Positions 1-64,000 of a stretch of 64,000 bases of DNA are shown one piece after another (position 1 is the stretch's first letter; each line of letters starts with the position of its first letter). The notes below the pieces were generated by a model. That model saw only the letters and a list, made by a program, of their open reading frames with translations, did not search any database and was not told the DNA's origin. The stretch lies in the NCBI GenBank assembly GCA_017642885.1, contig JAEPOM010000001.1:186001-250000 (forward strand). Reading direction: 5' to 3'. This DNA comes from Henriciella sp. (GTDB taxonomy: Bacteria; Pseudomonadota; Alphaproteobacteria; Caulobacterales; Hyphomonadaceae). The translations under genes and the position numbers were made by a program.

Positions 1-26
1 AAACAGAATCAGGAAATGGATCACTC

Positions 27-647
27 ATGCGCAAACTTGCAATTGCTGCCGGCCTTCTGGCCATAACCCTCCCAGCCCAAGCCAACCCAACGCTCGAAGG
101 TGTCGCCTCCGGTCTCTACAATCTGGAGAAAACACACGCATTCCTGACCTGGACCGTGAAACATAACGGGATTTCTGGATACACGGTGAACTTCACTGAT
201 TTCGAAGCCGATCTGGTGTTCGACGCGGGTGCGCCTGAAAACTCTCAGCTCGCCGTCAGCATCAATCCGGCCGCGCTCAATACCAATTACCCAAATGCCG
301 AGAAAAAAGTCGAATGGGAAAATGAACTGGCCACAGATGCGCGATTCATGAATGCGGGCGAATTCCCGGCCATCACATTCAATTCCACATCGGTCGAAAA
401 AACCAGCGACTTCGAAGGCAAAGTGACGGGCGATCTCACCTTCCTCGGTGTGACCAAGCCAGTGACACTGGACGTCAGCTATGGCGGCGTTGCGAATCCG
501 CCCTGGTTCGGTCAGCGCGATGTGATCGGCTTCACTGCCTCAACCACAATCGCACGCTCTGATTTTGGTCAAACAGCGCTCGCTGGCGTGATTTCCGACG
601 AAGTCGAAATCGAGTTTTCTGGCGAATTCCTGCAAGCTGCCGAATAG
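27..647 (+). CDS. YceI family periplasmic lipid-binding-like protein
   Basis: A 206-residue secreted protein with a signal peptide at residues 1-19 (cleavage after AQA) followed by one YceI domain. YceI proteins form a lipocalin-like barrel that binds isoprenoid or other amphiphilic molecules in the periplasm; their physiological role is generally unclear. Recognisable family features are the T-H-A-F-L-T-W segment near residue 36, the F-x-A-I-T-F-x-S-T segment and the G-D-L-T-F-L-G-V-T-K-P-V turn. It is the first of three adjacent YceI genes and is clearly paralogous to the next one. The ATG is preceded by AGGAAATGGA. Only 26 bases upstream lie in the window, so an operon partner further upstream cannot be excluded. 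Confidence 0.9.
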   Translation: MRKLAIAAGLLAITLPAQANPTLEGVASGLYNLEKTHAFLTWTVKHNGISGYTVNFTDFEADLVFDAGAPENSQLAVSINPAALNTNYPNAEKKVEWENELATDARFMNAGEFPAITFNSTSVEKTSDFEGKVTGDLTFLGVTKPVTLDVSYGGVANPPWFGQRDVIGFTASTTIARSDFGQTALAGVISDEVEIEFSGEFLQAAE

Positions 648-681
648 AATCAGTGCCAGAATTGGTGAGAGGGAACCTAAA

Positions 682-1392
682 ATGACGATCAAATCATATC
701 TTGTTGCTGGCACCGCAGCCGTCGCATTGACGGCTTGCGGAGGCGGCGCGAACGAGCCGACGATTGAAGATGCCGAGACACCGCCTACGCAAGCCGAGGC
801 TGAGTTGCACCCGCTGCTCGCAGACGTTGCGGCGGCAAATTACTCGCTCGAGAAGACCCACGCATTCATGACCGTGAAGGTCGGTCACAATGGCGGGATC
901 ACACAATACCGGATCAGCTTTACGGATTTTGACGGCGATCTCGCCTTCGATCCGGCCGATCCCGAAACCTCCCGCGTCTCTTTCACGATCAACCCCGCGA
1001 CTGTCGAGACCAACTATCCGGGCGACTATGGTGCCGGACACCCCGACAGCCAGTGGTCGAGCTGGAATGAAGATGTGTCACGAGATGCTAAATGGTTGAA
1101 CTCAGACGCTCATCCAGAGATCACCTTTGTCTCAACGAGTGCATCACGCGCGGGCGACCTAAGCGGAACCGTGACGGGTGACCTGACACTGTTGGGTGTC
1201 ACCAGACCAGTAACGCTGGATGTCACTTATAATGGTGTTGCGAACCCGCCCTGGTTTGAAGGTCGGGATGTGATCGGCTTTGATGCCAGCACCAAACTCA
1301 ACCGTTCTGACTTTGGAATGGCCGCCTATATCCCGAATATTGGCGACGAAGTCACCGTCGAGTTTTCCGGCGAATTCCTGCAGGACGAATAG
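682..1392 (+). CDS. YceI family lipoprotein
   Basis: A 236-residue paralogue of the preceding gene, carrying a lipoprotein signal peptide (lipobox L-T-A-C, Cys19) and a low-complexity linker before the YceI domain. The C-terminal half is close to the neighbour: both keep the N-P-P-W-F motif followed by R-D-V-I-G-F and an E-F-S-G-E-F-L tail, which suggests a tandem duplication. It should be membrane anchored, whereas the first copy is soluble. The start has a GAGAGGGAA ribosome-binding site, and only 34 bases separate it from the first gene, so co-transcription is likely. Confidence 0.9.
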   Translation: MTIKSYLVAGTAAVALTACGGGANEPTIEDAETPPTQAEAELHPLLADVAAANYSLEKTHAFMTVKVGHNGGITQYRISFTDFDGDLAFDPADPETSRVSFTINPATVETNYPGDYGAGHPDSQWSSWNEDVSRDAKWLNSDAHPEITFVSTSASRAGDLSGTVTGDLTLLGVTRPVTLDVTYNGVANPPWFEGRDVIGFDASTKLNRSDFGMAAYIPNIGDEVTVEFSGEFLQDE

Positions 1393-1395
1393 ACA

Positions 1396-2610
1396 ATGAG
1401 CGCCACGTCAGAGCGGTATACGAGTGTCGCAATCACGCTGCACTGGCTGATCGCGCTTGCGATCGTGGGAATGATCCTGGGCGGATGGTATATGGGTGAC
1501 CTGCCAGACGGCGCACCGGGTCAATATTTCCTGTATCAGATGCACAAGTCTGTTGGGATCACGATTCTGCTGCTCACCGTGGCGCGCATTATCTGGCGGG
1601 TGATGAACCCGCCGCCACCGTTGCCTGAGGATATGAATGCGCTCGAAAAAACCGGCAGTCATCTCGTGCATCTCGGTTTTTATGGCCTGATGATCGCCAT
1701 GCCACTCACGGGCTGGCTCTACAGTTCCGTGAGCGTGAAGCTGGATGTCCCAACGGTGTTGTATGGCGTGATAAGTTGGCCAGACGTGCCGTTTGTGGAT
1801 GGTCTGAAGACTGAAGCGGCGAGCGGCGTGGTCAATTTCATCCATTCAAAGCTTGCCTGGGTCGCGATTGGGCTCCTGGCCCTCCACGTCGCTGGCGCGC
1901 TCAAACATGAATTTAGCGCCGAAGACGGCGTGCTTAAGCGGATGATCCCAGGCCTGTTTGGAAAAGCCGACAAACCGCAAGCGCCAGGTCGCGGCGCCTT
2001 GACCGCGTTTGGATCCAGCCTCGCCATCCTGGTTGTCATCGCTGGGGCCTCTCCCTTGCTCGGCGCGCTCTCAGGATCCGGGCAGGCCGTGAGCGCGGAC
2101 GCAGCATTCGAGCCGAACTGGACGGTCGATAACGCCGCCTCTTCCATCACATTCTCAGGCACCCATGACGGGAACACGTTTTCCGGAACCTTCGGCAATT
2201 GGGACGCGGCGATCCAGTTCGATCCGGCAACCCCCGCCAAGGCTGAGGCGCGCGTGACGGTTGCGACGGGAAGCGCGGAAGCCAGTCAGAAGCTCTACAC
2301 TGACAGCCTGAAATCTCCGGAATGGTTCAATACAGCCGCGTTTCCGAGTGCGAGTGTCGAAATCCTGAACATCTCGGAAACTGGCGACGGACAATACACG
2401 TCTACGGCGAGACTGACCTTGAAAGAAACGACCGTGGACACCGATTTTCCATTTGATTTGCAGATCGATGGAGCGACCGCGCGCATGACGGGTCAGGCGG
2501 TTTTCCAACGCAAACCCTTGGACCTTGGACAAGCCTCGGACCCGAGCGCTGACTGGGTATCTGAGGACGTGACGGTCGACGTTGTCGTAGTAGCGACTCG
2601 CACCGACTAA
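1396..2610 (+). CDS. Cytochrome b561 - YceI fusion protein
   Basis: A 404-residue two-domain protein. Residues 1-190 are a di-haem cytochrome b561 of the bacterial type, with four membrane segments and histidines in L-H-W-L, Q-M-H-K-S, F-I-H-S-K and L-H-V-A. A further transmembrane segment near residues 205-225 precedes a YceI domain (about 235-404) that starts with W-T-V-D-N-A-A-S-S-I-T-F. It begins three bases after the stop of the YceI lipoprotein gene, so the three genes look like one operon. The b561 part probably passes electrons from the quinone pool, and the YceI part would sit in the periplasm. Coupling of redox chemistry to a bound isoprenoid is inference. Confidence 0.9.
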   Translation: MSATSERYTSVAITLHWLIALAIVGMILGGWYMGDLPDGAPGQYFLYQMHKSVGITILLLTVARIIWRVMNPPPPLPEDMNALEKTGSHLVHLGFYGLMIAMPLTGWLYSSVSVKLDVPTVLYGVISWPDVPFVDGLKTEAASGVVNFIHSKLAWVAIGLLALHVAGALKHEFSAEDGVLKRMIPGLFGKADKPQAPGRGALTAFGSSLAILVVIAGASPLLGALSGSGQAVSADAAFEPNWTVDNAASSITFSGTHDGNTFSGTFGNWDAAIQFDPATPAKAEARVTVATGSAEASQKLYTDSLKSPEWFNTAAFPSASVEILNISETGDGQYTSTARLTLKETTVDTDFPFDLQIDGATARMTGQAVFQRKPLDLGQASDPSADWVSEDVTVDVVVVATRTD

Positions 2611-2674
2611 GGGCTCTTCCTCATTGCAAAAATCCGCTAAGGTTTGGCAATGACTCGAAAGAGAGGACCGTACG

Positions 2675-3376
2675 ATGACCGTGCATGAAGCTCATGAAGA
2701 ACACCATTACATCCAACGGATGGGATGGTTGCGCGCGGCGGTGCTCGGCGCGAATGACGGAATTCTCTCGACCGCCAGCCTGATGATCGGGGTTGCCGCA
2801 GCCGCTGCCAGTATGAGCGATATTCTGCTTGCCGGCATCGCGGCGCTCACAGCTGGTGCGCTATCCATGGCAGCCGGCGAATACGTCTCTGTGAGTTCCC
2901 AATCCGATATTGAACATGCCGACCTCGAAACGGAACGACAGGCCCTGCGCGAAGATCCAGAAGGTGAGCATGAGGAGCTTTCCCAAATCTACATGGCGCG
3001 CGGTGTCCCGGACGAGCTCGCGCGGCAAGTTGCGACGGCGCTCACGCAGAGCGGGGCACTAGAGGCGCATGCACGCGATGAGCTTGGAATTTCTGACCTG
3101 TCCAAGGCCCGCCCCCTTCAGGCCGCCTGGTCATCTGCTGTAAGTTTCGCCATCGGCGCGACCCTTCCGATCATCGCCGCAGTGCTCGCACCTCCGCAGC
3201 ATGTCGGGGTCGCGATTGCGGGCGTCTCTTTGCTCGGGTTGATCCTACTCGGTGTTCTGTCTGCCCGTGCTGGCGGCGCTCACCCGCTCAAAGCAGTGAT
3301 CCGGATCGTATTTTGGGGTACGACCGCCATGGCAATCACCGCCCTGGTCGGTCGGCTATTTGGCGTTGCGGTTTAA
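2675..3376 (+). CDS. VIT1/CCC1 family transporter
   Basis: A 233-residue membrane protein of the vacuolar iron transporter family, which exports Fe2+ or Mn2+ from the cytoplasm. It has the family N-terminus with G-W-L-R-A-A-V-L-G-A-N-D-G-I near residue 18, a conserved S-M-A-A-G-E-Y-V-S-V-S-S-Q-S-D segment near residue 70, a charged cytoplasmic stretch rich in Glu (about 80-135) that carries the metal-binding region in this family, and two to three C-terminal membrane segments. The SD sequence is GAGAGGA. It lies 64 bases after the b561-YceI gene. The substrate metal cannot be read from the sequence. Confidence 0.88.
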   Translation: MTVHEAHEEHHYIQRMGWLRAAVLGANDGILSTASLMIGVAAAAASMSDILLAGIAALTAGALSMAAGEYVSVSSQSDIEHADLETERQALREDPEGEHEELSQIYMARGVPDELARQVATALTQSGALEAHARDELGISDLSKARPLQAAWSSAVSFAIGATLPIIAAVLAPPQHVGVAIAGVSLLGLILLGVLSARAGGAHPLKAVIRIVFWGTTAMAITALVGRLFGVAV

Positions 3377-3400
3377 GCCAGCGCGACATATGAGCGCCGC

Positions 3401-4339
3401 ATGAGTGCCCCAGTCCTGTCCCCGACGAATGATGCCATCACGCGTGCAGCAGATTTGCTGCGCTCCGGTGGTCTCGTCGCTGTGCCGACAGAGACGGTCT
3501 ATGGTCTTGCTGCGAATGCAGCCAATGCAGAGGCTATCGCGAGACTTTACGCGGCCAAGGGACGTCCGCGCTTCAACCCTCTGATTGCTCATGTTGCCAG
3601 TCTGGAAATGGCGCAGGCGCAAGGCGCGTTCAGTCGTCAGGCTTTGGAACTGGTTGAAGCCTTCTGGCCGGGTCCCCTCACTTTGGTGGTCGACGTCTCG
3701 GAGCATGGCACGGTCTCCGACCTCGCACGGGCTGGCCTGCCCAGCCTGGCGCTGCGAATGCCAGATCATCCGGTGGCTCAAAGTCTGCTGTCAGAATTTG
3801 GTGGTCCGTTGGTGGCGCCTTCTGCCAATCCCAGCGGCAAGATCAGCCCAACGCACGCCGAGCATGTCGCGACCGATATGGGTGACCGCGTCGACCTTAT
3901 ACTTGATGGCGGGACGTGCACCGCGGGTCTCGAGTCGACGATCATCGATGCGCGCGGCGACCGCCCGGCTTTGCTCCGCCCGGGGAGCCTTGATCCAGCT
4001 GAGATAGAACGCGTTTGGCCAGGCTTGATCCGTCCGGAGGCGAACCCAGACGCGCCGCAATCGCCGGGACAGATGCTTCGGCACTATGCCCCGAATGCAA
4101 AGCTGCGCCTCCATGCGGCGACACCGGATGAAGGCGAAGCGTTTCTTGGATTTGGTCCCGGTGAAGCGACGCTCAATCTTTCGACATCTGCCGACCTCGC
4201 CGAAGCCGCGGCCAATCTGTTTAGAATGCTGAGAGAGCTTGATCAGCGCTACGATCGCATCGCCGTGGCGCCCATCCCAAGCCATGGCTTAGGCGAAGCG
4301 ATAAATGACCGCCTTACGCGCGCAGCAAAAACAGCGTAA
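3401..4339 (+). CDS. L-threonylcarbamoyladenylate synthase (Sua5/YwlC/YrdC)
   Basis: Makes threonylcarbamoyl-AMP from threonine, bicarbonate and ATP for the t6A37 modification of ANN-decoding tRNAs. At 312 residues it is the long Sua5-type form: a YrdC domain (about 10-195) with P-T-E-T-V-Y-G-L, K-x-R, the A-P-S-A-N-x-S-G-K nucleotide site and S-T-I-I-D, followed by a Sua5 C-terminal domain after the P-G-Q-M-L-R-H-Y-A-P linker. The short TsaC form lacks that domain. The ATG follows the VIT1 stop by 24 bases. Confidence 0.93.
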   Translation: MSAPVLSPTNDAITRAADLLRSGGLVAVPTETVYGLAANAANAEAIARLYAAKGRPRFNPLIAHVASLEMAQAQGAFSRQALELVEAFWPGPLTLVVDVSEHGTVSDLARAGLPSLALRMPDHPVAQSLLSEFGGPLVAPSANPSGKISPTHAEHVATDMGDRVDLILDGGTCTAGLESTIIDARGDRPALLRPGSLDPAEIERVWPGLIRPEANPDAPQSPGQMLRHYAPNAKLRLHAATPDEGEAFLGFGPGEATLNLSTSADLAEAAANLFRMLRELDQRYDRIAVAPIPSHGLGEAINDRLTRAAKTA

Positions 4340-4348
4340 AACAACTGG

Positions 4349-5758
4349 ATGATGCTATCCAATGACTTTCTTGCTGACGCCAAAGCCCTGCTCGGGGACA
4401 AAGGCTGGCGCATGGATGCTGAGAGCCTGGAAGAAGCAGCGACCCCCTGGCGAGGAACCTATCAAGGCCATACGCCATTTCTAGCCCTGCCCGCCTCAAC
4501 CGAACAGATCTCCCATCTCGTCAAACTGTGTCAGACCTATAAAGTCGCCATCACTCCGCAAGGCGGAAACACCGGGCTCGTGGATGCAGGTACCCCGCAT
4601 GGAGAAATCACAATTTCCCTGCGCCGCATGCAGGCGGTTCGGGCGGTTGATCCATTCAACAACTCACTGACGATCGAAGCGGGCGCGCCGCTCGTCAAAG
4701 CGCAGGAGGCCGCTGACGGAGCGAAACGGCTGTTTCCGCTCTCACTCGGATCCGAAGGCACGGCGACGATTGGCGGATTGATTTCTACAAATGCCGGCGG
4801 CGTGGCCGTGCTGCGTTACGGCATGATGCGCGACCTGATCCTTGGGCTGGAAGTCGTCCTGCCCGACGGCGAGATCTGGAACGGCCTGTCAGGGCTTCGG
4901 AAGAACAATACCGGATACGATCTGAAGCACCTCTTTGCCGGTGCCGAAGGCACGCTTGGCATCATCACGGCGGCGACGCTGAAACTGTTTCCCCGAGTCG
5001 CGAAAAGCACAGCCTGGATCAGCTGCGAAAGCGCCAAGGCGGTTGTCGAACTCCTCGCGCTGACCCGTGATCATGCTGGTGATACAGTCACCAGCTTCGA
5101 AATCATCCCCGCCAATGCCATCGCGATGGTTCGGTCAGAGATGCCAGATGTGCGAGATCCGCAACCCAATGACCTGCCCTGGCGAGTTCTGTGCGAAATC
5201 TCGATGGCCAATGAAGTCCATGCTCGCGACATTATGGAAACAGCGCTGCAATCGGCTTTCGAGGCGGGTCTCGCGGCGGATGCTGTGATCGCCGAGAGCC
5301 TGACGCAGGCGAAATCTTTCTGGACGATCCGCGAGAGTATCCCGCTTTGCAAAAGGGCGTACGGAACGGCGATCAATCACGATATCTCGGTGCCGGTTTC
5401 TCAAATCCCCGCCTTTTTGGAGCGATCTGAACAGGCCATTCAAGCAATTTCGGAAAGCGCAGAGATCATCGCTTTCGGACATGTTGGCGATGGAAACCTG
5501 CACTACTCGGCCTGCGAGCCCAAGGACGCGGTCTCGCCCATTCTGAGCAATCACGCCGCCGAGATCACAGAGATCGTCCACAGCCAGGCGATGGCGTTCG
5601 GGGGGTCGATCAGCGCAGAACACGGCGTTGGCCGGTTGAAACGCGATGAACTCGAAACCCTCCGCCCTGCTTCTGCCACGGCCGCCATGAAAGCCATCAA
5701 GACGGCGATCGATCCAAACGGGATCATGAATCCAAACCGGGTGGTTAGTCTGGATTAA
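4349..5758 (+). CDS. FAD-linked 2-hydroxyacid dehydrogenase (GlcD/D2HGDH type)
   Basis: A 469-residue flavoprotein of the vanillyl-alcohol-oxidase fold. The N-terminal FAD_binding_4 domain includes P-Q-G-G-N-T-G-L-V near residue 70 and G-S-E-G-T-A-T-I-G-G near residue 133, and the FAD-oxidase C-terminal domain carries the metal-site motif G-H-V-G-D-G-N-L-H and S-x-E-H-G-V-G. Members oxidise D-2-hydroxyglutarate, D-lactate or glycolate; the sequence resembles the D-2-hydroxyglutarate branch, but the substrate is not certain. The start is a tandem ATG ATG nine bases after the Sua5 stop. Confidence 0.88.
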   Translation: MMLSNDFLADAKALLGDKGWRMDAESLEEAATPWRGTYQGHTPFLALPASTEQISHLVKLCQTYKVAITPQGGNTGLVDAGTPHGEITISLRRMQAVRAVDPFNNSLTIEAGAPLVKAQEAADGAKRLFPLSLGSEGTATIGGLISTNAGGVAVLRYGMMRDLILGLEVVLPDGEIWNGLSGLRKNNTGYDLKHLFAGAEGTLGIITAATLKLFPRVAKSTAWISCESAKAVVELLALTRDHAGDTVTSFEIIPANAIAMVRSEMPDVRDPQPNDLPWRVLCEISMANEVHARDIMETALQSAFEAGLAADAVIAESLTQAKSFWTIRESIPLCKRAYGTAINHDISVPVSQIPAFLERSEQAIQAISESAEIIAFGHVGDGNLHYSACEPKDAVSPILSNHAAEITEIVHSQAMAFGGSISAEHGVGRLKRDELETLRPASATAAMKAIKTAIDPNGIMNPNRVVSLD

Positions 5759-5845
5759 CGCCCTGACCAAAGCCCAACTCGGATGACTAGGCGCACGGCG
5801 AATTTTGGGCCACACTCTGCAGATTGGTGGATGAGGGGCAAGACA

Positions 5846-6535
5846 GTGTGTGGGCGATTTTTCAGGCACGGCGTGAGTTGGGAAGAGTATAGCTCCTACC
5901 TCAACCTGTTCGAATATGCCGGCATCGATCCACCGGAACCGGCTTACAATATCGCCCCGACACAAATCGCGCCGATCATCAGGATTGCGGGCGAGGATGA
6001 AGCTGTCCCGACCGGTGAACGGCATATGGCGCCCGCGATGTGGGGCCTCGTTCCGAGTTGGTGGCGCAAACCTCTGAAAGAGAAAAAATTCTCTACCTTC
6101 AATGCCCGCAGTGAAACCATTGCCACGTCAAATACGTTCCGCGGTTCTTTCAGACACAAGCGGTGCCTGATTCCAGTTAGCGGCTTCTATGAATGGACAG
6201 GGCAAAAAGGCAGCAAAACGCCATTCGCCATCGGACTACGAAACCGGCGTTGGTTCTGCTTTGCCGGATTGTGGGATCGCGCAACGATTGATGGTTCGGA
6301 GATCGATAGCTTCACGATCCTGACCACAGAACCGAATGATCTGATGGCGGGTTTGCACACGCGAATGCCCGTGATCCTCGATCCGCAAGATTATGAGCGC
6401 TGGCTCGACACGTCATCTCGCGATGTCGAGGATCTGTACGAGCCCTTCCCAACCGACGCCATGCATGCCTGGGCTGTGGCACCAGCGGTTGGCAACGTGC
6501 GCAATCAAGGGCCTGAATTGATCGAGGAAGTTTAG
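5846..6535 (+). CDS. SOS response-associated peptidase, YedK/HMCES family
   Basis: A SRAP-domain protein of 229 residues that crosslinks covalently to abasic sites in single-stranded DNA. The start is set at GTG 5846 because the family requires Met-Cys-Gly-Arg-Phe, with Cys2 as the nucleophile after Met removal. GTG is followed by TGT GGG CGA TTT, and a strong SD (GAGGGG, 5833-5838) lies seven bases upstream. An in-frame start at 5783 would bury the catalytic Cys. Other active-site residues are visible: Asn in F-N-A-R-S-E, Glu in G-F-Y-E-W and His in H-T-R-M-P. No clear LexA box was recognised. Confidence 0.93.
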   Translation: MCGRFFRHGVSWEEYSSYLNLFEYAGIDPPEPAYNIAPTQIAPIIRIAGEDEAVPTGERHMAPAMWGLVPSWWRKPLKEKKFSTFNARSETIATSNTFRGSFRHKRCLIPVSGFYEWTGQKGSKTPFAIGLRNRRWFCFAGLWDRATIDGSEIDSFTILTTEPNDLMAGLHTRMPVILDPQDYERWLDTSSRDVEDLYEPFPTDAMHAWAVAPAVGNVRNQGPELIEEV

Positions 6536-6569
6536 ACGCTTACCTCAAGCTTGGGACCAATAGATCAAT

Positions 6570-7742
6570 CTAGCCCTGCACAGCTTCGATCAGCACGTCG
6601 CAGACCTTATGCACTTGTCCCTCGGACAGATAAGGGTGCATCGGCAAGCTCAGGGATTCATCGGCCGCTTTCTCGCATTCCGGCAAACTGCCCGCTTCGG
6701 CGAAATGTGCGAAGGCCGGCATCTGGTGGATCGCCATATCGTAATAGATCCCGCTCGGAACGCCCTTTTCAGAAAGTGCCGCGCGAACCGCATCGCGGTT
6801 TGGAACCCGGACCGTATAGAGACCGTATCCGTTCTCCTGTCCGTCCAGGGCCTCCTGCAGACCGACAATATTGCCGAGGCGCTGATTATAAACGTTTGCC
6901 GCCGTAATCCGGCGTGCACGTTCTGCTTCGAACAGGTCAAGCTTCTCTGAGACGACAGCGCATTGAATGGAGTCGCAGCGTCCATTGATGCCAACGCGGA
7001 TAGATTCCTTACGATTGTCACCCGTGCCGTGCCAGCGGATGGATCGCATGCGATCTGCGAAATCGGCATCCTGACAGAGGATCGCGCCGCCATCACCATA
7101 GCCGCCCAGGGTCTTGGTTGGGTAGAAGCTCGTGGCGGTAATCTCAGCAAGGTTGCCCACCCAGCGACCATTGTCTTTGCCACCAAAAGCTTGAGCACCA
7201 TCTGCGATAACACGCAGGTTATGCGCATCAGCAACTGCCTGGATCGCGGTGTAATCAGCTGGCAGGCCATAAAGATCCACCGGCATGATCGCGCGCGGTG
7301 TGAGGCGGCCTTCGGCTTTCGTTTCGTCAATTTTGCGGGCGAGATCCGCTGGATCCATATTGAACGTTCGGGGGTCAATATCGACAATCACGGGATATCC
7401 GCCTGACAGCAAAACCGCGTTCGCCGTCGCGTTGTAAGTGAAGCCAGGAATAAACACGGCGTCGCCTTCGGCAATACCCATTGCCAGCAGCGGCATGACC
7501 AGCGCTTGCGTTCCAGACCCAACCGCCACAACGTCCGCAGCGCCGGTAAACTCTGCGAGCTTCTGCTCGCATTCGGTGACTTCCGGACCGCCGATAAATC
7601 GGCCATGGTCGAGAATGTCGATCCAGCGTTGCTCAAGCGCGGAACGAATCGACGCCTGCTGGGTTTTCAGATCAAACAACTGGATCGGAGCATCTTCCGG
7701 CAAATCAATCAGTGCAGCGGATTCTGAAGGGGCATAGGCCAT
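6570..7742 (-). CDS. DegT/DnrJ/EryC1/StrS sugar aminotransferase
   Basis: A 390-residue PLP-dependent aminotransferase of the nucleotide-sugar type. The Schiff-base lysine is Lys210 in S-F-Y-P-T-K-T-L-G-G, and Asp181 in I-A-D-G-A-Q-A pairs with the pyridine nitrogen. It starts three bases after the stop of a Gfo/Idh/MocA dehydrogenase, the usual partner that makes the 3-keto sugar substrate. Together they suggest synthesis of an amino sugar such as a UDP-2,3-diacetamido uronate for LPS or glycans. Other steps of such a pathway are not in the window, so the exact sugar is unknown. Confidence 0.9.
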   Translation of the reverse strand: MAYAPSESAALIDLPEDAPIQLFDLKTQQASIRSALEQRWIDILDHGRFIGGPEVTECEQKLAEFTGAADVVAVGSGTQALVMPLLAMGIAEGDAVFIPGFTYNATANAVLLSGGYPVIVDIDPRTFNMDPADLARKIDETKAEGRLTPRAIMPVDLYGLPADYTAIQAVADAHNLRVIADGAQAFGGKDNGRWVGNLAEITATSFYPTKTLGGYGDGGAILCQDADFADRMRSIRWHGTGDNRKESIRVGINGRCDSIQCAVVSEKLDLFEAERARRITAANVYNQRLGNIVGLQEALDGQENGYGLYTVRVPNRDAVRAALSEKGVPSGIYYDMAIHQMPAFAHFAEAGSLPECEKAADESLSLPMHPYLSEGQVHKVCDVLIEAVQG

Positions 7743-7745
7743 GAT

Positions 7746-8663
7746 TTAGGCTCCAATCGTGTGAAGGGCGGATAGTTCGGCCTGTTCGGCCATATGGACA
7801 GCAAGGGCAGCTTCGCGGCCAGGAACCGCGCAGGCGCGCTCACCAAGAGCCGCCGCAAAGAACGCTTCATCAGCCGCACCCAGCGGGTCAGGAAGCGCTT
7901 CGGATACGTCGAGCTTGATTTCGAAAGGCGTCGTGTTTTCGATCTCTCGCGTCAGGAAGTTGATGGCGAGCGTTCCAGACGGATAGGTCAGGACCATGCG
8001 GCGGTCGCGCTCGCTATGGCATCGGCTGGCTGTCACTTCGGCGCTTCCAACCGCGAAAGAAAGCTGCGCGGTGGACTCATCAATATGGTCCGTGTGTGCG
8101 CTGCGACCGGTCGCCTCAACACTGAGCGCAGGACCCATCAGCTTGCCGACCATATCCAGATCGTGGGTCATGAGATCCCAGATGACTGAGACATCTCCGG
8201 CACGGCCGTCCGGCGCGGGCGGACCCATGCGCCAGGCTTCGATACGGGTTGGAGCCTCAGGAATATCAAACAAGCCCATCGCTTCCATGACAAACCGCTC
8301 CTGGTGTCCGACCTGCAGGATGAGGCCTTTCTCGTCCGCCAGGCTGGCCAGCTGATCGGCAGCATGACCGGTCAAGGCCAGCGGCTTCTCGACCATGACG
8401 TGACATCCGGCTTCGAGCGCGCTTCGGACTACCGCTTCGTGATACGTGGCCGGGCAAGCCACGATGACGGCATCGCTCGCAGCGAACAATGCGTCCTGGT
8501 CTTCGAAAGCTGGGACGCCTTGCTTGTCTGCGAGCGACGTGCAGCGAACACTGTCAGGATCGAATACCCCGACGAACTCAGTGCGATCAGACGCGGCAAT
8601 CTTGCCGGCGTGATAACCGCCAAAGACACCTGCGCCGACAAGGCCGGTCTTCAATTTTGCCAT
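7746..8663 (-). CDS. Gfo/Idh/MocA family oxidoreductase
   Basis: A 305-residue NAD(P)-dependent dehydrogenase. The Rossmann motif G-L-V-G-A-G-V-F-G-G lies at the N-terminus, followed by the E-K-P-L-A motif at the end of the nucleotide-binding domain and an alpha/beta C-terminal domain. I place the start at ATG 8663 (M-A-K-L-K-T-G), preceded by GGAGTGGA. An in-frame ATG at 8696 lacks an SD and adds eleven non-conserved residues. It is the first gene of a two-gene operon with the aminotransferase and diverges from the MDR reductase gene across 168 bases. Confidence 0.88.
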   Translation of the reverse strand: MAKLKTGLVGAGVFGGYHAGKIAASDRTEFVGVFDPDSVRCTSLADKQGVPAFEDQDALFAASDAVIVACPATYHEAVVRSALEAGCHVMVEKPLALTGHAADQLASLADEKGLILQVGHQERFVMEAMGLFDIPEAPTRIEAWRMGPPAPDGRAGDVSVIWDLMTHDLDMVGKLMGPALSVEATGRSAHTDHIDESTAQLSFAVGSAEVTASRCHSERDRRMVLTYPSGTLAINFLTREIENTTPFEIKLDVSEALPDPLGAADEAFFAAALGERACAVPGREAALAVHMAEQAELSALHTIGA

Positions 8664-8831
8664 GGGTCCACTCCACTCTGGAGCCGCTCTTCGCATTTTG
8701 CAGGCCGGGCGCGCAACTGAACATATCGGCTATCGCCATCAAAACGCATTGCGGATTCTTACAAGCTGCCCCTTTGCTTCCCACGCGGAAGCGACCAAAT
8801 ATGAGCCCTAAGAACAGAGAAGGACTGCCCA

Positions 8832-9857
8832 ATGCCCACGATTACGTCAAAAGACTGGACCCTCGCGAAACGCCCGGTCGGCGAACCACAAGCTGATGAT
8901 TTCGGCATGGTTTCGAACGATGCCCCCGAACCTGGCGCTGGCCAGATCCAGGTTCGCAATTCCTGGATGTCCGTTGACCCGTATATGCGCGGCCGGATGT
9001 ATGACCGCGAAAGCTATGTGCCGCCGTTCCAAATCGGTGAAGTGCTGCAAGGCGGAGCCGTTGGCCGCGTGGTGGCTTCCAATCACCCCGATTATGCCGA
9101 AGGCGACCTGGTTCAATCCATGGCGGGTTGGCGCGAAGCATGGACTGCAGCGCCTGAAGCCGTCATGGCGCAGAAACTACCGGGCGACACTGGTCTCCCC
9201 GACAGTGCATTCCTCGGCATTGTCGGTATGCCAGGCCTAACCGCCTATGCAGGCATCCTGCGCGTTGCCGAGCTCAAAGAAGGCGACGTCGTCTTTGTAT
9301 CCGGCGCTGCGGGCGCCGTTGGATCCGCTGTGGTTCAGATCGCCAAGATCAAAGGCTGCACGGTCATCGGTTCAGCCGGCGGTACAGAAAAATGCGATCT
9401 GGTCAGATCACTTGGCGCAGATGAGTGCATCGATTACCGCGCAGCTGGCGACTATGCAGGCCTTCTCGCTGCGCTCCAGGCGGCAGCACCTAAAGGCATA
9501 GACGTCTATTTTGACAATGTCGGCGGCGACCATTTCCAGGCGGCAATTGAATGCGCTCGTCCGTTCGCACGCATGGCAATCTGTGGGATGATCTCTCAAT
9601 ATAATGACACGGAGCCCCGCCCCGGTCCGAACAATGTCATCCAGATTGTCGGCAAGCAATTGCAAATCCGCGGCTTCATCGTATCCACGCACGCGGACAT
9701 GTTGCCCGACTTCCAACGCGACATGGTCACGTGGATCACGGGCGGACAAATGAAGTTCGAAGAAACCGTCATGGAAGGTGTCGAGAACGCGCCCAACGCA
9801 TTCATGGGGCTGTTCTCCGGTAAGAATACCGGCAAGATGCTGGTAAAGCTCAGCTAG
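8832..9857 (+). CDS. NADP-dependent MDR oxidoreductase (prostaglandin/enone reductase type)
   Basis: A 341-residue zinc-free medium-chain reductase of the leukotriene B4 12-hydroxydehydrogenase/CurA group, which reduces alpha,beta-unsaturated ketones with NADPH. Visible features are S-V-D-P-Y-M-R-G-R-M near residue 45, the cofactor motif G-A-A-G-A-V-G-S near residue 157 and D-V-Y-F-D-N-V-G-G near residue 223. Zinc ligands of classical alcohol dehydrogenases are missing, as expected. AGAAGGA precedes the ATG. The physiological substrate is unknown. Confidence 0.9.
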   Translation: MPTITSKDWTLAKRPVGEPQADDFGMVSNDAPEPGAGQIQVRNSWMSVDPYMRGRMYDRESYVPPFQIGEVLQGGAVGRVVASNHPDYAEGDLVQSMAGWREAWTAAPEAVMAQKLPGDTGLPDSAFLGIVGMPGLTAYAGILRVAELKEGDVVFVSGAAGAVGSAVVQIAKIKGCTVIGSAGGTEKCDLVRSLGADECIDYRAAGDYAGLLAALQAAAPKGIDVYFDNVGGDHFQAAIECARPFARMAICGMISQYNDTEPRPGPNNVIQIVGKQLQIRGFIVSTHADMLPDFQRDMVTWITGGQMKFEETVMEGVENAPNAFMGLFSGKNTGKMLVKLS

Positions 9858-9883
9858 AGAGCGTCTGAGAAAGCCAGTCGTCC

Positions 9884-10471
9884 ATGCGCCAGTCTGTTTT
9901 TGACTATATCGACAATCTCGACACTTTGTTGGCGGTGATTGTCGGCGCTGTCTTGGCGACTGGCGGTGCTATGGTGGCCGAGCTGGTTCAGGACCGGCTC
10001 GGCCAAAAGCGCAAGGAGCGCGATGCGGCGCGTTTCTTTGGAGAAATCCTCGCCTCCGTTGATCGAGTGCTCGACCGAGCCATCGAGTCAATGGCGATTG
10101 GTGAGCGCTGGGGCGATGTCACGCTGCGTCTCTTCCGCACCGCGCTCAACGAAGCCGCGATCTATGAACGCAATCGCGAGCGTTTGTTTGAACTTCGCGA
10201 TATGCAATTACGGCAAGACATCCACGTCCACTTTCTAACGGAAATGGTTCCGCTCGTGGCTCTGAACGAGAATTCTCGAGAGATTGCCGAGCTCGAAAAA
10301 GAACTCAAACACGCCGAGGCTTTGAGCGAAGACAAACGAGCGACCATAGAAGAAGATCTGGAGACATTGCGCACGACGCGAGAAGGCGCGCTCAACGCGG
10401 TTATGGCTGAACACGCCAAGACCGAATCCATCTGCAAACGCCTGGAGCCTCTGGCCGGCGTCACGTTCTAA
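9884..10471 (+). CDS. Unknown membrane-anchored coiled-coil protein
   Basis: A 195-residue protein that I do not recognise. One hydrophobic segment (about 13-33) is followed by a basic stretch (Q-K-R-K-E-R) and then an almost entirely helical, charged region. Residues 125-170 are rich in Glu, Lys and Leu with coiled-coil character. The expected topology is a single N-terminal anchor with a cytoplasmic helical body. It sits 26 bases after the MDR reductase and three bases before the next gene, so it may be translated with that gene. Confidence 0.7.
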   Translation: MRQSVFDYIDNLDTLLAVIVGAVLATGGAMVAELVQDRLGQKRKERDAARFFGEILASVDRVLDRAIESMAIGERWGDVTLRLFRTALNEAAIYERNRERLFELRDMQLRQDIHVHFLTEMVPLVALNENSREIAELEKELKHAEALSEDKRATIEEDLETLRTTREGALNAVMAEHAKTESICKRLEPLAGVTF

Positions 10472-10474
10472 ATC

Positions 10475-11389
10475 ATGGCGCCTCTGTTTGATGCCTACAT
10501 TATAGTGGACTGGAGTGCGGCGGCGCGGCCCGTGTCCGGCGCGAACTCGATATGGATCTGCGTGCTTGAGAGGGATGCGCGTGCGAACCTGAGCTCAGCC
10601 TTGTTCAATCCGACAACACGCTTGGAAGCTCGCCACCTTGTATTCGATACGGCAAATGATCTGATTGCGCGAGGTCGGCGCGTTCTGATCGGGTTCGACT
10701 TCGCGATGGGATATCCAGCAGGCACCGCCAAAGCCTTGGGGCTCGACATCAAAACTGCGCTACCCTGGCGCGCTATGCATGATTATCTGGCGGCTCATAT
10801 TGTTGAAGCGGAAGACAATTCGAACGATCGGTTCCCTCTGGCGGCGTCCATGAATGATATGATGACGGGCACGGCGCATCCATTCTGGGGGGCACCTGCT
10901 TCGAAGACGGCTCCCACCCTCGCGGCCCGGAAGGGCGACTTTTCGGCACCGGATTCTGTTCCCGAACATCGGCTCGCCGAACATTGGATTAAGTCGGAAT
11001 TTCAAGCGAGCCCGAAAACAGTCTGGCAGCTTCTTGGCGCTGGCGCAGTCGGGTCGCAGTCGCTTCTTGGAATCGCCACGGCAGCGTATTTGAGACAGCA
11101 TCTTCCAGGTGCCCTGCTCTGGCCATTTGAAACTGGATTTGGCGAGCTGACGGCAAAACGCCTGAAAAATACGTCCTGTATTCTCGCCGAAATCTACCCG
11201 AGTACGCTTCCGATCTCGCCTGATACGGGAGAAATCCTGGATCGAGCGCAGGTCAGAATGCTCTCAAATCGCTTCGAATCGCTCGATTCAGCCGGAATCC
11301 TCGGTGGTGCCTTCGATCTCCCGAATTCAATTTCTGGTGGAGAAATTCACAAAATAATCGACGAAGAAGGGTGGATTTTGGCAAAATAA
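10475..11389 (+). CDS. Unknown protein, possible RNase H-fold (DUF429-like)
   Basis: A 304-residue soluble protein with no firm assignment. The start I-I-V-D-W-S-A-A, the I-G-F-D-F-A-M-G-Y-P segment near residue 74 and the A-E-I-Y-P-S motif near residue 228 are spaced as in proteins with a predicted RNase H-like fold, where the first Asp and later acidic residues would bind metal. This resemblance is from memory and not proven. It begins three bases after the coiled-coil gene, so the two probably work together. The last codons become A/T rich and run into the HU leader. Confidence 0.55.
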   Translation: MAPLFDAYIIVDWSAAARPVSGANSIWICVLERDARANLSSALFNPTTRLEARHLVFDTANDLIARGRRVLIGFDFAMGYPAGTAKALGLDIKTALPWRAMHDYLAAHIVEAEDNSNDRFPLAASMNDMMTGTAHPFWGAPASKTAPTLAARKGDFSAPDSVPEHRLAEHWIKSEFQASPKTVWQLLGAGAVGSQSLLGIATAAYLRQHLPGALLWPFETGFGELTAKRLKNTSCILAEIYPSTLPISPDTGEILDRAQVRMLSNRFESLDSAGILGGAFDLPNSISGGEIHKIIDEEGWILAK

Positions 11390-11456
11390 CCCTGAATCGC
11401 CCGTATTTATTGGGTTTACGGGATTCACGGCCCATTCGAATCATGAACAATGCCCT

Positions 11457-11477
11457 CAACGGCAACTAGGGCCGTTG
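11457..11477 (+). promoter_or_regulatory. Hairpin in the HU leader
   Basis: A perfect 7-bp inverted repeat, CAACGGC and GCCGTTG around a 7-base loop, ends six bases before the SD of the HU gene. No T-run follows, so it is more likely a leader stem affecting mRNA stability or translation than a terminator of the upstream gene. Confidence 0.4.
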
Positions 11478-11494
11478 AACTAAGGGAGAGCCCA

Positions 11495-11761
11495 ATGAAC
11501 AAGGGTGAACTGACCAAAGCAGTTGCAGACTCAGCAGACATGTCTCAGGCCGAAGCCGGACGCGCTGTGGACGCTGTCTTTGATTCAATCGCAGGCGCGG
11601 TCAAAAGCCGTGACTCTGTGGCAATTGCCGGTTTCGGTACTTTCGTCGCGAAAACTCGTGGCGCTCGTGAAGGTCGCAATCCTGCGACTGGCGAAACCAT
11701 CCAGATCAAAGAGAAGACCTCTGCAGCTTTCAGACCGGCTTCCGCTCTGAAAGATATTTAA
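11495..11761 (+). CDS. hup: HU family DNA-binding protein
   Basis: An 88-residue nucleoid protein of the HU/IHF family. The G-F-G-T-F turn and the R-x-G-R-N-P-x-T-G-E beta-arm motif are present (G-A-R-E-G-R-N-P-A-T-G-E), including the proline that intercalates into DNA. The start is ATG 11495, seven bases after GGGAG. The longer in-frame version from 11450 would add fifteen residues and has no SD. It is transcribed alone, with a leader hairpin and a terminator. Confidence 0.95.
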   Translation: MNKGELTKAVADSADMSQAEAGRAVDAVFDSIAGAVKSRDSVAIAGFGTFVAKTRGAREGRNPATGETIQIKEKTSAAFRPASALKDI

Positions 11762-11787
11762 GGTCACTCGCGAAAGCGATCCTTATT

Positions 11788-13206
11788 TTAAACGGCGTGT
11801 CGCACTTCGCGGCGCGCCGTTTTCCATTCCAGTAGTCCCCATTGCAAGCCACCAGCAACCAATAGCGTAATCGTGACAGCTTCCATCATCCCCTGAACGC
11901 CGCGCCCCATCGTCACGGACATCACATAGCAAAGCGGGATCATCAGCGCGAAGAATGATGCGATATGAATAGCAGACGGCAACCAGACCACACCTTGCGC
12001 CCTGAGCGCCATAGAGGCAGTGGCTTGCAATCCGTCAAACGTTGTCGCCAAAGCCGCATAAATCAACATGGCCGCGATCGCGGGCGCCAGCAAAGTGCCA
12101 TCAATGCTCGCTTCAGAATTTACCAGCAGCAACGCGACACCGTCTTTGAACGCATAGATCATCAGAGCCAGGAATGTGCCCAGCACAAACGTCGCGGCGA
12201 CACCGAGGCGAGAGGCATCCTTGACGCCTTGCATATTCCCGCGTCCGACATGCTCCGCCACACGGACGCTGGTCGCGGTTCCGATGCCCAGGAAGAACAT
12301 GAAGCAGAAGCCCATGATCTGAACCGAGTATCCATAGACGGCGTTCACCGCCACGCTGACAAAGGCCGCAATCGTGTAGGTCAGGTTGAAGCCGCCCCAT
12401 TCCGCGACATTTGAAATCGCGGTCCCTCCGCCGACTGTAATCTGCCGCTTGGCCTCGTCCTCCGGTCCCGGCTCGGATGGCGTCCGCGCTGGGGTCAGCC
12501 AGATGACAAAGCCGATCAAGGCAAACGTGATCGCCCACCGCGAGCCGACCGTCGCCCAGGCCACGCCCTCGCCGCCCATTTGCGGCATACCCCACCAACC
12601 AAGTACCAGCGCCAGATCAATGACCAGATTTACGCCAACCCCGAGATAAGACGTGATTGTCACGATCAGCGGACGGCGCAGCGATTCAAGATAGTAGCTA
12701 CACACCGTAGAGATCATGAAACCCAGCAAGCTTAGAGACAGGATCTGAGTGATCAGTGCTGTCTCATCTGCAAACTGTTCCGGCGTCATGGACGCGCTAA
12801 TATTCTCATTCGGATTGATCTCGACGAATAGGAGCTGGAACAAAGGCGCAGCGATGAAGTAGACCAGCGCCGTGACACCCAGTCCGATCAGGACCGCCCA
12901 GCCCATGCCGCGCCGAAAGATGCGCCCGGACAGGTGCTCTTCACCGCGCCCGACCAGCTCCGATGTCAGAACCTGAACGCCTAGCAGAATGCCCATACCG
13001 AAGCCAAGCGTCACGCCAATCGGCAGCCAGGAGTTCAGAATGAACGCCAGCTCGTGCTCCTGCCCTTTCACCTGGCCGAGCACGATCGCATCCGTCAGGC
13101 CCATCAGCATCCACGACAGGCGTGAGATCGCGATCGGCCCTGACAGCCGCAATAAATCTAGTATTTCAGAGGCCCGCGCCCACGCGGGCCATGCCCGCTG
13201 GGTCAT
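11788..13206 (-). CDS. MATE family multidrug/sodium antiporter
   Basis: A 472-residue, twelve-helix exporter of the NorM-like MATE type, moving cationic compounds outward in exchange for Na+ or H+. The start shows I-A-I-S-R-L-S-W-M-L-M-G-L-T-D, typical of the first helix, and the internal duplication of six-helix bundles is apparent. Its last coding bases double as the terminator stem of the convergent HU gene. It lies 15 bases downstream of the DAHP synthase gene on the same strand, so co-transcription is possible although functions are unrelated. Confidence 0.9.
   Translation of the reverse strand: MTQRAWPAWARASEILDLLRLSGPIAISRLSWMLMGLTDAIVLGQVKGQEHELAFILNSWLPIGVTLGFGMGILLGVQVLTSELVGRGEEHLSGRIFRRGMGWAVLIGLGVTALVYFIAAPLFQLLFVEINPNENISASMTPEQFADETALITQILSLSLLGFMISTVCSYYLESLRRPLIVTITSYLGVGVNLVIDLALVLGWWGMPQMGGEGVAWATVGSRWAITFALIGFVIWLTPARTPSEPGPEDEAKRQITVGGGTAISNVAEWGGFNLTYTIAAFVSVAVNAVYGYSVQIMGFCFMFFLGIGTATSVRVAEHVGRGNMQGVKDASRLGVAATFVLGTFLALMIYAFKDGVALLLVNSEASIDGTLLAPAIAAMLIYAALATTFDGLQATASMALRAQGVVWLPSAIHIASFFALMIPLCYVMSVTMGRGVQGMMEAVTITLLVAGGLQWGLLEWKTARREVRHAV
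11791..11823 (+). terminator. Rho-independent terminator of HU, inside the MATE gene end
   Basis: AACGGCG (11791-11797) pairs with CGCCGTT (11815-11821) and is followed by a T-run. The stem begins 30 bases after the HU stop and overlaps the last codons of the convergent MATE gene. Confidence 0.65.
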
Positions 13207-13221
13207 GGTTTAAAGTCCTGG

Positions 13222-14601
13222 TTATCCGGCTACGCGTGATGGCATGGTGGAAACGTCCTTAATCTCCAGAAGCTTCTCTGCGATCAGGAAGGCAAGTTCA
13301 AGAGCCTGTTCGCCATTTAGGCGAGGATCACAATGAGTGTGGTATCTGGATGACAGGTCGGCTTCAGAGATCGCCTGTGCGCCACCAATACATTCGGTGA
13401 CATCCTGACCGGTCATTTCAAAGTGAACGCCGCCAGGGACGCACCCTTCTGCATTCAGGACATCGATGAACCCACGGACTTCCTTCAGGATATGGTCAAC
13501 GGGCCGCGTCTTATAGCCAGAATCCGTTTTCAACGTATTGCCGTGCATCGGATCGCAAGACCAAACGACGGTTCGTCCGCTTTTCTTGACCGCCTTGGCC
13601 AACGGCGCGAGTCCGTCTGAAACACCTTCAGCGCCGAAGCGAGAGATCAGCGTGATCCGGCCGGCTTCGTTCTCAGGGTTCAGCGTATCGATAATCCGGA
13701 GCAGCTCATCGGCCTCGAGGCCTGGACCGCATTTCATACCGATCGGATTCTTCACGCCTTTGCAGAACTCAACATGCGCATGATCGACCTGACGCGTACG
13801 ATGCCCAATCCAGAGCATGTGCGCGGAGGTGTCATACCAATCACCAGACGTGGAATCGATCCGCGTCATGGCTTCTTCATAGCCAAGCAGCAGCGCTTCG
13901 TGCGAGGTATAGACCTCGACCTGCGCCATTTGCGGGACTTCCTGAGACGTCACACCGCAAGCGCGCATGAAGTCCAGAGCGTCACTGATCTTGTCCGCCA
14001 TTTCGCGGTACCGCTCACCCAATGGCGAACGATCGACAAAACCGAGCATCCATTGGTGGACGTTCGAGAGGTCTGCATATCCACCGCGTGAGAAGGCTCG
14101 AACCAGGTTCAAAGTCGATGCTGACTGTGAGTAGGCGCGGATCAGACGTTCTGGATCCGGTACGCGGGCAGCCTCGGTAAAGTCCATGCCATTGATATTG
14201 TCGCCCCGGTAGGATGGCAGCGTCACGCCATCAATCTCTTCCACGGGCGACGAGCGCGGTTTGCCAAACTGTCCGGCAAGACGGCCGACTTTGACCACCG
14301 GCTTCGATGCCGCGTAGGTCAGCACAACCGCCATTTGCAGCAATACGCGCAACGTATCGCGTATATTGTCGGCGCTAAACTCCTTGAAGCTCTCGGCACA
14401 ATCACCGCCCTGCAGCAGGAAGGCTTCGCCTGCAGCGACACTCGCCAATCGCTGTTTCAGCGTCCGCACTTCACCTGCAAAGACGAGCGGTGGAAACGCA
14501 GCCAGACGCTGCTCGACATCATTCAAATGGTCGAGGTCCGGATAATCTTCCGGAATATGCTTCGCGGGTCGTGCGCGCCAGCTGCTGGGCGTCCAGGTCA
14601 T
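13222..14601 (-). CDS. Class II 3-deoxy-7-phosphoheptulonate (DAHP) synthase
   Basis: First enzyme of the shikimate pathway, joining phosphoenolpyruvate and erythrose 4-phosphate. The 459-residue length and motifs are of the plant/mycobacterial class II (AroA-II) type: Q-G-G-D-C-A-E-S-F with the metal-binding Cys, the K-V-G-R-x-A-G-Q-F-x-K-P-R-S motif and W-x-x-D-P-M-H-G-N. The ATG has an AAGGAG SD. It is divergent from the TIR-ParA gene with 137 bases between starts. No aromatic leader peptide was seen in that gap. Confidence 0.95.
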
Positions 14602-14679
14602 GGGCTTCTCCTTAAGGTCGCGCTTTATGCACAGGCAAACTCATACAATCAAGCTTTACCGCGCCGATATGACATGAAA

Positions 14680-14708
14680 TTGTACCCCTTCAAGAATACA
14701 GATAATAG
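14680..14708 (+). promoter_or_regulatory. Candidate sigma-70 promoter of the TIR-ParA gene
   Basis: TTGTAC (14680-14685) and TAATAG (14703-14708) with a 17-base spacer. The predicted transcript would start about 25 bases upstream of the ATG. Only a weak SD (GGAT) is visible before the start codon. Confidence 0.45.
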
Positions 14709-14738
14709 CGAAAAACCTCCCAGTTGGATCCCTTGTAA

Positions 14739-16046
14739 ATGTCGCAACTCTTTATCGCTCATGGTCACCGAGATGTAGATCCGCTCTTGCAGGTCCATGA
14801 AGCGATGCGCCGCGCCTCTATCCCGACCTGGTATACGCCCGCCGGAAGCAAGGAATTCGAGCCAGATTCTGTAATGACTGCGATAGATGACGCATTCGGA
14901 ATGGTGGTGCTGGTGTCTGCCTCCTCAATTCGGTCCAAGGCCGTTCAGGAGCAGCTTCAGATCGCGCATGAGCGCGGCTTGACCCTGTTCCCGATCCGCA
15001 CCGACAATGCGCGCCTGTCCAAGCAATTCAAATCGCTCCTGGCGGATCAGCTGACCGACTCTCTGGCAGATGACGGGGCGCTGGAACGTCTGGTTCAACA
15101 GGTAAAGGACCGGTATGAGCGCCGGTGCCCGGTCATTTCGGTAATGAATCTCAAGGGCGGTGTTGGAAAAACCACAGTCAGCAGCCAGGTCTTCGGCACC
15201 TGGCAGGCAAGCCTTGGCGGGCGCACGCTGCTGATCGATCTCGATCCGCAATACAATCTGACACAGACTTTCTTCGATATGGAGCATGCCGATGCAAGCT
15301 CGGCGCGCGACAAGTCCGTTATCTCGCTGTTCGAGCGCTCTCGATTGCACGCCTATGACACGATTTCGCCGTCGGAAAGCTGGTCCGAAATCAGTACCGA
15401 GCCGTTCGAGCCGGCTGAACGACAGATCATCACGCATGACATTCTCTCTGGAGAAGGCGCCCCCGGCGGACGGTTCGATCTGATCTCCGGGCAATTTGAA
15501 ATCTCCAAATATGCCTTCGCCAAAGGTCCCGAAGCGCTGGCTTTGGTCGGCTCCAATTTCCGGCGGATGATCGATTATTATCGCAGCGAATATGATCTGA
15601 TCATCTTCGACACCAATCCAAACGCGACCTTCCTGACCCGATGTGCACTGGAGGCCGCCGATCGCGTGCTGGCCCCAATGCATGCGGACGCCTACTCGCT
15701 GCGCGGGGTGAAATTGCTCAACCAGGTCATGCACGAACAGGTCAGCGACGAGAAAAGGCCGAACCTGTCAATCCTGTTCAACGCTGTCGGGCGATCCGAG
15801 CAATCGAACTTCGAAGCCGATGCCCGGAACGGGGCCTTCAACGCCCAGGCTGGGTTCGATCTTGCCGGCGCGCTGTTGAGCAGCGCCCTACCAAGATCAG
15901 GGCATTTGAATGTGAAGACGCCGGAACCAGAGGACGCGCCGTGGAAACAGCTGGTCATTCACAATGGCCGCGGCGGCGGGCTAAAACGGATGCGCGAAAC
16001 CCTTAAAGGAATCGCCGGGGAGCTGAAGCAGCTGGTCGATACCTAG
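14739..16046 (+). CDS. TIR domain - ParA/MinD ATPase fusion protein
   Basis: A 435-residue protein joining two domains rarely seen together. Residues 1-125 look like a bacterial TIR domain: L-F-I-A-H-G-H-R-D at the start, P-T-W-Y-T-P near residue 30 and V-L-V-S-A-S-S-I-R-S followed by Glu71, the position of the catalytic glutamate in NAD-cleaving TIR enzymes. Residues 130-430 are a ParA-type ATPase with a deviant Walker A (K-G-G-V-G-K-T-T, 139-146), L-I-D-L-D-P-Q-Y-N-L-T near 165-175 and a Walker B I-I-F-D-T-N-P. No parB or parS is adjacent, and the neighbours are metabolic. It is convergent with the BCCT gene, whose stop codon it overlaps. A role in immunity or NAD signalling is inference. 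Confidence 0.8.
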   Translation: MSQLFIAHGHRDVDPLLQVHEAMRRASIPTWYTPAGSKEFEPDSVMTAIDDAFGMVVLVSASSIRSKAVQEQLQIAHERGLTLFPIRTDNARLSKQFKSLLADQLTDSLADDGALERLVQQVKDRYERRCPVISVMNLKGGVGKTTVSSQVFGTWQASLGGRTLLIDLDPQYNLTQTFFDMEHADASSARDKSVISLFERSRLHAYDTISPSESWSEISTEPFEPAERQIITHDILSGEGAPGGRFDLISGQFEISKYAFAKGPEALALVGSNFRRMIDYYRSEYDLIIFDTNPNATFLTRCALEAADRVLAPMHADAYSLRGVKLLNQVMHEQVSDEKRPNLSILFNAVGRSEQSNFEADARNGAFNAQAGFDLAGALLSSALPRSGHLNVKTPEPEDAPWKQLVIHNGRGGGLKRMRETLKGIAGELKQLVDT

Positions 16047-17647
16047 ACGGGTTCGGTGGCCTCAGCAGCCGCGTCGACTTGCTTGCGATCCAGGTCATCA
16101 GCCTGAAACACCATCCGGATCAGGCAGACCTGCAATCCCAAGACGACAAAGAGCGCTGGCAAGCCACCGACATTTGATAGCATCCGCACACCGTCAATGC
16201 CGCTGAACGTGACCATGATCCACGCCATCAGGCAAAGCAGGATGACCCAAATGATTTTCAGGCGCGGGGCAGTCGGCTCAGTTTCATCCGCCTCGGTCAT
16301 CGGTGCGTCATGTGTCTTACAAATCTGCGAAATCGCTTCGGTATTGCTGTCCGCAGCTGTGACGTAGGAAATGAAGGACAGGATCAGAACGATCGGCACC
16401 AGCACGCTGGCGAGGGGGATGAAATCGAGGGCGCGGAACATCACGCCTTCTGGTCCGACTGCGTCCAGCGTCTGTTTGAGCACGCCGCCTTCCGCGAGAT
16501 CGGTTTCCATCGCAAACACTCCGAAGACACTCATCCAGAGCAAGGAAAACAGCGCCGGCAGGATGAGGTTTACCAGGACGAACGCACGCACCGTATAACC
16601 GCGCGCGATCCGGCCCAAGAACATCGCCGTGACAGGTGCCCATGCCAGCCAATTGGCGAAATAGAACGTGGTCCAGCCTTTCGCCCATTCTCCATCTTCG
16701 CTCGCTGCGCCGATGAAAATCGAGCGGTCGAGGAATTCTCCCGCATAGGACAGTACGGCCTGACCACCCTGTCCGAAAATCTCCCGTGTCGGTCCAAACA
16801 CAATGATGACGCCGACAAAGATGAAAAAGAACCAGGTGTTTATGACCGACAGCACCCGAATGCCCCGCATCAACCCCGTCAGCGAACTGATCAACACAAC
16901 AATGCCAATCGCGCCGGCGACGAGTGCCAGGAGGACCGGGCCATTCGGAAGGCCCATCATGTCTGAGACACCACCGGAGAGGAGCAGCATTCCGGCCCCC
17001 AGCGAAGCCGCCATGCCCATGATCAATGCCAGCAGAATGGCCGCGTCCAACACGGCTGCGACAGGTTTCGGCAAGGGACGGCCTAGCAAAGCCACGAACG
17101 GACCCGACACCGAATAGGGCTTTCCGAGATTGTGATAAGCCAGCGCAAATGTGAGCGCCGCGACGGTGTAGATTGCGTAGGGTGAAATCGCCCAATTCAT
17201 GAACAGCGTCACCAGGCTGAACGCTTTCGCCTCCTCGCTTCCTGCAACAATCCCGCGCGCTGCGCTGCCGGGCTCATAGAGGTGGTACATCGGCTCGGCC
17301 ATCGCCCAGAACAGGATGCCGATCGCAATCGTCGTGCACAGAGTGATGGAAAACCAGCTCCAGGGCTTCAAGGTCGGCGTCGCGCCTGCCCCGCCAATTG
17401 TGACTTTGCCCAGCGGTGTGAGCAGGACGCCGAAACTGGTCAGAACAAACCCAAAAACCGCCCACGAAATCACATTCGAGAAAGTCGCGAGGATCCAGTC
17501 ATTCAGAAGCTTCGCAAAAGCAAAAAATCCATCAAGATCGATCAGGCTCGCCGCAGCTGCAGTGATGAAGATCGACATCGGGACAAGAATCACGAAAGGG
17601 CGCAACGATGCTTCGCGCGCCCTTTCGGATTTGATAAATCTCAGCAA
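16043..17647 (-). CDS. BCCT family betaine/choline/carnitine transporter
   Basis: A 534-residue secondary transporter with twelve predicted membrane helices. The family signature G-I-L-F-W-A-M-A-E-P-M-Y-H is present near residue 115. A Gly-rich stretch of the BetP Na+-site type is not obvious, so the coupling ion is open. The first codon appears to be TTG (17647), two bases after the M16 peptidase stop, with GGACGG six bases ahead; an ATG 23 codons further in would cut into the first helix. It probably imports compatible solutes, which fits a marine organism. Confidence 0.85.
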   Translation of the reverse strand: MLRFIKSERAREASLRPFVILVPMSIFITAAAASLIDLDGFFAFAKLLNDWILATFSNVISWAVFGFVLTSFGVLLTPLGKVTIGGAGATPTLKPWSWFSITLCTTIAIGILFWAMAEPMYHLYEPGSAARGIVAGSEEAKAFSLVTLFMNWAISPYAIYTVAALTFALAYHNLGKPYSVSGPFVALLGRPLPKPVAAVLDAAILLALIMGMAASLGAGMLLLSGGVSDMMGLPNGPVLLALVAGAIGIVVLISSLTGLMRGIRVLSVINTWFFFIFVGVIIVFGPTREIFGQGGQAVLSYAGEFLDRSIFIGAASEDGEWAKGWTTFYFANWLAWAPVTAMFLGRIARGYTVRAFVLVNLILPALFSLLWMSVFGVFAMETDLAEGGVLKQTLDAVGPEGVMFRALDFIPLASVLVPIVLILSFISYVTAADSNTEAISQICKTHDAPMTEADETEPTAPRLKIIWVILLCLMAWIMVTFSGIDGVRMLSNVGGLPALFVVLGLQVCLIRMVFQADDLDRKQVDAAAEATEPV

Positions 17648-17649
17648 GC

Positions 17650-19062
17650 CTAACCGTCCAGGCCTTCAGGCTCACCGACAACAACGAACGTGAAATTCTC
17701 AGGGTTGAGATATTCACGCGCGACGCGATTGACGTCGTCCAGCGTCACCGCTTCGACCATCGCGTTGCGCTTATCGAAGAAGTCCACGGGCAGTCCGTCG
17801 AGACGGACACCCATCATGTTCCCCGCAATCTTCGCGTTGGAATCAAAGCCAAGCGGATACGATCCGGTGAGATAGGATTTGGCATCTGCCAGCTCCAGCT
17901 CGGTCATCCCGTCATCGACCATTTTGGTCATGTTGGCTTTGACCGCGGCAATGAATTCTCCGGCGCTTTCATTCTTGGTTTGGCCACCGCCGCTCCAGAG
18001 TTGCAACTTATCGCCGGCGCTGACAGACGTGTAGACGCCGTAGGTCAGGCCTTTTTCGACGCGCAGGTCTTTCATGAGACGGCTTTCAAAGCCTCCGCCC
18101 CCGAACGTGTAATTCAGGACTACAGCGGTATAGAAGTCCGGATCCTCACGCGTCATCGCAGGCGCGGCGAACGAAACCAGGCTTTGGGGTTGCGGCAGCT
18201 CAACGGTGATTGGCGCCGCAGCTGGTTCTGCCAGTGCGACATTCTCCGGCTCAACCGTATCGCTCTCTGCAGGCAACCCGGCCACAGCTTTGTCGATCAG
18301 CGGCGCAAGCTCTTCCGGCGAAATCGCGCCTACCGCGGTTACCAGCATGCCCTCTTGAACCATTAGCAGGTCCTTCTGGGCGCGCATCGCGTCCTGCGTG
18401 ATGGCCGCGAGGCTTTCAGCGCTTGTATTCCGGGCATATGGATGATCGGGATAGAGCGCTGCTATGCGGGCGCGGCTCGCCAGATATTGAGCATTGGTTT
18501 CGCGCGTCTGCAGGCTGACCTCTTGCTCACGCTGATAGCGCTCAAACGGTCCATCATCAAAGCGCGGTTCAGCAAATGCGAGCGCGATCATATCAAATGA
18601 GTCTGTCGCATTGTCCGTCAGCATAGACGAATTACAGAACGTGCTTTCATTCGAAGCGCTACAGGAAAAGCTCATGTTCAGCTCTTCCATGCGCTTGAAG
18701 AAGGCCTGGGCGTCGAGGTCCCCGGCGCCTTCATTCATGTGATAGACCATAGCATTGGTCAGACCTTCCATCCCATCAGGATCGTTGGTTCGACCGGCCT
18801 GCCAGGCCATTCGCAGCGACAGGATCGGAATCGACGGTTCTTCAACCAACCAGACGGAAACACCGCCGGGTGTTACGAACTGCTGGATGGTTGCGAACTC
18901 ACCATCGTGGATGGTCACGTCCAGCGCGGGAGTGACCTCAACATCCGCTTGCACCGCGTCGATGACGGCATCCGTGTCCACGGGGGCCGTCCCCTCAACA
19001 GTTGTGCATCCGGTCACAAACAGGGCGAGCGCAGCGACGCCAAAAAGCGATGATGTTTTCAT
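17650..19062 (-). CDS. M16 family peptidase-like lipoprotein, non-catalytic subunit
   Basis: A 470-residue insulinase-family protein with a lipoprotein signal (F-V-T-G-C, Cys19). The first M16 domain lacks the H-x-x-E-H zinc motif: the corresponding region reads M-V-Y-H-M-N-E-G. The second half keeps the G-G-G-F-E-S-R-L-M-K-D-L-R-V-E-K-G-L-T-Y-G-V-Y substrate-binding segment typical of inactive partners. It lies three bases after the catalytic M16 gene, so the two likely form a heterodimeric periplasmic peptidase. Confidence 0.9.
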   Translation of the reverse strand: MKTSSLFGVAALALFVTGCTTVEGTAPVDTDAVIDAVQADVEVTPALDVTIHDGEFATIQQFVTPGGVSVWLVEEPSIPILSLRMAWQAGRTNDPDGMEGLTNAMVYHMNEGAGDLDAQAFFKRMEELNMSFSCSASNESTFCNSSMLTDNATDSFDMIALAFAEPRFDDGPFERYQREQEVSLQTRETNAQYLASRARIAALYPDHPYARNTSAESLAAITQDAMRAQKDLLMVQEGMLVTAVGAISPEELAPLIDKAVAGLPAESDTVEPENVALAEPAAAPITVELPQPQSLVSFAAPAMTREDPDFYTAVVLNYTFGGGGFESRLMKDLRVEKGLTYGVYTSVSAGDKLQLWSGGGQTKNESAGEFIAAVKANMTKMVDDGMTELELADAKSYLTGSYPLGFDSNAKIAGNMMGVRLDGLPVDFFDKRNAMVEAVTLDDVNRVAREYLNPENFTFVVVGEPEGLDG

Positions 19063-19064
19063 GA

Positions 19065-20426
19065 TTAAAGCTCCCCTTCTGCGGGCAGCAATTGCGCCTC
19101 TATATAATGGTTCCCGTCGGCGAACGTCTTGCGGACGGCGGCGAGGGCATCCTCAGTGGATACGGCTCGCACATCATCTGAGTATGTCATCAGATCTTCA
19201 ATCGACCCGCCAATCGCGAGCCAGCTTCCGAACAAGTTTGCCATGCTTTGTTGGCTGTCGCGCGCATAGATGGCTTCGGCTGCCATAGAGTTGCGCACGC
19301 GCTCCACATCTTCATCCGAGAACCCGGCTTCGAGCAAGTTCGCTATTTCCGTCGTGACCGCGGTTTCGAGGTCCTCCATGGAAACGCCCGGGCTAGGCGT
19401 CGCATAGATCACCGCTGGACCTTGATCGTGCAATCCAGTCCAAGCGAACGTGCCCGCATTGACGGCGACTTTCTGATCTTCGACCAGCGCCACATAGAGC
19501 AAGCTAGTATTGCCGCCGCCGAGGACTTCTAGCCCGACTTCCAATGCCAGAGAAAACTCGCGATCGCGCTTCTGGCTGGTGCCGTCAAAGTAGCGATACC
19601 AGACCGGCTGGCGAACTTTTGGATCGCTGTGCGTCAGTTCCACCGTCTCGCTGAGCGGCGTCACATCAGTCCATTTGCGCGATCCGTCGACTAGGCCAGA
19701 CGGTTCGATTACGCCATAATGCTGTTCAGCGAGGGTTTTGACCTCCTCACCGGTCACGTCTCCGGCCACAACAAGGATCGCGTTTTCCGGTGAATAGTAT
19801 TTCTTGTAGAAATCGATCCCGTCTTGCGGGGTCAGGGCTTCGACTTCTTCCATCCGACCAATCACGGTGATTTCGTATGGGTGGCCCTTCCAGAACTCAG
19901 CCAGCACTTTCTCTTGCAGAATGACGCCGGGATTATTGTCGACCCGCTGGCGGCGTTCTTCTTTCACCACATCGCGCTCAGTAATGAAGCTTCCTTCGGG
20001 ATCTTCGTCGATGATGAGATCCGTCATCCGTTCGGCTTCCAGCTCCATCATCTTGCCGAGGTGTTGTTTCGCCACCCGCTCGTAATAGGCCGTGTAGTCC
20101 CAGCTGGTGAAAGCATTGTTCTGCCCACCCAGGCGCGAGATAATCGAGTCGAACTCGCCATCCGCAACATCGTCTGTCTCTTTGAACATTACGTGTTCGA
20201 ACAGATGCGCGATGCCTGATCTTCCCGGTGCCTCGTCAGCCGCGCCGACTTTGTACCAGACCATATGCGTGACAACCGGAGCGCGATGATCAGGCAAGAC
20301 CACAACTTCCATGCCGTTATCGAGCGTGAATGTTTCTGGTGCCCATTCTTCGGAAGCATTGTCCGCGAATGCAGCACCTCCCAGCAAAACCGTGGCGGCG
20401 AGCCCGCCGGATATCCATTGCTTCAT
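19065..20426 (-). CDS. M16 family zinc metallopeptidase, catalytic subunit
   Basis: A 453-residue secreted peptidase with a signal peptide (about 1-21). The inverted zinc motif is intact: His74-Leu-Phe-Glu77-His78 in G-I-A-H-L-F-E-H, with the downstream glutamate in the E-L-E-A-E-R-M segment about 75 residues later. It probably degrades or processes small peptides in the periplasm together with the next gene. The ATG is 40 bases after the DUF3035 lipoprotein stop on the same strand. Confidence 0.92.
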   Translation of the reverse strand: MKQWISGGLAATVLLGGAAFADNASEEWAPETFTLDNGMEVVVLPDHRAPVVTHMVWYKVGAADEAPGRSGIAHLFEHVMFKETDDVADGEFDSIISRLGGQNNAFTSWDYTAYYERVAKQHLGKMMELEAERMTDLIIDEDPEGSFITERDVVKEERRQRVDNNPGVILQEKVLAEFWKGHPYEITVIGRMEEVEALTPQDGIDFYKKYYSPENAILVVAGDVTGEEVKTLAEQHYGVIEPSGLVDGSRKWTDVTPLSETVELTHSDPKVRQPVWYRYFDGTSQKRDREFSLALEVGLEVLGGGNTSLLYVALVEDQKVAVNAGTFAWTGLHDQGPAVIYATPSPGVSMEDLETAVTTEIANLLEAGFSDEDVERVRNSMAAEAIYARDSQQSMANLFGSWLAIGGSIEDLMTYSDDVRAVSTEDALAAVRKTFADGNHYIEAQLLPAEGEL

Positions 20427-20466
20427 GTACTACTCCGCGTGCTTTCCCTGATTTTGTGGCTCAGGT

Positions 20467-20940
20467 TTAGGTTCCTGGAAGTTTCAGACGTTCGCCGCTT
20501 CCACGTTCAATCGTGACGTCGCCGCCGCCTGTAGCGCTGTCGGCAGTTTCATCAGCGTCTCGTTGCCAGAACAGAACACGGTCAGCGATACTAGCAGATT
20601 TCCGGATCGTTTTGGCTTCTTCCCAGTCAACGCGTTGGCGAATGACCGGGCTGACGGCGCTGGCGCCCGCCGCAGCAACAAGGGCGCGTTCACCTGCGCT
20701 TGCATTCTGACCGATATCAGACCCGAACGCAGACGCCGAGCCGGCGCGTTCCTCATCAACCTCGAAAGGTTGCGATTGACCCGCCTCTGGCGGACGCAGG
20801 CTATATTCTGGCGGCACCACTAGAGGTGCTTTTTTCACGACGCGGAACTCGTCCGGTGCGGTGCTGCCGCTGAGGCCAGCACATCCGGTGACCAATGTCA
20901 TCGCAAGTCCGGCGGATAGTAACAGAGCATTTTTCATCAT
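20467..20940 (-). CDS. DUF3035 family lipoprotein
   Basis: A 157-residue lipoprotein (V-T-G-C lipobox, Cys20) with the DUF3035 signature F-R-V-V-K-K-A-P-L followed by V-P-P-E-Y-S-L-R-P-P. The function is unknown. In alphaproteobacteria this family commonly sits between lspA and M16 peptidase genes, as here; lspA encodes the enzyme that would cleave its signal peptide. The rest is low-complexity and probably disordered. A second ATG is the next codon, so either may be used. Confidence 0.85.
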   Translation of the reverse strand: MMKNALLLSAGLAMTLVTGCAGLSGSTAPDEFRVVKKAPLVVPPEYSLRPPEAGQSQPFEVDEERAGSASAFGSDIGQNASAGERALVAAAGASAVSPVIRQRVDWEEAKTIRKSASIADRVLFWQRDADETADSATGGGDVTIERGSGERLKLPGT

Positions 20941-20951
20941 GGCGTCCTCGC

Positions 20952-21491
20952 CTAATCTTCGTTTACGGCCCCAGCCGCTTTTTCTTGTCGCGACATTAGG
21001 AACTGATCCACAAAGAGCAAGACCGCTCCTACAGAAATCGCCGCGTCCGCAACATTGAATACATAATTGAAAAAATATGGCCGGAAGATGCCGCTGAAGT
21101 CGAGAAAGTCGACAACGGCGCCAAACCGAATGCGATCAATGACGTTTCCGAACGCCCCGCCTATGACCAGAGCCAGCGCCAGACCGGTGAACCGCCGTGA
21201 CGCCCGATAGAGCCAGATCGAAAAGCCAATTGCGATTGCCGTGGTCATAAGAACGAGAAGCCATCGCATCACGCCCTCGGATTGCCCGATCCCGAAACTG
21301 ACGCCGCGGTTCCAAACCATGGTCAGGTCGAAGAAGGACAGCACTTCGATTTGACCGCAGCGTTGAGTTTGATCGAGACAGCCGAGCGCATTGAACCTGG
21401 GCTCGCTCAAAATCGCGGATTTCGACCATTGATCCAGGATCACAATGATTGGGACCAGGAAATAAAAGGCGAAACGCAAGCGCTGGGTCAT
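20952..21491 (-). CDS. lspA: Signal peptidase II (prolipoprotein peptidase)
   Basis: A 179-residue inner-membrane aspartyl protease with four helices that removes lipoprotein signal peptides after diacylglyceryl transfer. Both catalytic aspartate regions are visible: G-A-V-V-D-F-L-D-F and F-N-V-A-D-A-A-I-S. The N-V-I-D-R-I-R-F-G motif is also present. The N-terminal W-S-K-S segment is conserved. It starts one base after the ileS stop codon, the usual ileS-lspA coupling, and its substrates include the DUF3035 and M16 lipoproteins encoded downstream. Confidence 0.96.
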   Translation of the reverse strand: MTQRLRFAFYFLVPIIVILDQWSKSAILSEPRFNALGCLDQTQRCGQIEVLSFFDLTMVWNRGVSFGIGQSEGVMRWLLVLMTTAIAIGFSIWLYRASRRFTGLALALVIGGAFGNVIDRIRFGAVVDFLDFSGIFRPYFFNYVFNVADAAISVGAVLLFVDQFLMSRQEKAAGAVNED

Positions 21492-21492
21492 T

Positions 21493-24450
21493 CTATCCTC
21501 GAATTTCGCGAATGGCTGCGGCGTCGCGAGGTGTTACATCCGGGAATTCCGGATCCGCGGTTGCAGGATCGAAATATTTCCAACTGCGCGCACACTTCAC
21601 CCCACTCGCCTGTCCTGGCAGGACAGCAACGCCCGCCTCTTCAGTCAATCGGAACGCGTCCGCAGGCGCTTCGGTCGAAACCAACTCAGCTTGCGATGTG
21701 ATGAAAATATCCTCAGCGACTTCGCCTTCATAGGCTGCGAGCAGCTCTGCATCGGAGATGAAGACCGTCGGCGCAGCTTCCAGGGAAGAGCGAATGCGTT
21801 TCTCACGGCGCTCGACTTCGATCGCCCCCGTGACCACACGGCGCACACGGAAAATCTTCTCCCAGCGCGCGGCGAGATCGGCATCTTTCCAATCCAGAGG
21901 CGTTTCCGGGAATTGCAGCAGGTGCACACTGTCGGCGCGGTCGGCGAAAGCGCTCATCAGGAACGTCTCTTCCGTCGTGAACGGCATGATCGGCGCGAGC
22001 CAGGCCAGCAAATGCTCGAGAATCGCCGCCATCACCGTGCGGGCCGAGCGACGACGAACATCACTTGGCGCGTCGCAATAGAGGCTGTCCTTGCGGATGT
22101 CGAAATAGACAGCCGACAAATCGACCGAACAGAAATTGAGCAGCGCCGTCATCACGCGCTTGAAGTCATGCTCGTCATAGGCCTTGCGCACTGTCTCATC
22201 GAGTTCGGCCAGACGATGCAGGACCCAGGTCTCAAGGCTCGGCATCTCTACTGGAAGAACCGCTTCCTCCGCCGTAAAGCCATGCAGCGCGCCGAGAAGA
22301 TAGCGCATCGTGTTGCGCAGGCGTCGGTAGTTCTCAACCGCCCCCTTGATGATCTCGTCAGAGATCCGCAGGTCCTCAGTATAGTCGGCGCTCGCCGTCC
22401 AGAGGCGCAGGATTTCGATGCCATACTGTTTTGCAAAGTCCGCCGGATCGATTGTATTGCCGATCGACTTGGACATTTTCTTGCCTTCGCCATCGACAAT
22501 CATGCCGTGCGTGACGACCTGCTTGAACGGAGCCATACCCCGCGTCGCGCAGCTCTCCAGCAAAGAAGACTGAAACCAGCCGCGATGCTGGTCAGAGCCT
22601 TCCATATAGACATCGGCCACGCCGGTCTCGTCATCAATGATGCCGCGATCCCGCAAGGCAAAAGCGTGCGTGGTGCCTGAATCGAACCAGACATCGAGCA
22701 CGTCATTGACCTTGTCCCACCCGGTCGGGTCATCGAGGAAATCGCTGACCTCGGCAGAGAACCAGCCCTCGACGCCCTCTTGGCGGATTTTGTCCAGGAT
22801 CTTATCATTGACCGCTGCCGCTTCATCTTCGGGCAGCGCAGCTGTGTGCGGTTCGCCCTTCTCATTGACGAGCAGCGTGATTGGCACACCCCAGTTTCGC
22901 TGGCGCGAGATCAGCCAATCCGGACGATCAGCGACCATAGCTTTCAGGCGGTTATAGCCGGTCGGCGGTACGAATTTGGCTTGCTCAATCCCGTCCAGCG
23001 CCATCTCACGAAGGGGACGTGAGCCGTCCTTACCGGGCGTATCCATGGCGATGAACCATTGCGGCGTCGCACGGCGAATAACCGGCGCCTTGGACCGCCA
23101 GGAATGGGCGTCGCGGATCTCTGTCACGCCGCGCGCGAGCAGATTGCCACTCTCCGCGAGCAATCGAATGACTTCCGGATTGGCCTTACCGGGCTGCCCG
23201 CGCTTCTTGCCGGAGGTGCGGACGATATCTAGGCCGCGCAAAGCTTCAGGGACGTCGTCCGTGTAGCAACCGTCTGGATCTACGATCTGGCGGATCTGCT
23301 GCGTCGTCCGTCCAGATTCGACCCAGACATTGAAGTCATCCTCACCATGAGCAGGCGCCGTGTGAACGAAGCCAGTACCGGCATCAGCGGTAACATGATC
23401 ACCCGCGAGCATCGGGATGTCGTGTTGGAAGAACGGATCGAGTTGCGCCAACGGATGCTCTAAGACGACATCAGTGCTTGGCAAAAATGCCCGAACTCTT
23501 TTGAAGGCTTTCGCTTTTGCGCCGCTCATTACCGCGTCGACGAGAAGGTCTGCGACGATCAGATTGTCACCGACTTCAACATAAGGAGCAAAACCAAGTT
23601 CTTCTTCGCTCATGACGTCTTCAACTTCGTACAAACTGTACTCGATTGAAGGGCTGTAGCTGACAGCCTGATTGGCGGGGATTGTCCAAGGTGTGGTCGT
23701 CCAGATCACGACGCTGACGTCATCAGGCAGGTCATCTGGTTGCCCTGGGTGCATTTTCACCGGAAACTTTACCCAGATCACCGGCACCTTGCGGTCGTGA
23801 TACTCAACTTCAGCTTCTGCCAGCGCGGTCCGCTCCACCGGGGACCACATTACCGGCTTGGCGCCGCGGACCAGGCGTCCGCCCATGGCGACGCGCAGGA
23901 ATTCGCGCACAGTCGCAGCTTCCGACTCGAAATTCATTGTCAGATACGGGTCATCCCACTCGCCTTCGACGCCGCAGCGGCGGAAGCCAGCTTTCTGGAC
24001 CTCGATCCACTCAGCAGCATATTCGCGGCAGGCGCGGCGAAACTCGTCACCTGGCACATCATCCTTGGTCCGGCCTTTGCCGCGGAATTGTTCTTCAACT
24101 TTCCACTCGATCGGCAGGCCGTGACAGTCCCAGCCCGGCAGGTAAGACGCATCATATCCCCGCATCTGGTGATTGCGGACGATGATGTCCTTGATGATCT
24201 TGTTCATCGCGGTGCCGAGGTGGATCGGACCGTTCGCGTAGGGCGGACCATCGTGCAGGATGAACGGCTCGGCTCCGCGCGCTTTGGCGTCGGCGCGGAA
24301 ACGCTCATAAAGCTTCATCGCATCCCATTTCTCGATCCATTTCGGCTCGGCTTTCGGCAAGCCACCGCGCATCGGGAAATCGGTCGTCGGCAAGAACAAA
24401 GTGTCCTTGTACGGGTTTTCGGTTTTTTTCGGTTTGTCTGTATCGGCCAT
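21493..24450 (-). CDS. ileS: Isoleucyl-tRNA synthetase
   Basis: A 985-residue class I synthetase. The HIGH-type motif is P-I-H-L-G near residue 77 and the KMSKS motif is K-K-M-S-K-S near residue 650. The large editing domain sits between them, with T-T-P-W-T-I-P-A-N-Q. The C-terminal zinc-finger extension of the longest forms is reduced; a Cys is seen in the tail (V-K-C-A-R-S-W-K-Y-F). A 156-base gap separates it from ribF; it is GC rich with partial inverted repeats but no T-box features. Confidence 0.97.
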   Translation of the reverse strand: MADTDKPKKTENPYKDTLFLPTTDFPMRGGLPKAEPKWIEKWDAMKLYERFRADAKARGAEPFILHDGPPYANGPIHLGTAMNKIIKDIIVRNHQMRGYDASYLPGWDCHGLPIEWKVEEQFRGKGRTKDDVPGDEFRRACREYAAEWIEVQKAGFRRCGVEGEWDDPYLTMNFESEAATVREFLRVAMGGRLVRGAKPVMWSPVERTALAEAEVEYHDRKVPVIWVKFPVKMHPGQPDDLPDDVSVVIWTTTPWTIPANQAVSYSPSIEYSLYEVEDVMSEEELGFAPYVEVGDNLIVADLLVDAVMSGAKAKAFKRVRAFLPSTDVVLEHPLAQLDPFFQHDIPMLAGDHVTADAGTGFVHTAPAHGEDDFNVWVESGRTTQQIRQIVDPDGCYTDDVPEALRGLDIVRTSGKKRGQPGKANPEVIRLLAESGNLLARGVTEIRDAHSWRSKAPVIRRATPQWFIAMDTPGKDGSRPLREMALDGIEQAKFVPPTGYNRLKAMVADRPDWLISRQRNWGVPITLLVNEKGEPHTAALPEDEAAAVNDKILDKIRQEGVEGWFSAEVSDFLDDPTGWDKVNDVLDVWFDSGTTHAFALRDRGIIDDETGVADVYMEGSDQHRGWFQSSLLESCATRGMAPFKQVVTHGMIVDGEGKKMSKSIGNTIDPADFAKQYGIEILRLWTASADYTEDLRISDEIIKGAVENYRRLRNTMRYLLGALHGFTAEEAVLPVEMPSLETWVLHRLAELDETVRKAYDEHDFKRVMTALLNFCSVDLSAVYFDIRKDSLYCDAPSDVRRRSARTVMAAILEHLLAWLAPIMPFTTEETFLMSAFADRADSVHLLQFPETPLDWKDADLAARWEKIFRVRRVVTGAIEVERREKRIRSSLEAAPTVFISDAELLAAYEGEVAEDIFITSQAELVSTEAPADAFRLTEEAGVAVLPGQASGVKCARSWKYFDPATADPEFPDVTPRDAAAIREIRG

Positions 24451-24606
24451 TTGGACGTCTTCGGATCAGCGTGTGAAGAAAGGGCTAAGCAATAGATCCC
24501 CGGCCGCGAGCTCTAGAGTGAGCGGGCGACCGGGCCGCTAATTCGAATAATGGATATGATTGCTGCCCAGTTCATGCAGCCCGCTTAGCAGGGCTCGCAA
24601 GCCGTG

Positions 24607-25524
24607 TCATCCCGCCAGATGAGCCTGTGCATCTTTCACGTCCTGATGCATCCGAGTGACCATGGCATCGATCGAGTCGAATTTCAGTTCCGGGCGCAGA
24701 AAACGCACCAACGCGACTTCAAGCTGCTGGCCATAAATGTCGCCATCAAAGTCGAAGATAAAGGTTTCCAGCAACGGGTCGCGAATGCCTGTGGTCGGCG
24801 TGCGCCCGAAATTCGCGACACCGCTGCGCCAGTGCTCCTCACCCGCCAGCCGCGCGCGGACAGCGTAAACGCCGTGGCGCGGATGGATGAGATCGCCGAG
24901 GTGTAGATTAGCGGTAGGAAACCCGATGGTTCGTCCGCGCTTCTCACCATGCTCGACCACGCCATCGACGACCCAGTCGTGACCGAGAATCTCCGCAGCC
25001 CGCTCCGGCTCGCCGGCAATCAGGGATTCGCGAATGGCGGTAGACGATGCTTTGGTCCCGAGCGCTTCGATCTTCTCGATCACCGTGACGCCAAAGCCAA
25101 GTGCACGGCCAAGCGAGGCAAGACGTCCGGCATCGCCCATGCGTCCGCGGCCAAATCTGAAGTCGAACCCGACGGTCACATGCGAAGCGCCGATACCGTC
25201 CTTCAGGACCTGCCGGGCAAAGTCTTCATCGGTCATCGCAGCCATGTCGGCATTGAAGGGCAGCTCGAACACGGCTTTCGCGCCAAGTTCAGCAAGGCGC
25301 GCATTGCGGCGCGCAGGGCGATAGATTCGGAACGGTGGGTCATCCGGACGGAAGAATTGGCGCGGGGGTGGTTCAAACGTCGCCACGCCGAGCGAACCGC
25401 CTGCCGCAACCGCCCCTTCGATCACAGCACGGTGACCGGCATGAACCCCGTCAAAATTGCCCAACGCGACCGAGAAACCGCGAGCGGTTTCCGGGACGTC
25501 CTTAAAGTGGGCAATGACGGTCAT
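24607..25524 (-). CDS. ribF: Bifunctional riboflavin kinase/FAD synthetase
   Basis: A 305-residue cytoplasmic enzyme that phosphorylates riboflavin to FMN and adenylates it to FAD. The N-terminal adenylyltransferase domain has the G-N-F-D-G-V-H-A-G-H-R motif (about 23-33), and the C-terminal kinase domain has G-F-P-T-A-N-L near residue 202. It starts exactly where the MaoC gene ends and precedes ileS and lspA, a common alphaproteobacterial order. Confidence 0.95.
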   Translation of the reverse strand: MTVIAHFKDVPETARGFSVALGNFDGVHAGHRAVIEGAVAAGGSLGVATFEPPPRQFFRPDDPPFRIYRPARRNARLAELGAKAVFELPFNADMAAMTDEDFARQVLKDGIGASHVTVGFDFRFGRGRMGDAGRLASLGRALGFGVTVIEKIEALGTKASSTAIRESLIAGEPERAAEILGHDWVVDGVVEHGEKRGRTIGFPTANLHLGDLIHPRHGVYAVRARLAGEEHWRSGVANFGRTPTTGIRDPLLETFIFDFDGDIYGQQLEVALVRFLRPELKFDSIDAMVTRMHQDVKDAQAHLAG

Positions 25525-25956
25525 TTAGGCGTCTCTTTTCGGCACCATGACCATGGCCTCGCCAGAGATTGCGGCCTTGCCATCAACGTTGCATGAGACT
25601 TTCAGCGTGACGCGATTGCCGCGCTCTTTCATCTCCGTCACTTCAACCTTCACGGTGACGTGCGACCCAATGTAAACTGGGCGCCGAAAGCGCATATTCA
25701 ATCCAACAAAAATCGAGCCCGGTCCTGGCAGGTCATTGCCCAGAATGCCGGAAATATAACTCGCCGTCAGCGCGCCATGCGCGATGCGCGTTCCGAACGG
25801 TGTGTTCTTGGCAAACTCTTCGTCCATGTGCAGCGGATTGCGGTCACCGGAGACTTCGGCAAAGAGCTCGATGTCTTTTTCAGTAATGATATGCTCGGTC
25901 TGGTGGGTCATGCCCACGGACAGATCTTCGAACTTATAGCCGTCTTTATAGGTCAT
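25525..25956 (-). CDS. MaoC family hotdog-fold dehydratase/hydratase
   Basis: A 143-residue single hotdog-domain protein of the R-specific enoyl-CoA hydratase type. The active-site segment has Asp in G-D-R-N-P-L-H near residue 36, followed by R-I-A-H-G-A-L near residue 56, which carries the catalytic His. Such proteins hydrate trans-2-enoyl-CoA to R-3-hydroxyacyl-CoA, for example in polyhydroxyalkanoate or fatty-acid routes. It lies directly upstream of ribF. Confidence 0.9.
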   Translation of the reverse strand: MTYKDGYKFEDLSVGMTHQTEHIITEKDIELFAEVSGDRNPLHMDEEFAKNTPFGTRIAHGALTASYISGILGNDLPGPGSIFVGLNMRFRRPVYIGSHVTVKVEVTEMKERGNRVTLKVSCNVDGKAAISGEAMVMVPKRDA

Positions 25957-26012
25957 TGCGGATGAATCTCCGTGTTACGCTCACGGCCTGTTACAATGTG
26001 TTTCAAGTTTCG

Positions 26013-26870
26013 TCACCATGTGAGTTTCGGCAACGCCCATTTTGCCGTCACCGCGTATTCCGTGAGCAAGTCCGAAACTTCCTGCTCAAAGTTTGCGCCA
26101 TGCTCCTTCAGACCCGTGCCGACATAGAGGCCATCGAACCCCCGAGCGACCGCGCCTTTCATATCTGTCGCGGGACTATCCCCGATACACAGCGTCCGTG
26201 ATGCGGGGGCTTCGACGCCAAGGTCGGCGAGTTTTGACAGCGCCAGATTGTAGATCGGATCATGCGGCTTGCCGGGATAAATGACGGTACCGCCCTCTTC
26301 CTCGAAAATACTGGCGAGCGCGCCTGCGCACCAGAACAGCTGGTCGCCGATTCGGACGCGAATGTCGGGATTGGCGCAGATCATCTGCATCCCACGATCC
26401 GCAGCTTCGGCGAGGCGATCACGATAGTCGTTCGGATGCTCGTTCTGCTGATCTTCCAGACCGATGCAAAGGATGGTGTCGGAGTTTCGCTCATCACCAA
26501 ATTGCAGGTCGAGACCTTCATACAGATACCGGTCATGCTCCCAGCCTTCGCTGGGGGCCATGCGGTAGAACAGCTCTCCGGTTCGCGCGCCCAGAACCTC
26601 GCGCGTCGCATCGCCAGATGTGACACAGTCGTCAAACGCTTCAGGCGGCACTCCAAGCGGATCGAAATGGCGGATCGCATGCTCTTTCGGCACGGGCGCG
26701 TTGGTGATCAGACAGACAGCGCCGCCCTGGTCCCGAAAGCGCATCAGCGCTTCGCAAGCTTCCTCGAAGGCGAAGCGGCCATTGTGGATCACGCCCCAAA
26801 CATCACACAGGATGATGTCATACTGATCGGCGAGGGCGGCGAGCCCCCCTGGAAATTGTGGATGAGTCAT
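26013..26870 (-). CDS. HAD superfamily phosphatase, NagD-like (TIGR01459 type)
   Basis: A 285-residue HAD hydrolase with a C2 cap of the NagD/pyridoxal-phosphatase class. The nucleophile motif is D-V-W-G-V-I-H-N-G near residue 24, motif II is T-N-A-P near residue 56, the lysine is in P-G-K-P-H near residue 201, and the last acidic motif is G-D-S-P-A-T-D near residue 230. The alphaproteobacterial subfamily is usually of unknown substrate. The short gap to the MaoC gene has no obvious terminator. Confidence 0.88.
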   Translation of the reverse strand: MTHPQFPGGLAALADQYDIILCDVWGVIHNGRFAFEEACEALMRFRDQGGAVCLITNAPVPKEHAIRHFDPLGVPPEAFDDCVTSGDATREVLGARTGELFYRMAPSEGWEHDRYLYEGLDLQFGDERNSDTILCIGLEDQQNEHPNDYRDRLAEAADRGMQMICANPDIRVRIGDQLFWCAGALASIFEEEGGTVIYPGKPHDPIYNLALSKLADLGVEAPASRTLCIGDSPATDMKGAVARGFDGLYVGTGLKEHGANFEQEVSDLLTEYAVTAKWALPKLTW

Positions 26871-26918
26871 GATGGCGACCTAGGAAGCCCCGGGTTCCGC
26901 GTCAATCCAGAGCAGCGT

Positions 26919-28151
26919 TTAAGATGCGCGCGCTGTGAGCTGGCGAACGAGTTCGGCAGGCGGCTTGGTTTCTTCCATCAGCGACGATTTGATCGGACGC
27001 GGCGCGCCAAAAATATGTCCCTGACCGTATGGAATTCCGAACTCGAGGATCTCCACAACACTGACTTCTTCTTCAATCTTCTCTGCGATCAACGTAACGC
27101 CGTATCGTGAGCAAACGGCAGCCACTTCTTCGCCTGAAACTTTCCGGTCAACGGAAGAGAGGGGTCGCGGCCCGAACGGGTTGCGCAGCTGTTCGATAAG
27201 CTCGCCGCCATTGAACTTGACGAAGCGAATGCCTGCATCCTGCAAACGCGGCAGATCAATATCAATAGTCTCTGCATGGTCGATCGAGAAGCGGAACCCG
27301 AGCGCCGTGAGGCGTTCCATGGCTTCGCGCATCTGACGCGAGCGATGCTCAAACCGGCTGGCCCGAATCTCAAAAATCAGCGCCCCGGCAAGGTCGCGAT
27401 TCTGTTCCATATGACTGAGGAAGAACGGGAAAAAGTGTGGATCCTCAAGCGAGTAGGACGACACATTGCAAAACACACCGACGCGTCGATCCCGCGCAGC
27501 CAGACGGCGAACGACCTCGACGGAGCGATACAGCATCATATTGTCGATCACACCGAGCAAGTTGGCGCGGCGAGCGGCATCAAGGAAATCGGCCGGAAGA
27601 ATCAGCGATCCATCCGGGCCGCGCAGACGCGTGAACCCTTCATAGAAAGAGACGCGGCGCTGCGGCAGGGACACGATGGGCTGCAAGTGCAGGTCGACCC
27701 GGCCGTCTTGCAAGGCTTCCTTCACCGCGCGCAGTAGAGCATCTTCCTGTGGCGCGACTTCGCCCGTAGTTTCGGCGTCTGCTAGCTTGGTCTCAAAGCT
27801 GCGTGACAAGCGCTCGATCAGCGTTTCAAGCTGGCGCATTTCGCTGACCAGCGCATCCCGGCGCTCCGTCAGTTCTTGCTTGACGGTGGTTTCAATCGCC
27901 GTCGCTCGCGCCTCTACGGTATCAACGCGATCTCGCACGTCTTGCTGTGCAGACTCGACCGTATCGATCCTTGTTTTCAGCGTGGAAGACTCACCCGCAC
28001 GGGTTGCAAACAGGTGAACCTGTCCGATCAGCGCGGTGATAATCGCACCAGCTCCAATCGATAGATTCAGGTCAATACCGGCATAGGTAAACAGCGCCCA
28101 GCCCGAGCCTGCCCCTATCGCAGCATAGATCATAAAAAACACGGCAACCAT
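26919..28151 (-). CDS. tipF: TipF-like membrane protein with degenerate EAL domain
   Basis: A 410-residue protein with two N-terminal membrane helices (about 1-50), a coiled coil (about 55-125) and a C-terminal EAL domain. The layout matches Caulobacter TipF, a c-di-GMP receptor that positions flagellum assembly. The EAL signature is altered: Y-E-G-F in place of E-A-L, D-H-A-E-T in place of the D-D-F-G-T motif and K-F-N in place of K-x-D, so phosphodiesterase activity is unlikely. The start is ATG 28151; the codon before is TTG. No other flagellar genes are in the window, so the name is by architecture. Confidence 0.7.
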   Translation of the reverse strand: MVAVFFMIYAAIGAGSGWALFTYAGIDLNLSIGAGAIITALIGQVHLFATRAGESSTLKTRIDTVESAQQDVRDRVDTVEARATAIETTVKQELTERRDALVSEMRQLETLIERLSRSFETKLADAETTGEVAPQEDALLRAVKEALQDGRVDLHLQPIVSLPQRRVSFYEGFTRLRGPDGSLILPADFLDAARRANLLGVIDNMMLYRSVEVVRRLAARDRRVGVFCNVSSYSLEDPHFFPFFLSHMEQNRDLAGALIFEIRASRFEHRSRQMREAMERLTALGFRFSIDHAETIDIDLPRLQDAGIRFVKFNGGELIEQLRNPFGPRPLSSVDRKVSGEEVAAVCSRYGVTLIAEKIEEEVSVVEILEFGIPYGQGHIFGAPRPIKSSLMEETKPPAELVRQLTARAS

Positions 28152-28250
28152 CAATTCCAGCCCCAGAAAGACGCGATAATCTTAACAATTAGGCATCAAA
28201 CGTTAACGAATTGGTAGCAATAGGGCTGATTTGCACCCCCTGCCAAGGGA

Positions 28251-28718
28251 TCAGGTTAATCCATCCACTGCATTTCGTTCGGCATCGAGGAATTCGCGCA
28301 ACGCTTGCAATACTGGCAAAATTTTCTCCAACTGCGCGATGTCCTGATTCTGAAGGACAATCTCCGCGAGCGGCGCAACCGCGTTCACAGCTCGCTCACG
28401 CGCCGCTTTACCAGAACTCGTAATCGTCACGATTTTGCGGCGGCGATCATCCTCGCTTCCCTTGATCGTGACATAGCCCTTGCGCTCGAGCTTACTTAGA
28501 ATGCCAGTCATGGACGGCTTGGTCATTTGAAAGGCTTTTGCCAGCCGCGTCGGTGATTTTTCACCTGGAAGCCGGACAAAATGATTGAGCACGCTGAACT
28601 CGGACGGATTAAGATCAGGCGCGAGCACGCGGGCGAACCGCGCCGTGGCTAGTTGATCGATAATTCCGATCTCGTTGAACAGCGTGAATACCAGCGCGCC
28701 GGGGGTCGAATCTTTCAT
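28251..28718 (-). CDS. MarR family transcriptional regulator
   Basis: A 155-residue winged-helix regulator. The recognition-helix region reads R-L-A-K-A-F-Q-M-T-K-P-S-M-T, and the wing has the S-E-D-D-R-R-R-K-I-V motif near residue 95, typical of MarR proteins. The start is ATG 28718, two bases after the nitroreductase stop codon; the longer in-frame form would overlap that gene. It is the second gene of the operon and probably represses it, responding to an aromatic or oxidant ligand. Confidence 0.9.
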   Translation of the reverse strand: MKDSTPGALVFTLFNEIGIIDQLATARFARVLAPDLNPSEFSVLNHFVRLPGEKSPTRLAKAFQMTKPSMTGILSKLERKGYVTIKGSEDDRRRKIVTITSSGKAARERAVNAVAPLAEIVLQNQDIAQLEKILPVLQALREFLDAERNAVDGLT

Positions 28719-28720
28719 GC

Positions 28721-29878
28721 TCAGCTGTTTATCAGCTTGCTCTCGACAGGCCAACGCGGACTGGCGGCAGGGAATTTGGTGTAGCCGAGCCGGCCGAACA
28801 TGTGGACGACACCCTCATCCGCCCCGAGCTTTGTGTGAATGGTCTGATAAGGCTCGGACATTTCTGGAAACTCCTGCAGCACCTGACTGAGCGGATGGAT
28901 GCACAGCCCGATCTGTTGCGCTGCGAGGTTCATCCGCACCCAGTTTCGGCCCGCATCAATTTGACTGAGGCGCGTGTTTTCACTCGCCGTGATCCAGGCA
29001 AACCCCATCGCTGAATGAATGATCTCGCGATACATATCGATGCCGATATTGTAAGCTTGGCTCCCCTTCTCGTTGAGGCCTTCATGGCTGACGATGCCTG
29101 TCATCCTGAACAGTCCCATTTGAACACCGCCCATATCAATACCGTCGGGATTCTTGACGACCGCGCGATTTCCGATGCGCATCAGATCGATGCTCTCCTT
29201 GCGGGTCTGATCGGTCTCGTATTCGATCATGAATCCGAGCCAGGCGAGATCCGCGAAGGCTTTGATCTCATCAGGGTCAACTGTCCCGCCGAGCGCCATC
29301 GCCCCGGTTTTCGCAGATAGCACTTGGCTAAGTGCGTCCGCGTCGACGGTTTTTGACGTGTCATAGGGCTCTTTTGTTGAGCGCCGCATCAGGACGTTTT
29401 CGAATAACGGATCTTTGGACGCCCCTTCGTTTGGGAAGAACGTGACTTGAGCGATGCGCGCATCGGACAGGCGAGGCTGTGGCTCACCATCAGGAAACGG
29501 AACGATTTCGGCGCGGAACCCACGCTCAGCTGCGGCCATATTCAACAGTTCCAACATGCACCCGAACCCGATTGTGATTTGCCGATCGAACGGATCGGTT
29601 TCCGGCAATCGTTTGTCGAGATCGATGCGGACGTCGATCTGGTCGTCTCCGATCAGTTCGAACATCCAGGGTTGGCGGTTATGCGGATTGGGCGCGAGGA
29701 TCGCATAGGCGAGCGCGTCGATGCGCGCGTCTCCAAAACTCTTTCCAGCTTCAGACCAGGGCGCGCGCGCTTTCGCCATGCCGGGGCCATGAGCGTAAAC
29801 CGCGGCCCCACCCGCCCCGGCTCCCAGCACTACGGCGCTCGCGCCAGCCGTCTTGAGTATCGCGCGTCTTGAGATCAT
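28721..29878 (-). CDS. Acg-type nitroreductase family protein with Tat signal
   Basis: A 385-residue flavin-binding nitroreductase-fold protein of the duplicated Acg family. It starts with a twin-arginine signal (S-R-R-A-I-L-K followed by a hydrophobic stretch), so it should be exported folded with FMN. The P-H-N-R-Q-P-W motif near residue 66 is the FMN-binding element of the first half, and R-R-S-T-K-E-P is the counterpart in the second half. It leads a two-gene operon with marR. The substrate is not known. Confidence 0.85.
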   Translation of the reverse strand: MISRRAILKTAGASAVVLGAGAGGAAVYAHGPGMAKARAPWSEAGKSFGDARIDALAYAILAPNPHNRQPWMFELIGDDQIDVRIDLDKRLPETDPFDRQITIGFGCMLELLNMAAAERGFRAEIVPFPDGEPQPRLSDARIAQVTFFPNEGASKDPLFENVLMRRSTKEPYDTSKTVDADALSQVLSAKTGAMALGGTVDPDEIKAFADLAWLGFMIEYETDQTRKESIDLMRIGNRAVVKNPDGIDMGGVQMGLFRMTGIVSHEGLNEKGSQAYNIGIDMYREIIHSAMGFAWITASENTRLSQIDAGRNWVRMNLAAQQIGLCIHPLSQVLQEFPEMSEPYQTIHTKLGADEGVVHMFGRLGYTKFPAASPRWPVESKLINS

Positions 29879-29902
29879 TTTTGGTGCTCCGAATTATTTT
29901 GT

Positions 29903-29916
29903 TAGTTGCCTAACTA
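29903..29916 (-). promoter_or_regulatory. Candidate MarR operator of the nitroreductase-marR operon
   Basis: TAGTT and AACTA form an inverted repeat with a four-base spacer, 25 bases before the nitroreductase start. On the minus strand a TATAGA-like -10 element directly precedes it. The TAGTTG-type half sites resemble known MarR operators. Confidence 0.4.
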
Positions 29917-30000
29917 TCTATATTCTGCGCACGCGTCAAGACACACCGTGGCGTCCTTGCCACACCGGTTCGAACTTTTTCGAGTTTCATGACATTTCTG

Positions 30001-30147
30001 ACACGAGCAGGTTTGACAGCGTCGGCCACGCTCCGTACTCAAGGGTTCAAATCCCGAAACACCCACGGTCCACGGTCATTGTTTGACCGGATGGGGGCGT
30101 CTCGGGGGAGACCGGGGTCCTACGCAAGTGGGACCCCGTTGCTTTTT
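30001..30147 (+). ncRNA. Candidate structured small RNA
   Basis: The 287-base gap between the nitroreductase start and the next minus-strand gene holds a series of plus-strand stems: GCGT/ACGC near 30020, a tRNA T-loop-like GGGTTCAAATCCC (30043-30055), CGGTCA/TGACCG around a five-base loop (30073-30089), GTCT/AGAC and a strong terminator. No open frame with an SD is visible on the plus strand. No D-arm or matching acceptor strand was found for a tRNA, and the signal-recognition and tmRNA signatures are absent. The 5' end is a guess. Confidence 0.35.
30113..30147 (+). terminator. Rho-independent terminator of the candidate small RNA
   Basis: CGGGGTCC and GGACCCCG form a perfect 8-bp stem with a ten-base loop, followed by GTTGCTTTTT-like sequence. 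The T-run is only on the plus-strand side, so it cannot serve the convergent minus-strand lipoprotein gene. Confidence 0.7.
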
Positions 30148-30165
30148 CAGGCACCAGGTCTCCAG

Positions 30166-30891
30166 CTATTCCGCAGACGCCTGTCGAACGACAAAATGCG
30201 GCGCGCTCAAAGGCCAGGCCAGTTCTTGTTCAGATCCATCGCAGGATACGCTGATCTGCACATTGGTCGCTTCGGCGGTCGCCGCGTCCGCGCGAGTCTC
30301 GCCGCAAGGTAACAGATCCACCGTAGCCTGATCCTCATATGCGATCCGGTAGCCACCAGAGATGCGCGTGACCCGAACGTCTCCCGTGTCGAATACGATC
30401 TCCCCTCGCCCGGCTTCACGACCGGTCAGGATGGCAGCATCATAGCCGCCAGCAGGAATTCCCTCTTCAACGATGCGCAGCGCGTCGGCCTGTTCGAATG
30501 CTGTATTGAGCCCATCGACGAGAACCAGCACGCCGCGCGGACCAATCGTGAGCAGCGGCGTCGCTCGACCCGCGCGCCAGCTTTCATTGCGAATCTCATC
30601 AACGCCTTCGATGTCCTTTGCCCGCAGAGAAAACAGCACAACACTGTCCAACTGGCGCAGATCCGCCTCGGACAGACTGGCCGCAACCCCCGCAGGCGCA
30701 CCAAACAGCACGCGCTTTCCGCCTGCAGCGACCAACGCGCACGGCTGGTCCGATCTGGCCGGACCGCAAGGAAGCAAAACAAAGTCCCGAGGCGCGATAC
30801 TCAAATCTTCGGACGGATCGCCTGGCGCAGGCGCTGTGCAAGCCGCCATCGCTCCGAGGATTCCGATCGCAAATCGTTTTCGTAACCGCAT
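30166..30891 (-). CDS. Lipoprotein with degenerate metallo-beta-lactamase fold
   Basis: A 241-residue lipoprotein (M-A-A-C lipobox). The middle matches RNase Z-type metallo-beta-lactamase proteins in order and spacing: L-D-S-V-V-L-F-S, then E-I-R-N-E-S-W-R-A-G-R-A-T-P-L, I-G-P-R-G-V and V-D-G-L-N-T-A-F. The zinc motif H-x-H-x-D-H is replaced by S-L-R-A-K-D, so it should not bind zinc there. It is probably a pseudo-enzyme with a binding role. The start is ATG 30891; the codon used by the longest frame is TTG. It lies 24 bases after the FAH gene stop. Confidence 0.7.
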   Translation of the reverse strand: MRLRKRFAIGILGAMAACTAPAPGDPSEDLSIAPRDFVLLPCGPARSDQPCALVAAGGKRVLFGAPAGVAASLSEADLRQLDSVVLFSLRAKDIEGVDEIRNESWRAGRATPLLTIGPRGVLVLVDGLNTAFEQADALRIVEEGIPAGGYDAAILTGREAGRGEIVFDTGDVRVTRISGGYRIAYEDQATVDLLPCGETRADAATAEATNVQISVSCDGSEQELAWPLSAPHFVVRQASAE

Positions 30892-30914
30892 GGGCAAGGT
30901 CTTAACCGGACTCT

Positions 30915-31769
30915 TTATGTCAGCACAGTGCGTTTTTGCTCGGCCACGATTTCATTCTCGATGTGTCCAAGCTGATCGATTTCGACCCGGACCCGATCGC
31001 CGGCTTTCAACCATTTCGGGGGATCAAATCCCGCACCGACCCCAGCGGGTGTTCCAGTAAAGATGACATCACCAGGCTCCAGCGTGAATGCGGCGGTGAG
31101 GTGCGCGATCTGTGCGGCGATGGAGAAGCTCATGTCACGGACATGCCCGGTCTGGCGCAGCTTACCATTCACGAATCCGCGTACTTCCAAGGATGAGAGA
31201 TCGCTCACCTCATCCGGTGTCACAAGGCAGGGACCAAATGGAGCATGCGTGTCGAAGCCTTTCCCCATGATCATTGTTGGGCTTGCGCGCTGCCAGTCTC
31301 GGACCGAGAAGTCGCAACCACAACAGAACCCAGCGACCATCTCCATGGCTCGATCTTCCGGCACGTGGCGCCCGGTCTTTCCAATGACCACCACCAATTC
31401 GGCTTCATAATCGAGCTGATCAGACACAGCTGGCAAATGTACAGAGCTGTAGGGTCCATTCGCGCCAGTCGCTTGTTTGTTGAACCATTTCTGCACGTTT
31501 GATGTCGGGTTTTTCACGAAGGTGACCGATTCTTTCGCGTGCGCCGCGTAGTTCACGCCGATGCCGAGGATTTTCCGCGGCTTTGGAATTGGCGGAAGGA
31601 GCTCAACCTGATCGAGCGACACGCGCCCAGCCTCCCCTGCCCGCGCGGCTGCGCCGGGTAAATCATGCAGAATTTGACTGAGATCAGATTCAACGACCAG
31701 ATCCAGGCCATCATCCCGCATCAGCCCGGCATGCGAGCGCTGTTCTTGTCTGACCGTTGCCCATTTCAT
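30915..31769 (-). CDS. Fumarylacetoacetate hydrolase family protein
   Basis: A 284-residue FAH-domain protein. Members cleave acylpyruvates or decarboxylate oxaloacetate-like substrates with Mg2+ or Mn2+. The N-terminal cap is followed by I-G-V-N-Y-A-A-H, the acidic metal-binding D-Y-E-A-E-L-V-V-V-I-G segment and G-D-V-I-F-T-G-T-P-A-G-V-G near residue 240. No other aromatic-degradation gene is nearby, so the substrate is open. It is divergent from the DUF262 gene. Confidence 0.92.
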   Translation of the reverse strand: MKWATVRQEQRSHAGLMRDDGLDLVVESDLSQILHDLPGAAARAGEAGRVSLDQVELLPPIPKPRKILGIGVNYAAHAKESVTFVKNPTSNVQKWFNKQATGANGPYSSVHLPAVSDQLDYEAELVVVIGKTGRHVPEDRAMEMVAGFCCGCDFSVRDWQRASPTMIMGKGFDTHAPFGPCLVTPDEVSDLSSLEVRGFVNGKLRQTGHVRDMSFSIAAQIAHLTAAFTLEPGDVIFTGTPAGVGAGFDPPKWLKAGDRVRVEIDQLGHIENEIVAEQKRTVLT

Positions 31770-31899
31770 CTTTCGTGTGACCTCTTCGCTACTATTGTTC
31801 GAAACCGGAGGGAATCGCTGCCGCTTTCAATTGATGGTCCGCTGCGGCATGACTAGTGCTGTCTATTGGATTGTGGGGACAGTAGAGAGTTTAGAACAG

Positions 31900-33567
31900 A
31901 TGACACAAGGCCTTCGTGCTCAGGAAAGTACGCTTGCAGACCTATTGTGCAATGGCACAGAGATGGCGATGCCCCCGTATCAGCGCAGCTATTCCTGGGA
32001 GAATTCCGAGGCAGACGCGCTGCTGAGTGACCTTCGGGACGCAAGTGAAAGCTCGGAAAACCATTTTATCGGGGCGATTGTTCTGGTGAAGGAAGATTCG
32101 GGACGCTTCCTCATTGTCGATGGTCAGCAGAGACTCACCACACTGACGATTTTGCTGTCCGTGCTTCGCGACATGGAAACAGATGAAGCGCGCCAAGATC
32201 AAATTCACGCACTGATCGCGGATGACAGCAATGGCAGTGGGGCCCCGACTTGGCGGATTTCGCTCAATCACATTGACGGCCCATATCTGCGTGAAGCAAT
32301 CCAAAACCGCGGCGCATCAGTGACCCGCGATGTCGAGCCGAATGATAGCGAGAGCCAGCGACGCATGACGCGCAATCTGGAAAATTTCACGCGCACCGTT
32401 CGCAACATGTCGCCTGAAGCACAAAGAGAGTTGGCGGATACGATCCGCAATCGTGTGTCTCTGGTCAAAGTGGTCGTGGAAGACTGGGACGGCGGATATA
32501 ACGTGTTTCGCGTGCTCAATACGCGCGGCAAGGCTCCAAACAGTCACGACATCATCAAGACCGACCTGCTCGAGAATGCCTCCCTCTCGCAAGATGAAGC
32601 AGACGCATTTTCGCGCGAATGGTCTGAACATGAATCGCGGCTCAGCGGATCCGGTTTCGATGATTTGCTCAATCAGATCAGCACGCTGTACGCGCGAAAA
32701 ACCAAGAAGGGCGCCAGCGAGTTTCGCAAGGCGGTTATCAACCGATCCTCCGGCGGCACGCGCGAATTTCTCGCCAAGGAGCTTCCCGCCTACGTTGACG
32801 CTTACGTCACGATCTCTACCGGCGAGGGGCAATTTGGAAACATGACGCCTCAGGTTACTGAATGCCTCAACCACCTGCGGCTGATTGATCATCAATTGTG
32901 GCGCGCCCCCGCCCTGAAATTCCTGGTAAACCACAATAACAGCCCCGAGAACGCCTACGTGTTCTTCAAGAGTCTAGAGCGGTTCGCGTATGCCTCGATG
33001 CTGGCAATTACCGATCAGCGTAGTCGGCAAAGACGCTACCAGAAGATCGCCGACAGTGCTGACAATCCCCGCGCGTTATTGTCGGAAAGCGGTCCTCTCG
33101 CACTATCTCGTGAAGAACGCCGAGAAATTTCCAATCGCTTGCGCAGCCGCTTTGGCGCATTTGCGCAACGCCGCGGCATTGCGCTCCGTATGAATGCTGA
33201 GATTGAGGGAGGCAAAGCGCTCGGTCCGGATGATGGCGCAACCGTTGAGCACGTCTTGCCAAGAAACATTCCGGAAGACTCACTCTGGCGCAATGCCTGG
33301 CCGAATACGGCTGTGCATCGCGATCTGGTCGACACGATTGGTAATTTCGCGCTGCTATCTCAGTCGACAAACCAAAAGGCCGACAATCTGTCATTTGACG
33401 AGAAGAAAGCGCTCTACTTCGCCAATGGCGAACCGGAATTCGCACTCACTCGCGACATCACAGACAAGGTCGCATGGACACCGGAAGTTGTACGAACGCG
33501 CACAGAGCACCTCGCCAAAATCATGGAAGATGCCTGGCAGATCAATCGCAGCTTTATGAAACTATAA
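31900..33567 (+). CDS. DUF262/DUF1524 (GmrSD-like) protein
   Basis: A 555-residue protein. The N-terminal DUF262 domain has P25-P-Y-Q-R-S-Y-S-W33 and D74-G-Q-Q-R78, the ParB-like nucleotide-binding motifs of GmrS. The C-terminal DUF1524 domain has a His-Me/HNH nuclease-like A-T-V-E-H-V-L-P followed by I-G-N-F-A-L-L and a trailing Asn/Lys motif. Fused GmrSD proteins are modification-dependent type IV restriction enzymes; other members serve in phosphorothioate systems. No methylase or Dnd/Ssp partner is present. The start at ATG 31900 fits the family N-terminus; earlier in-frame ATGs at 31777 and 31849 would add 41 or 17 unusual residues. Confidence 0.85.
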   Translation: MTQGLRAQESTLADLLCNGTEMAMPPYQRSYSWENSEADALLSDLRDASESSENHFIGAIVLVKEDSGRFLIVDGQQRLTTLTILLSVLRDMETDEARQDQIHALIADDSNGSGAPTWRISLNHIDGPYLREAIQNRGASVTRDVEPNDSESQRRMTRNLENFTRTVRNMSPEAQRELADTIRNRVSLVKVVVEDWDGGYNVFRVLNTRGKAPNSHDIIKTDLLENASLSQDEADAFSREWSEHESRLSGSGFDDLLNQISTLYARKTKKGASEFRKAVINRSSGGTREFLAKELPAYVDAYVTISTGEGQFGNMTPQVTECLNHLRLIDHQLWRAPALKFLVNHNNSPENAYVFFKSLERFAYASMLAITDQRSRQRRYQKIADSADNPRALLSESGPLALSREERREISNRLRSRFGAFAQRRGIALRMNAEIEGGKALGPDDGATVEHVLPRNIPEDSLWRNAWPNTAVHRDLVDTIGNFALLSQSTNQKADNLSFDEKKALYFANGEPEFALTRDITDKVAWTPEVVRTRTEHLAKIMEDAWQINRSFMKL

Positions 33568-33591
33568 GGGGTATCAGCTCGGCGAACGACG

Positions 33592-34209
33592 TCAGGACGT
33601 CGCTTCGCTGCGTTTACGGTCGGCGGCGTAATCAGCGAGTTTGTCGGCCGCATCGCTGGCGCTGTCGATGCTATTGTCAAAAGCTGTCAGCGCGTCGGAC
33701 GCACCTTCAAGCTCTTCCTGTTCGTATTCAGTCAAAGCGCCGACAAAAGTGCGACGAGCCTTTTTGGCGGTGACCAATGCACTTTCGTAGCTCACGAGAT
33801 CTGCGCGAAGGCGCTTCGCCGTCATTTCTGTACCGAACAGCTTTTCGGCTTCCATCGTTGCGACATTTAGGCCGTGCGTGGCGCTCTCAATATCGCCGCG
33901 CAATTGCATGACTTGTTGCGACCGCGACGCGCTGGCGGCCTGCAAGTCGTCTGTGTATTTCATCGTCGGCGTCGCATCATTGTCCGAAGCGCCGTCCATC
34001 AGCACGCGAGCGAATCCGAGTAAGCCACCGCTCTTGGCGACCCATTTCTCGCGCTCGGCCATGTCAGTATAAGCGTCGGAGACTTCACGAAGGCTACTTT
34101 GTTGTGAGGAAAGTCCAGTTTCAACAACGGCTTCGGATGACACCATCGAAACGGTTGCGCACGCGCCAAGGCTTGACGCCAGAAGAACTGAAAGCAACAC
34201 ACTACGCAT
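33592..34209 (-). CDS. Unknown lipoprotein with coiled-coil character
   Basis: A 205-residue protein with a signal peptide and lipobox (L-G-A-C) and an Ala-, Ser-, Asp- and Glu-rich body likely to be helical; residues 90-190 have coiled-coil character. No domain is recognised. The start is taken as ATG 34209 because it gives a normal lipoprotein signal; a GTG four codons upstream is possible. It is convergent with the DUF262 gene, 24 bases apart, and divergent from proline iminopeptidase. Confidence 0.7.
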   Translation of the reverse strand: MRSVLLSVLLASSLGACATVSMVSSEAVVETGLSSQQSSLREVSDAYTDMAEREKWVAKSGGLLGFARVLMDGASDNDATPTMKYTDDLQAASASRSQQVMQLRGDIESATHGLNVATMEAEKLFGTEMTAKRLRADLVSYESALVTAKKARRTFVGALTEYEQEELEGASDALTAFDNSIDSASDAADKLADYAADRKRSEATS

Positions 34210-34338
34210 GGGGCTGCACACCTAACAAAATTAAAGCCTCACCTGTAATGACACATACAGATGAGAAAAACGCCGTCCATACCCTTTATTCAGAAGTTAA
34301 CAATCGATAGGTGAAGAGGTCGTGAACAAAGGCACAAA

Positions 34339-35298
34339 ATGCTGAAACTATATCCACCTGTCGAAGCGCGAAGATCAGGCTATCTTCGTGTCAGTGATTT
34401 GCATGAGATATACTGGGAGGAATCGGGCAATCCCGACGGCCTGCCTGTAATCGGCATTCACGGCGGTCCTGGCGGCGGCTCAAGCCCGGAAATGCGGCGC
34501 TTCTTCGATCCGACCATCTATCGCATCATTCTGATGGACCAGCGTGGCTGCGGAAAATCAACTCCGCACTCGGAGCTCCGTGAGAACGATACTTGGAGCC
34601 TGGTCGACGATATCGAAACCGTCCGAGAGCATCTTGGCATAGATAAGTGGGTTCTGTTTGGTGGATCCTGGGGCTCGACGCTGGCCCTCGCCTATGCGGT
34701 GACCCACACAGATCGCGTGCTTGGACTGATCCTTCGCGGCATTTTCCTTCTAACCGAGCGTGAAATCCGCTGGTTCTATCAGGAAGGTGCAAGCCGCCTG
34801 TTCCCGGATGCTTATGATCGCTACGTCGCACCGATCCCGGAAGGTGAACGCCACGATCTGCTCGAAGCGTTTCACAGTCGCCTGACCGGAACCAACAAAG
34901 CCGAACGACGCGCCGCTGCCAAAGCCTGGGCCTGTTGGGAGGGTGAAACGATCACTATTCAAGGCCCGACGAGTCGACCGAAACGCTTTGAAGAAGACGA
35001 TTTCGCCGATGCCTTTGCTCGGATCGAGTGCCACTTTTTCTACAATAAGGGCTTCTTTGAAAAAGACGGCTGGTTGCTCGAACAGGTCGCCCAAAAGCTT
35101 GGCGATACGCCCGGTATCATCGTTCATGGTCGTTATGACGTGGTCACGCCTCTGTCCACGGCCTGGGGATTGAAGAAAGCCTGGCCCAATGCAGATCTTC
35201 ACATCATAGGCAACGCTGGGCATTCCAGTCTTGAGCCGGGAATTGTCGATAAGTTGATCCGCGCGACACGCGAGTTTGCCCGCCGTTTCAAACTCTAG
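34339..35298 (+). CDS. pip: Proline iminopeptidase
   Basis: A 319-residue alpha/beta hydrolase of peptidase family S33 that releases N-terminal proline. The oxyanion region is H-G-G-P-G-G-G near residue 41, the nucleophile elbow is G-G-S-W-G-S near residue 109 and the catalytic His is in G-N-A-G-H-S. The family start L-Y-P-P-V-E and the D-Q-R-G-C-G-K-S-T-P-H motif are both present. It is cytoplasmic, with no signal peptide. It stands alone between divergent and downstream genes. Confidence 0.94.
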   Translation: MLKLYPPVEARRSGYLRVSDLHEIYWEESGNPDGLPVIGIHGGPGGGSSPEMRRFFDPTIYRIILMDQRGCGKSTPHSELRENDTWSLVDDIETVREHLGIDKWVLFGGSWGSTLALAYAVTHTDRVLGLILRGIFLLTEREIRWFYQEGASRLFPDAYDRYVAPIPEGERHDLLEAFHSRLTGTNKAERRAAAKAWACWEGETITIQGPTSRPKRFEEDDFADAFARIECHFFYNKGFFEKDGWLLEQVAQKLGDTPGIIVHGRYDVVTPLSTAWGLKKAWPNADLHIIGNAGHSSLEPGIVDKLIRATREFARRFKL

Positions 35299-35342
35299 AC
35301 ACAGTCGAAGAACCTATCACGTAGATAGAAAAATTAGCCCAA

Positions 35343-35407
35343 GACTATCAAACGCATAGTCAAAATTTATTCGCCAAACCGCGTAGCCGAACCATCTATC
35401 TGATGGT
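35343..35407 (+). promoter_or_regulatory. Two inverted repeats upstream of the carbonic anhydrase gene
   Basis: GACTAT/ATAGTC with a seven-base spacer (35343-35361) and ACCATC/GATGGT with a five-base spacer (35391-35407). The first is followed by AAAATTTATT and could be a weak terminator of the iminopeptidase gene or an operator. The second ends eight bases before the carbonic anhydrase SD. Confidence 0.35.
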
Positions 35408-35429
35408 CAAACTTGGGAGTGATATTCAT

Positions 35430-36305
35430 ATGAAAAACCTATTTCTAGCGGCGGCAGCAGGGTCCGTGCTCGCAGCGTGCGCCAATACAGCGCCAACCGA
35501 TACGGCTGAAGAGGGCGTAACCGCCGAAGTTACCGAAACCGTTGAAGCGGTGGAAGTCGTGGTCGAAGACACGATAGCAGACATGGCGCCCGAACTCTGC
35601 GTCGGCATGGGACCACAAACGCCGCGTGATATTTCCAGCGTGGCTGGGTTGAACACTGTCAACTTCCCGACCGCTCCGCCAGCCTCATCGATGAACCTGT
35701 GCAACATTCACACCCACACGAACGCCGAACACAAAGGTCCAGGCTTTAGCGTCTTCGTCGACGCGTCCGACAATGGCGGCTATGCGTGCAACGCCACGGC
35801 TGACCTCACCGACGCTGAACTTATGCCCGCCGAGGGCGCTTATCAGGGCGTCGTTCCGGGCCAGACAATTGAAGTTCACTGGGTCCACACAACTTGCGAC
35901 ACCGCGCCTGGAGAAAGCCTCGGTGCATGCGTGCCAGAGACCTGCACAGATCCGCTTCTCCGCGTTGAGGCGCAGACCTTCCTGGTCGTCAATGATCCGA
36001 ACGCGCTCGATTTCACTCAGATGGCCGAAGTGGTCGATGAAAAAGGCGGCTTCTATCAGGCTGGCATGATCCCGTCCGACACTGGAACGCCGGTCAGCTT
36101 CCGTGGTTCGACCACCGGCCCGAGCTATACGGAAGCTGTGTGCTCGCCCGCTCAGGTGACCTGGAATGTGCGCCCTCAGTGCGCCAAGCTGGACATCAAC
36201 TCGCTGCACAAATGGGCTGAAGACGGCAATGTTTTCAACGAGACCAAGTCGCACGGTGTCCGTCAGCTGGTAACCGCACCAGAGCTGCTCTCACCAATCG
36301 AGTAA
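35430..36305 (+). CDS. Delta-class carbonic anhydrase-like lipoprotein
   Basis: A 291-residue exported protein with a lipoprotein signal (L-A-A-C, Cys17). The core matches the delta-class carbonic anhydrase family known from diatoms and bacteria: C-N-I-H94-T-H96-T-N-A-E100-H101, the I-E-V-H-W-V-H-T-T-C segment, L-R-V-E-A-Q-T-F and a conserved cysteine pair near the C-terminus. The histidines would bind zinc. It would interconvert CO2 and bicarbonate outside the cytoplasm. The start is ATG 35430, nine bases after GGGAGT; the longer frame from 35403 would add residues ahead of the signal. Family assignment is from recalled motifs. Confidence 0.75.
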   Translation: MKNLFLAAAAGSVLAACANTAPTDTAEEGVTAEVTETVEAVEVVVEDTIADMAPELCVGMGPQTPRDISSVAGLNTVNFPTAPPASSMNLCNIHTHTNAEHKGPGFSVFVDASDNGGYACNATADLTDAELMPAEGAYQGVVPGQTIEVHWVHTTCDTAPGESLGACVPETCTDPLLRVEAQTFLVVNDPNALDFTQMAEVVDEKGGFYQAGMIPSDTGTPVSFRGSTTGPSYTEAVCSPAQVTWNVRPQCAKLDINSLHKWAEDGNVFNETKSHGVRQLVTAPELLSPIE

Positions 36306-36324
36306 GCGGCTCGACCGCCAAAAG

Positions 36325-36357
36325 AAAACCCCGCCTCTGACCGAGGCGGGGTTTTTT
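36325..36357. terminator. Bidirectional Rho-independent terminator
   Basis: CCCCGCCTC (36329-36337) and GAGGCGGGG (36343-36351) form a perfect 9-bp stem, flanked by AAAA on the left and TTTTTT on the right. It lies between the convergent carbonic anhydrase and NSS transporter genes and can serve both. Confidence 0.92.
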
Positions 36358-36380
36358 GATGTTCGACTTTGTGGTCGCTG

Positions 36381-37784
36381 CTAGCTGTTCGGACCGAGCA
36401 GCATGGTCAGGAAGCCAGGCAGTTGCACCTGGTATTGATCCTGGATCTTGTCCAGGAACCCGAAGACCAGGACGAACGCGACGAAGGGCGGCACGAACCA
36501 GCGGATCAGGAACCGCCAGATGTTCATCACACTGCCTTCGCCGAGCTCGGTTGTCAGCATGTTGCGACTGAGGATCCAGCCAGCAAACACCGCAACCAGC
36601 AGTCCACCAAGAGGCAACAGCAAGCCTTCCGTCATGAAGTCCACGAAGTCGAGATATTCGAGCGAGAACACATAGGCTGCGCCAATCATCCACAGAACAA
36701 ATCCAACGCCGAGTGCCGCGCCGAAACGGGTGACACCCTGGCGCTCTTCGAGCCACGACACACCGACTTCCATCAGCGAAATCGAGGATGTGAAGGCCGC
36801 AAACAAAGCGAGCGCGAAGAACACAGTCGCGAATATCGTGCCGCCCTCGACGCCACCAAAGGCAACTGGCATTGAGATGAAGAACAGGCTTGGACCACTG
36901 GCTGGATCAAGCCCCGCCGCGAAGACGATCGGGAAGATCGCGAAACCCGCGATCAGCGCCACGAACGTATCCGCAGTGACAACAATCGCGGACGATCGCG
37001 GGATGTTCGTCTGGCTGTCCAGATAAGCTCCATAAGTGATCATCAGGCCAACCCCGACGCCAATTGAGAAGAAAGCCTGACCAAGCGCCGACAGGAACGT
37101 CTTGAAGCCAACATCCTCCCATTTCGGCTCAAACAGGAACGCTGCTGTCTGGCCGACATCTCCTTGAGTGACAGCAAAGCCAACCACAACGAGGAGCATG
37201 ATGAAGAAGGCCGGCATGAGTATCGTCGCGACTCTCTCGAGCCCGCCTTTCACGCCTCGTCCGACAACAATAACGTTGGCGACCAGGAACAGGAATAACA
37301 GCCCCAGGATACCCCATTTTCGGGAGGTTCCGTCTTCGCCTTGACCAATCGTATCGACAAAGTTTGTCGCCGACGCCGCAGCGTCCATGCCTTCAAACTT
37401 TCCGGTTGGTGCCTGTAGTAGGAAGGCGATGAGCCAAACCGAGATCACCATATAGAAGGTCAGAATGAAGAAGGCGGTGAGTGAGCCCACCCAACCGACA
37501 ACACCCCAGTTCCCGCTCTTACTTTCAGCACGAGCGAGGGATTCGATGCCTTCAATCGCCGACATGCCAGATTTCCGCCCCATACCGTATTCCGCCATGA
37601 GGAGCGGTAGTCCGACCAGAAGAACGCAGAGCAGGTAAATGACGATAAACGCTCCGCCCCCGTTTTCACCGGCGGTGTATGGAAACCGCCAGAAATTGCC
37701 GAGGCCGACGGAAGATCCGACCGCGGCCATGATAAATCCAAACCGCGAACCCCACGTATCTGTCTTGCGACCGATCGTTGCCAT
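36381..37784 (-). CDS. Sodium-dependent transporter, NSS/SNF family
   Basis: A 467-residue twelve-helix-type symporter of the LeuT fold that imports amino acids or similar solutes with Na+. The start carries the typical W-G-S-R-F-G-F-I-M-A-A-V-G-S-S-V-G-L-G-N-F-W-R-F-P of helix 1 (residues 11-35), where Na+ and substrate are bound. The substrate cannot be told. A strong SD (GGGAGGAGAG) precedes the ATG, and a leader hairpin lies upstream. Confidence 0.93.
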   Translation of the reverse strand: MATIGRKTDTWGSRFGFIMAAVGSSVGLGNFWRFPYTAGENGGGAFIVIYLLCVLLVGLPLLMAEYGMGRKSGMSAIEGIESLARAESKSGNWGVVGWVGSLTAFFILTFYMVISVWLIAFLLQAPTGKFEGMDAAASATNFVDTIGQGEDGTSRKWGILGLLFLFLVANVIVVGRGVKGGLERVATILMPAFFIMLLVVVGFAVTQGDVGQTAAFLFEPKWEDVGFKTFLSALGQAFFSIGVGVGLMITYGAYLDSQTNIPRSSAIVVTADTFVALIAGFAIFPIVFAAGLDPASGPSLFFISMPVAFGGVEGGTIFATVFFALALFAAFTSSISLMEVGVSWLEERQGVTRFGAALGVGFVLWMIGAAYVFSLEYLDFVDFMTEGLLLPLGGLLVAVFAGWILSRNMLTTELGEGSVMNIWRFLIRWFVPPFVAFVLVFGFLDKIQDQYQVQLPGFLTMLLGPNS

Positions 37785-37813
37785 TAAACTCTCCTCCCAG
37801 GGAATGATTTTGG

Positions 37814-37832
37814 CGCGACACTAGCTGTCGCG
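37814..37832 (-). promoter_or_regulatory. Leader hairpin or operator of the NSS transporter gene
   Basis: CGCGACA and TGTCGCG form a perfect 7-bp inverted repeat with a five-base spacer, 30 bases before the transporter start. No T-run follows on either strand, so it is unlikely to be the rodA terminator. Confidence 0.35.
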
Positions 37833-37895
37833 GAGCAAAAATCAACGCAATTGCTGGCTTTTGAGGGATGATCAGACCAAGCCCGAGTTTTCAGG

Positions 37896-39059
37896 TCAGG
37901 CGCCCGTATTGAGCGGCTCATTACGGCCAAGGTGCGCAGCGCAGATCAGGCCGAAACACCCGGCCGTCGTGATCATCACCGTCCCCCCATAAGACAGAAG
38001 AGGGAGCGGAACCCCAACCACAGGAACAAGCCCCAAGACCATGGCAACATTGAACAAAATGTAGAATGCCACGGTCGCCACTGCCCCTGCAGCGGCAAAC
38101 CTGGCGAACAGGCTCGCCGCCCTTAAGGCGATCGCAAGCCCCAGCCCAAGGATCACCATCCAGAGGATGAGCACTCCGCTCGTGACCAGAAAACCGAACT
38201 CCTCGGCCAGCACGGTAAGAATGAAATCGGTATGTTGCTCCGGGATATAATCCAGCTGCGACTGCGTGCCTTCCATATATCCCTTACCCGTCCATCCACC
38301 AGACCCGATAGCAATTTTTGCCTGCTCGATCTGATAGCCGTCATCCATGACATTCACCGATTGTCCGGTGAGCTGGGCCACATAGGTGTCGACCCGCTCG
38401 CGCTGATAGTCCTGCAGCACGAAGAAATAGATCGCCGGAACACTTGCGATTGCCGCAACCCCCAGCGCCATAATCACCCGCCACCAAAGCCCGGCTAGGA
38501 AGATCAGAATTCCACCTGAGGCAAACAGCGCCAGAGTTGTCCCAAAATCTGGTTGCCTGAAAATCAGAGCCGCAGGCAATGCGATCAGCGCCAGAGCCGG
38601 CAGGTGGATCATGAACCCGCCGGAGAAATCGCTCCAGCGTTTGTGATAATAGGCGGCCAGCGCCAATGTCAGTGTAACCTTCATGAACTCAGACGGCTGC
38701 ACGCCGACCGGGCCAATCTGAACCCAGCGCTGCGCGCCGCCACCCGTTGTTCCGAAAAACTCGACCGCGACCAGAAGCACCAATGTCGCCAGATAGCTTG
38801 GCCATGCCGCCCAGAACCACCACCGGATTGGCACCAGGCCGACCACCAGCAGAACCCCAAGCGCAATGCCAAACCGGGTGGCCTGGCGCATCGGCAATCC
38901 AGCTTCCTGAGGATTGGTGAAGGTCGCAGAGTGCAGAATCGCGACGCCAATCATGCCCATCGCGCAGATAAGAAGGATGAGCCCCCAAGGCAGAGATCCT
39001 AGCTGCGTCCACAGCGATCTCCGTGAAAAATCAAGCGAACTGGCGCGCATCGTAGCCAT
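37896..39059 (-). CDS. rodA: Rod shape-determining SEDS glycosyltransferase RodA
   Basis: A 387-residue polytopic SEDS protein that polymerises peptidoglycan glycan strands during elongation with PBP2. The F-G-T-T-G-G-G-A-Q-R-W region, the catalytic-type K-P-D-F-G-T-like segment (R-Q-P-D-F-G-T-T-L) and the G-V-P-L-P-L-L-S-Y-G-G-T motif near the C-terminus are present. It follows mrdA by two bases and ends the mre/mrd operon. Confidence 0.95.
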   Translation of the reverse strand: MATMRASSLDFSRRSLWTQLGSLPWGLILLICAMGMIGVAILHSATFTNPQEAGLPMRQATRFGIALGVLLVVGLVPIRWWFWAAWPSYLATLVLLVAVEFFGTTGGGAQRWVQIGPVGVQPSEFMKVTLTLALAAYYHKRWSDFSGGFMIHLPALALIALPAALIFRQPDFGTTLALFASGGILIFLAGLWWRVIMALGVAAIASVPAIYFFVLQDYQRERVDTYVAQLTGQSVNVMDDGYQIEQAKIAIGSGGWTGKGYMEGTQSQLDYIPEQHTDFILTVLAEEFGFLVTSGVLILWMVILGLGLAIALRAASLFARFAAAGAVATVAFYILFNVAMVLGLVPVVGVPLPLLSYGGTVMITTAGCFGLICAAHLGRNEPLNTGA

Positions 39060-39061
39060 GA

Positions 39062-40990
39062 TCAGCGCGCCCCGCTTCCTGTGCCGGAGGCGCTGCCAGC
39101 GGAGGCTGTGCGAATGTATGACGGTGTACGCCGGGCATCGATGCGCAGCGCTTCGGCGATAATGTCACGCGCGACCGGGGCAGCGGCTTTCGAGCCCCCT
39201 TCCCCATGCTCAACCACCACAGAGATCGCGTATTTTGGATCATCGTGCGGCGCGTAAGCCACGAACAAGGCGTGGTCTCGCAAACGGCGAGCGATGTTGT
39301 CGCCCTTGAGAATCCCGGATGCGCGTTCAGCAGCTGAAATTCGTCGCACTTGCGACGTGCCGGTTTTCCCTGCGAGGCGTGGGCCGCCAAGCCCTAGATC
39401 GCCTGATCGGAGCGCTGTGCCACCTGCTTCTGAGGTCACCCCATACATGCCGGCTTTCATGCGCTGCATGATTTCCGGATCGAGCGGCTCATCGAATGGA
39501 ATATCAGTGTCCGGGCGCGGCCCATCACCGATAATTCGCGGGGTCACAATCTTACCTTCGGCGGCTATACGCGCGGACATGACGGCCAGCTGCAGGGGCG
39601 ACGTCGAGACCTGCCCTTGGCCAATACCTATGTTCAGAGTTTCACCCTCATACCAGGGTTCCCCGCGCGCCGCACGTTTCCACGCATCGTCCGGCATGAC
39701 GCCGCTACGTCCGCCGGTTAAACCGAGTTCCCAGCGTTGTCCGAAGCCAAATCTCCGCCCCATATCGGCAAGGTTCTCGATCCCCATGCGCTTGGCGATC
39801 TCATAGAAATAAACGTCGCAGGAGCCCTTGATGGCCCAGTGCATATTGACCGATCCATGCCCGCGCTTCTTCCAGCAATGCCAGGTATTGTTGCCGAACC
39901 GGTAGTGGCCTGGGCAATAAACGCGTTCGTTCGGGTTGATGACACCGGCTTCCAGCGCCGCCGCGGCGACGACCATCTTGAAAGTCGATCCGGGCGGATA
40001 GGTGCCGTCATAGGCTTTGTGATAAAGCGGCGAATATTCCACGTCATCGCGCAGGAGCGCATAGTCTTTTGACGAAATGCCATTGACGAAATCGTTCGGA
40101 TCAAACGCCGGTGTCGAGACAAAGGCCAGGATATCCCCTGTTTCGATGTCGAGCACGACGGCCGCACCGCTTTCTTCGCCAAACCGATCGATTGCGAACT
40201 TTTGAAGCTCTGCATCAACCGTCAGGTACAGATCTCGTCCAGCTTTCGGCGACAGACTCGGGTCATCAAACTCACGAATGATGCGACCAGCGGCATTGGT
40301 CTCGAGTTTGCGGAAGCCCGCCTCACCGCGCAGCCAGTCTTCAGCGTAACGTTCGACGCCCGAGCGCCCGGTTCGCATGTCGGGGTGCTTGAACAATCGC
40401 CGGATCGCAGCGCGTTCCTGAGCATTGGTGTCCTCGCTCAGTCGCTCGAGATCGGCTTCGCTGGCTTTCGCAACATAGCCGAGCACGTGAGCGAAATCCC
40501 GTCCTCGCGGATAGGAGCGCGTCGCCGCCATTTCGACCTGCAAGCCCGGAAGGCTTGGAGCCAGAACGGAAAGTCGCGAGAAATCCTCATAGGACAGCTC
40601 GCTCTTCACGGTGACAGGCTGGAAGCTCGCCTGACGACGGGCATCGCTGATCAACCGCGCCTGCCGCTCTGGTGAAATATCGAGATGCTTGGACAGCTCC
40701 GCCATCAAACCCGTCAGATCGTTTGCCTGTTCGCGAACAATCGAAACCCGGCCCGCTTGACGATGCGCCGCGAGAGGACGCCCAAAGCGATCCAGGATGC
40801 GGCCGCGCTGCGGTGGTGCTAGATCCAGGCGCACGCCATTCTCGGCAGCGGCAACTTCGAACCGCTCATGCTCCATGATCTGCAACTGAAATAGACGCGC
40901 GATCAGGCCACCAAACATCGCCGTGCCGCCTCCGGCCGCAATCAAGGCGCGCCGACTGAACAATCCATCAATGGGGCGTTTCAGGCTCAT
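39062..40990 (-). CDS. mrdA: Penicillin-binding protein 2
   Basis: A 642-residue class B PBP, the transpeptidase of the elongasome. It has an N-terminal membrane anchor, a PBP dimer domain and a transpeptidase domain. Active-site motifs are S-T-F-K (nucleophile Ser) in Y-P-P-G-S-T-F-K, S-C-D as the SxN/D motif and K-T-G in A-G-K-T-G-T-S. The start overlaps the mreD end by four bases, indicating coupling. Confidence 0.96.
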   Translation of the reverse strand: MSLKRPIDGLFSRRALIAAGGGTAMFGGLIARLFQLQIMEHERFEVAAAENGVRLDLAPPQRGRILDRFGRPLAAHRQAGRVSIVREQANDLTGLMAELSKHLDISPERQARLISDARRQASFQPVTVKSELSYEDFSRLSVLAPSLPGLQVEMAATRSYPRGRDFAHVLGYVAKASEADLERLSEDTNAQERAAIRRLFKHPDMRTGRSGVERYAEDWLRGEAGFRKLETNAAGRIIREFDDPSLSPKAGRDLYLTVDAELQKFAIDRFGEESGAAVVLDIETGDILAFVSTPAFDPNDFVNGISSKDYALLRDDVEYSPLYHKAYDGTYPPGSTFKMVVAAAALEAGVINPNERVYCPGHYRFGNNTWHCWKKRGHGSVNMHWAIKGSCDVYFYEIAKRMGIENLADMGRRFGFGQRWELGLTGGRSGVMPDDAWKRAARGEPWYEGETLNIGIGQGQVSTSPLQLAVMSARIAAEGKIVTPRIIGDGPRPDTDIPFDEPLDPEIMQRMKAGMYGVTSEAGGTALRSGDLGLGGPRLAGKTGTSQVRRISAAERASGILKGDNIARRLRDHALFVAYAPHDDPKYAISVVVEHGEGGSKAAAPVARDIIAEALRIDARRTPSYIRTASAGSASGTGSGAR

Positions 40991-41538
40991 GCGCCGCCTC
41001 CATTCGGAACCGTTCGGCGAATGCCAAGATCAAACAGCGGCGAAATCAACATATGCACGACCAATGTTGCGAAATAGGCGGTCAGCATTGGGGTCACGCG
41101 CACGAAGTGTCCTGATGAAATACTGGCAACAAACCATACGAGCGTGATCCCGGAGAACAAAGTTACAACCGGGAGAATAAAACTCAGAAACGGCGTGCGT
41201 TCTGTATCGAACATCTGGTGGACCATTGCAGACAGTCCGAAGGTCAGCAGATTGGCCAGTCCATGACTGCCCCAAGGTGCCTGCGAGGCGTCCTGCGCAA
41301 ATCCGAACATGACGAGTACCACCATCGGGCCAAACCCGATCCCGGACCGGCCCCAGCCAACGGCCGCAATGAGCCCGACATAGGGCCATGCGAGCGGCAC
41401 CCCGAAAAGGGATTTCGGCGTCAATCCGACCATGCCAATCAGCGCCACAATGAGAATTCCAATCAATAGGCGCGAACGGGGCCTGGCGGCCTCCCAACGC
41501 AGCGCCATAGAGTCAGCAATCGAGCTCAGCCAATTCAC
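40987..41538 (-). CDS. mreD: Rod shape-determining protein MreD
   Basis: A 183-residue inner-membrane protein with about five helices, the membrane partner of MreC. Sequence conservation is low in this family, and identification rests on position between mreC and mrdA, size and hydrophobic profile. Translation starts at GTG, which overlaps the mreC TGA stop by four bases, and its own stop overlaps the mrdA start, so the three genes are coupled. Confidence 0.88.
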   Translation of the reverse strand: MNWLSSIADSMALRWEAARPRSRLLIGILIVALIGMVGLTPKSLFGVPLAWPYVGLIAAVGWGRSGIGFGPMVVLVMFGFAQDASQAPWGSHGLANLLTFGLSAMVHQMFDTERTPFLSFILPVVTLFSGITLVWFVASISSGHFVRVTPMLTAYFATLVVHMLISPLFDLGIRRTVPNGGGA

Positions 41539-42395
41539 GAGCCATCCTCATCGGTTAGCTCAGCGACTTCGGTTTCGACCGGAAAGGCTTCCGGAACCGG
41601 GATCGACATGATTGGCTTGAGACGCACATAGGACAGTTGGCCGTTCAGCATCTCCAGGTCGACGCGGATTTCCTTGCCCTCGGCATCGCGCACATGCCCC
41701 ACCACAACGCCGCGCGGAAACAATCCGCCTTCGCCGGATGTCAGGATACGCTCATTTGGAAGGAAATCGCCTTGCTCTGGCAGGTCGGTCAGACGGCCAA
41801 GCCCATCTCGCCCGCCATACATGATCGCACGCAGGCCGCTGGCCTCGCCCATGACCGGCACGCGGCTGTTAAAGTCGGTAATCTTGAGAATTCGCGACGA
41901 CCGCTGCCCCACCTGCACAACGCGGCCGACAAGACCGCGATCGTTTTCGGCAAAATAGCCTTCCAGCACGCCATTTGTAGCGCCGGCATTGGCGAGCAAG
42001 GCTTCAGCAAAAGGACCATTCGTTTCGGCCATGATCCGCGCTGTGACCTCAGCGCCGCCAGGTTCACCCTGCATATTCAGGATGTCCTCATAGACTTCGA
42101 GCCGTTCCGCCATGGTCAGCGCCAGGGCCTTGTATTGCGCCAGCTCGCGCACCCGCGACTCCAATTCGAGAATCTGGCGCTCCTTCGCAGAGGCACCGCT
42201 GATCCGGTCGATCAGGCTTGGACGCGTAACGTGAAAAAGCTGGTCAGAGGCCGCTGTGCGAACAGGCTCAACACCCTGGCTCAGGCGCGGCGACGTTTGC
42301 AGCAATAGGAGGGCAAGAAGTCCGGCGACAGCCACGAAGAATCCGTACCGCCGGAGCGGGCGCTGTCTGTATCCCTTGCCGCCGAGACGTGGCAT
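41535..42395 (-). CDS. mreC: Rod shape-determining protein MreC
   Basis: A 286-residue bitopic protein: one N-terminal membrane helix (about 17-34), a coiled coil (about 68-105) and the periplasmic beta-barrel MreC domain with G-L-V-G-R-V-V-Q-V near residue 152 and G-V-V-V-G-H-V near the end. It scaffolds PBP2 activation. It is 49 bases downstream of mreB. Confidence 0.93.
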   Translation of the reverse strand: MPRLGGKGYRQRPLRRYGFFVAVAGLLALLLLQTSPRLSQGVEPVRTAASDQLFHVTRPSLIDRISGASAKERQILELESRVRELAQYKALALTMAERLEVYEDILNMQGEPGGAEVTARIMAETNGPFAEALLANAGATNGVLEGYFAENDRGLVGRVVQVGQRSSRILKITDFNSRVPVMGEASGLRAIMYGGRDGLGRLTDLPEQGDFLPNERILTSGEGGLFPRGVVVGHVRDAEGKEIRVDLEMLNGQLSYVRLKPIMSIPVPEAFPVETEVAELTDEDGS

Positions 42396-42444
42396 GGGGC
42401 GGATCCTTCTTTCTTGATCGCGGACGCTTTAGCCCACAATCGTG

Positions 42445-43548
<1,104 letters not shown>

Positions 43549-43654
43549 TCAGCCCTTATACCCTAATGCCGTTTAGAATTAATTAAAGCAAGTCTGCATT
43601 CTCACTCTATCCGTACGACCCGTACACCACCCCACTTCCCCGGCAGTCATTACG

Positions 43655-43685
43655 AAAAGGAAAACCTGCCCCAAAATGGGACAGG
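43655..43685 (-). terminator. Rho-independent terminator of leuA
   Basis: On the minus strand CCTGTCCC and GGGGCAGG form an 8-bp stem with one wobble pair and a short loop, followed by TTTTCCTTTT. It lies 31 bases after the leuA stop codon and insulates mreB. Confidence 0.8.
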
Positions 43686-43715
43686 CTTTATGCAAACGCT
43701 TCGTTTGTTAGGGTT

Positions 43716-45248
43716 TTAGGCGGCCATTCTTTTCAGGCGGCGAGCCTCTAGCTTATTCAGGGCATGAATATAGGCCTTGGCGGCGGCAACAAGCGTATCC
43801 GGATCTGAAGACCGTCCGGTCGCCATGATGCCTTCACCTTTCAGACGCACATGCACATCGGCCTGCGCATCCGTACCGCCCGTAACCGCGCTGACCTGAA
43901 ACAGGTCGAGCTTACCCTCATGGGGGACAATTTTGCGGATCGCGTTGAACACAGCGTCGACCGGGCCATTGCCTTCACAGGACACGGCGTGGCTTTCGCC
44001 GTCCACCAAAACGGTAAGGTCCGCTGTTTGCGGCCCCTCGGAGCCAGCGACAACGCGGAGCTTCTCGAAGGAGATACGCTCCCCGACTGCAGACAATTGA
44101 TCATCGACCAGTGCCATCAGATCATCGTCAAAGACGTGTTTCTTCTTGTCGGCCAGATCCTTGAAGCGTTTGAAGGCCTCATTCAGGCTGTCTTTATCAA
44201 GCTCGTAGCCGAGACTTTCCAGCTTGTCGCGAAACGCATGACGCCCCGAATGTTTACCCATGACCAGGCTGGTTTTGGAGACACCGACATCTTCCGGCTT
44301 CATGATCTCATAGGTTTCAGCGTTCTTCAGCATGCCATCCTGATGGATCCCGCTTTCATGTGCGAACGCGTTCTTGCCGACAATCGCCTTGTTGTACTGA
44401 ACCGGGAAGCCGGTAATTCGGCTGACCATGTGACTGGCAGTCGCCAGCTTTGTGGTATCGAGCCCTGTGGTGAATGGTAAGTCGTCGCGGCGCGTGTTGA
44501 ACGCCATGACCACTTCTTCCAACGCCGCATTGCCCGCGCGTTCGCCCAGACCGTTGATCGTGCACTCGACCTGCCGCGCGCCGTTTTGCACGCCCGCTAT
44601 TGAATTGGCGACAGCAAGTCCGAGGTCGTTGTGGCAATGCGTCGACCAGATCACTTTGTCACTGTCTGGAATGGTCTCGCGCAGTCGGCGGATCAGGTTG
44701 CCATATTCCTCAGGGTGGGAATATCCGACCGTGTCGGGAATGTTGATCGTGGTCGCGCCGCTGGTAATCGCAGCATCAATGCACTTGCAGAGGAAATCGA
44801 ATTCCGTGCGGGTCGCGTCCTCCGGGCTCCATTCCACATCCGCCACCAGGTTGCGAGCCTGCGCGACGGAGCGCCCGACCGCTTCCAGAACAGCATTCGC
44901 ACCCATTTTGAGCTTGTGCTTCATATGCACCGGGCTGGTGGAGATAAACGTGTGAATACGGGGCTTTGCAGCATGGCGCACGGCTTCGGCGCAGCGATCA
45001 ATGTCGCCGGGTGTGGATCGCGCGAGGCCGCAAATAGTCGCCGATTTAGAGCGCTTAGCGATTTCTCGGACGGCCTCGAAATCGCCAATTGAGGCCGCTG
45101 GGAAGCCCGCCTCAATCACGTGTACGCCCATGGTCTCGAGCAATTCGCCCAAAGCCAGCTTTTCGTTATGGGTCATAGAAGCGCCAGGCGATTGCTCGCC
45201 ATCGCGCATCGTTGTGTCAAAAATTACAATATCTGTTGTGTCTGTCAT
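43716..45248 (-). CDS. leuA: 2-isopropylmalate synthase
   Basis: First committed enzyme of leucine biosynthesis, condensing 2-oxoisovalerate and acetyl-CoA. The 510-residue type 1 form has the HMGL-like barrel with F-D-T-T-M-R-D-G-E-Q-S-P-G near residue 10, H-C-H-N-D-L-G-L-A near residue 204 and E-C-T-I-N-G-L-G-E-R-A-G-N near residue 230. A LeuA dimer regulatory domain (about 385-505) should bind leucine for feedback inhibition. No good SD precedes the ATG. The leader upstream encodes a leucine-rich peptide, so expression is probably leucine-controlled in addition to feedback. Confidence 0.97.
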   Translation of the reverse strand: MTDTTDIVIFDTTMRDGEQSPGASMTHNEKLALGELLETMGVHVIEAGFPAASIGDFEAVREIAKRSKSATICGLARSTPGDIDRCAEAVRHAAKPRIHTFISTSPVHMKHKLKMGANAVLEAVGRSVAQARNLVADVEWSPEDATRTEFDFLCKCIDAAITSGATTINIPDTVGYSHPEEYGNLIRRLRETIPDSDKVIWSTHCHNDLGLAVANSIAGVQNGARQVECTINGLGERAGNAALEEVVMAFNTRRDDLPFTTGLDTTKLATASHMVSRITGFPVQYNKAIVGKNAFAHESGIHQDGMLKNAETYEIMKPEDVGVSKTSLVMGKHSGRHAFRDKLESLGYELDKDSLNEAFKRFKDLADKKKHVFDDDLMALVDDQLSAVGERISFEKLRVVAGSEGPQTADLTVLVDGESHAVSCEGNGPVDAVFNAIRKIVPHEGKLDLFQVSAVTGGTDAQADVHVRLKGEGIMATGRSSDPDTLVAAAKAYIHALNKLEARRLKRMAA

Positions 45249-45254
45249 CGGTTC

Positions 45255-45338
45255 GGCCAGTTGATGTCGTGAAGCTTTTTGGTGCGATCCCCTGGCCGTG
45301 GGCAGATGCGCTACAGCACCGCCGCTACCGGCCAGGGG
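45255..45338 (-). promoter_or_regulatory. leuA leader with mutually exclusive pairing segments
   Basis: Reading the minus strand, segment 1 is CCCCTGGCC (45338-45330), inside the leader peptide just after its leucine codons. Segment 2 is GGCCAGGGG (45297-45289) and pairs with segment 1 over nine bases. Segment 3 is CTGGCC (45260-45255), six bases before the leuA ATG, and can pair with the first six bases of segment 2. No T-run follows, so the control may act on translation or by Rho instead of intrinsic termination. The direction of the switch is not clear from sequence. Confidence 0.6.
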
Positions 45339-45382
45339 CCGATAAGTAGAAGTAGGCTCGAAAGGGGCAAATTCTTGCGCAT
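45311..45382 (-). CDS. leuL: leu operon leader peptide
   Basis: A 23-codon reading frame starting M-R-K-N-L-P-L-S-S and continuing L-L-L-L-I-G-P-W-P-V. It has seven leucines, four of them consecutive and encoded CTA-CTT-CTA-CTT, codons that look uncommon in the neighbouring genes, plus Ile and Val. This is the hallmark of an attenuator leader peptide sensing charged tRNA-Leu. A promoter-like TTGACA lies so close that the ATG could be at or near the transcript 5' end, as for leaderless leader peptides in other alphaproteobacteria. No SD is visible. The stop codon TAG precedes pairing segment 2 by 13 bases. Confidence 0.75.
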   Translation of the reverse strand: MRKNLPLSSLLLLIGPWPVAAVL

Positions 45383-45389
45383 GCGCACT

Positions 45390-45418
45390 GCAATGCGGTT
45401 TGCCGACAGCAGTGTCAA
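45390..45418 (-). promoter_or_regulatory. Candidate leuL-leuA promoter
   Basis: A perfect -35 hexamer TTGACA (minus strand, 45418-45413) and a poor -10 CATTGC at 17-base spacing (45395-45390). It begins five bases after the stop of the preceding TVP38-type gene. Transcription would start about at the leader-peptide ATG. Confidence 0.5.
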
Positions 45419-45422
45419 CAGG

Positions 45423-46139
45423 CTAATCTGCGCTGAGCGCAATATTATCCCCTTTGCGGCGTCTGTGCCGCACATAGAAAAAGCCGCCCAGAAACACACA
45501 AAGCGCCGCGAGCGCGGCCGCCAGCGCCGTCCAGAAATTTCCCTGAAGCGCGGCCTGGATCGCCTGCAGGCCAAACGCGACCAAAGCGATCTTGGGAATG
45601 ACACCGAGCGCCAATCCGCCGAAATAATGGGTGAATTTCGCGCCAATCGCTCCGAACACCATGTTCACCAGAAGGAATGGTCCCGTCGGCGCATTGCGCA
45701 CAATCGCGCTCGCCGCGAATGCATTGCGAGCGACGAATTCGGCAAATCTCTTGATCCGCCCTTCGCCCAGTCGATTAAGCGTTGCGGTGCTGAACAACCG
45801 CCCAAGCCAAAATGTGATCACCCCTGAACAGAGCGTTGCAACCCAGGCCCAGACGGCGCCCCATAGAGGCCCAAACGCATACACGGCAATCCCGATGAGC
45901 AGAAATTGCGGCACGCCGATAAAGGCGCAAACACAGAATGCTACGATAAGTGCCGGAACACCCCAGGGTCCGTCGGCAAACTCGCCAATCGCCCGTTGCA
46001 GCGCGTCAATATTCAGAAACTCGGTGTAGCGACCAAACAGAAAAAGCGACAACAGCAAAGCAATCAAGCCAATCCCGACCCATAGGCCAAGCCGGGAGCC
46101 CTGCGCTTTTGGGGCGGGGTTGGGCGTATCGCTCTCCAT
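45423..46139 (-). CDS. TVP38/TMEM64 (VTT domain) membrane protein
   Basis: A 238-residue inner-membrane protein with about six hydrophobic segments and a VTT (DedA-related) domain: F-I-G-V-P-Q-F-L-L near residue 74, F-G-P-L-W-G near residue 88 and a conserved R-N-A-P-T-G-P region near residue 148. DedA-related proteins act as lipid scramblases or flippases. The C-terminal tail is basic. The stop lies directly before the leuA promoter. Confidence 0.85.
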   Translation of the reverse strand: MESDTPNPAPKAQGSRLGLWVGIGLIALLLSLFLFGRYTEFLNIDALQRAIGEFADGPWGVPALIVAFCVCAFIGVPQFLLIGIAVYAFGPLWGAVWAWVATLCSGVITFWLGRLFSTATLNRLGEGRIKRFAEFVARNAFAASAIVRNAPTGPFLLVNMVFGAIGAKFTHYFGGLALGVIPKIALVAFGLQAIQAALQGNFWTALAAALAALCVFLGGFFYVRHRRRKGDNIALSAD

Positions 46140-46204
46140 AGAACGTCCCTGCGCCGACTGCTATCTCAGGTCAAGCAAGTCTATCAGATTGTGCGGCTGC
46201 GCGC

Positions 46205-46621
46205 TTAAGTTTTGCGCTTGAGGAATTTCAGCCCGGACCAGTCGGTATCGACCGCGCAGACTTTGGTATCGACCCAACCCAGCGGCAGAACGTGATCGCG
46301 CAAATCCTGTTCCGTCAAATCGATGAAGAGCGACGAGTTCTTTTTCGGCCACGACACCCAGATCATTCCTCCCGGAACAACAGACGCGAGCGCGCGATCA
46401 AACAAGGACGCGACGTCGCGGCGACGACGGCAGAAAACGTGCACGCAGTTCGACGATGCTGCCCGCTTCAAAAACCGCACGCCTTCGACACCTGCAACAA
46501 GGTCCGGATAATGCGGCGGCGGTTTGATCGCCAGGCAGGTCATGCCCGGCTTCAAACCCAGTTTCTGATAGAGCGGCTTGCCGGAATATCCGTGCGTCTG
46601 TGGTGGAGTTCGCGCTGGCAT
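46205..46621 (-). CDS. DUF3052-like protein
   Basis: A 138-residue soluble protein with the DUF3052 start G-Y-S-G-K-P-L-Y-Q-K-L-G-L near residue 11 and a P-P-H-Y near residue 36. The overall pattern (hydrophobic strands, G-G-M-I-W-V-S-W-P-K) hints at a Rossmann-like fold, but no function is established. Its ATG overlaps the SDR stop codon by one base (TGATG), so it is translationally coupled to that gene. Confidence 0.7.
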   Translation of the reverse strand: MPARTPPQTHGYSGKPLYQKLGLKPGMTCLAIKPPPHYPDLVAGVEGVRFLKRAASSNCVHVFCRRRRDVASLFDRALASVVPGGMIWVSWPKKNSSLFIDLTEQDLRDHVLPLGWVDTKVCAVDTDWSGLKFLKRKT

Positions 46622-47592
46622 CAGGCGTTGGCCAGCATGTCCTCGCTCATCGACCAGAGACGATCGGCTTTTTCATCATCGCATATCCATTCGCGGGCGT
46701 GGTGCCAGCGCTGACTGTCAGGGCCGACAAATTGGGCGATGTCGCAGTCTTCGCAATACTCCCCTCCGCGCCCCTCAAGCTGAGGAGACGTCGCTGCCCA
46801 GGTTGCGGTCGACGCCCCCTGCTCCGGTGTCTTGAACATGGCCTGGATGGCATCCGGAATGGTGCCGTCAGGATTCATCCACCCCATCGCGGACATTTCC
46901 TCCACCGTGAGGTGGCGCTGCAAGGGTGTGAAGATCCCGCCTGGATGCACTCCAAATGCCGTAACGCCAAACTCGTCCCATCGACGATCCGCCCCAAGCG
47001 CGAACAAGGCGTTTGCTGACTTTGCCTGGGCATAGGCGTTCCATTTTTCGTATTCGGTGCGCTCATAGTGCGGGTCATCCCAATTCACATCGCCGCGAAT
47101 GTGGGCGGTCGATGAAAGCGCAACCACGCGGGACGTGTCCGCCTTTTGCAGCGCAGGCAGCAATGAAAGGGCAAGCGCCATATGCCCAAGGTGATTGATC
47201 CCGAACTGGCTTTCCCAGCCCGGTCCGACCCGCGCGAGCGGACAGGCCATAATGCCAGCATTGTTGATCAGGATATCGAGCTGACGACCGGTCGCGACAT
47301 AGTCTTCGGCAAACTTGCGGACGCTCGCGAGGTCGCCAAGATCCATAGCCGCAATTTCGATGTCGCCATCGACAGATCCAAGCGCCTCCTGCGCCGCGTC
47401 TGGACGGCGAGCTGGAACGGTGACTTTTGCACCGACGCCTGCCAGCGCGCGCACCTCCTCGATCCCGATCCCGCTATACCCGCCTGTGACGATCACATTC
47501 TTGCCGCTGAGATCCATCCCTTTGACGACGTCCGCCGCCGGGGTTTTTGCGCCGAAGCCTGAGCCGATGGGTTTTTGATTTTCCGCTGCCAT
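46621..47592 (-). CDS. Short-chain dehydrogenase/reductase (SDR)
   Basis: A 323-residue NAD(P)-dependent oxidoreductase of the retinol-dehydrogenase/WW-oxidoreductase-like extended SDR group. The cofactor motif is T-G-G-Y-S-G-I-G, the N-N-A-G motif follows, and the catalytic Y-x-x-x-K is Y-A-Q-A-K. The start is ATG 47592, five bases after GGAGG. An ATG six codons upstream would place that SD inside the coding region. The substrate is unknown. Confidence 0.88.
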   Translation of the reverse strand: MAAENQKPIGSGFGAKTPAADVVKGMDLSGKNVIVTGGYSGIGIEEVRALAGVGAKVTVPARRPDAAQEALGSVDGDIEIAAMDLGDLASVRKFAEDYVATGRQLDILINNAGIMACPLARVGPGWESQFGINHLGHMALALSLLPALQKADTSRVVALSSTAHIRGDVNWDDPHYERTEYEKWNAYAQAKSANALFALGADRRWDEFGVTAFGVHPGGIFTPLQRHLTVEEMSAMGWMNPDGTIPDAIQAMFKTPEQGASTATWAATSPQLEGRGGEYCEDCDIAQFVGPDSQRWHHAREWICDDEKADRLWSMSEDMLANA

Positions 47593-47708
47593 GTCATCCT
47601 CCATTTTCATTTACGGTGGCAGCCGAAACACTGTCTGGCAAGACTCGACAGAAAAGCGCCGCATTCCTAGTTACAAGGTTACACATCGATCATTGTTCGG
47701 AGCCCTAC

Positions 47709-48377
47709 ATGCTTATTCGATTGCTGGCCGTTTTCTGTTGTTCGTTCGCTCTCACGGCGACCGCATCAGCCCAGTTTGGTAAGCCAGAACCGACGCCGAA
47801 GAACGCGGACGAATACTTTGCCGAACGCGCCATGCGCGACGCGGCGCGCCTGACCACTGGGGTCGAGGGGCGCGAAGTCATCAAAGATAGCGACGGCATC
47901 AATCTCGCCCGCGCGGAACAGCGCATGGAGCAAGCTCTTGAGATTTTTGATCGGCTTTGCGCCGATCGCTCTTTGCCGCAGGATCAATGGGCCAGAAACT
48001 GCTTTGACGCTGGCGAAATGCACCGACGCGGATCCGGCACGGTCCAGGACTACCCAAAAGCAAAGGCGCTCTATGACGCCGCCTGTTTCGAGGGTCGACA
48101 TGCTGGGGCTTGCATGCAGCAAGCGTATATTTCTCAAAAAGAACACGCCGGTGAGATTGATCTGGAACACGCTCGCGCGCTCTATAATCAAGGCTGCGAT
48201 CTTGGCGATCCGGGGTCCTGCTCCGGCCTCGGCAATATGATGTATATGGGCCTTGGCGGGCCGCGTGATCGCTCAACGGCAGTGGAGCTACTGCAGGATG
48301 CATGTGCAGAAGAGTATGCCTGGGCCTGTACCCGCCTGATTGAGTATGGCCTGCCGCAGCGGCTCGATCGATACTAG
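47709..48377 (+). CDS. Secreted Sel1-like repeat protein
   Basis: A 222-residue exported protein with a signal peptide (about 1-22, ending T-A-S-A-Q). The second half consists of about three Sel1-like repeats, each with a pair of cysteines spaced as in Hcp-type beta-lactamase-like SLR proteins (for example C-F-D-A-G-E-M and A-C-F-E-G-R-H-A-G-A-C). Such helical repeats mediate protein contacts. The start is set at ATG 47709 because of the signal peptide; the frame is open further upstream but unrelated. Confidence 0.8.
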   Translation: MLIRLLAVFCCSFALTATASAQFGKPEPTPKNADEYFAERAMRDAARLTTGVEGREVIKDSDGINLARAEQRMEQALEIFDRLCADRSLPQDQWARNCFDAGEMHRRGSGTVQDYPKAKALYDAACFEGRHAGACMQQAYISQKEHAGEIDLEHARALYNQGCDLGDPGSCSGLGNMMYMGLGGPRDRSTAVELLQDACAEEYAWACTRLIEYGLPQRLDRY

Positions 48378-48451
48378 CGCTTTCCCCCACGCCATCTTGT
48401 TGAACACTGATTTTTGCGTCACTTCTTGTCCCAGTCGGACGGGAGGAAGAA

Positions 48452-50443
48452 ATGCGGATCATAGTTGCGGGATTAGGGTTGGTTTTATTGGCAGCATGCG
48501 GGCAAGACGAGGCAACGCCGCCTGAACCATCAGCCGAGGCCATCGAAGCAGGCCTTCCCGCACCAGGAACTGCGACATCCGTTACCAAACAAGCCAATGC
48601 AGATTTCGCAGCGCGCCTTGACCTTTCCCAAGGATCAGACGGCGAAGATGCTCGCCGCGATCGACTGGCCTATATTGAAGATGACGCGATCCTGAACGCC
48701 AACGGCGATGTGGTCTGGGCGATCCCGCAGTTTGAGTTTTTGGATGCCGACGCCCCCGAAACCGTCAATCCATCCCTTTGGCGTCAATCACAACTCGCCG
48801 CGCATCATGGTCTGTTCAAGGTCATGGACGGGATATACCAAGTCCGCGGCTACGATTTGTCCGTGATGAGCGTCATCGAAGGCGAATCAGGTTGGATCCT
48901 GGTCGATCCTCTGACCGCCACCGAAACCGCCGCTGCAGCCCTGAAGCTCGTCAACGACACGCTAGGCGAGCGCCCGGTGACCGGCGTGCTCTACACTCAC
49001 TCGCATGCAGACCATTTTGGCGGCGCGCGCGGCGTGATTACAGATGAGCAAGTCGCGGCCGGGGTGCCCGTCCTCGCCCCGATCGGGTTTTCCGAAAGCG
49101 CTGTTTCGGAGAATCTTATCGCCGGCAACCAGATGAGCCGCCGCGCCACGCTGATGTTTGGTAACACGCTCACACGCTCAACAACGGCCCATGTCGGATC
49201 GGGCCTCGGTCCCGGCCTTCCGAATGGAACGGTGAGTTTGCTGCTTCCCACAGAAGAGATTGAGGGCCGCGGAACCGTACGCGTGATTGATGGTGTGACC
49301 TTCGAGTTCATCGACGCCGCAGGGACCGAAGCGCCTGCTGAATTCATGTTCTATCTTCCGGAGAAGCGAGCGCTGTGCACCGCAGAAGTGGCCACAGCGA
49401 CCTTCCACAATGTGCTGACGCCTCGAGGTGCCATAGTCCGTGATGCGCTGAAATGGAGCCGCGTCATTGATTACGTTCTCGCGGAGTATGGCGACAAAAG
49501 CGATGTGGTCTTCGCCTCTCACCATTGGCCGACCTGGGGCGAGGAAAACGTTGCCGGGTTCCTGGCGAGCCAGCGCGATATCTATCGTTACGTTCACGAC
49601 CAGACCCTGCGCAATGCCAATGCCGGGGCGACCATGGTAGAAGCCGCGGAAGCGGTGGAAGAGCCAAGCTTCCAGGGCGAAGACTTCACTACGCGCGGCT
49701 ATTACGGGACGCTCAATCACAATGCCAAAGCGGTGTATCAGCACTATTTTGGCTGGTGGGGCGGCGTTCCAGCTGATTACAACAGGCTGCCGCACGAAGT
49801 GACAGCTTCGCGATATGTTGATGCCATGGGCGGCGCTGATCGCGTCATTGAAATCGGTCAATCCGCATTCGAGTCTGGGGACTATCGCTGGGCCGCAGAA
49901 GTCTTCAATCATCTGGTATTCGCCGACCCTGACAATCAAGAAGGGCGCGACTGGCTGTCGGCCACCTATGAGCAACTCGGTTTTCAGGCTGAAAGCGGCG
50001 CCTGGCGTAGCTACTATCTGACAGGCGCTGCGGAACTGAGGCGCGGTGTGCCGGATGTTGGAAACCCAAACCTCGGCAATCCGGACTTTCTGAAAGCGGT
50101 TCCGTCGCTGGATTTGTTCGACGCGTTGGCCGTGCGATACAATCCCGGCGAAATGGACCGGGATCCGTTTGTAGTCGTGTTCAATTTCCCCGATCGTGAT
50201 GAGACCGTCAGCCTCCTGGTTGAGAAATCGGTCCTCGTTCCCCGAATGGGGGCCACAGAAGACGCAACCGCTACAGTCACCATCAATCGCAGCGATCTCG
50301 ATCGCCTGATCCTCGGAGAGGCAGCACCGCTTGGGCTAATCACAGGCGGCAAGATGAAGATTAGCGGCAAGCGCAGTGCTGTGTCCGCAATGTTTGACGC
50401 ACTCGACCAACCGGATTTCTGGTTCAATACAGTGACGCCGTAA
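48452..50443 (+). CDS. Alkylsulfatase-type metallo-beta-lactamase lipoprotein (SdsA1-like)
   Basis: A 663-residue enzyme of the SdsA1/BDS1 family, which cleaves primary or secondary alkyl sulfates. After a lipoprotein signal (L-L-A-A-C, Cys16) come the zinc-dependent hydrolase domain with T-H-S-H-A-D-H-F-G-G-A near residue 190, the alkyl-sulfatase dimerisation domain (about 400-540, with G-W-W-G-G) and a SCP2-like C-terminal domain (about 545-660). The SD is GGGAGGAAG. It may let the organism use sulfated surfactants or lipids as a carbon or sulfur source. Confidence 0.93.
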   Translation: MRIIVAGLGLVLLAACGQDEATPPEPSAEAIEAGLPAPGTATSVTKQANADFAARLDLSQGSDGEDARRDRLAYIEDDAILNANGDVVWAIPQFEFLDADAPETVNPSLWRQSQLAAHHGLFKVMDGIYQVRGYDLSVMSVIEGESGWILVDPLTATETAAAALKLVNDTLGERPVTGVLYTHSHADHFGGARGVITDEQVAAGVPVLAPIGFSESAVSENLIAGNQMSRRATLMFGNTLTRSTTAHVGSGLGPGLPNGTVSLLLPTEEIEGRGTVRVIDGVTFEFIDAAGTEAPAEFMFYLPEKRALCTAEVATATFHNVLTPRGAIVRDALKWSRVIDYVLAEYGDKSDVVFASHHWPTWGEENVAGFLASQRDIYRYVHDQTLRNANAGATMVEAAEAVEEPSFQGEDFTTRGYYGTLNHNAKAVYQHYFGWWGGVPADYNRLPHEVTASRYVDAMGGADRVIEIGQSAFESGDYRWAAEVFNHLVFADPDNQEGRDWLSATYEQLGFQAESGAWRSYYLTGAAELRRGVPDVGNPNLGNPDFLKAVPSLDLFDALAVRYNPGEMDRDPFVVVFNFPDRDETVSLLVEKSVLVPRMGATEDATATVTINRSDLDRLILGEAAPLGLITGGKMKISGKRSAVSAMFDALDQPDFWFNTVTP

Positions 50444-50449
50444 CAATCG

Positions 50450-50480
50450 ATCCCGGGGGAGACCCGGGGATGCGGCTTTT
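50450..50480 (+). terminator. Probable terminator of the alkylsulfatase gene
   Basis: ATCCCGGG and CCCGGGGAT form an 8-bp stem with one bulged G and a five-base loop, followed after GCGGC by TTTT. The T-run is short. Confidence 0.5.
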
Positions 50481-50584
50481 GAGTCACAGATCGTTACGAA
50501 AACGCAATAAATTTATACGTCCTCTATTCTCCCATGGCGCGAGTTTTGCTTACCTGTTTCGGGGTAATCCCCAGGGGACGCAAA

Positions 50585-50761
50585 ATGAAACGCTTGAAGA
50601 CTGTCCGATTTTTTCGGCGCGAATTGAACACAGACGCATCTGATAACCGTGAACCGACTATTCTGGATCACGGGGATCCGATTACGGTAAGACTGACCAG
50701 AGAGCTGGAGGATCGCCGAAGGCGCCTGAGCCTCGGCGAAAACCATCCCGTCGGACTCTAG
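50585..50761 (+). CDS. Small basic protein of unknown function
   Basis: A 58-residue frame starting M-K-R-L-K-T-V-R-F-F-R-R, with a good SD (AGGGGA, six bases upstream). It is rich in Arg and charged residues and has no signal peptide or recognised domain. Its end overlaps the XRE gene by four bases in the convergent direction. It could be a real small gene or a chance frame. Confidence 0.4.
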   Translation: MKRLKTVRFFRRELNTDASDNREPTILDHGDPITVRLTRELEDRRRRLSLGENHPVGL

Positions 50762-50976
50762 TCACCGTCCCATCCAAAGACGTCCTCTAATTTAACTCCG
50801 AACACCCGCGCGATCCGAAACGCGCTTTCGAGGCTGGGCGAATATTTGCCTTGCTCGATCGCGATAACGGTTTGGCGGGTTACACCGATCTCTTTCGCCA
50901 GCGCTGACTGGCTCATCTGATCTTTCGCCTCGCGGAGCTCTTTGACCCGATTGGTAATGGGGGGACGCTTCGCCAT
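50758..50976 (-). CDS. Small XRE family transcriptional regulator
   Basis: A 72-residue helix-turn-helix protein of the YozG-like type (Q-S-A-L-A-K-E-I-G-V-T-R-Q-T-V-I-A-I-E-Q-G as the DNA-binding unit). Proteins of this size usually dimerise and regulate their own operon. The start is ATG 50976, two bases after the membrane-protein stop; the longer frame begins with TTG. It is paired with the upstream membrane gene. Confidence 0.9.
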   Translation of the reverse strand: MAKRPPITNRVKELREAKDQMSQSALAKEIGVTRQTVIAIEQGKYSPSLESAFRIARVFGVKLEDVFGWDGD

Positions 50977-50978
50977 TC

Positions 50979-51401
50979 TCAAACACCCCGGCGAAAGAAA
51001 AAGATCTGTAGACCATATTCAGCAATCTGGCTGATAATCATGGTTGCAAAGACCAGATGAAAGAGCCGATTCCCATCGCCGTTCACGCCGAAATCGATCA
51101 GCGCGCATATGATCAGAAAGCCCATCGCACGGCCGCTCCAGGCTTCACCCTTGAACTGGATCAACTGTTCGCGCTCATCCAGATCGGTATTCGCTTCTGA
51201 GGGCTTGGTGATCGCGATCAAGATCGATGCGACGACTGAGGCGATCACGAGAAGAACCACATATCCAATCATCAAGGGCAGAATTGGCGGAGGAAACTGA
51301 CCCAACGCGTCAGCGGCCTGAAATATAACGCCATAATAAGCCACACCGGTAACGATGAGGATCAACATCATCGCCCATGCCATCTTTTCCTGAAATCCCA
51401 T
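50979..51401 (-). CDS. Four-helix membrane protein, DUF2178-like
   Basis: A 140-residue inner-membrane protein with four hydrophobic segments (about 8-28, 40-63, 92-110 and 115-133). A D-E-R-E-Q-L-I-Q-F-K-G motif between helices 2 and 3 resembles DUF2178 proteins, which are often encoded with small XRE regulators. Function unknown. AGGAGAC precedes the ATG. It is the first gene of the two-gene operon. Confidence 0.75.
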   Translation of the reverse strand: MGFQEKMAWAMMLILIVTGVAYYGVIFQAADALGQFPPPILPLMIGYVVLLVIASVVASILIAITKPSEANTDLDEREQLIQFKGEAWSGRAMGFLIICALIDFGVNGDGNRLFHLVFATMIISQIAEYGLQIFFFRRGV

Positions 51402-51427
51402 TGCAGTCTCCTATTCATAAATCGAAG

Positions 51428-51515
51428 TGTCAAAAATCTTGTACATACCTCATGTAGTAAAACATTTTTGACATGTCAAATATTTTCGACACACATATGG
51501 AAACCCCCTTTGACA
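51428..51515. promoter_or_regulatory. Operator region with TTTGACATGTCAAA palindrome
   Basis: A perfect 14-bp palindrome lies at 51467-51480. The same half site recurs as TGTCAAA at 51428-51434 and TTTGACA at 51509-51515. The region separates the XRE/membrane operon from lysS, so it is a likely operator for the XRE protein. TTGACA within the palindrome could also act as a -35 element for either direction. Confidence 0.55.
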
Positions 51516-51567
51516 GCAGCGCCGAGAGTGATACCTCCCGGCGCTTACACCAAGGAGCCCTGAACCG

Positions 51568-53154
51568 ATGAGCGATCTCCAATCTCTCGCAGAAACCGCA
51601 AAAGCCTGGCCGTTTGAACAAGCGCGCGCCTTGCTGAAACGCCTGCGCAATATGGAGAAACAGGGCAAACCGAAACAGGGCCCGGTCGTGTTCGAAACCG
51701 GCTATGGTCCGTCAGGCTTGCCGCATATCGGTACGTTCGGCGAAGTCGTGCGCACCACGATGGTCAAGCAAGCCTTCGAAGCACTAACCGAGGGCGAGTT
51801 TGAAACCCGACTGATCTGCATCTCTGACGATATGGACGGGATGCGAAAAGTCCCGCCAACGGTGCCGAACCCGGACTCGCTTGAGCCCTATCTGCAGCAA
51901 CCGCTGACCGCTGTGCCGGATCCGTTTGGCACGCATGAGAGCTATGGCGCGCATATGGGTGCCCGGCTCTGCGCCTTCCTGGATAATTTCGGCTTTGAGT
52001 ATGAGTTCCTATCCGCGACCGAATGCTACCTGAATGGCACGTTCGATCCAATGTTGCTCCGCGCGCTGGAGAAGTTCGACGACATCATGGCCGTGATGTT
52101 GCCAACCCTCGGCGCAGAGCGTCAGGCGACCTACTCGCCATTCCTACCCATCTCACCGACCACAGGCCGCGTGCTCTATGTGCCGATGAAGGCCACCGAC
52201 CCGAAAGCCGGGACGATCACGTTCGAGGATGAAGACGGGACGGATACGACCCTTCCCGTCACAGGCGGGCATGCCAAGCTGCAATGGAAGCCTGATTTCG
52301 GCATGCGCTGGGCAGCCCTCGGCGTCGATTTCGAGATGTTCGGCAAGGACCATCAGGACAACGCGCCGATCTATTCCAAGATCTGCCGGATCCTTGGCGT
52401 GCAACCGCCGCAGCAATATGTCTACGAACTCTTCCTGGACGAGCAAGGCACCAAAATCTCCAAGACCAAAGGGAATGGGATCGCGGTTGAAGAGTGGCTA
52501 AAATACGCCCCGCAAGAGAGCCTGTCTCTGTATCAGTTCCAGAAGCCGCGCGTGGCGAAGAAGCTTTATTTCGACGTCATCCCGAAAGCGGTCGATGAGT
52601 ATCTGACCTTTCTCGAAAAGTTCCCGGATGAGGAACCCAAGAGACAAGTCGAAAACCCGGTCTGGCACATTCATGGTGGCACGCCGCCGGAAGAAACATC
52701 GCCCGTCAGCTTCGCGTTATTGCTGAACCTTGTGAGCGTGGCCAATGCGGAAAACCGCGAGCAGCTTTGGGGCTATATCTCTCGCTATGCGCCCGGCGCG
52801 TCGGCGAACACCCACCCGCTGCTCGATCGGCTCGCCGGATATGCGATGGCCTATTACCGCGACTTTGTGGAGCCGACCAAATCCTACCGAGCCCCCGACG
52901 AGCAGGAACGCGCCGCCATGGCCGATCTTGCGACGCGCTTGCGAGCCTGGGATGCGGACGTGGATCAAGGCGAGCTGCAGACGCTCACTTTCACCGTCGG
53001 CAAGGAGCATGAGTTTGAAAACCTGCGCGGCTGGTTCCAGGCGCTCTACGAAGTCCTGCTCGGCCAAAGCCAGGGCCCACGCTTCGGCGGCTTTATCGCG
53101 CTCTATGGCGTCGACGAAACCGCGCAACTGATCGAGGATGCCCTTGCACGCTGA
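51568..53154 (+). CDS. lysS: Lysyl-tRNA synthetase, class I
   Basis: A 528-residue class I LysRS, the archaeal-type enzyme found in alphaproteobacteria instead of the class II form. The HIGH-type motif is L-P-H-I-G-T near residue 50 and the KMSKS-type motif is K-I-S-K-T-K-G near residue 295. A C-terminal helical domain (about 350-525) holds anticodon-binding elements. The ATG has AAGGAG. No class II lysS is in the window. Confidence 0.95.
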
Positions 53155-53200
53155 TGGGTGCGAGCGGGTATTTCCCCGTTTGTTAGACACCTGACTGTCG

Positions 53201-53230
53201 TCCCGGCCGCTGTGAAGCGCAGAGCCGGGA
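53201..53230. repeat. REP-like intergenic palindrome
   Basis: TCCCGGC and GCCGGGA flank an inner CGCT/AGCG stem. No T-run follows. It lies in the 109-base gap between lysS and the convergent kinase gene. Only one copy was noticed here. Confidence 0.4.
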
Positions 53231-53263
53231 TCAAGAAATGCGGTCGGCAAGACGACGCCCCGC

Positions 53264-53806
53264 TCACTCAACAGGTGAGGGCAGGTTCCAGGTTTCATAG
53301 AGCGCATTGAGCTCGCTCGCCGTTCGGCATTCGATCGTCGGAAACGTCACTTTTTTGAGCATGTTTGAATACTTGATGCTGTTATTTGGGGTTTTGAAAA
53401 GTATCCAGTCGATCATTTCCCACTTCACGTATTCGTGGGCACTCCCCAGCGATCCGACTCTCTCTGATGGATTGATCATGGTCCGCTTCAAGTACCGCGC
53501 AAGCCGAAGCCAATGGTTGGACGTAATCAGGATCGCGCCCGTCGCACGCTCAAAACGTTTCGGTATCAGGCGTGAATAGTTTCCGTCGATGATCCATTTA
53601 TCGGCCGCGATCGCCTCATCATGTAGCGCTTTGAACTCGGGTTCCGGTCGCGCTTGCCAGTTTGTATTCGGCAGGTGTTGCAGCTGATCGAGATGCACGG
53701 TTGGAAGGTTTAGCTTGTCAGATAGGGCCAAAGCCAACGTAGATTTTCCGGCGTTGGAAGGCCCCATAACCATTATGCGCTCGCCCAATGACTGTAAGGG
53801 CAACAT
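53264..53806 (-). CDS. Small P-loop kinase (adenylate kinase-like, FlaR type)
   Basis: A 180-residue AAA/P-loop protein. The Walker A motif is G-P-S-N-A-G-K-S-T near residue 15, followed by L-D-Q-L and W-I-I-D-G-N-Y-S near residue 71. This is the pattern of the DNA topology modulation (FlaR) kinase-like family, whose substrate is unknown. The start is ATG 53806; the longer frame begins at a GTG and adds 18 unconserved residues. Confidence 0.75.
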   Translation of the reverse strand: MLPLQSLGERIMVMGPSNAGKSTLALALSDKLNLPTVHLDQLQHLPNTNWQARPEPEFKALHDEAIAADKWIIDGNYSRLIPKRFERATGAILITSNHWLRLARYLKRTMINPSERVGSLGSAHEYVKWEMIDWILFKTPNNSIKYSNMLKKVTFPTIECRTASELNALYETWNLPSPVE

Positions 53807-53946
53807 AGCAGCGCCTTTTACTTTTTGCTGAGCCGAAACTCCTAAATTCACCCGGCACACTCGTCAAATCTGAAACGGTACACGCGCCCGTTTGTTTTCT
53901 GCGTCGGTGGGGACATCAGAACTAGTGCAATGATCGCGCTTCAGGA

Positions 53947-54438
53947 TCAATCTTCTTCAGCGGTCAAATTCAATGCAAGCAGCATTAACAATGACGCTGC
54001 TTGAACGATAGAAAAAACCAGCATGGAGGCATAAAAGGGAAATGATTGAGCAGTAAACACTGGCAATAAGATCAGAAAAAGCGGTGCCTCCACCGCGGCC
54101 TCCATACCAAATAGCAGCATGATTTCGAAAGGATTGCGGCGCTTGAGCGCGTTGATGAAAGGCGCGCGCTGAGGCCAAATTGTTGCCCAGTTTATTGCAA
54201 GAACCAATGCGGCTGAAACTGGCCATACGATTTCGTTTGAAACCCGAAACGCAAACAATAAAACAGGTAGCAGCGCGGCCACGATCACCAGAAGACCTGC
54301 CATGACGGTGGCCGTCAAAGCCTGTTGTTGAGCCGTCGTGACATTCTTGGGCTTTGTGAACGCGATAAGCGTCCCAAATCCAACGAATATGCCGGCGATC
54401 TGCGCTACAGTATAAAACAGGGTGATGTGATCTATCAT
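53947..54438 (-). CDS. Unknown membrane protein
   Basis: A 163-residue protein with about four hydrophobic segments (about 6-26, 43-65, 70-88 and 125-155) and a short basic cytoplasmic loop (K-R-R-N-P-F). No family is recognised. The start is taken as ATG 54438; the longer frame begins at GTG 54456 and adds six residues. It is flanked by the kinase gene downstream and the hydrolase gene stop region upstream, all on the minus strand with gaps of about 100 bases. Confidence 0.65.
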   Translation of the reverse strand: MIDHITLFYTVAQIAGIFVGFGTLIAFTKPKNVTTAQQQALTATVMAGLLVIVAALLPVLLFAFRVSNEIVWPVSAALVLAINWATIWPQRAPFINALKRRNPFEIMLLFGMEAAVEAPLFLILLPVFTAQSFPFYASMLVFSIVQAASLLMLLALNLTAEED

Positions 54439-54533
54439 AGAACCGACCCGTACCACGCAAAGTGCATTATGTCCGCTCCTGACCCAAAACAGACAAACCG
54501 AACACCGCTCTCAGCGCGCCCAATACCGCCCCC

Positions 54534-55286
54534 TTAACCCACGAACGCCGCCAGTTCCTCACACGTCGCGACCAGGCGCTCAATGTCTTGGTCGCGGGAG
54601 AGGCGGTGGTCGCCATCCTTGATCAGGGAGAAGACCAGGTCCTCGCTCTTCAGCGCTTCAACCAAGCGGAACGCGTGCTGCCATGGCACGTCCGGGTCCT
54701 GCATGCCCTGGAGGATGCGGATCGGACAGGTCAGATCAATCGGCGCATCCAGGAGCGCCCATAGTTTGCCGTCCTCAATCAGGTCGCGGGTGATTGGATA
54801 CGGGTCGCCATAGTCGGACGGGCGCAGCGTGCGGCCCTGGTCCATGATCTCGGCTTGTTGCTCGGCGCTGAACTCGGGCCACATCAGTTTCTGTGTGAAG
54901 TCCGGGGCGGGCGCGATCAGGACCATAGCCGCCACCCGGTTCTTCAAGGCGAGGGCGGACAGAAGAGCCATCCAGCCACCCATGCTGGAGCCGACCAGAA
55001 CGAGCGCGCCAGAGGTCAGGCCCTCAATCGCGGCGAGCGCATCCTCGCGCCAAGCTGAGATCGTCCCGTCTTCGAACGCTCCGCCAGAGACGCCATGGCC
55101 TGAATAGTCAAACGCCAGGAAGCCATGCCCCGCCTGTTGCGCCCAGGTCTCCAGCACGGTGACTTTCGTGCCCGTCATGTCGGACTTGAAACCGGACAGC
55201 CACACAAAGGTCAGCCCGGTCGACGGGGCGGAATACCGGTACGCCAGGCGGCGCCTTTGCGGTGAAACAAAATCCTTATGCTCCAT
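54534..55286 (-). CDS. Alpha/beta hydrolase (ABHD10-like)
   Basis: A 250-residue soluble hydrolase. The nucleophile elbow is G-S-S-M-G-G near residue 97, the acid is in Q-D-P-D-V-P near residue 198 and the catalytic His is in G-D-H-R-L-S near residue 227. The short lid and W-L-S-G-F-K-S-D-M-T-G-T-K motif fit the ABHD10/palmitoyl thioesterase-like branch. The start is ATG 55286 with AAGGAG seven bases upstream. It is divergent from the glycosyltransferase gene. Confidence 0.85.
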   Translation of the reverse strand: MEHKDFVSPQRRRLAYRYSAPSTGLTFVWLSGFKSDMTGTKVTVLETWAQQAGHGFLAFDYSGHGVSGGAFEDGTISAWREDALAAIEGLTSGALVLVGSSMGGWMALLSALALKNRVAAMVLIAPAPDFTQKLMWPEFSAEQQAEIMDQGRTLRPSDYGDPYPITRDLIEDGKLWALLDAPIDLTCPIRILQGMQDPDVPWQHAFRLVEALKSEDLVFSLIKDGDHRLSRDQDIERLVATCEELAAFVG

Positions 55287-55391
55287 GCGCACGCTCCTTC
55301 TCGCCCGGCTTCGCCCCTTCTACTGCAACTGCTTGCGCAGACTGGCAACTTCTTCGTTTCAATGCGTGGCCAAATCAGTCACACTCTGCAT

Positions 55392-56582
55392 ATGAGCGAA
55401 TCTGCGTGGCCAGACCTGAGCGGACAGACTGTCCTGCAAGTCATCCCCGACCTGAGCGCAGGCGGGGCCGAGCGCACGACGGTCGAGATGGCAGAGGCAA
55501 TTACCCTCGCCGGTGGACGCGCGCTTGTCGTCAGCGCCGGTGGGCGGCTCGAAGCGGCATTGGCTGAAGTCGGCGGTGAGCTCATCCACATGAACGCGGC
55601 GAGCAAGAACCCCTTCACCATTCGGAAAAACACCCGCCTGATTGAAACGATCGTTGCGGAAGAGAAAGTCAGCCTGATCCATGCGCGGTCGCGGGCTCCG
55701 GCCTGGAGCGCCTATGTCGCGGCCCGGCGCACCGAAACGCCATTCGTCACCACCTATCACGGCGCTTATAGCGGCAAGACAGGGCTCAAGCGGCGATACA
55801 ATTCCGTGATGGCGCGCGGCGACCTCGTGATTGCGAACTCCGAGTGGACCGCCGCACATGTCATGGAAACACATCAAACGCCCCCGGAGCGGATCATTAC
55901 CATTCCGCGCGGCGTCGACTTTTCCGCCTTCGACCCGGAACAGGTGAGTGACGAGCGCGTCCAGACGATCAAACTCGACTGGCAGATCAAGGCCGGTGAT
56001 GAGCGTCTGGTCTTCGTCCTGCCTGGGCGACTGACCAGCTGGAAAGGCCAGTCGCTGGCGATCGATGCGTTCGGCACTCTCGACGCGGCAGAACGCGAGC
56101 AGATTCATCTGGTGCTTGCCGGGGATGATCAGGGTCGAAAGGGATATGTGACGGAGCTGGAAGACAAGATCATCCACCATAAACTCGGCGGAACGGTTTC
56201 AATTGTTGGCCACACAGAAGATATGCCCGCGGCCTATATGGCGGCGGATGTCATTGTTGCGCCCTCCACCCGGCCAGAGGCGTTTGGCCGAGTCGCCGCC
56301 GAAGCGTCCGCCATGGCGAAACCGGTCATCGTCGCTGATCATGGCGGCCAGCGCGAAACCGTCATCGAGGGTGAGACCGGCACACGCGCCGAACCCGGCT
56401 CTGTCCCAGCGCTCACCGCTTGCATTCGCACGCTTGCCAACCTTCGCCCAGAGGCACGAGATGCCATGGGACGGTCCGGACAAGCCTATGTTCGAGAGCG
56501 TTTCAGCAAAAAGCAGCTTCAAACCGCAACGTTAAACGTGTATGCGCGTCTACTTCTAAAGCAGGCGTCAGTTGAAAATTAA
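55392..56582 (+). CDS. Glycosyltransferase family 4 protein
   Basis: A 396-residue GT-B glycosyltransferase. The N-terminal acceptor domain starts V-L-Q-V-I-P-D-L-S-A-G-G-A-E-R, and the C-terminal donor domain has S-T-R-P-E-A-F-G-R-V-A-A-E-A, the E-x7-E motif of family GT4. It probably adds a sugar to LPS or another envelope glycan. The start is ATG 55392; the longer frame from 55278 overlaps the divergent hydrolase start region. It lies upstream of infC, with no clear terminator between. Confidence 0.9.
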   Translation: MSESAWPDLSGQTVLQVIPDLSAGGAERTTVEMAEAITLAGGRALVVSAGGRLEAALAEVGGELIHMNAASKNPFTIRKNTRLIETIVAEEKVSLIHARSRAPAWSAYVAARRTETPFVTTYHGAYSGKTGLKRRYNSVMARGDLVIANSEWTAAHVMETHQTPPERIITIPRGVDFSAFDPEQVSDERVQTIKLDWQIKAGDERLVFVLPGRLTSWKGQSLAIDAFGTLDAAEREQIHLVLAGDDQGRKGYVTELEDKIIHHKLGGTVSIVGHTEDMPAAYMAADVIVAPSTRPEAFGRVAAEASAMAKPVIVADHGGQRETVIEGETGTRAEPGSVPALTACIRTLANLRPEARDAMGRSGQAYVRERFSKKQLQTATLNVYARLLLKQASVEN

Positions 56583-56636
56583 GCCGAACAGAGGCATATT
56601 AGCTACGCAATCGTTGGCAACCATAGGAGATTAGCC

Positions 56637-57179
56637 ATAGCACGCAGACCATACGGCCGCCCTGAGCGCGCCAAACCTACCGGCCCTCGCACCAATCGCG
56701 ATATTCGTGCCGAGCGCGTCCTTCTCATTGACGAGAACGGCGAGAAACAAGGTGAAATGCCCATAGAAGCTGCCTTGGACGCTGCCCGCGAAGCCGGTAT
56801 GGACCTCGTTGAGGTCTCTCCGAACCAAGACGTTCCGGCCTGTAAAATCGTCGACTATGGCAAGATGCGCTACGAAGCGCAGAAGAAAAAAGCTGCCGCC
56901 AAGAAGAAGCAGAAAACACAGGAATTGAAGGAAATTAAGTTCCGCCCGAACATCGACACCCACGATTATGAGGTGAAAGCCAAGAAAATTGCTCAATTCT
57001 TTGAGCAAGGCGACAAGGTCAAAATCACGCTGCGCTTCCGCGGCCGTGAAATGGCCCACCAACATCTCGGCATGGAAGTGTTGAATCGCGTCAAAGAGCA
57101 GTTCGACGAACAGATGAAAGTCGAACTCGAACCGAAGCTCGAAGGTCGCCAGATGACGATGGTGATGTCACCGCGCTAG
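56637..57179 (+). CDS. infC: Translation initiation factor IF-3, with AUA start codon
   Basis: A 180-residue IF-3 that binds the 30S subunit and checks start codons. The first in-frame ATG (56757) would give 140 residues and remove most of the N-terminal domain. Upstream, without a stop, the frame encodes A-R-R-P-Y-G-R-P, then [17 protein letters not shown], conserved IF-3 sequence. The frame contains no ATG, GTG or TTG back to the stop at 56580-56582. ATA 56637 lies six bases after a strong SD (AGGAGA, 56625-56630) and is followed by the conserved A-R-R-P. A rare start codon allows autoregulation, as AUU does in Escherichia coli infC. Confidence 0.93.
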
Positions 57180-57208
57180 CCCGCGTCCTTCAGTCTGAAG
57201 ACGAGAGC

Positions 57209-57237
57209 TTGATTTCCAATCCTATTTGCGCTTAAAC
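57209..57237 (+). promoter_or_regulatory. Candidate internal promoter ahead of rpmI
   Basis: TTGATT (57209-57214) and TTAAAC (57232-57237), 17 bases apart, in the 147-base gap between infC and rpmI. A short CTTCA/TGAAG hairpin precedes it. Confidence 0.35.
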
Positions 57238-57326
57238 CCGCGCTTCCGCAGCGGCCGGGCCGAAAACGGCATGCCTTGTCGCTCTTAATGACTAACTTGG
57301 AGCCTCGCGCTCAACAGGAGATCGAA

Positions 57327-57533
57327 ATGCCGAAGATGAAGACCAAGAAGGCCGCTGCAAAGCGGTTCAAGATCACGGCTTCCGGAAAACTGAAGCACGG
57401 TGTTGCTGGTAAGCGCCACCGCCTGATCAGCCACAACGGGAAATACATTCGCCAGAACCGCGGCACTGAAGTTGTTGCCAAGGCCGATACCCAGCGTGTC
57501 ATCAAGAAGTTTCTGCCGAACGGCCTGAAATAA
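57327..57533 (+). CDS. rpmI: 50S ribosomal protein L35
   Basis: A 68-residue basic protein with the L35 signature M-K-T-K-K-A-A-A-K-R-F-K and H-G-V-A-G-K-R-H-R-L. The start is ATG 57327, seven bases after CAGGAG; the longer frame from 57276 adds seventeen unrelated residues. It is the middle gene of infC-rpmI-rplT. Confidence 0.95.
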   Translation: MPKMKTKKAAAKRFKITASGKLKHGVAGKRHRLISHNGKYIRQNRGTEVVAKADTQRVIKKFLPNGLK

Positions 57534-57566
57534 GATCTGAACCGAATTTGAAGTAAGGAGCCTCCC

Positions 57567-57929
57567 ATGGCCCGTTCACGTAATAAGGTGCCAGCAAAGG
57601 CACGTCACAAGAAAATCCTGAAGGCCGCAAAAGGCTATCGCGGCGCGCGCTCGAAGCAGTTCCGCACCGCTACGGCAGCTGTCTGGAAAGCCGGTCAGTA
57701 CGCTTATGTTGGCCGCAAAGTTAAGAAGCGCAGCTTCCGCAGCCTGTGGATCCAGCGGATCAACGCTGCTGTTCGCGAGCATGACGAGAACATGACTTAT
57801 AGCCGTTTCATCGGCGGTCTGGGCAAAGCCGGGATCGAGATGGACCGCAAAGTCATGTCTGATCTCGCGATCAAAGAGCCCGCCGCTTTTGGTGCCTTGG
57901 TGGAGAAAGCCAAGGCCGCCCTGGCGTAA
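57567..57929 (+). CDS. rplT: 50S ribosomal protein L20
   Basis: A 120-residue 23S-rRNA-binding assembly protein. The basic N-terminus has [19 protein letters not shown], and the C-terminal domain has [10 protein letters not shown]. The SD is AAGGAG. In other bacteria L20 represses its own operon; a matching RNA site was not identified here. Confidence 0.97.
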
Positions 57930-57962
57930 AGCCGGTTCACACCTTAGCTTTTCTCCGCTAAT

Positions 57963-58026
57963 CCGACCGCTTCAAGCGGGGTCGGAATGGCCCCGTTTGT
58001 CTCCCAAATGACCAACGGGGCTTTTT
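57963..58026 (+). terminator. Terminator/attenuator ending at the pheS start codon
   Basis: GCCCCGTT (57990-57997) pairs with AACGGGGC (58014-58021), followed by TTTTT that ends at the pheS ATG. Upstream, CCGACC (57963-57968) pairs with GGTCGG (57980-57985). CGGGG (57977-57981) could instead pair with CCCCG (57991-57995) and break the terminator. The only SD-like bases for pheS (GGGG) lie in the terminator 3' arm. Confidence 0.65.
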
Positions 58027-59100
58027 ATGTCCGATACATCAATCATCGAATCCGAAGCGCTCGCAGCGATCAATAGCGCGGCTGACCTGGCCGCGCTCGA
58101 CACTGTGCGCGTCGCCGAGCTGGGTAAGAAGGGCCGTGTTTCTGGCCTTATGAAGACCTTGGGCGGCATGTCGCCCGAAGAGCGGCAGGAGATGGGACCA
58201 AAGCTCAACGCTCTGAAAAACCGCGTGGCCGATGCCGTTGAAGCGCGCAAGTCCGTGCTTGAGGATGAAGCTCTCGAAGCGCAGCTCGCGACAGAAACGC
58301 TCGACATGACACTGCCGCCTAAGCCAGAATCGGCCGGCGCTCTGCACCCCGTCATGCAAGTGTTCGAGGAAGTTGCGGCGATTTTTGGCGATATGGGCTT
58401 CGCCGTCGCTGAAGGGCCGGACATCGAAGATGACTGGCACAACTTTACGGCGCTGAATTTCCCGGAAGGCCACCCGGCCCGCGAAACCCACGATACGTTC
58501 TTCATGGAAGCGCCGGAAGGCGGTGATCCGAAAGTGCTGCGCACGCACACCTCGCCCGTTCAAATCCGCACGATGACCAATGGCAAGCCGCCTATCCGGA
58601 TCATCGCGCCGGGCCGCGTCTATCGCAATGATTGGGATGCCACCCATACCCCGATGTTCCATCAAGTCGAAGGTCTGGTGATCGAGAAGGGTATCCATAT
58701 GGGCCATCTCAAAGGGTGCCTGATTGATTTCGTCAAAGCCTTCTTCGAAGTCGACGAAGTCGAAGCACGTTTTCGGCCTCACTTCTTCCCGTTCACTGAG
58801 CCGAGTGCCGAGATGGACGTGAAATATACTAAAAAGGGCGAGACGATTGAGATCGGCGCTGGTGATCGCTGGATGGAGATCCTGGGGTCGGGCATGGTGC
58901 ATCCGAATGTGCTCAAGAATTGCGGCATCGATCCAGACGAATACCAAGGCTTCGCCTTCGGCATGGGCATCGATCGTCTGGCCATGCTGAAATATGGAAT
59001 GCCGGACTTGCGGCCCTATTTCGAAGCAGACGCGTCCTGGACGCGCCATTACGGCTTCAAACCCTGGCTAACTCCCAGCGTGAGTGGTGGGCTAAGCTGA
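58027..59100 (+). CDS. pheS: Phenylalanyl-tRNA synthetase alpha subunit
   Basis: A 357-residue class II synthetase subunit. An N-terminal coiled coil (about 1-90) is followed by the catalytic core with the H-P-V-M-Q-V segment near residue 107, motif 2 (about 195-220, F-H-Q-V-E-G-L) and motif 3 with [13 protein letters not shown] near residue 311. It forms an alpha2-beta2 enzyme with PheT, whose gene is here separated by an intervening gene. Confidence 0.97.
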
Positions 59101-59717
59101 TGGGTGATGGCAACAAAGTCGAATTCCTCGTCGCGATCTGCGCTTTGATCACTTCGGCCATGGCTGTTTTCATGGCCTGGGATCAAGGCAGCGTCATGCG
59201 TGCACAACAACACGGCTCCGTCTATCCGGTTCTGCAAGTCGATGGTTTTGTCGATGAAAACACATCTCACACATCGATCGGTATCAATATTGGAAATAGC
59301 GGCGTCGGCCCGGCCCTCATCGAGTCCGTCGAATTCTTCGTGAACGACGAAAGAACCGAAAGCTTTGACGGGTATCTAGACTCCTTGCCGCGCGGCTTCG
59401 ATCTTTCCTATTCCGCCGTTTCAGGCCGCGCATTGGCGCCGGGGAACACCGTAACCGCGATCTCCATGCAGTGGCCGAACAACGCGTTTGATCGCAGCAC
59501 GATCTCGCGGATTCAATCAGATTCCGATACCTGGTCGCTCGAGATTTGTTACTGTTCGGTCTTCAAGCGTTGTTGGATGACAACCCAAATCGGGCAATCC
59601 CGCGCTGAGCCAGTCAAGTCCTGCAAGCGCCGCGACGGCGATATTTTCGAAACCCTGGGTGAGCCACGTTTTGCGCCGCAACCCGCCCCTGAGATCACAC
59701 GAGAGCCCAACCCATGA
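59100..59717 (+). CDS. Unknown membrane-anchored protein inserted between pheS and pheT
   Basis: A 205-residue protein with a single N-terminal membrane helix (about 8-27, ending before W-D-Q-G-S) and a polar, strand-rich C-terminal region that includes G-I-N-I-G-N-S-G-V-G-P-A near residue 60 and several cysteines near residues 150-180 (for example I-C-Y-C-S-V-F-K-R-C-W). Its ATG overlaps the pheS TGA by one base, and its stop overlaps the pheT ATG by four bases, so translation of all three is coupled. I recognise no family. Confidence 0.8.
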   Translation: MGDGNKVEFLVAICALITSAMAVFMAWDQGSVMRAQQHGSVYPVLQVDGFVDENTSHTSIGINIGNSGVGPALIESVEFFVNDERTESFDGYLDSLPRGFDLSYSAVSGRALAPGNTVTAISMQWPNNAFDRSTISRIQSDSDTWSLEICYCSVFKRCWMTTQIGQSRAEPVKSCKRRDGDIFETLGEPRFAPQPAPEITREPNP

Positions 59718-62107
59718 AATTTCCTCTCTCTTGGTTGAAAGACTATCTCGCCACAACAGCCTCACTGGACGATATTCTCGGCTATATGCTCAAGGCTGGC
59801 CTAGAGGTCGAAGCGGTTGAGAACCCGGCCGAAGACCTAAAACCGTTCACGATCTGCAAAGTCACCGACGCGCAGCCGCATCCTGACGCGGACAAGCTTC
59901 GCGTTTGCACCGTCGACACCGTAGATGGACAGAAGCAGATCGTCTGCGGCGCCCCGAATGCGCGCGCTGGCATGACAGCTATTTACGCCCCGCTCGGCGC
60001 CTACATTCCAGGGTTGGACTTCAGCCTCGACAAGAAGCCGCGGAAGATCCGCGGTGTCGAAAGCCACGGCATGATGTGCTCCACCAAGGAACTGAACGCT
60101 GGCGAGGACCATGACGGGATCGCCGATCTGGACGCGTCCATTCCGCTCGGCACACCTGCGGCGCAAGCGCTAGGCCTGGATGACCCGGTGATCGATTTCG
60201 AGGTCACGCCAAACCGTCCGGACTGGCTTGGCGTCAAAGGTATTGCACGCGATCTCGCAGCAGCAGGCGCAGGCGGCTTCATTGATGACCCGGCGCGCAA
60301 GGTCAGCGGATCCTATGATTGTCCCATAGAGATTGAACTCGATAATCCCGAAGCCTGCCCCGTCTTTGCCGGTGCACTGGTTCGCGGCGTCAAGAATGGA
60401 CCTTCGCCGGACTGGATGCAGGCGCGTTTGAAAGCGGTTGGCATCACGCCGAAATCGCTTCTGGTCGACGTCACCAATTACATCTCAATCGACCGGGCTC
60501 GCCCACTGCACGCTTACGACGCTTCCAAACTGACGGGCTCTATTCGGGCCCGCCTCGGCCGCAAAGGCGAGGAATGCGCAGCGCTCGATGGCAAGACTTA
60601 TCCAGTCGCGCCTGAAATGTGCGTCATCGCTGACGAAAGCGGCGTGATTGGACTTGGCGGCGTTATGGGCGGCGAGAGCACCGCTGTCTCTGATGAGACG
60701 ACAGACGTGTTTATCGAAAGCGCCTGGTTCGACCCGCTCCGTACGGCCAGAACCGGCCGGACGACCGGCATTATCTCAGACGCACGCTACCGATTTGAAC
60801 GCGGCGTTGACCCTCAGTCCTGCGTGGAAGGTGTGCAGCTCGCCTTGCGTCTGATTACAGAGTTCGGGGGCGGCACAGCGTCCAGAATCAAAGTTGCTGG
60901 CGAAGCCCCGCGCCGTGAGGCACCGATTGAATTCTTCAAGCGGGATGTTGCCCGCCTGACCGGCCTCGACGTCAAACCCGCCAACATGAAGAAGACGATC
61001 AAGGCGCTTGGTTTCGCGATCGAAGACACCGGCGAGACCTGGCTTCTGCAGGTGCCGAGTTGGCGCTTTGATATGGAGCAAAGCGCCGATATTGTTGAAG
61101 AAATTGCGCGTCTTGAAGGCTATGACGCGCTGCCAACTTTGTCGTTGCCTACCCCTGCGGGCGGTAAACGTGTCGTGACCACCCCTATTCAGGACCGGAT
61201 CCGGACATCGCGCCGGACCTTGGCATCGCGCGGGTTTCTCGAGACGGTCACATGGAGCTTTATGCCAAAAGCGCACGCGGCCTTGTTTGGCGGCGGTGAA
61301 GACGCGCTGACTGTGGCGAACCCTGTCGCCAGCGAACTTAACCAGATGCGTCCAAGCATTCTCGGCAATCTCGCATCCGCAGTGCAACGAGGGTCTGATC
61401 ATGGCGAACGCGGTCTTCGTCTGTTTGAAGCCGGACCGATCTATCTCGGGGACGGTCCGAAGGATCAGCGATCAGTGATTGCGGCGCTTGTACGCCCACA
61501 CAAGGCGCGGCACTGGAACGGCGCTGACGCTTACGACGTTTATGCTGCGAAAGCAGACCTGTTCGCCGTGCTCGAATCGCTTGGCCAACCCCCTGCCCGG
61601 TTCCAGGTCGGCGAACCGCGCCAACCCCATTGGCACCCGGGACAAGCAGCGAGCCTCAAGCTCGGACCAAAAGTCACGGTGGCGCACTTTGGTGCCCTGC
61701 ACCCACGCGTCTTGAAAGCTCTGGATGTTGAAGGTCCGCTCTTCGCGTTTGAGCTGAACCTGAACGCGCTCCCACAGATGAAAGCGAAAACGACGAAAAC
61801 CAAACCTGTTTTCGAAAAAGCAGATCTCACGCCGATCCGGAGAGACTTTGCATTCGTTGTGGGCGAAGACACAGCAGCCGGTGACATCATCAAAGCGGCA
61901 AGCGGCGCTGATAAAGCGCTGATCACAGCCGTCGACGTGTTCGATGTGTATCAGGGTCAGGGTATTGAGCCTGGACAAAAATCGATCGCGGTCGAGGTTA
62001 CCCTGCAACCGCGCGGTGAGAATCTGAAAGATCAGGACATTGAAGCGATCTCGCAGAAAATCATCGCCGCCGTCGCCAAATCCGCAGGCGGTGTGCTACG
62101 GGGATAG
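59714..62107 (+). CDS. pheT: Phenylalanyl-tRNA synthetase beta subunit
   Basis: A 797-residue subunit with an N-terminal tRNA-binding (EMAP-like) domain (about 40-150, C-K-V-T-D-A-Q-P-H-P-D-A-D-K-L), B3/B4 editing domains (about 200-400), a B5 domain, a catalytic-like core and a C-terminal ferredoxin-like anticodon domain (about 705-797, F-E-K-A-D-L-T-P-I-R-R-D-F-A-F). All parts of the long bacterial form are present. Confidence 0.97.
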   Translation: MKFPLSWLKDYLATTASLDDILGYMLKAGLEVEAVENPAEDLKPFTICKVTDAQPHPDADKLRVCTVDTVDGQKQIVCGAPNARAGMTAIYAPLGAYIPGLDFSLDKKPRKIRGVESHGMMCSTKELNAGEDHDGIADLDASIPLGTPAAQALGLDDPVIDFEVTPNRPDWLGVKGIARDLAAAGAGGFIDDPARKVSGSYDCPIEIELDNPEACPVFAGALVRGVKNGPSPDWMQARLKAVGITPKSLLVDVTNYISIDRARPLHAYDASKLTGSIRARLGRKGEECAALDGKTYPVAPEMCVIADESGVIGLGGVMGGESTAVSDETTDVFIESAWFDPLRTARTGRTTGIISDARYRFERGVDPQSCVEGVQLALRLITEFGGGTASRIKVAGEAPRREAPIEFFKRDVARLTGLDVKPANMKKTIKALGFAIEDTGETWLLQVPSWRFDMEQSADIVEEIARLEGYDALPTLSLPTPAGGKRVVTTPIQDRIRTSRRTLASRGFLETVTWSFMPKAHAALFGGGEDALTVANPVASELNQMRPSILGNLASAVQRGSDHGERGLRLFEAGPIYLGDGPKDQRSVIAALVRPHKARHWNGADAYDVYAAKADLFAVLESLGQPPARFQVGEPRQPHWHPGQAASLKLGPKVTVAHFGALHPRVLKALDVEGPLFAFELNLNALPQMKAKTTKTKPVFEKADLTPIRRDFAFVVGEDTAAGDIIKAASGADKALITAVDVFDVYQGQGIEPGQKSIAVEVTLQPRGENLKDQDIEAISQKIIAAVAKSAGGVLRG

Positions 62108-62131
62108 TCCGCTCAAGGGGGAAAGGTTGGA

Positions 62132-63028
62132 ATGACAACGCATCACGTCGTCACCCGGATCGGCCTGCGCCATAGGCTCTACGGCCAGCTTGAACCCGAT
62201 GCCACTGGCAAATCGGGCCTTTCAGCGCTGAACTTTCTGATTATCGGCTTGGTGCTGCTGAGCTTTTTGGCGCTGGCACTTGAGACAGAAGAAACGATCG
62301 GCCCGATATGGCGGGTCGCCATTGATTACGTGAACCTGGCGATCGTTTCGATTTTTGCGATTGAGTACCTCGCCCGCCTATGGGTGGCTGGAGAAGATCC
62401 GAAATATCGAGGGATCGGCGGTCGGCTAAAATACATGATGACTGGCTATGCCATCGCCGATTTGATCGCGTTCTTGCCCGAACTGCTCTGGATCCTGCTG
62501 ACGCCCGCCGGCGTTGGCGACGAGGTTTTGATCATTCTTCGGGCGCTGCGATTGGCAAGGCTGATCAAGCTGGCGCGGTTCGTCCCCGCCTTCGACGTGC
62601 TTGGCGCGACTGTGGAGCGCGCCGGGACGCAGCTTCTGACAACGCTCGCGATGGCTCTGGCGCTCGTCTATGTTTCCGCGGTCGCCCTCTACTTCCTTGA
62701 AGGGGTGGGCGCGAATGCCAGGGAAGAGTTCGCATCTATACCGCGGGCTCTTTGGTGGGCCATGGCGACGCTGACAACTGTTGGCTATGGCGATGTCTAT
62801 CCTGTTACGGCGCTGGGCAAGATGTTCGCGTCCGTCATCGCACTCGCCGGGATTGGCGTGGTTGCCCTGCCCGCGGGTGTCTTCGCAAGCGCGTTTTCAG
62901 ATGAGCTCCGTGAGCGTGAGATCCGCAAACTGAAAGAGCGCGTGGAAGAAGTTGAATCGGAAAACGATGAGCTGGAAGCCGAACTGGAAGAAGAGCTCGA
63001 ACAAGAAATTGAGAAGTTTCAAGACTAG
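62132..63028 (+). CDS. Voltage-gated-type potassium channel
   Basis: A 298-residue six-helix channel. The S4-like voltage-sensor segment is L136-R-A-L-R-L-A-R-L-I-K-L-A-R-F150, and the selectivity filter is T216-V-G-Y-G-D221 between two pore helices. The C-terminal tail (about 255-298) is an acidic coiled coil ending in runs of Glu, probably for tetramer assembly. The ATG follows pheT by 24 bases with GAAAGG as SD. Confidence 0.92.
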   Translation: MTTHHVVTRIGLRHRLYGQLEPDATGKSGLSALNFLIIGLVLLSFLALALETEETIGPIWRVAIDYVNLAIVSIFAIEYLARLWVAGEDPKYRGIGGRLKYMMTGYAIADLIAFLPELLWILLTPAGVGDEVLIILRALRLARLIKLARFVPAFDVLGATVERAGTQLLTTLAMALALVYVSAVALYFLEGVGANAREEFASIPRALWWAMATLTTVGYGDVYPVTALGKMFASVIALAGIGVVALPAGVFASAFSDELREREIRKLKERVEEVESENDELEAELEEELEQEIEKFQD

Positions 63029-63048
63029 GGTCTGAACGTCTCCAACGC

Positions 63049-64000
63049 TTAAGACACCATTTTCAGACTGGGCGGTTCGTCCTGCACCAGGCGCGGTTTG
63101 CCGAGCCAGTATCCCTGGATCGTATCCGCGCCGAGCAAAGCAATGCGACGCGCCGCCTGCTCGGTTTCGATCCCTTCGACGCAGGACTCAAGTCCGAGCT
63201 GCTTCGCCAAACGAATGGCGGCGAGCAGAATGCTTTTACTCTGAGTGCTCTTGTCAGACTTCTGGACGAAGCTTTGATCGATTTTCAGTTTGTCGAGCGG
63301 CAGCGTATCCAGCATAGAAAGCGATGAATAGCCGGTGCCAAAATCGTCCAGCGCGATAGCGAAACCCAGCTCGCGCGCCTGACGGAGGATCGCGACGTTG
63401 CGATCAACGTTTCGGAACGCTACCTCTTCCGTGATCTCTATCGTGATCGCATGCGGGCGGACGTCGTGACGCTCGAGAATACGAAGCAGCGATTCCAGGA
63501 AATCCGAAGCTACAAGCTGCGCTGGCGAAACATTGATGGCCAGCTTTTGGTCGGTCAGGTTCAGCTTGGTAAGGGCTTCATCCAGCGTGACCCAGAGGAT
63601 CTCGTTTAGCAGGCCCAGCTTTTCAGCGATCGGGATAAAGTCTTTTGGACTCGGGTCGCGTTCAAATCCGCTATTGGTCCAGCGTGTCAGCAATTCATAA
63701 GCGACAACATCCAGCGAGTGAGCGTTGGCAATCGGTTGGACGGCGGCGCGGATTTGGCCATTCTTGATGGCGGATTTCAGTTCCATTTCGAGCGTTGAGC
63801 TGGCGATCGCGTCATTGTCGACAAGCGGATTGAACTTCGCCCAGTGCGTATTGGCGCTTTTTGCCCGCCGCATTGCCGTGTCGGCGGCTCTTAGAAGACC
63901 AGAAAGGGATTGCTCGACGGTCTGACCATGCGCATAGCCGATCGAGGCGCCAATTGGGATTACGCCCGACTCCCAACGCATGTCCTGCGTGATCTGGGCG
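63049..64000 (-). CDS. GGDEF-EAL protein, partial (cut by window end)
   Basis: The 3' part of a diguanylate cyclase/phosphodiesterase-type gene. The visible N-terminal part (A-S-I-G-Y-A, then A-A-D-T-A-M-R-R-A-K) is the end of a GGDEF domain; the active-site loop is off the window. The EAL domain has the signature as Y-E-L-L-T-R, N-V-S-P as metal-ligand loop, the D-D-F-G-T-G motif, K-I-D-Q-S-F and a final E-G-I-E, so phosphodiesterase activity is plausible even though the first motif reads E-L-L. The frame stays open to base 64000, so the start is beyond the window. Confidence 0.92.
   Translation of the reverse strand, partial: AQITQDMRWESGVIPIGASIGYAHGQTVEQSLSGLLRAADTAMRRAKSANTHWAKFNPLVDNDAIASSTLEMELKSAIKNGQIRAAVQPIANAHSLDVVAYELLTRWTNSGFERDPSPKDFIPIAEKLGLLNEILWVTLDEALTKLNLTDQKLAINVSPAQLVASDFLESLLRILERHDVRPHAITIEITEEVAFRNVDRNVAILRQARELGFAIALDDFGTGYSSLSMLDTLPLDKLKIDQSFVQKSDKSTQSKSILLAAIRLAKQLGLESCVEGIETEQAARRIALLGADTIQGYWLGKPRLVQDEPPSLKMVS

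Follow-up and report, generated by a model that had tools for sequence, protein, structure and literature searches.

A conserved leucine-rich leader with predicted competing RNA pairings upstream of leuA suggests translational attenuation in Henriciella and other Hyphomonadaceae

We analyzed the region upstream of leuA in a window of 64,000 nucleotides from Henriciella sp. (contig JAEPOM010000001.1, positions 186,001 to 250,000; all coordinates below are those of the window). The gene that would be regulated, leuA, lies on the minus strand (43716–45248) and was assigned to 2-isopropylmalate synthase by NCBIfam NF002087 and TIGR00973 (687.6 bits for TIGR00973, compared with a cut-off of 598.7). 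A gene encoding a VTT-domain protein (45423–46139) is located upstream on the same strand, and 174 bases separate the two genes. Read 5΄ to 3΄ on the minus strand, this interval contains a –35-like element, TTGACA (45413–45418), then 30 nt, the ATG (45382) of a 23-codon frame, MRKNLPLSSLLLLIGPWPVAAVL* (45311–45382, stop codon TAG at 45313–45311), and finally the leuA ATG (45248). A hexamer, CATTGC (45390–45395), 17 nt past TTGACA and 7 nt ahead of the leader ATG, may serve as the –10 element. The Leu-rich frame that the original prediction placed between TTGACA and leuA was accordingly found there, on the minus strand.

The putative control codons of this frame, Leu10 to Leu13 (CTA CTT CTA CTT, 45344–45355), are followed by ATC GG and then by CCCCTGGCC (45338–45330), which pairs with GGCCAGGGG (45297–45289) in a hairpin, hereafter P1, that encloses the leader stop codon. 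We refer to the Leu run as segment 1, to the 5΄ strand of P1 (CCCCTGGCCG, 45329–45338) as segment 2, to its 3΄ strand (CGGCCAGGGG, 45289–45298) as segment 3 and to the leuA start region (CTGGCCGAA, 45252–45260) as segment 4. The last of these includes CTGGCC (45260–45255), 6 nt ahead of the leuA ATG, and is predicted to have two alternative partners. One is the 3΄ strand of P1, with which positions 45260–45254 could form the 7-bp helix P4 (CGGCCAG:CTGGCCG); the other is the 5΄ strand of a helix P0 (TTCG-A-GCC, 45355–45362), which overlaps codons Leu7 to Leu10 and whose partner would be GGCCGAA before leuA. Since GGCC is self-complementary and abundant in the region, the pairing partners are partly ambiguous. 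A re-reading of the sequence confirmed the three complementary segments of the original prediction, with their coordinates. The leuA start shows little match to a Shine-Dalgarno sequence, and the fold would therefore occlude the start region at large.

Among 90 distinct Hyphomonadaceae leaders, Leu accounted for 27% of the residues, with no peptide containing fewer than four, and in 88 leaders the Leu codon nearest upstream of P1 was CTT. Counting from the Pro codon of P1 in 136 distinct loci, we found Leu at codon –4 in 100 and at codon –5 in 111, and CTG, CTT, CTC and CTA were all used at the conserved Leu positions. At least two Leu among six codons were present in frame in 136/136 loci, one of these Leu (at –3) being given by construction because the core pattern of the search requires CTN just before GCC; the other two frames reached this number in 28/136 and 0/136 loci. 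CTT made up 41% of the Leu codons in the leaders (228/556), compared with 41/213 in six genes of the window. A run of codons for the product of the pathway, as expected of the leader of a classical attenuator, is thus present, and the Leu-rich frame, whose lack in close relatives was to count against the prediction, is kept in close and distant relatives alike. The Leu content also stands against the idea that leuA is free of leucine control, with P1 as a constitutive stabilizing hairpin and the frame as a small hydrophobic one that arose by chance.

The position of the promoter is tied to the leader ATG. TTGA[CG] was detected 25 to 34 nt before the in-frame ATG in 115 of 163 loci (related sequences were counted separately), and in 114 of these 115 the spacing was 29–30 nt, as expected for transcription starting on the A of the leader ATG. 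At the –10 position, several Hyphomonas loci carry GATTAA or GAATAA. A scan of the window region with the sigma-70 consensus returned no site, because the –10 element is weak in the window species. The spacing suggests that the leader mRNA is probably leaderless, with a transcript starting at the leader AUG, in line with what had been raised as a possibility for this peptide.

The folding energy of the window leader was, by itself, unremarkable (z = –0.53; 61 of 200 shuffled sequences folded equally well or better), and the case for the element accordingly rests on conservation. We collected 110 leuA upstream loci, of which 99 were distinct and usable after removal of L074 and L076, in which the leuA motif was unmatched, and of nine duplicates. 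P1 (CCCCTG...CAGGGG) was present in 95 of these 99, the pattern being unmatched in L068, L080, L091 and the truncated L110. LeuA was found at E ≤ 1e-150 in 99 of 105 Hyphomonadaceae genomes; leaving aside three with partial genes, P1 followed the Leu codons in 96/96 upstream regions (L001–L030 and 66 added loci, of which 19 repeat earlier sequences). In other families of the order, the core pattern was matched in 2 of 14 loci and unmatched in 12. By eye, a variant hairpin missed by the search pattern (e.g. GCCCTTGGGCGC...GCGCTCAGGGG) was seen in L179, L180, L181 and L182, and a P1-like hairpin outside the pattern match in L184. L190, from another family of the order, has a leader-like frame, MRSKILFFTKGLRLLLITAR*, approximately 150 nt upstream of leuA, without the P1 core.

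Covariation of P1 was assessed in an alignment of 68 distinct rows, thinned by hand from 103 non-redundant ones. Standard pairs occupied 97.6% of the P1 pair cells, compared with at most 59.1% paired in slid controls. Five of the ten pairs changed on both sides, in 54 cells compared with a mean of 15.5 in shuffled alignments; the version in L063, CCTCT:AGAGG, is one such compensatory change. Consensus folding predicted P1 in six of seven groups; in Caulobacteraceae, it returned no P1 and preferred a local hairpin. An extra hairpin at the last Leu codon (similar to GGGGCTT-ACA-AGCCCC), a competitor of P1 for segment 2, was noticed in L030, L047, L053, L054, L057 and L059 as well as in Caulobacteraceae.

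The strong sequence conservation of GCCCCTG/CAGGGG might indicate that the leader is bound by a protein or a ligand and that the frame is incidental, a view put forward earlier for the LEU element of Actinobacteria, where Seliverstov 2005 (PMC1262725) favoured a protein. The synonymous variation of the in-frame Leu codons over all four CTN forms, the restriction of the Leu codons to one reading frame and a promoter spacing set relative to the leader ATG all argue against this proposal, and we regard it as improbable.

P1 is not followed by the T-run of an intrinsic terminator. In the window, one of the eight bases after P1 is T, and at least five T in eight were observed in just 8 of 137 distinct loci (this total differs from the 136 used for the Leu codons because the deduplication keys were slightly different). 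A terminator scan of 44600–45800 returned two terminator-like sites only, both within 45503–45518 and upstream of the promoter. An intrinsic terminator before leuA was thus rejected, as the missing T-run had led the original prediction to expect. The leader peptide, the Leu run and the alternative pairings do resemble those of the enterobacterial leu and ilv leaders, in which case transcription would terminate at P1 or at another hairpin; given the T-run counts and the position of the two scanned sites, we consider such classical attenuation very improbable.

To describe its distribution, we built a covariance model of the element, R1 (70 positions, 10 pairs). In its own genome, R1 recognized one true place (61 bits); a second match lay on the opposite strand of the same place, and occurrence of the element at other genes of this genome was rejected. 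One match per genome was obtained in 59 of 289 alphaproteobacterial genomes sampled and in 62 of 398 genomes sampled across the phylum, where the matches listed were all within Alphaproteobacteria; the searches were strictly filtered, so that absence from the remaining genomes means little. Six genomes were common to the two samples, which leaves 115 matched places, and leuA started within approximately 250 nt downstream in 57/57 distinct places checked among them. A single copy per genome, placed at leuA, is a second argument against a leader without leucine control, which we consider the least probable of all the readings. A search with Rfam 15, RF00512 included, yielded no match at the gathering score in the window or in eight relatives, and identity with an Rfam family was rejected for these sequences; at a lax threshold, just a chance-level match to a trypanosomatid snoRNA family appeared (E = 0.32).

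We next consider the alternative partners of the leuA start. In a free-register test, the leuA start (27 nt plus the ATG) was compared with successive 16-nt windows of the leader, 16 windows per group, following a preceding version that used 27 nt up to and including the ATG and compared a species' own complementarity with that after swapping between species. The null was tree-aware, the leuA start evolving along the tree regardless of the leader (60 or 150 draws), and the group names ‘Hyphomonas’, ‘g4’, ‘Caulobacteraceae’ and ‘Rhizobiales’ serve here as labels of convenience, derived from record titles and from genus and family codes. All counts from this test are per window and uncorrected for the 16 windows per group. 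In Henriciella (n = 28), co-variation of the leuA start with the Leu-run region at offsets –26, –20 and –14 from P1 was reached in 0/60 null draws each, as was that with the 3΄ strand of P1 at –18 and –14 from its end (0/60). In Hyphomonas (n = 38, one of 39 rows being left out by conditions on length), the leuA start co-varied with the Leu run at offset –20 (1/60) and with P1 on its 3΄ side, mainly toward the inside of the hairpin (–22; 0/60). The inner 3΄ strand also gave a signal in Caulobacteraceae (n = 21; 1/60), and co-variation was not significant in g4 (3 of 14 rows left out for length) or Rhizobiales (n = 11 each).

In a stricter, fixed-register tree-aware scan, no helix of the leuA start exceeded the family-wise limit in Henriciella, Hyphomonas or Caulobacteraceae, and one did so in g4, at 5/150 (1 of 14 rows left out). 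For Henriciella group A (eight sequences), to which the window belongs, consensus folding predicted P1, and P0 and P4 were not predicted; within this group, P0 shows a compensated change, TTCG:CGAA in L001 compared with TTTG:CAAA in L003. A helix between the Leu run and the leuA start was predicted in Henriciella groups B and C, and was absent in group A and in the Hyphomonas and Hyphomicrobium-like groups; in the Rhizobiales group, a GTCCTTC:GAAGGAC helix was predicted. L083, L084 and other Rhizobiales carry a conserved GTCCTTC approximately 45 nt before P1, complementary to GAAGGAC in the Shine-Dalgarno region of leuA. The duplex energy between the 36 nt before P1 and the leuA start was lower for own than for permuted combinations in three of four groups; in Caulobacteraceae, own combinations were not below permuted ones.

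We further modeled how a translating ribosome might affect the leuA start: for each codon of the leader, the RNA downstream of the ribosome was folded and the cost of opening the leuA start was computed, in a model that ignores kinetics and coupling to RNA polymerase. In Henriciella, the mean cost was 7.2 kcal/mol for the free RNA and 4.8 kcal/mol when the A site lay five codons upstream of the Pro codon of P1, within the Leu run; it rose to 10–11.5 kcal/mol with the ribosome inside P1 (11.4 three codons past Pro) and was 9.5 at the stop codon. The corresponding values in Hyphomonas were 7.5 kcal/mol (free), 4.2 (at –5) and up to 11.0 (three codons past Pro); with the ribosome at the stop codon, the start was no more closed than in the free RNA (7.4 versus 7.5). 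In g4, the cost was 9.1 kcal/mol for the free RNA, 5.5–5.9 at the stall codon and up to 9.5 past it. For the window leader itself, we obtained 6.6 kcal/mol (free), 4.14 at Leu10, 3.82 at Leu11, 12.6 at Leu13 and 14.7 at the stop codon.

The past-minus-stall difference in cost, the stall codon having been chosen as –5 after the profile was known, was 6.6 in Henriciella and 6.7 in Hyphomonas. It decreased to 4.9 and 4.1, respectively, when the downstream part was taken from another species, and to 1.4 and 2.4 when the linker and start were shuffled. In g4, native and swapped sequences behaved alike (3.6 and 3.4; 2.5 shuffled). The most open codon was Leu in 52 of 75 distinct leaders, compared with 20.7 expected. 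The cost minimum shifted by one codon when the ribosome footprint was altered by 3 nt, remaining in the same stretch, and was independent of the window chosen as the start region. In Caulobacteraceae, the trend was weak and close to that of shuffled controls. In Rhizobiales, the free RNA was closed (12.4, compared with 9.7 for shuffled sequences) and a ribosome from approximately codon –17 onward opened it (approximately 5–7), which suggests that this group may hold a variant with P0 only. Because of the weak Caulobacteraceae profile and the differing one of Rhizobiales, support for the full switch extends to Hyphomonadaceae only.

Free-register co-variation in Henriciella and Hyphomonas (0/60 each, uncorrected) and the folding model speak for the three-segment switch of the original prediction, and the fixed-register test did not bear it out. 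Mutually exclusive pairings tied to the position of the ribosome, the mark of a classical attenuator, were obtained in Hyphomonadaceae by computation, with a negative result at fixed register; likewise, exposure of the gene start by a stalled ribosome, the mark of translational attenuation, is a computed property, weak in Caulobacteraceae. On the co-variation and the modeled folding, we regard the switch as supported in Hyphomonadaceae.

These results bear on the level at which control would be exerted. If leucine is plentiful, the untranslated stretch past the leader stop codon could become a target of Rho, and transcription would end before leuA. Such Rho-dependent attenuation would agree with the missing intrinsic terminator, and any ribosome-mediated scheme would be compatible with the Leu codons and segment 2; moreover, a passage of Seliverstov 2005 (PMC1262725) proposed Rho for cys leaders lacking a terminator. 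However, it offers no reason for the leuA start to co-vary with the Leu run and with P1 on its 3΄ side, or for that start to open best in the model when a ribosome sits on the Leu codons, and we consider it unlikely. Between translational and Rho-dependent control, which the original prediction had left side by side, the evidence favours the former. The broader claim of that prediction, an architecture of amino-acid attenuation, is supported by the Leu codons, the covariation of P1 and the computed switching, and we consider it likely that the element is a ribosome-mediated leucine attenuator acting on the translation of leuA.

The mechanism that we propose for this translational attenuator is as follows. 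The transcript would begin at the AUG of the leader peptide. When leucine is plentiful, ribosomes would traverse the leader and unfold P1, segments 3 and 4 would form P4, and the leuA start would be closed. On a leader free of ribosomes, segment 4 would instead pair with the Leu-run region as P0, around an intact P1, and the start would again be closed. Under a shortage of charged tRNA-Leu, a ribosome would presumably wait at the first Leu codons of the run, masking the strand of P0 while P1 stays folded, so that the leuA start would be left without a partner and leuA would be translated. The start could thus be locked twice, by the Leu run or by the 3΄ strand of P1, and it would take a ribosome waiting on the Leu codons to remove both locks. 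As read from the sequence and the model, this logic would be that of a 1-2-3-4 attenuator of the classical kind in which the leuA start takes the role of the terminator and P0 provides a second lock for ribosome-free RNA. We infer that the transcript is leaderless, that the ribosome waits, that leuA responds to leucine and that control is translational. Toward the reading that combines all of these features, namely a leaderless, double-locked translational leucine attenuator that is widespread in Alphaproteobacteria and lies outside Rfam, we lean only slightly. The P0 pairing, the wide spread within the class and a precedent in the actinobacterial LEU element go beyond the original prediction.

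Several known systems can be compared with this leader. The attenuator of the enterobacterial leu operon (RF00512, Leu_leader) has four Leu codons in a row and hairpins that exclude one another; the present leader differs from it in lacking a terminator, in having no Rfam match at the gathering score and in being probably leaderless. The control codons of trpL are Trp codons. As reported in part of a study of Sinorhizobium meliloti (PMC10117765), its trpL encodes a leaderless peptide from the AUG of the transcript and is a tryptophan attenuator that also yields the small RNA rnTrpL; a peptide beginning at the transcript AUG is a trait that our leader probably shares. The logic of opening is that of translational attenuation of the ermC type, in which, according to a passage of PMC10219788, stalling of a ribosome within the leader frame exposes the main gene's start, although the signal for ermC is erythromycin and that in our case would supposedly be uncharged tRNA-Leu.

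The nearest known relative, by analogy, appears to be the actinobacterial LEU element of leuA. In the passages of PMC1262725 that concern it, the LEU element has a leader with a Leu run, no terminator, a base stem between Leu codons and the Shine-Dalgarno sequence, alternative folds and an unsettled mechanism. The leader LeuL1 of S. lividans (MRFGLLLLSCRGEGL) is described in part of PMC8079986 as leaderless and without a typical terminator, and four Leu codons are given for the leuA leader peptide of C. glutamicum in a passage of PMC4046766. Like the LEU element, our leader has a Leu-run frame directly before leuA and no terminator. The base stem of the LEU element joins the run of Leu codons to the leuA Shine-Dalgarno sequence; the equivalent pairing here gave a free-register signal in Henriciella and Hyphomonas and none above the family-wise limit at fixed register. 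Compared by description only, the LEU element is actinobacterial and has a pseudoknot, whereas the present element has a GCCCCTG/CAGGGG hairpin core; in our leader, moreover, the leuA start has segment 3 as a further potential partner. Several rhizobial leaders end in LLLLSCP, a likeness to actinobacterial LEU leaders that is a lead on descent only. A leader of another kind was seen in L253 (NZ_LT559118.1, Nonomuraea gerenzanensis, an 11.85-Mb record filed as a plasmid), where a synthase of the citramalate/isopropylmalate type by sequence reading, 28% identical to the query, is preceded by the frame MFYGLLIIGRRAG* and by a GC hairpin bearing a T-run, which looks like an ilv-type intrinsic attenuator.

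Among the literature matches listed, the titles, abstracts and passages contained no description of an alphaproteobacterial leuA leader. The survey of proteobacterial attenuators by Vitreschak et al. in 2004 is said to include branched-chain attenuators in alphaproteobacteria, and it may already mention a leuA leader. In the relevant passage of an alphaproteobacterial screen (Corbino 2005), the ilvB leader peptide is treated as already known, citing Vitreschak 2004, and leuA is absent there.

Amino-acid attenuation in its textbook form acts by transcription termination. Leucine leaders without a terminator have been noted in Actinobacteria since 2005, their mechanism being unsettled, and the element described here offers a compact and conserved case in which the competing pairings are explicit and the codons on which a ribosome would open the leuA start are predicted. 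With it comes an RNA family so far unlisted, a marker of leuA in numerous alphaproteobacterial genomes, through which annotation could pick up a leader gene that is at present missed. If the proposed mechanism is true, amino-acid attenuation free of termination would, together with the actinobacterial LEU element, be a standard form of leuA control in two phyla.
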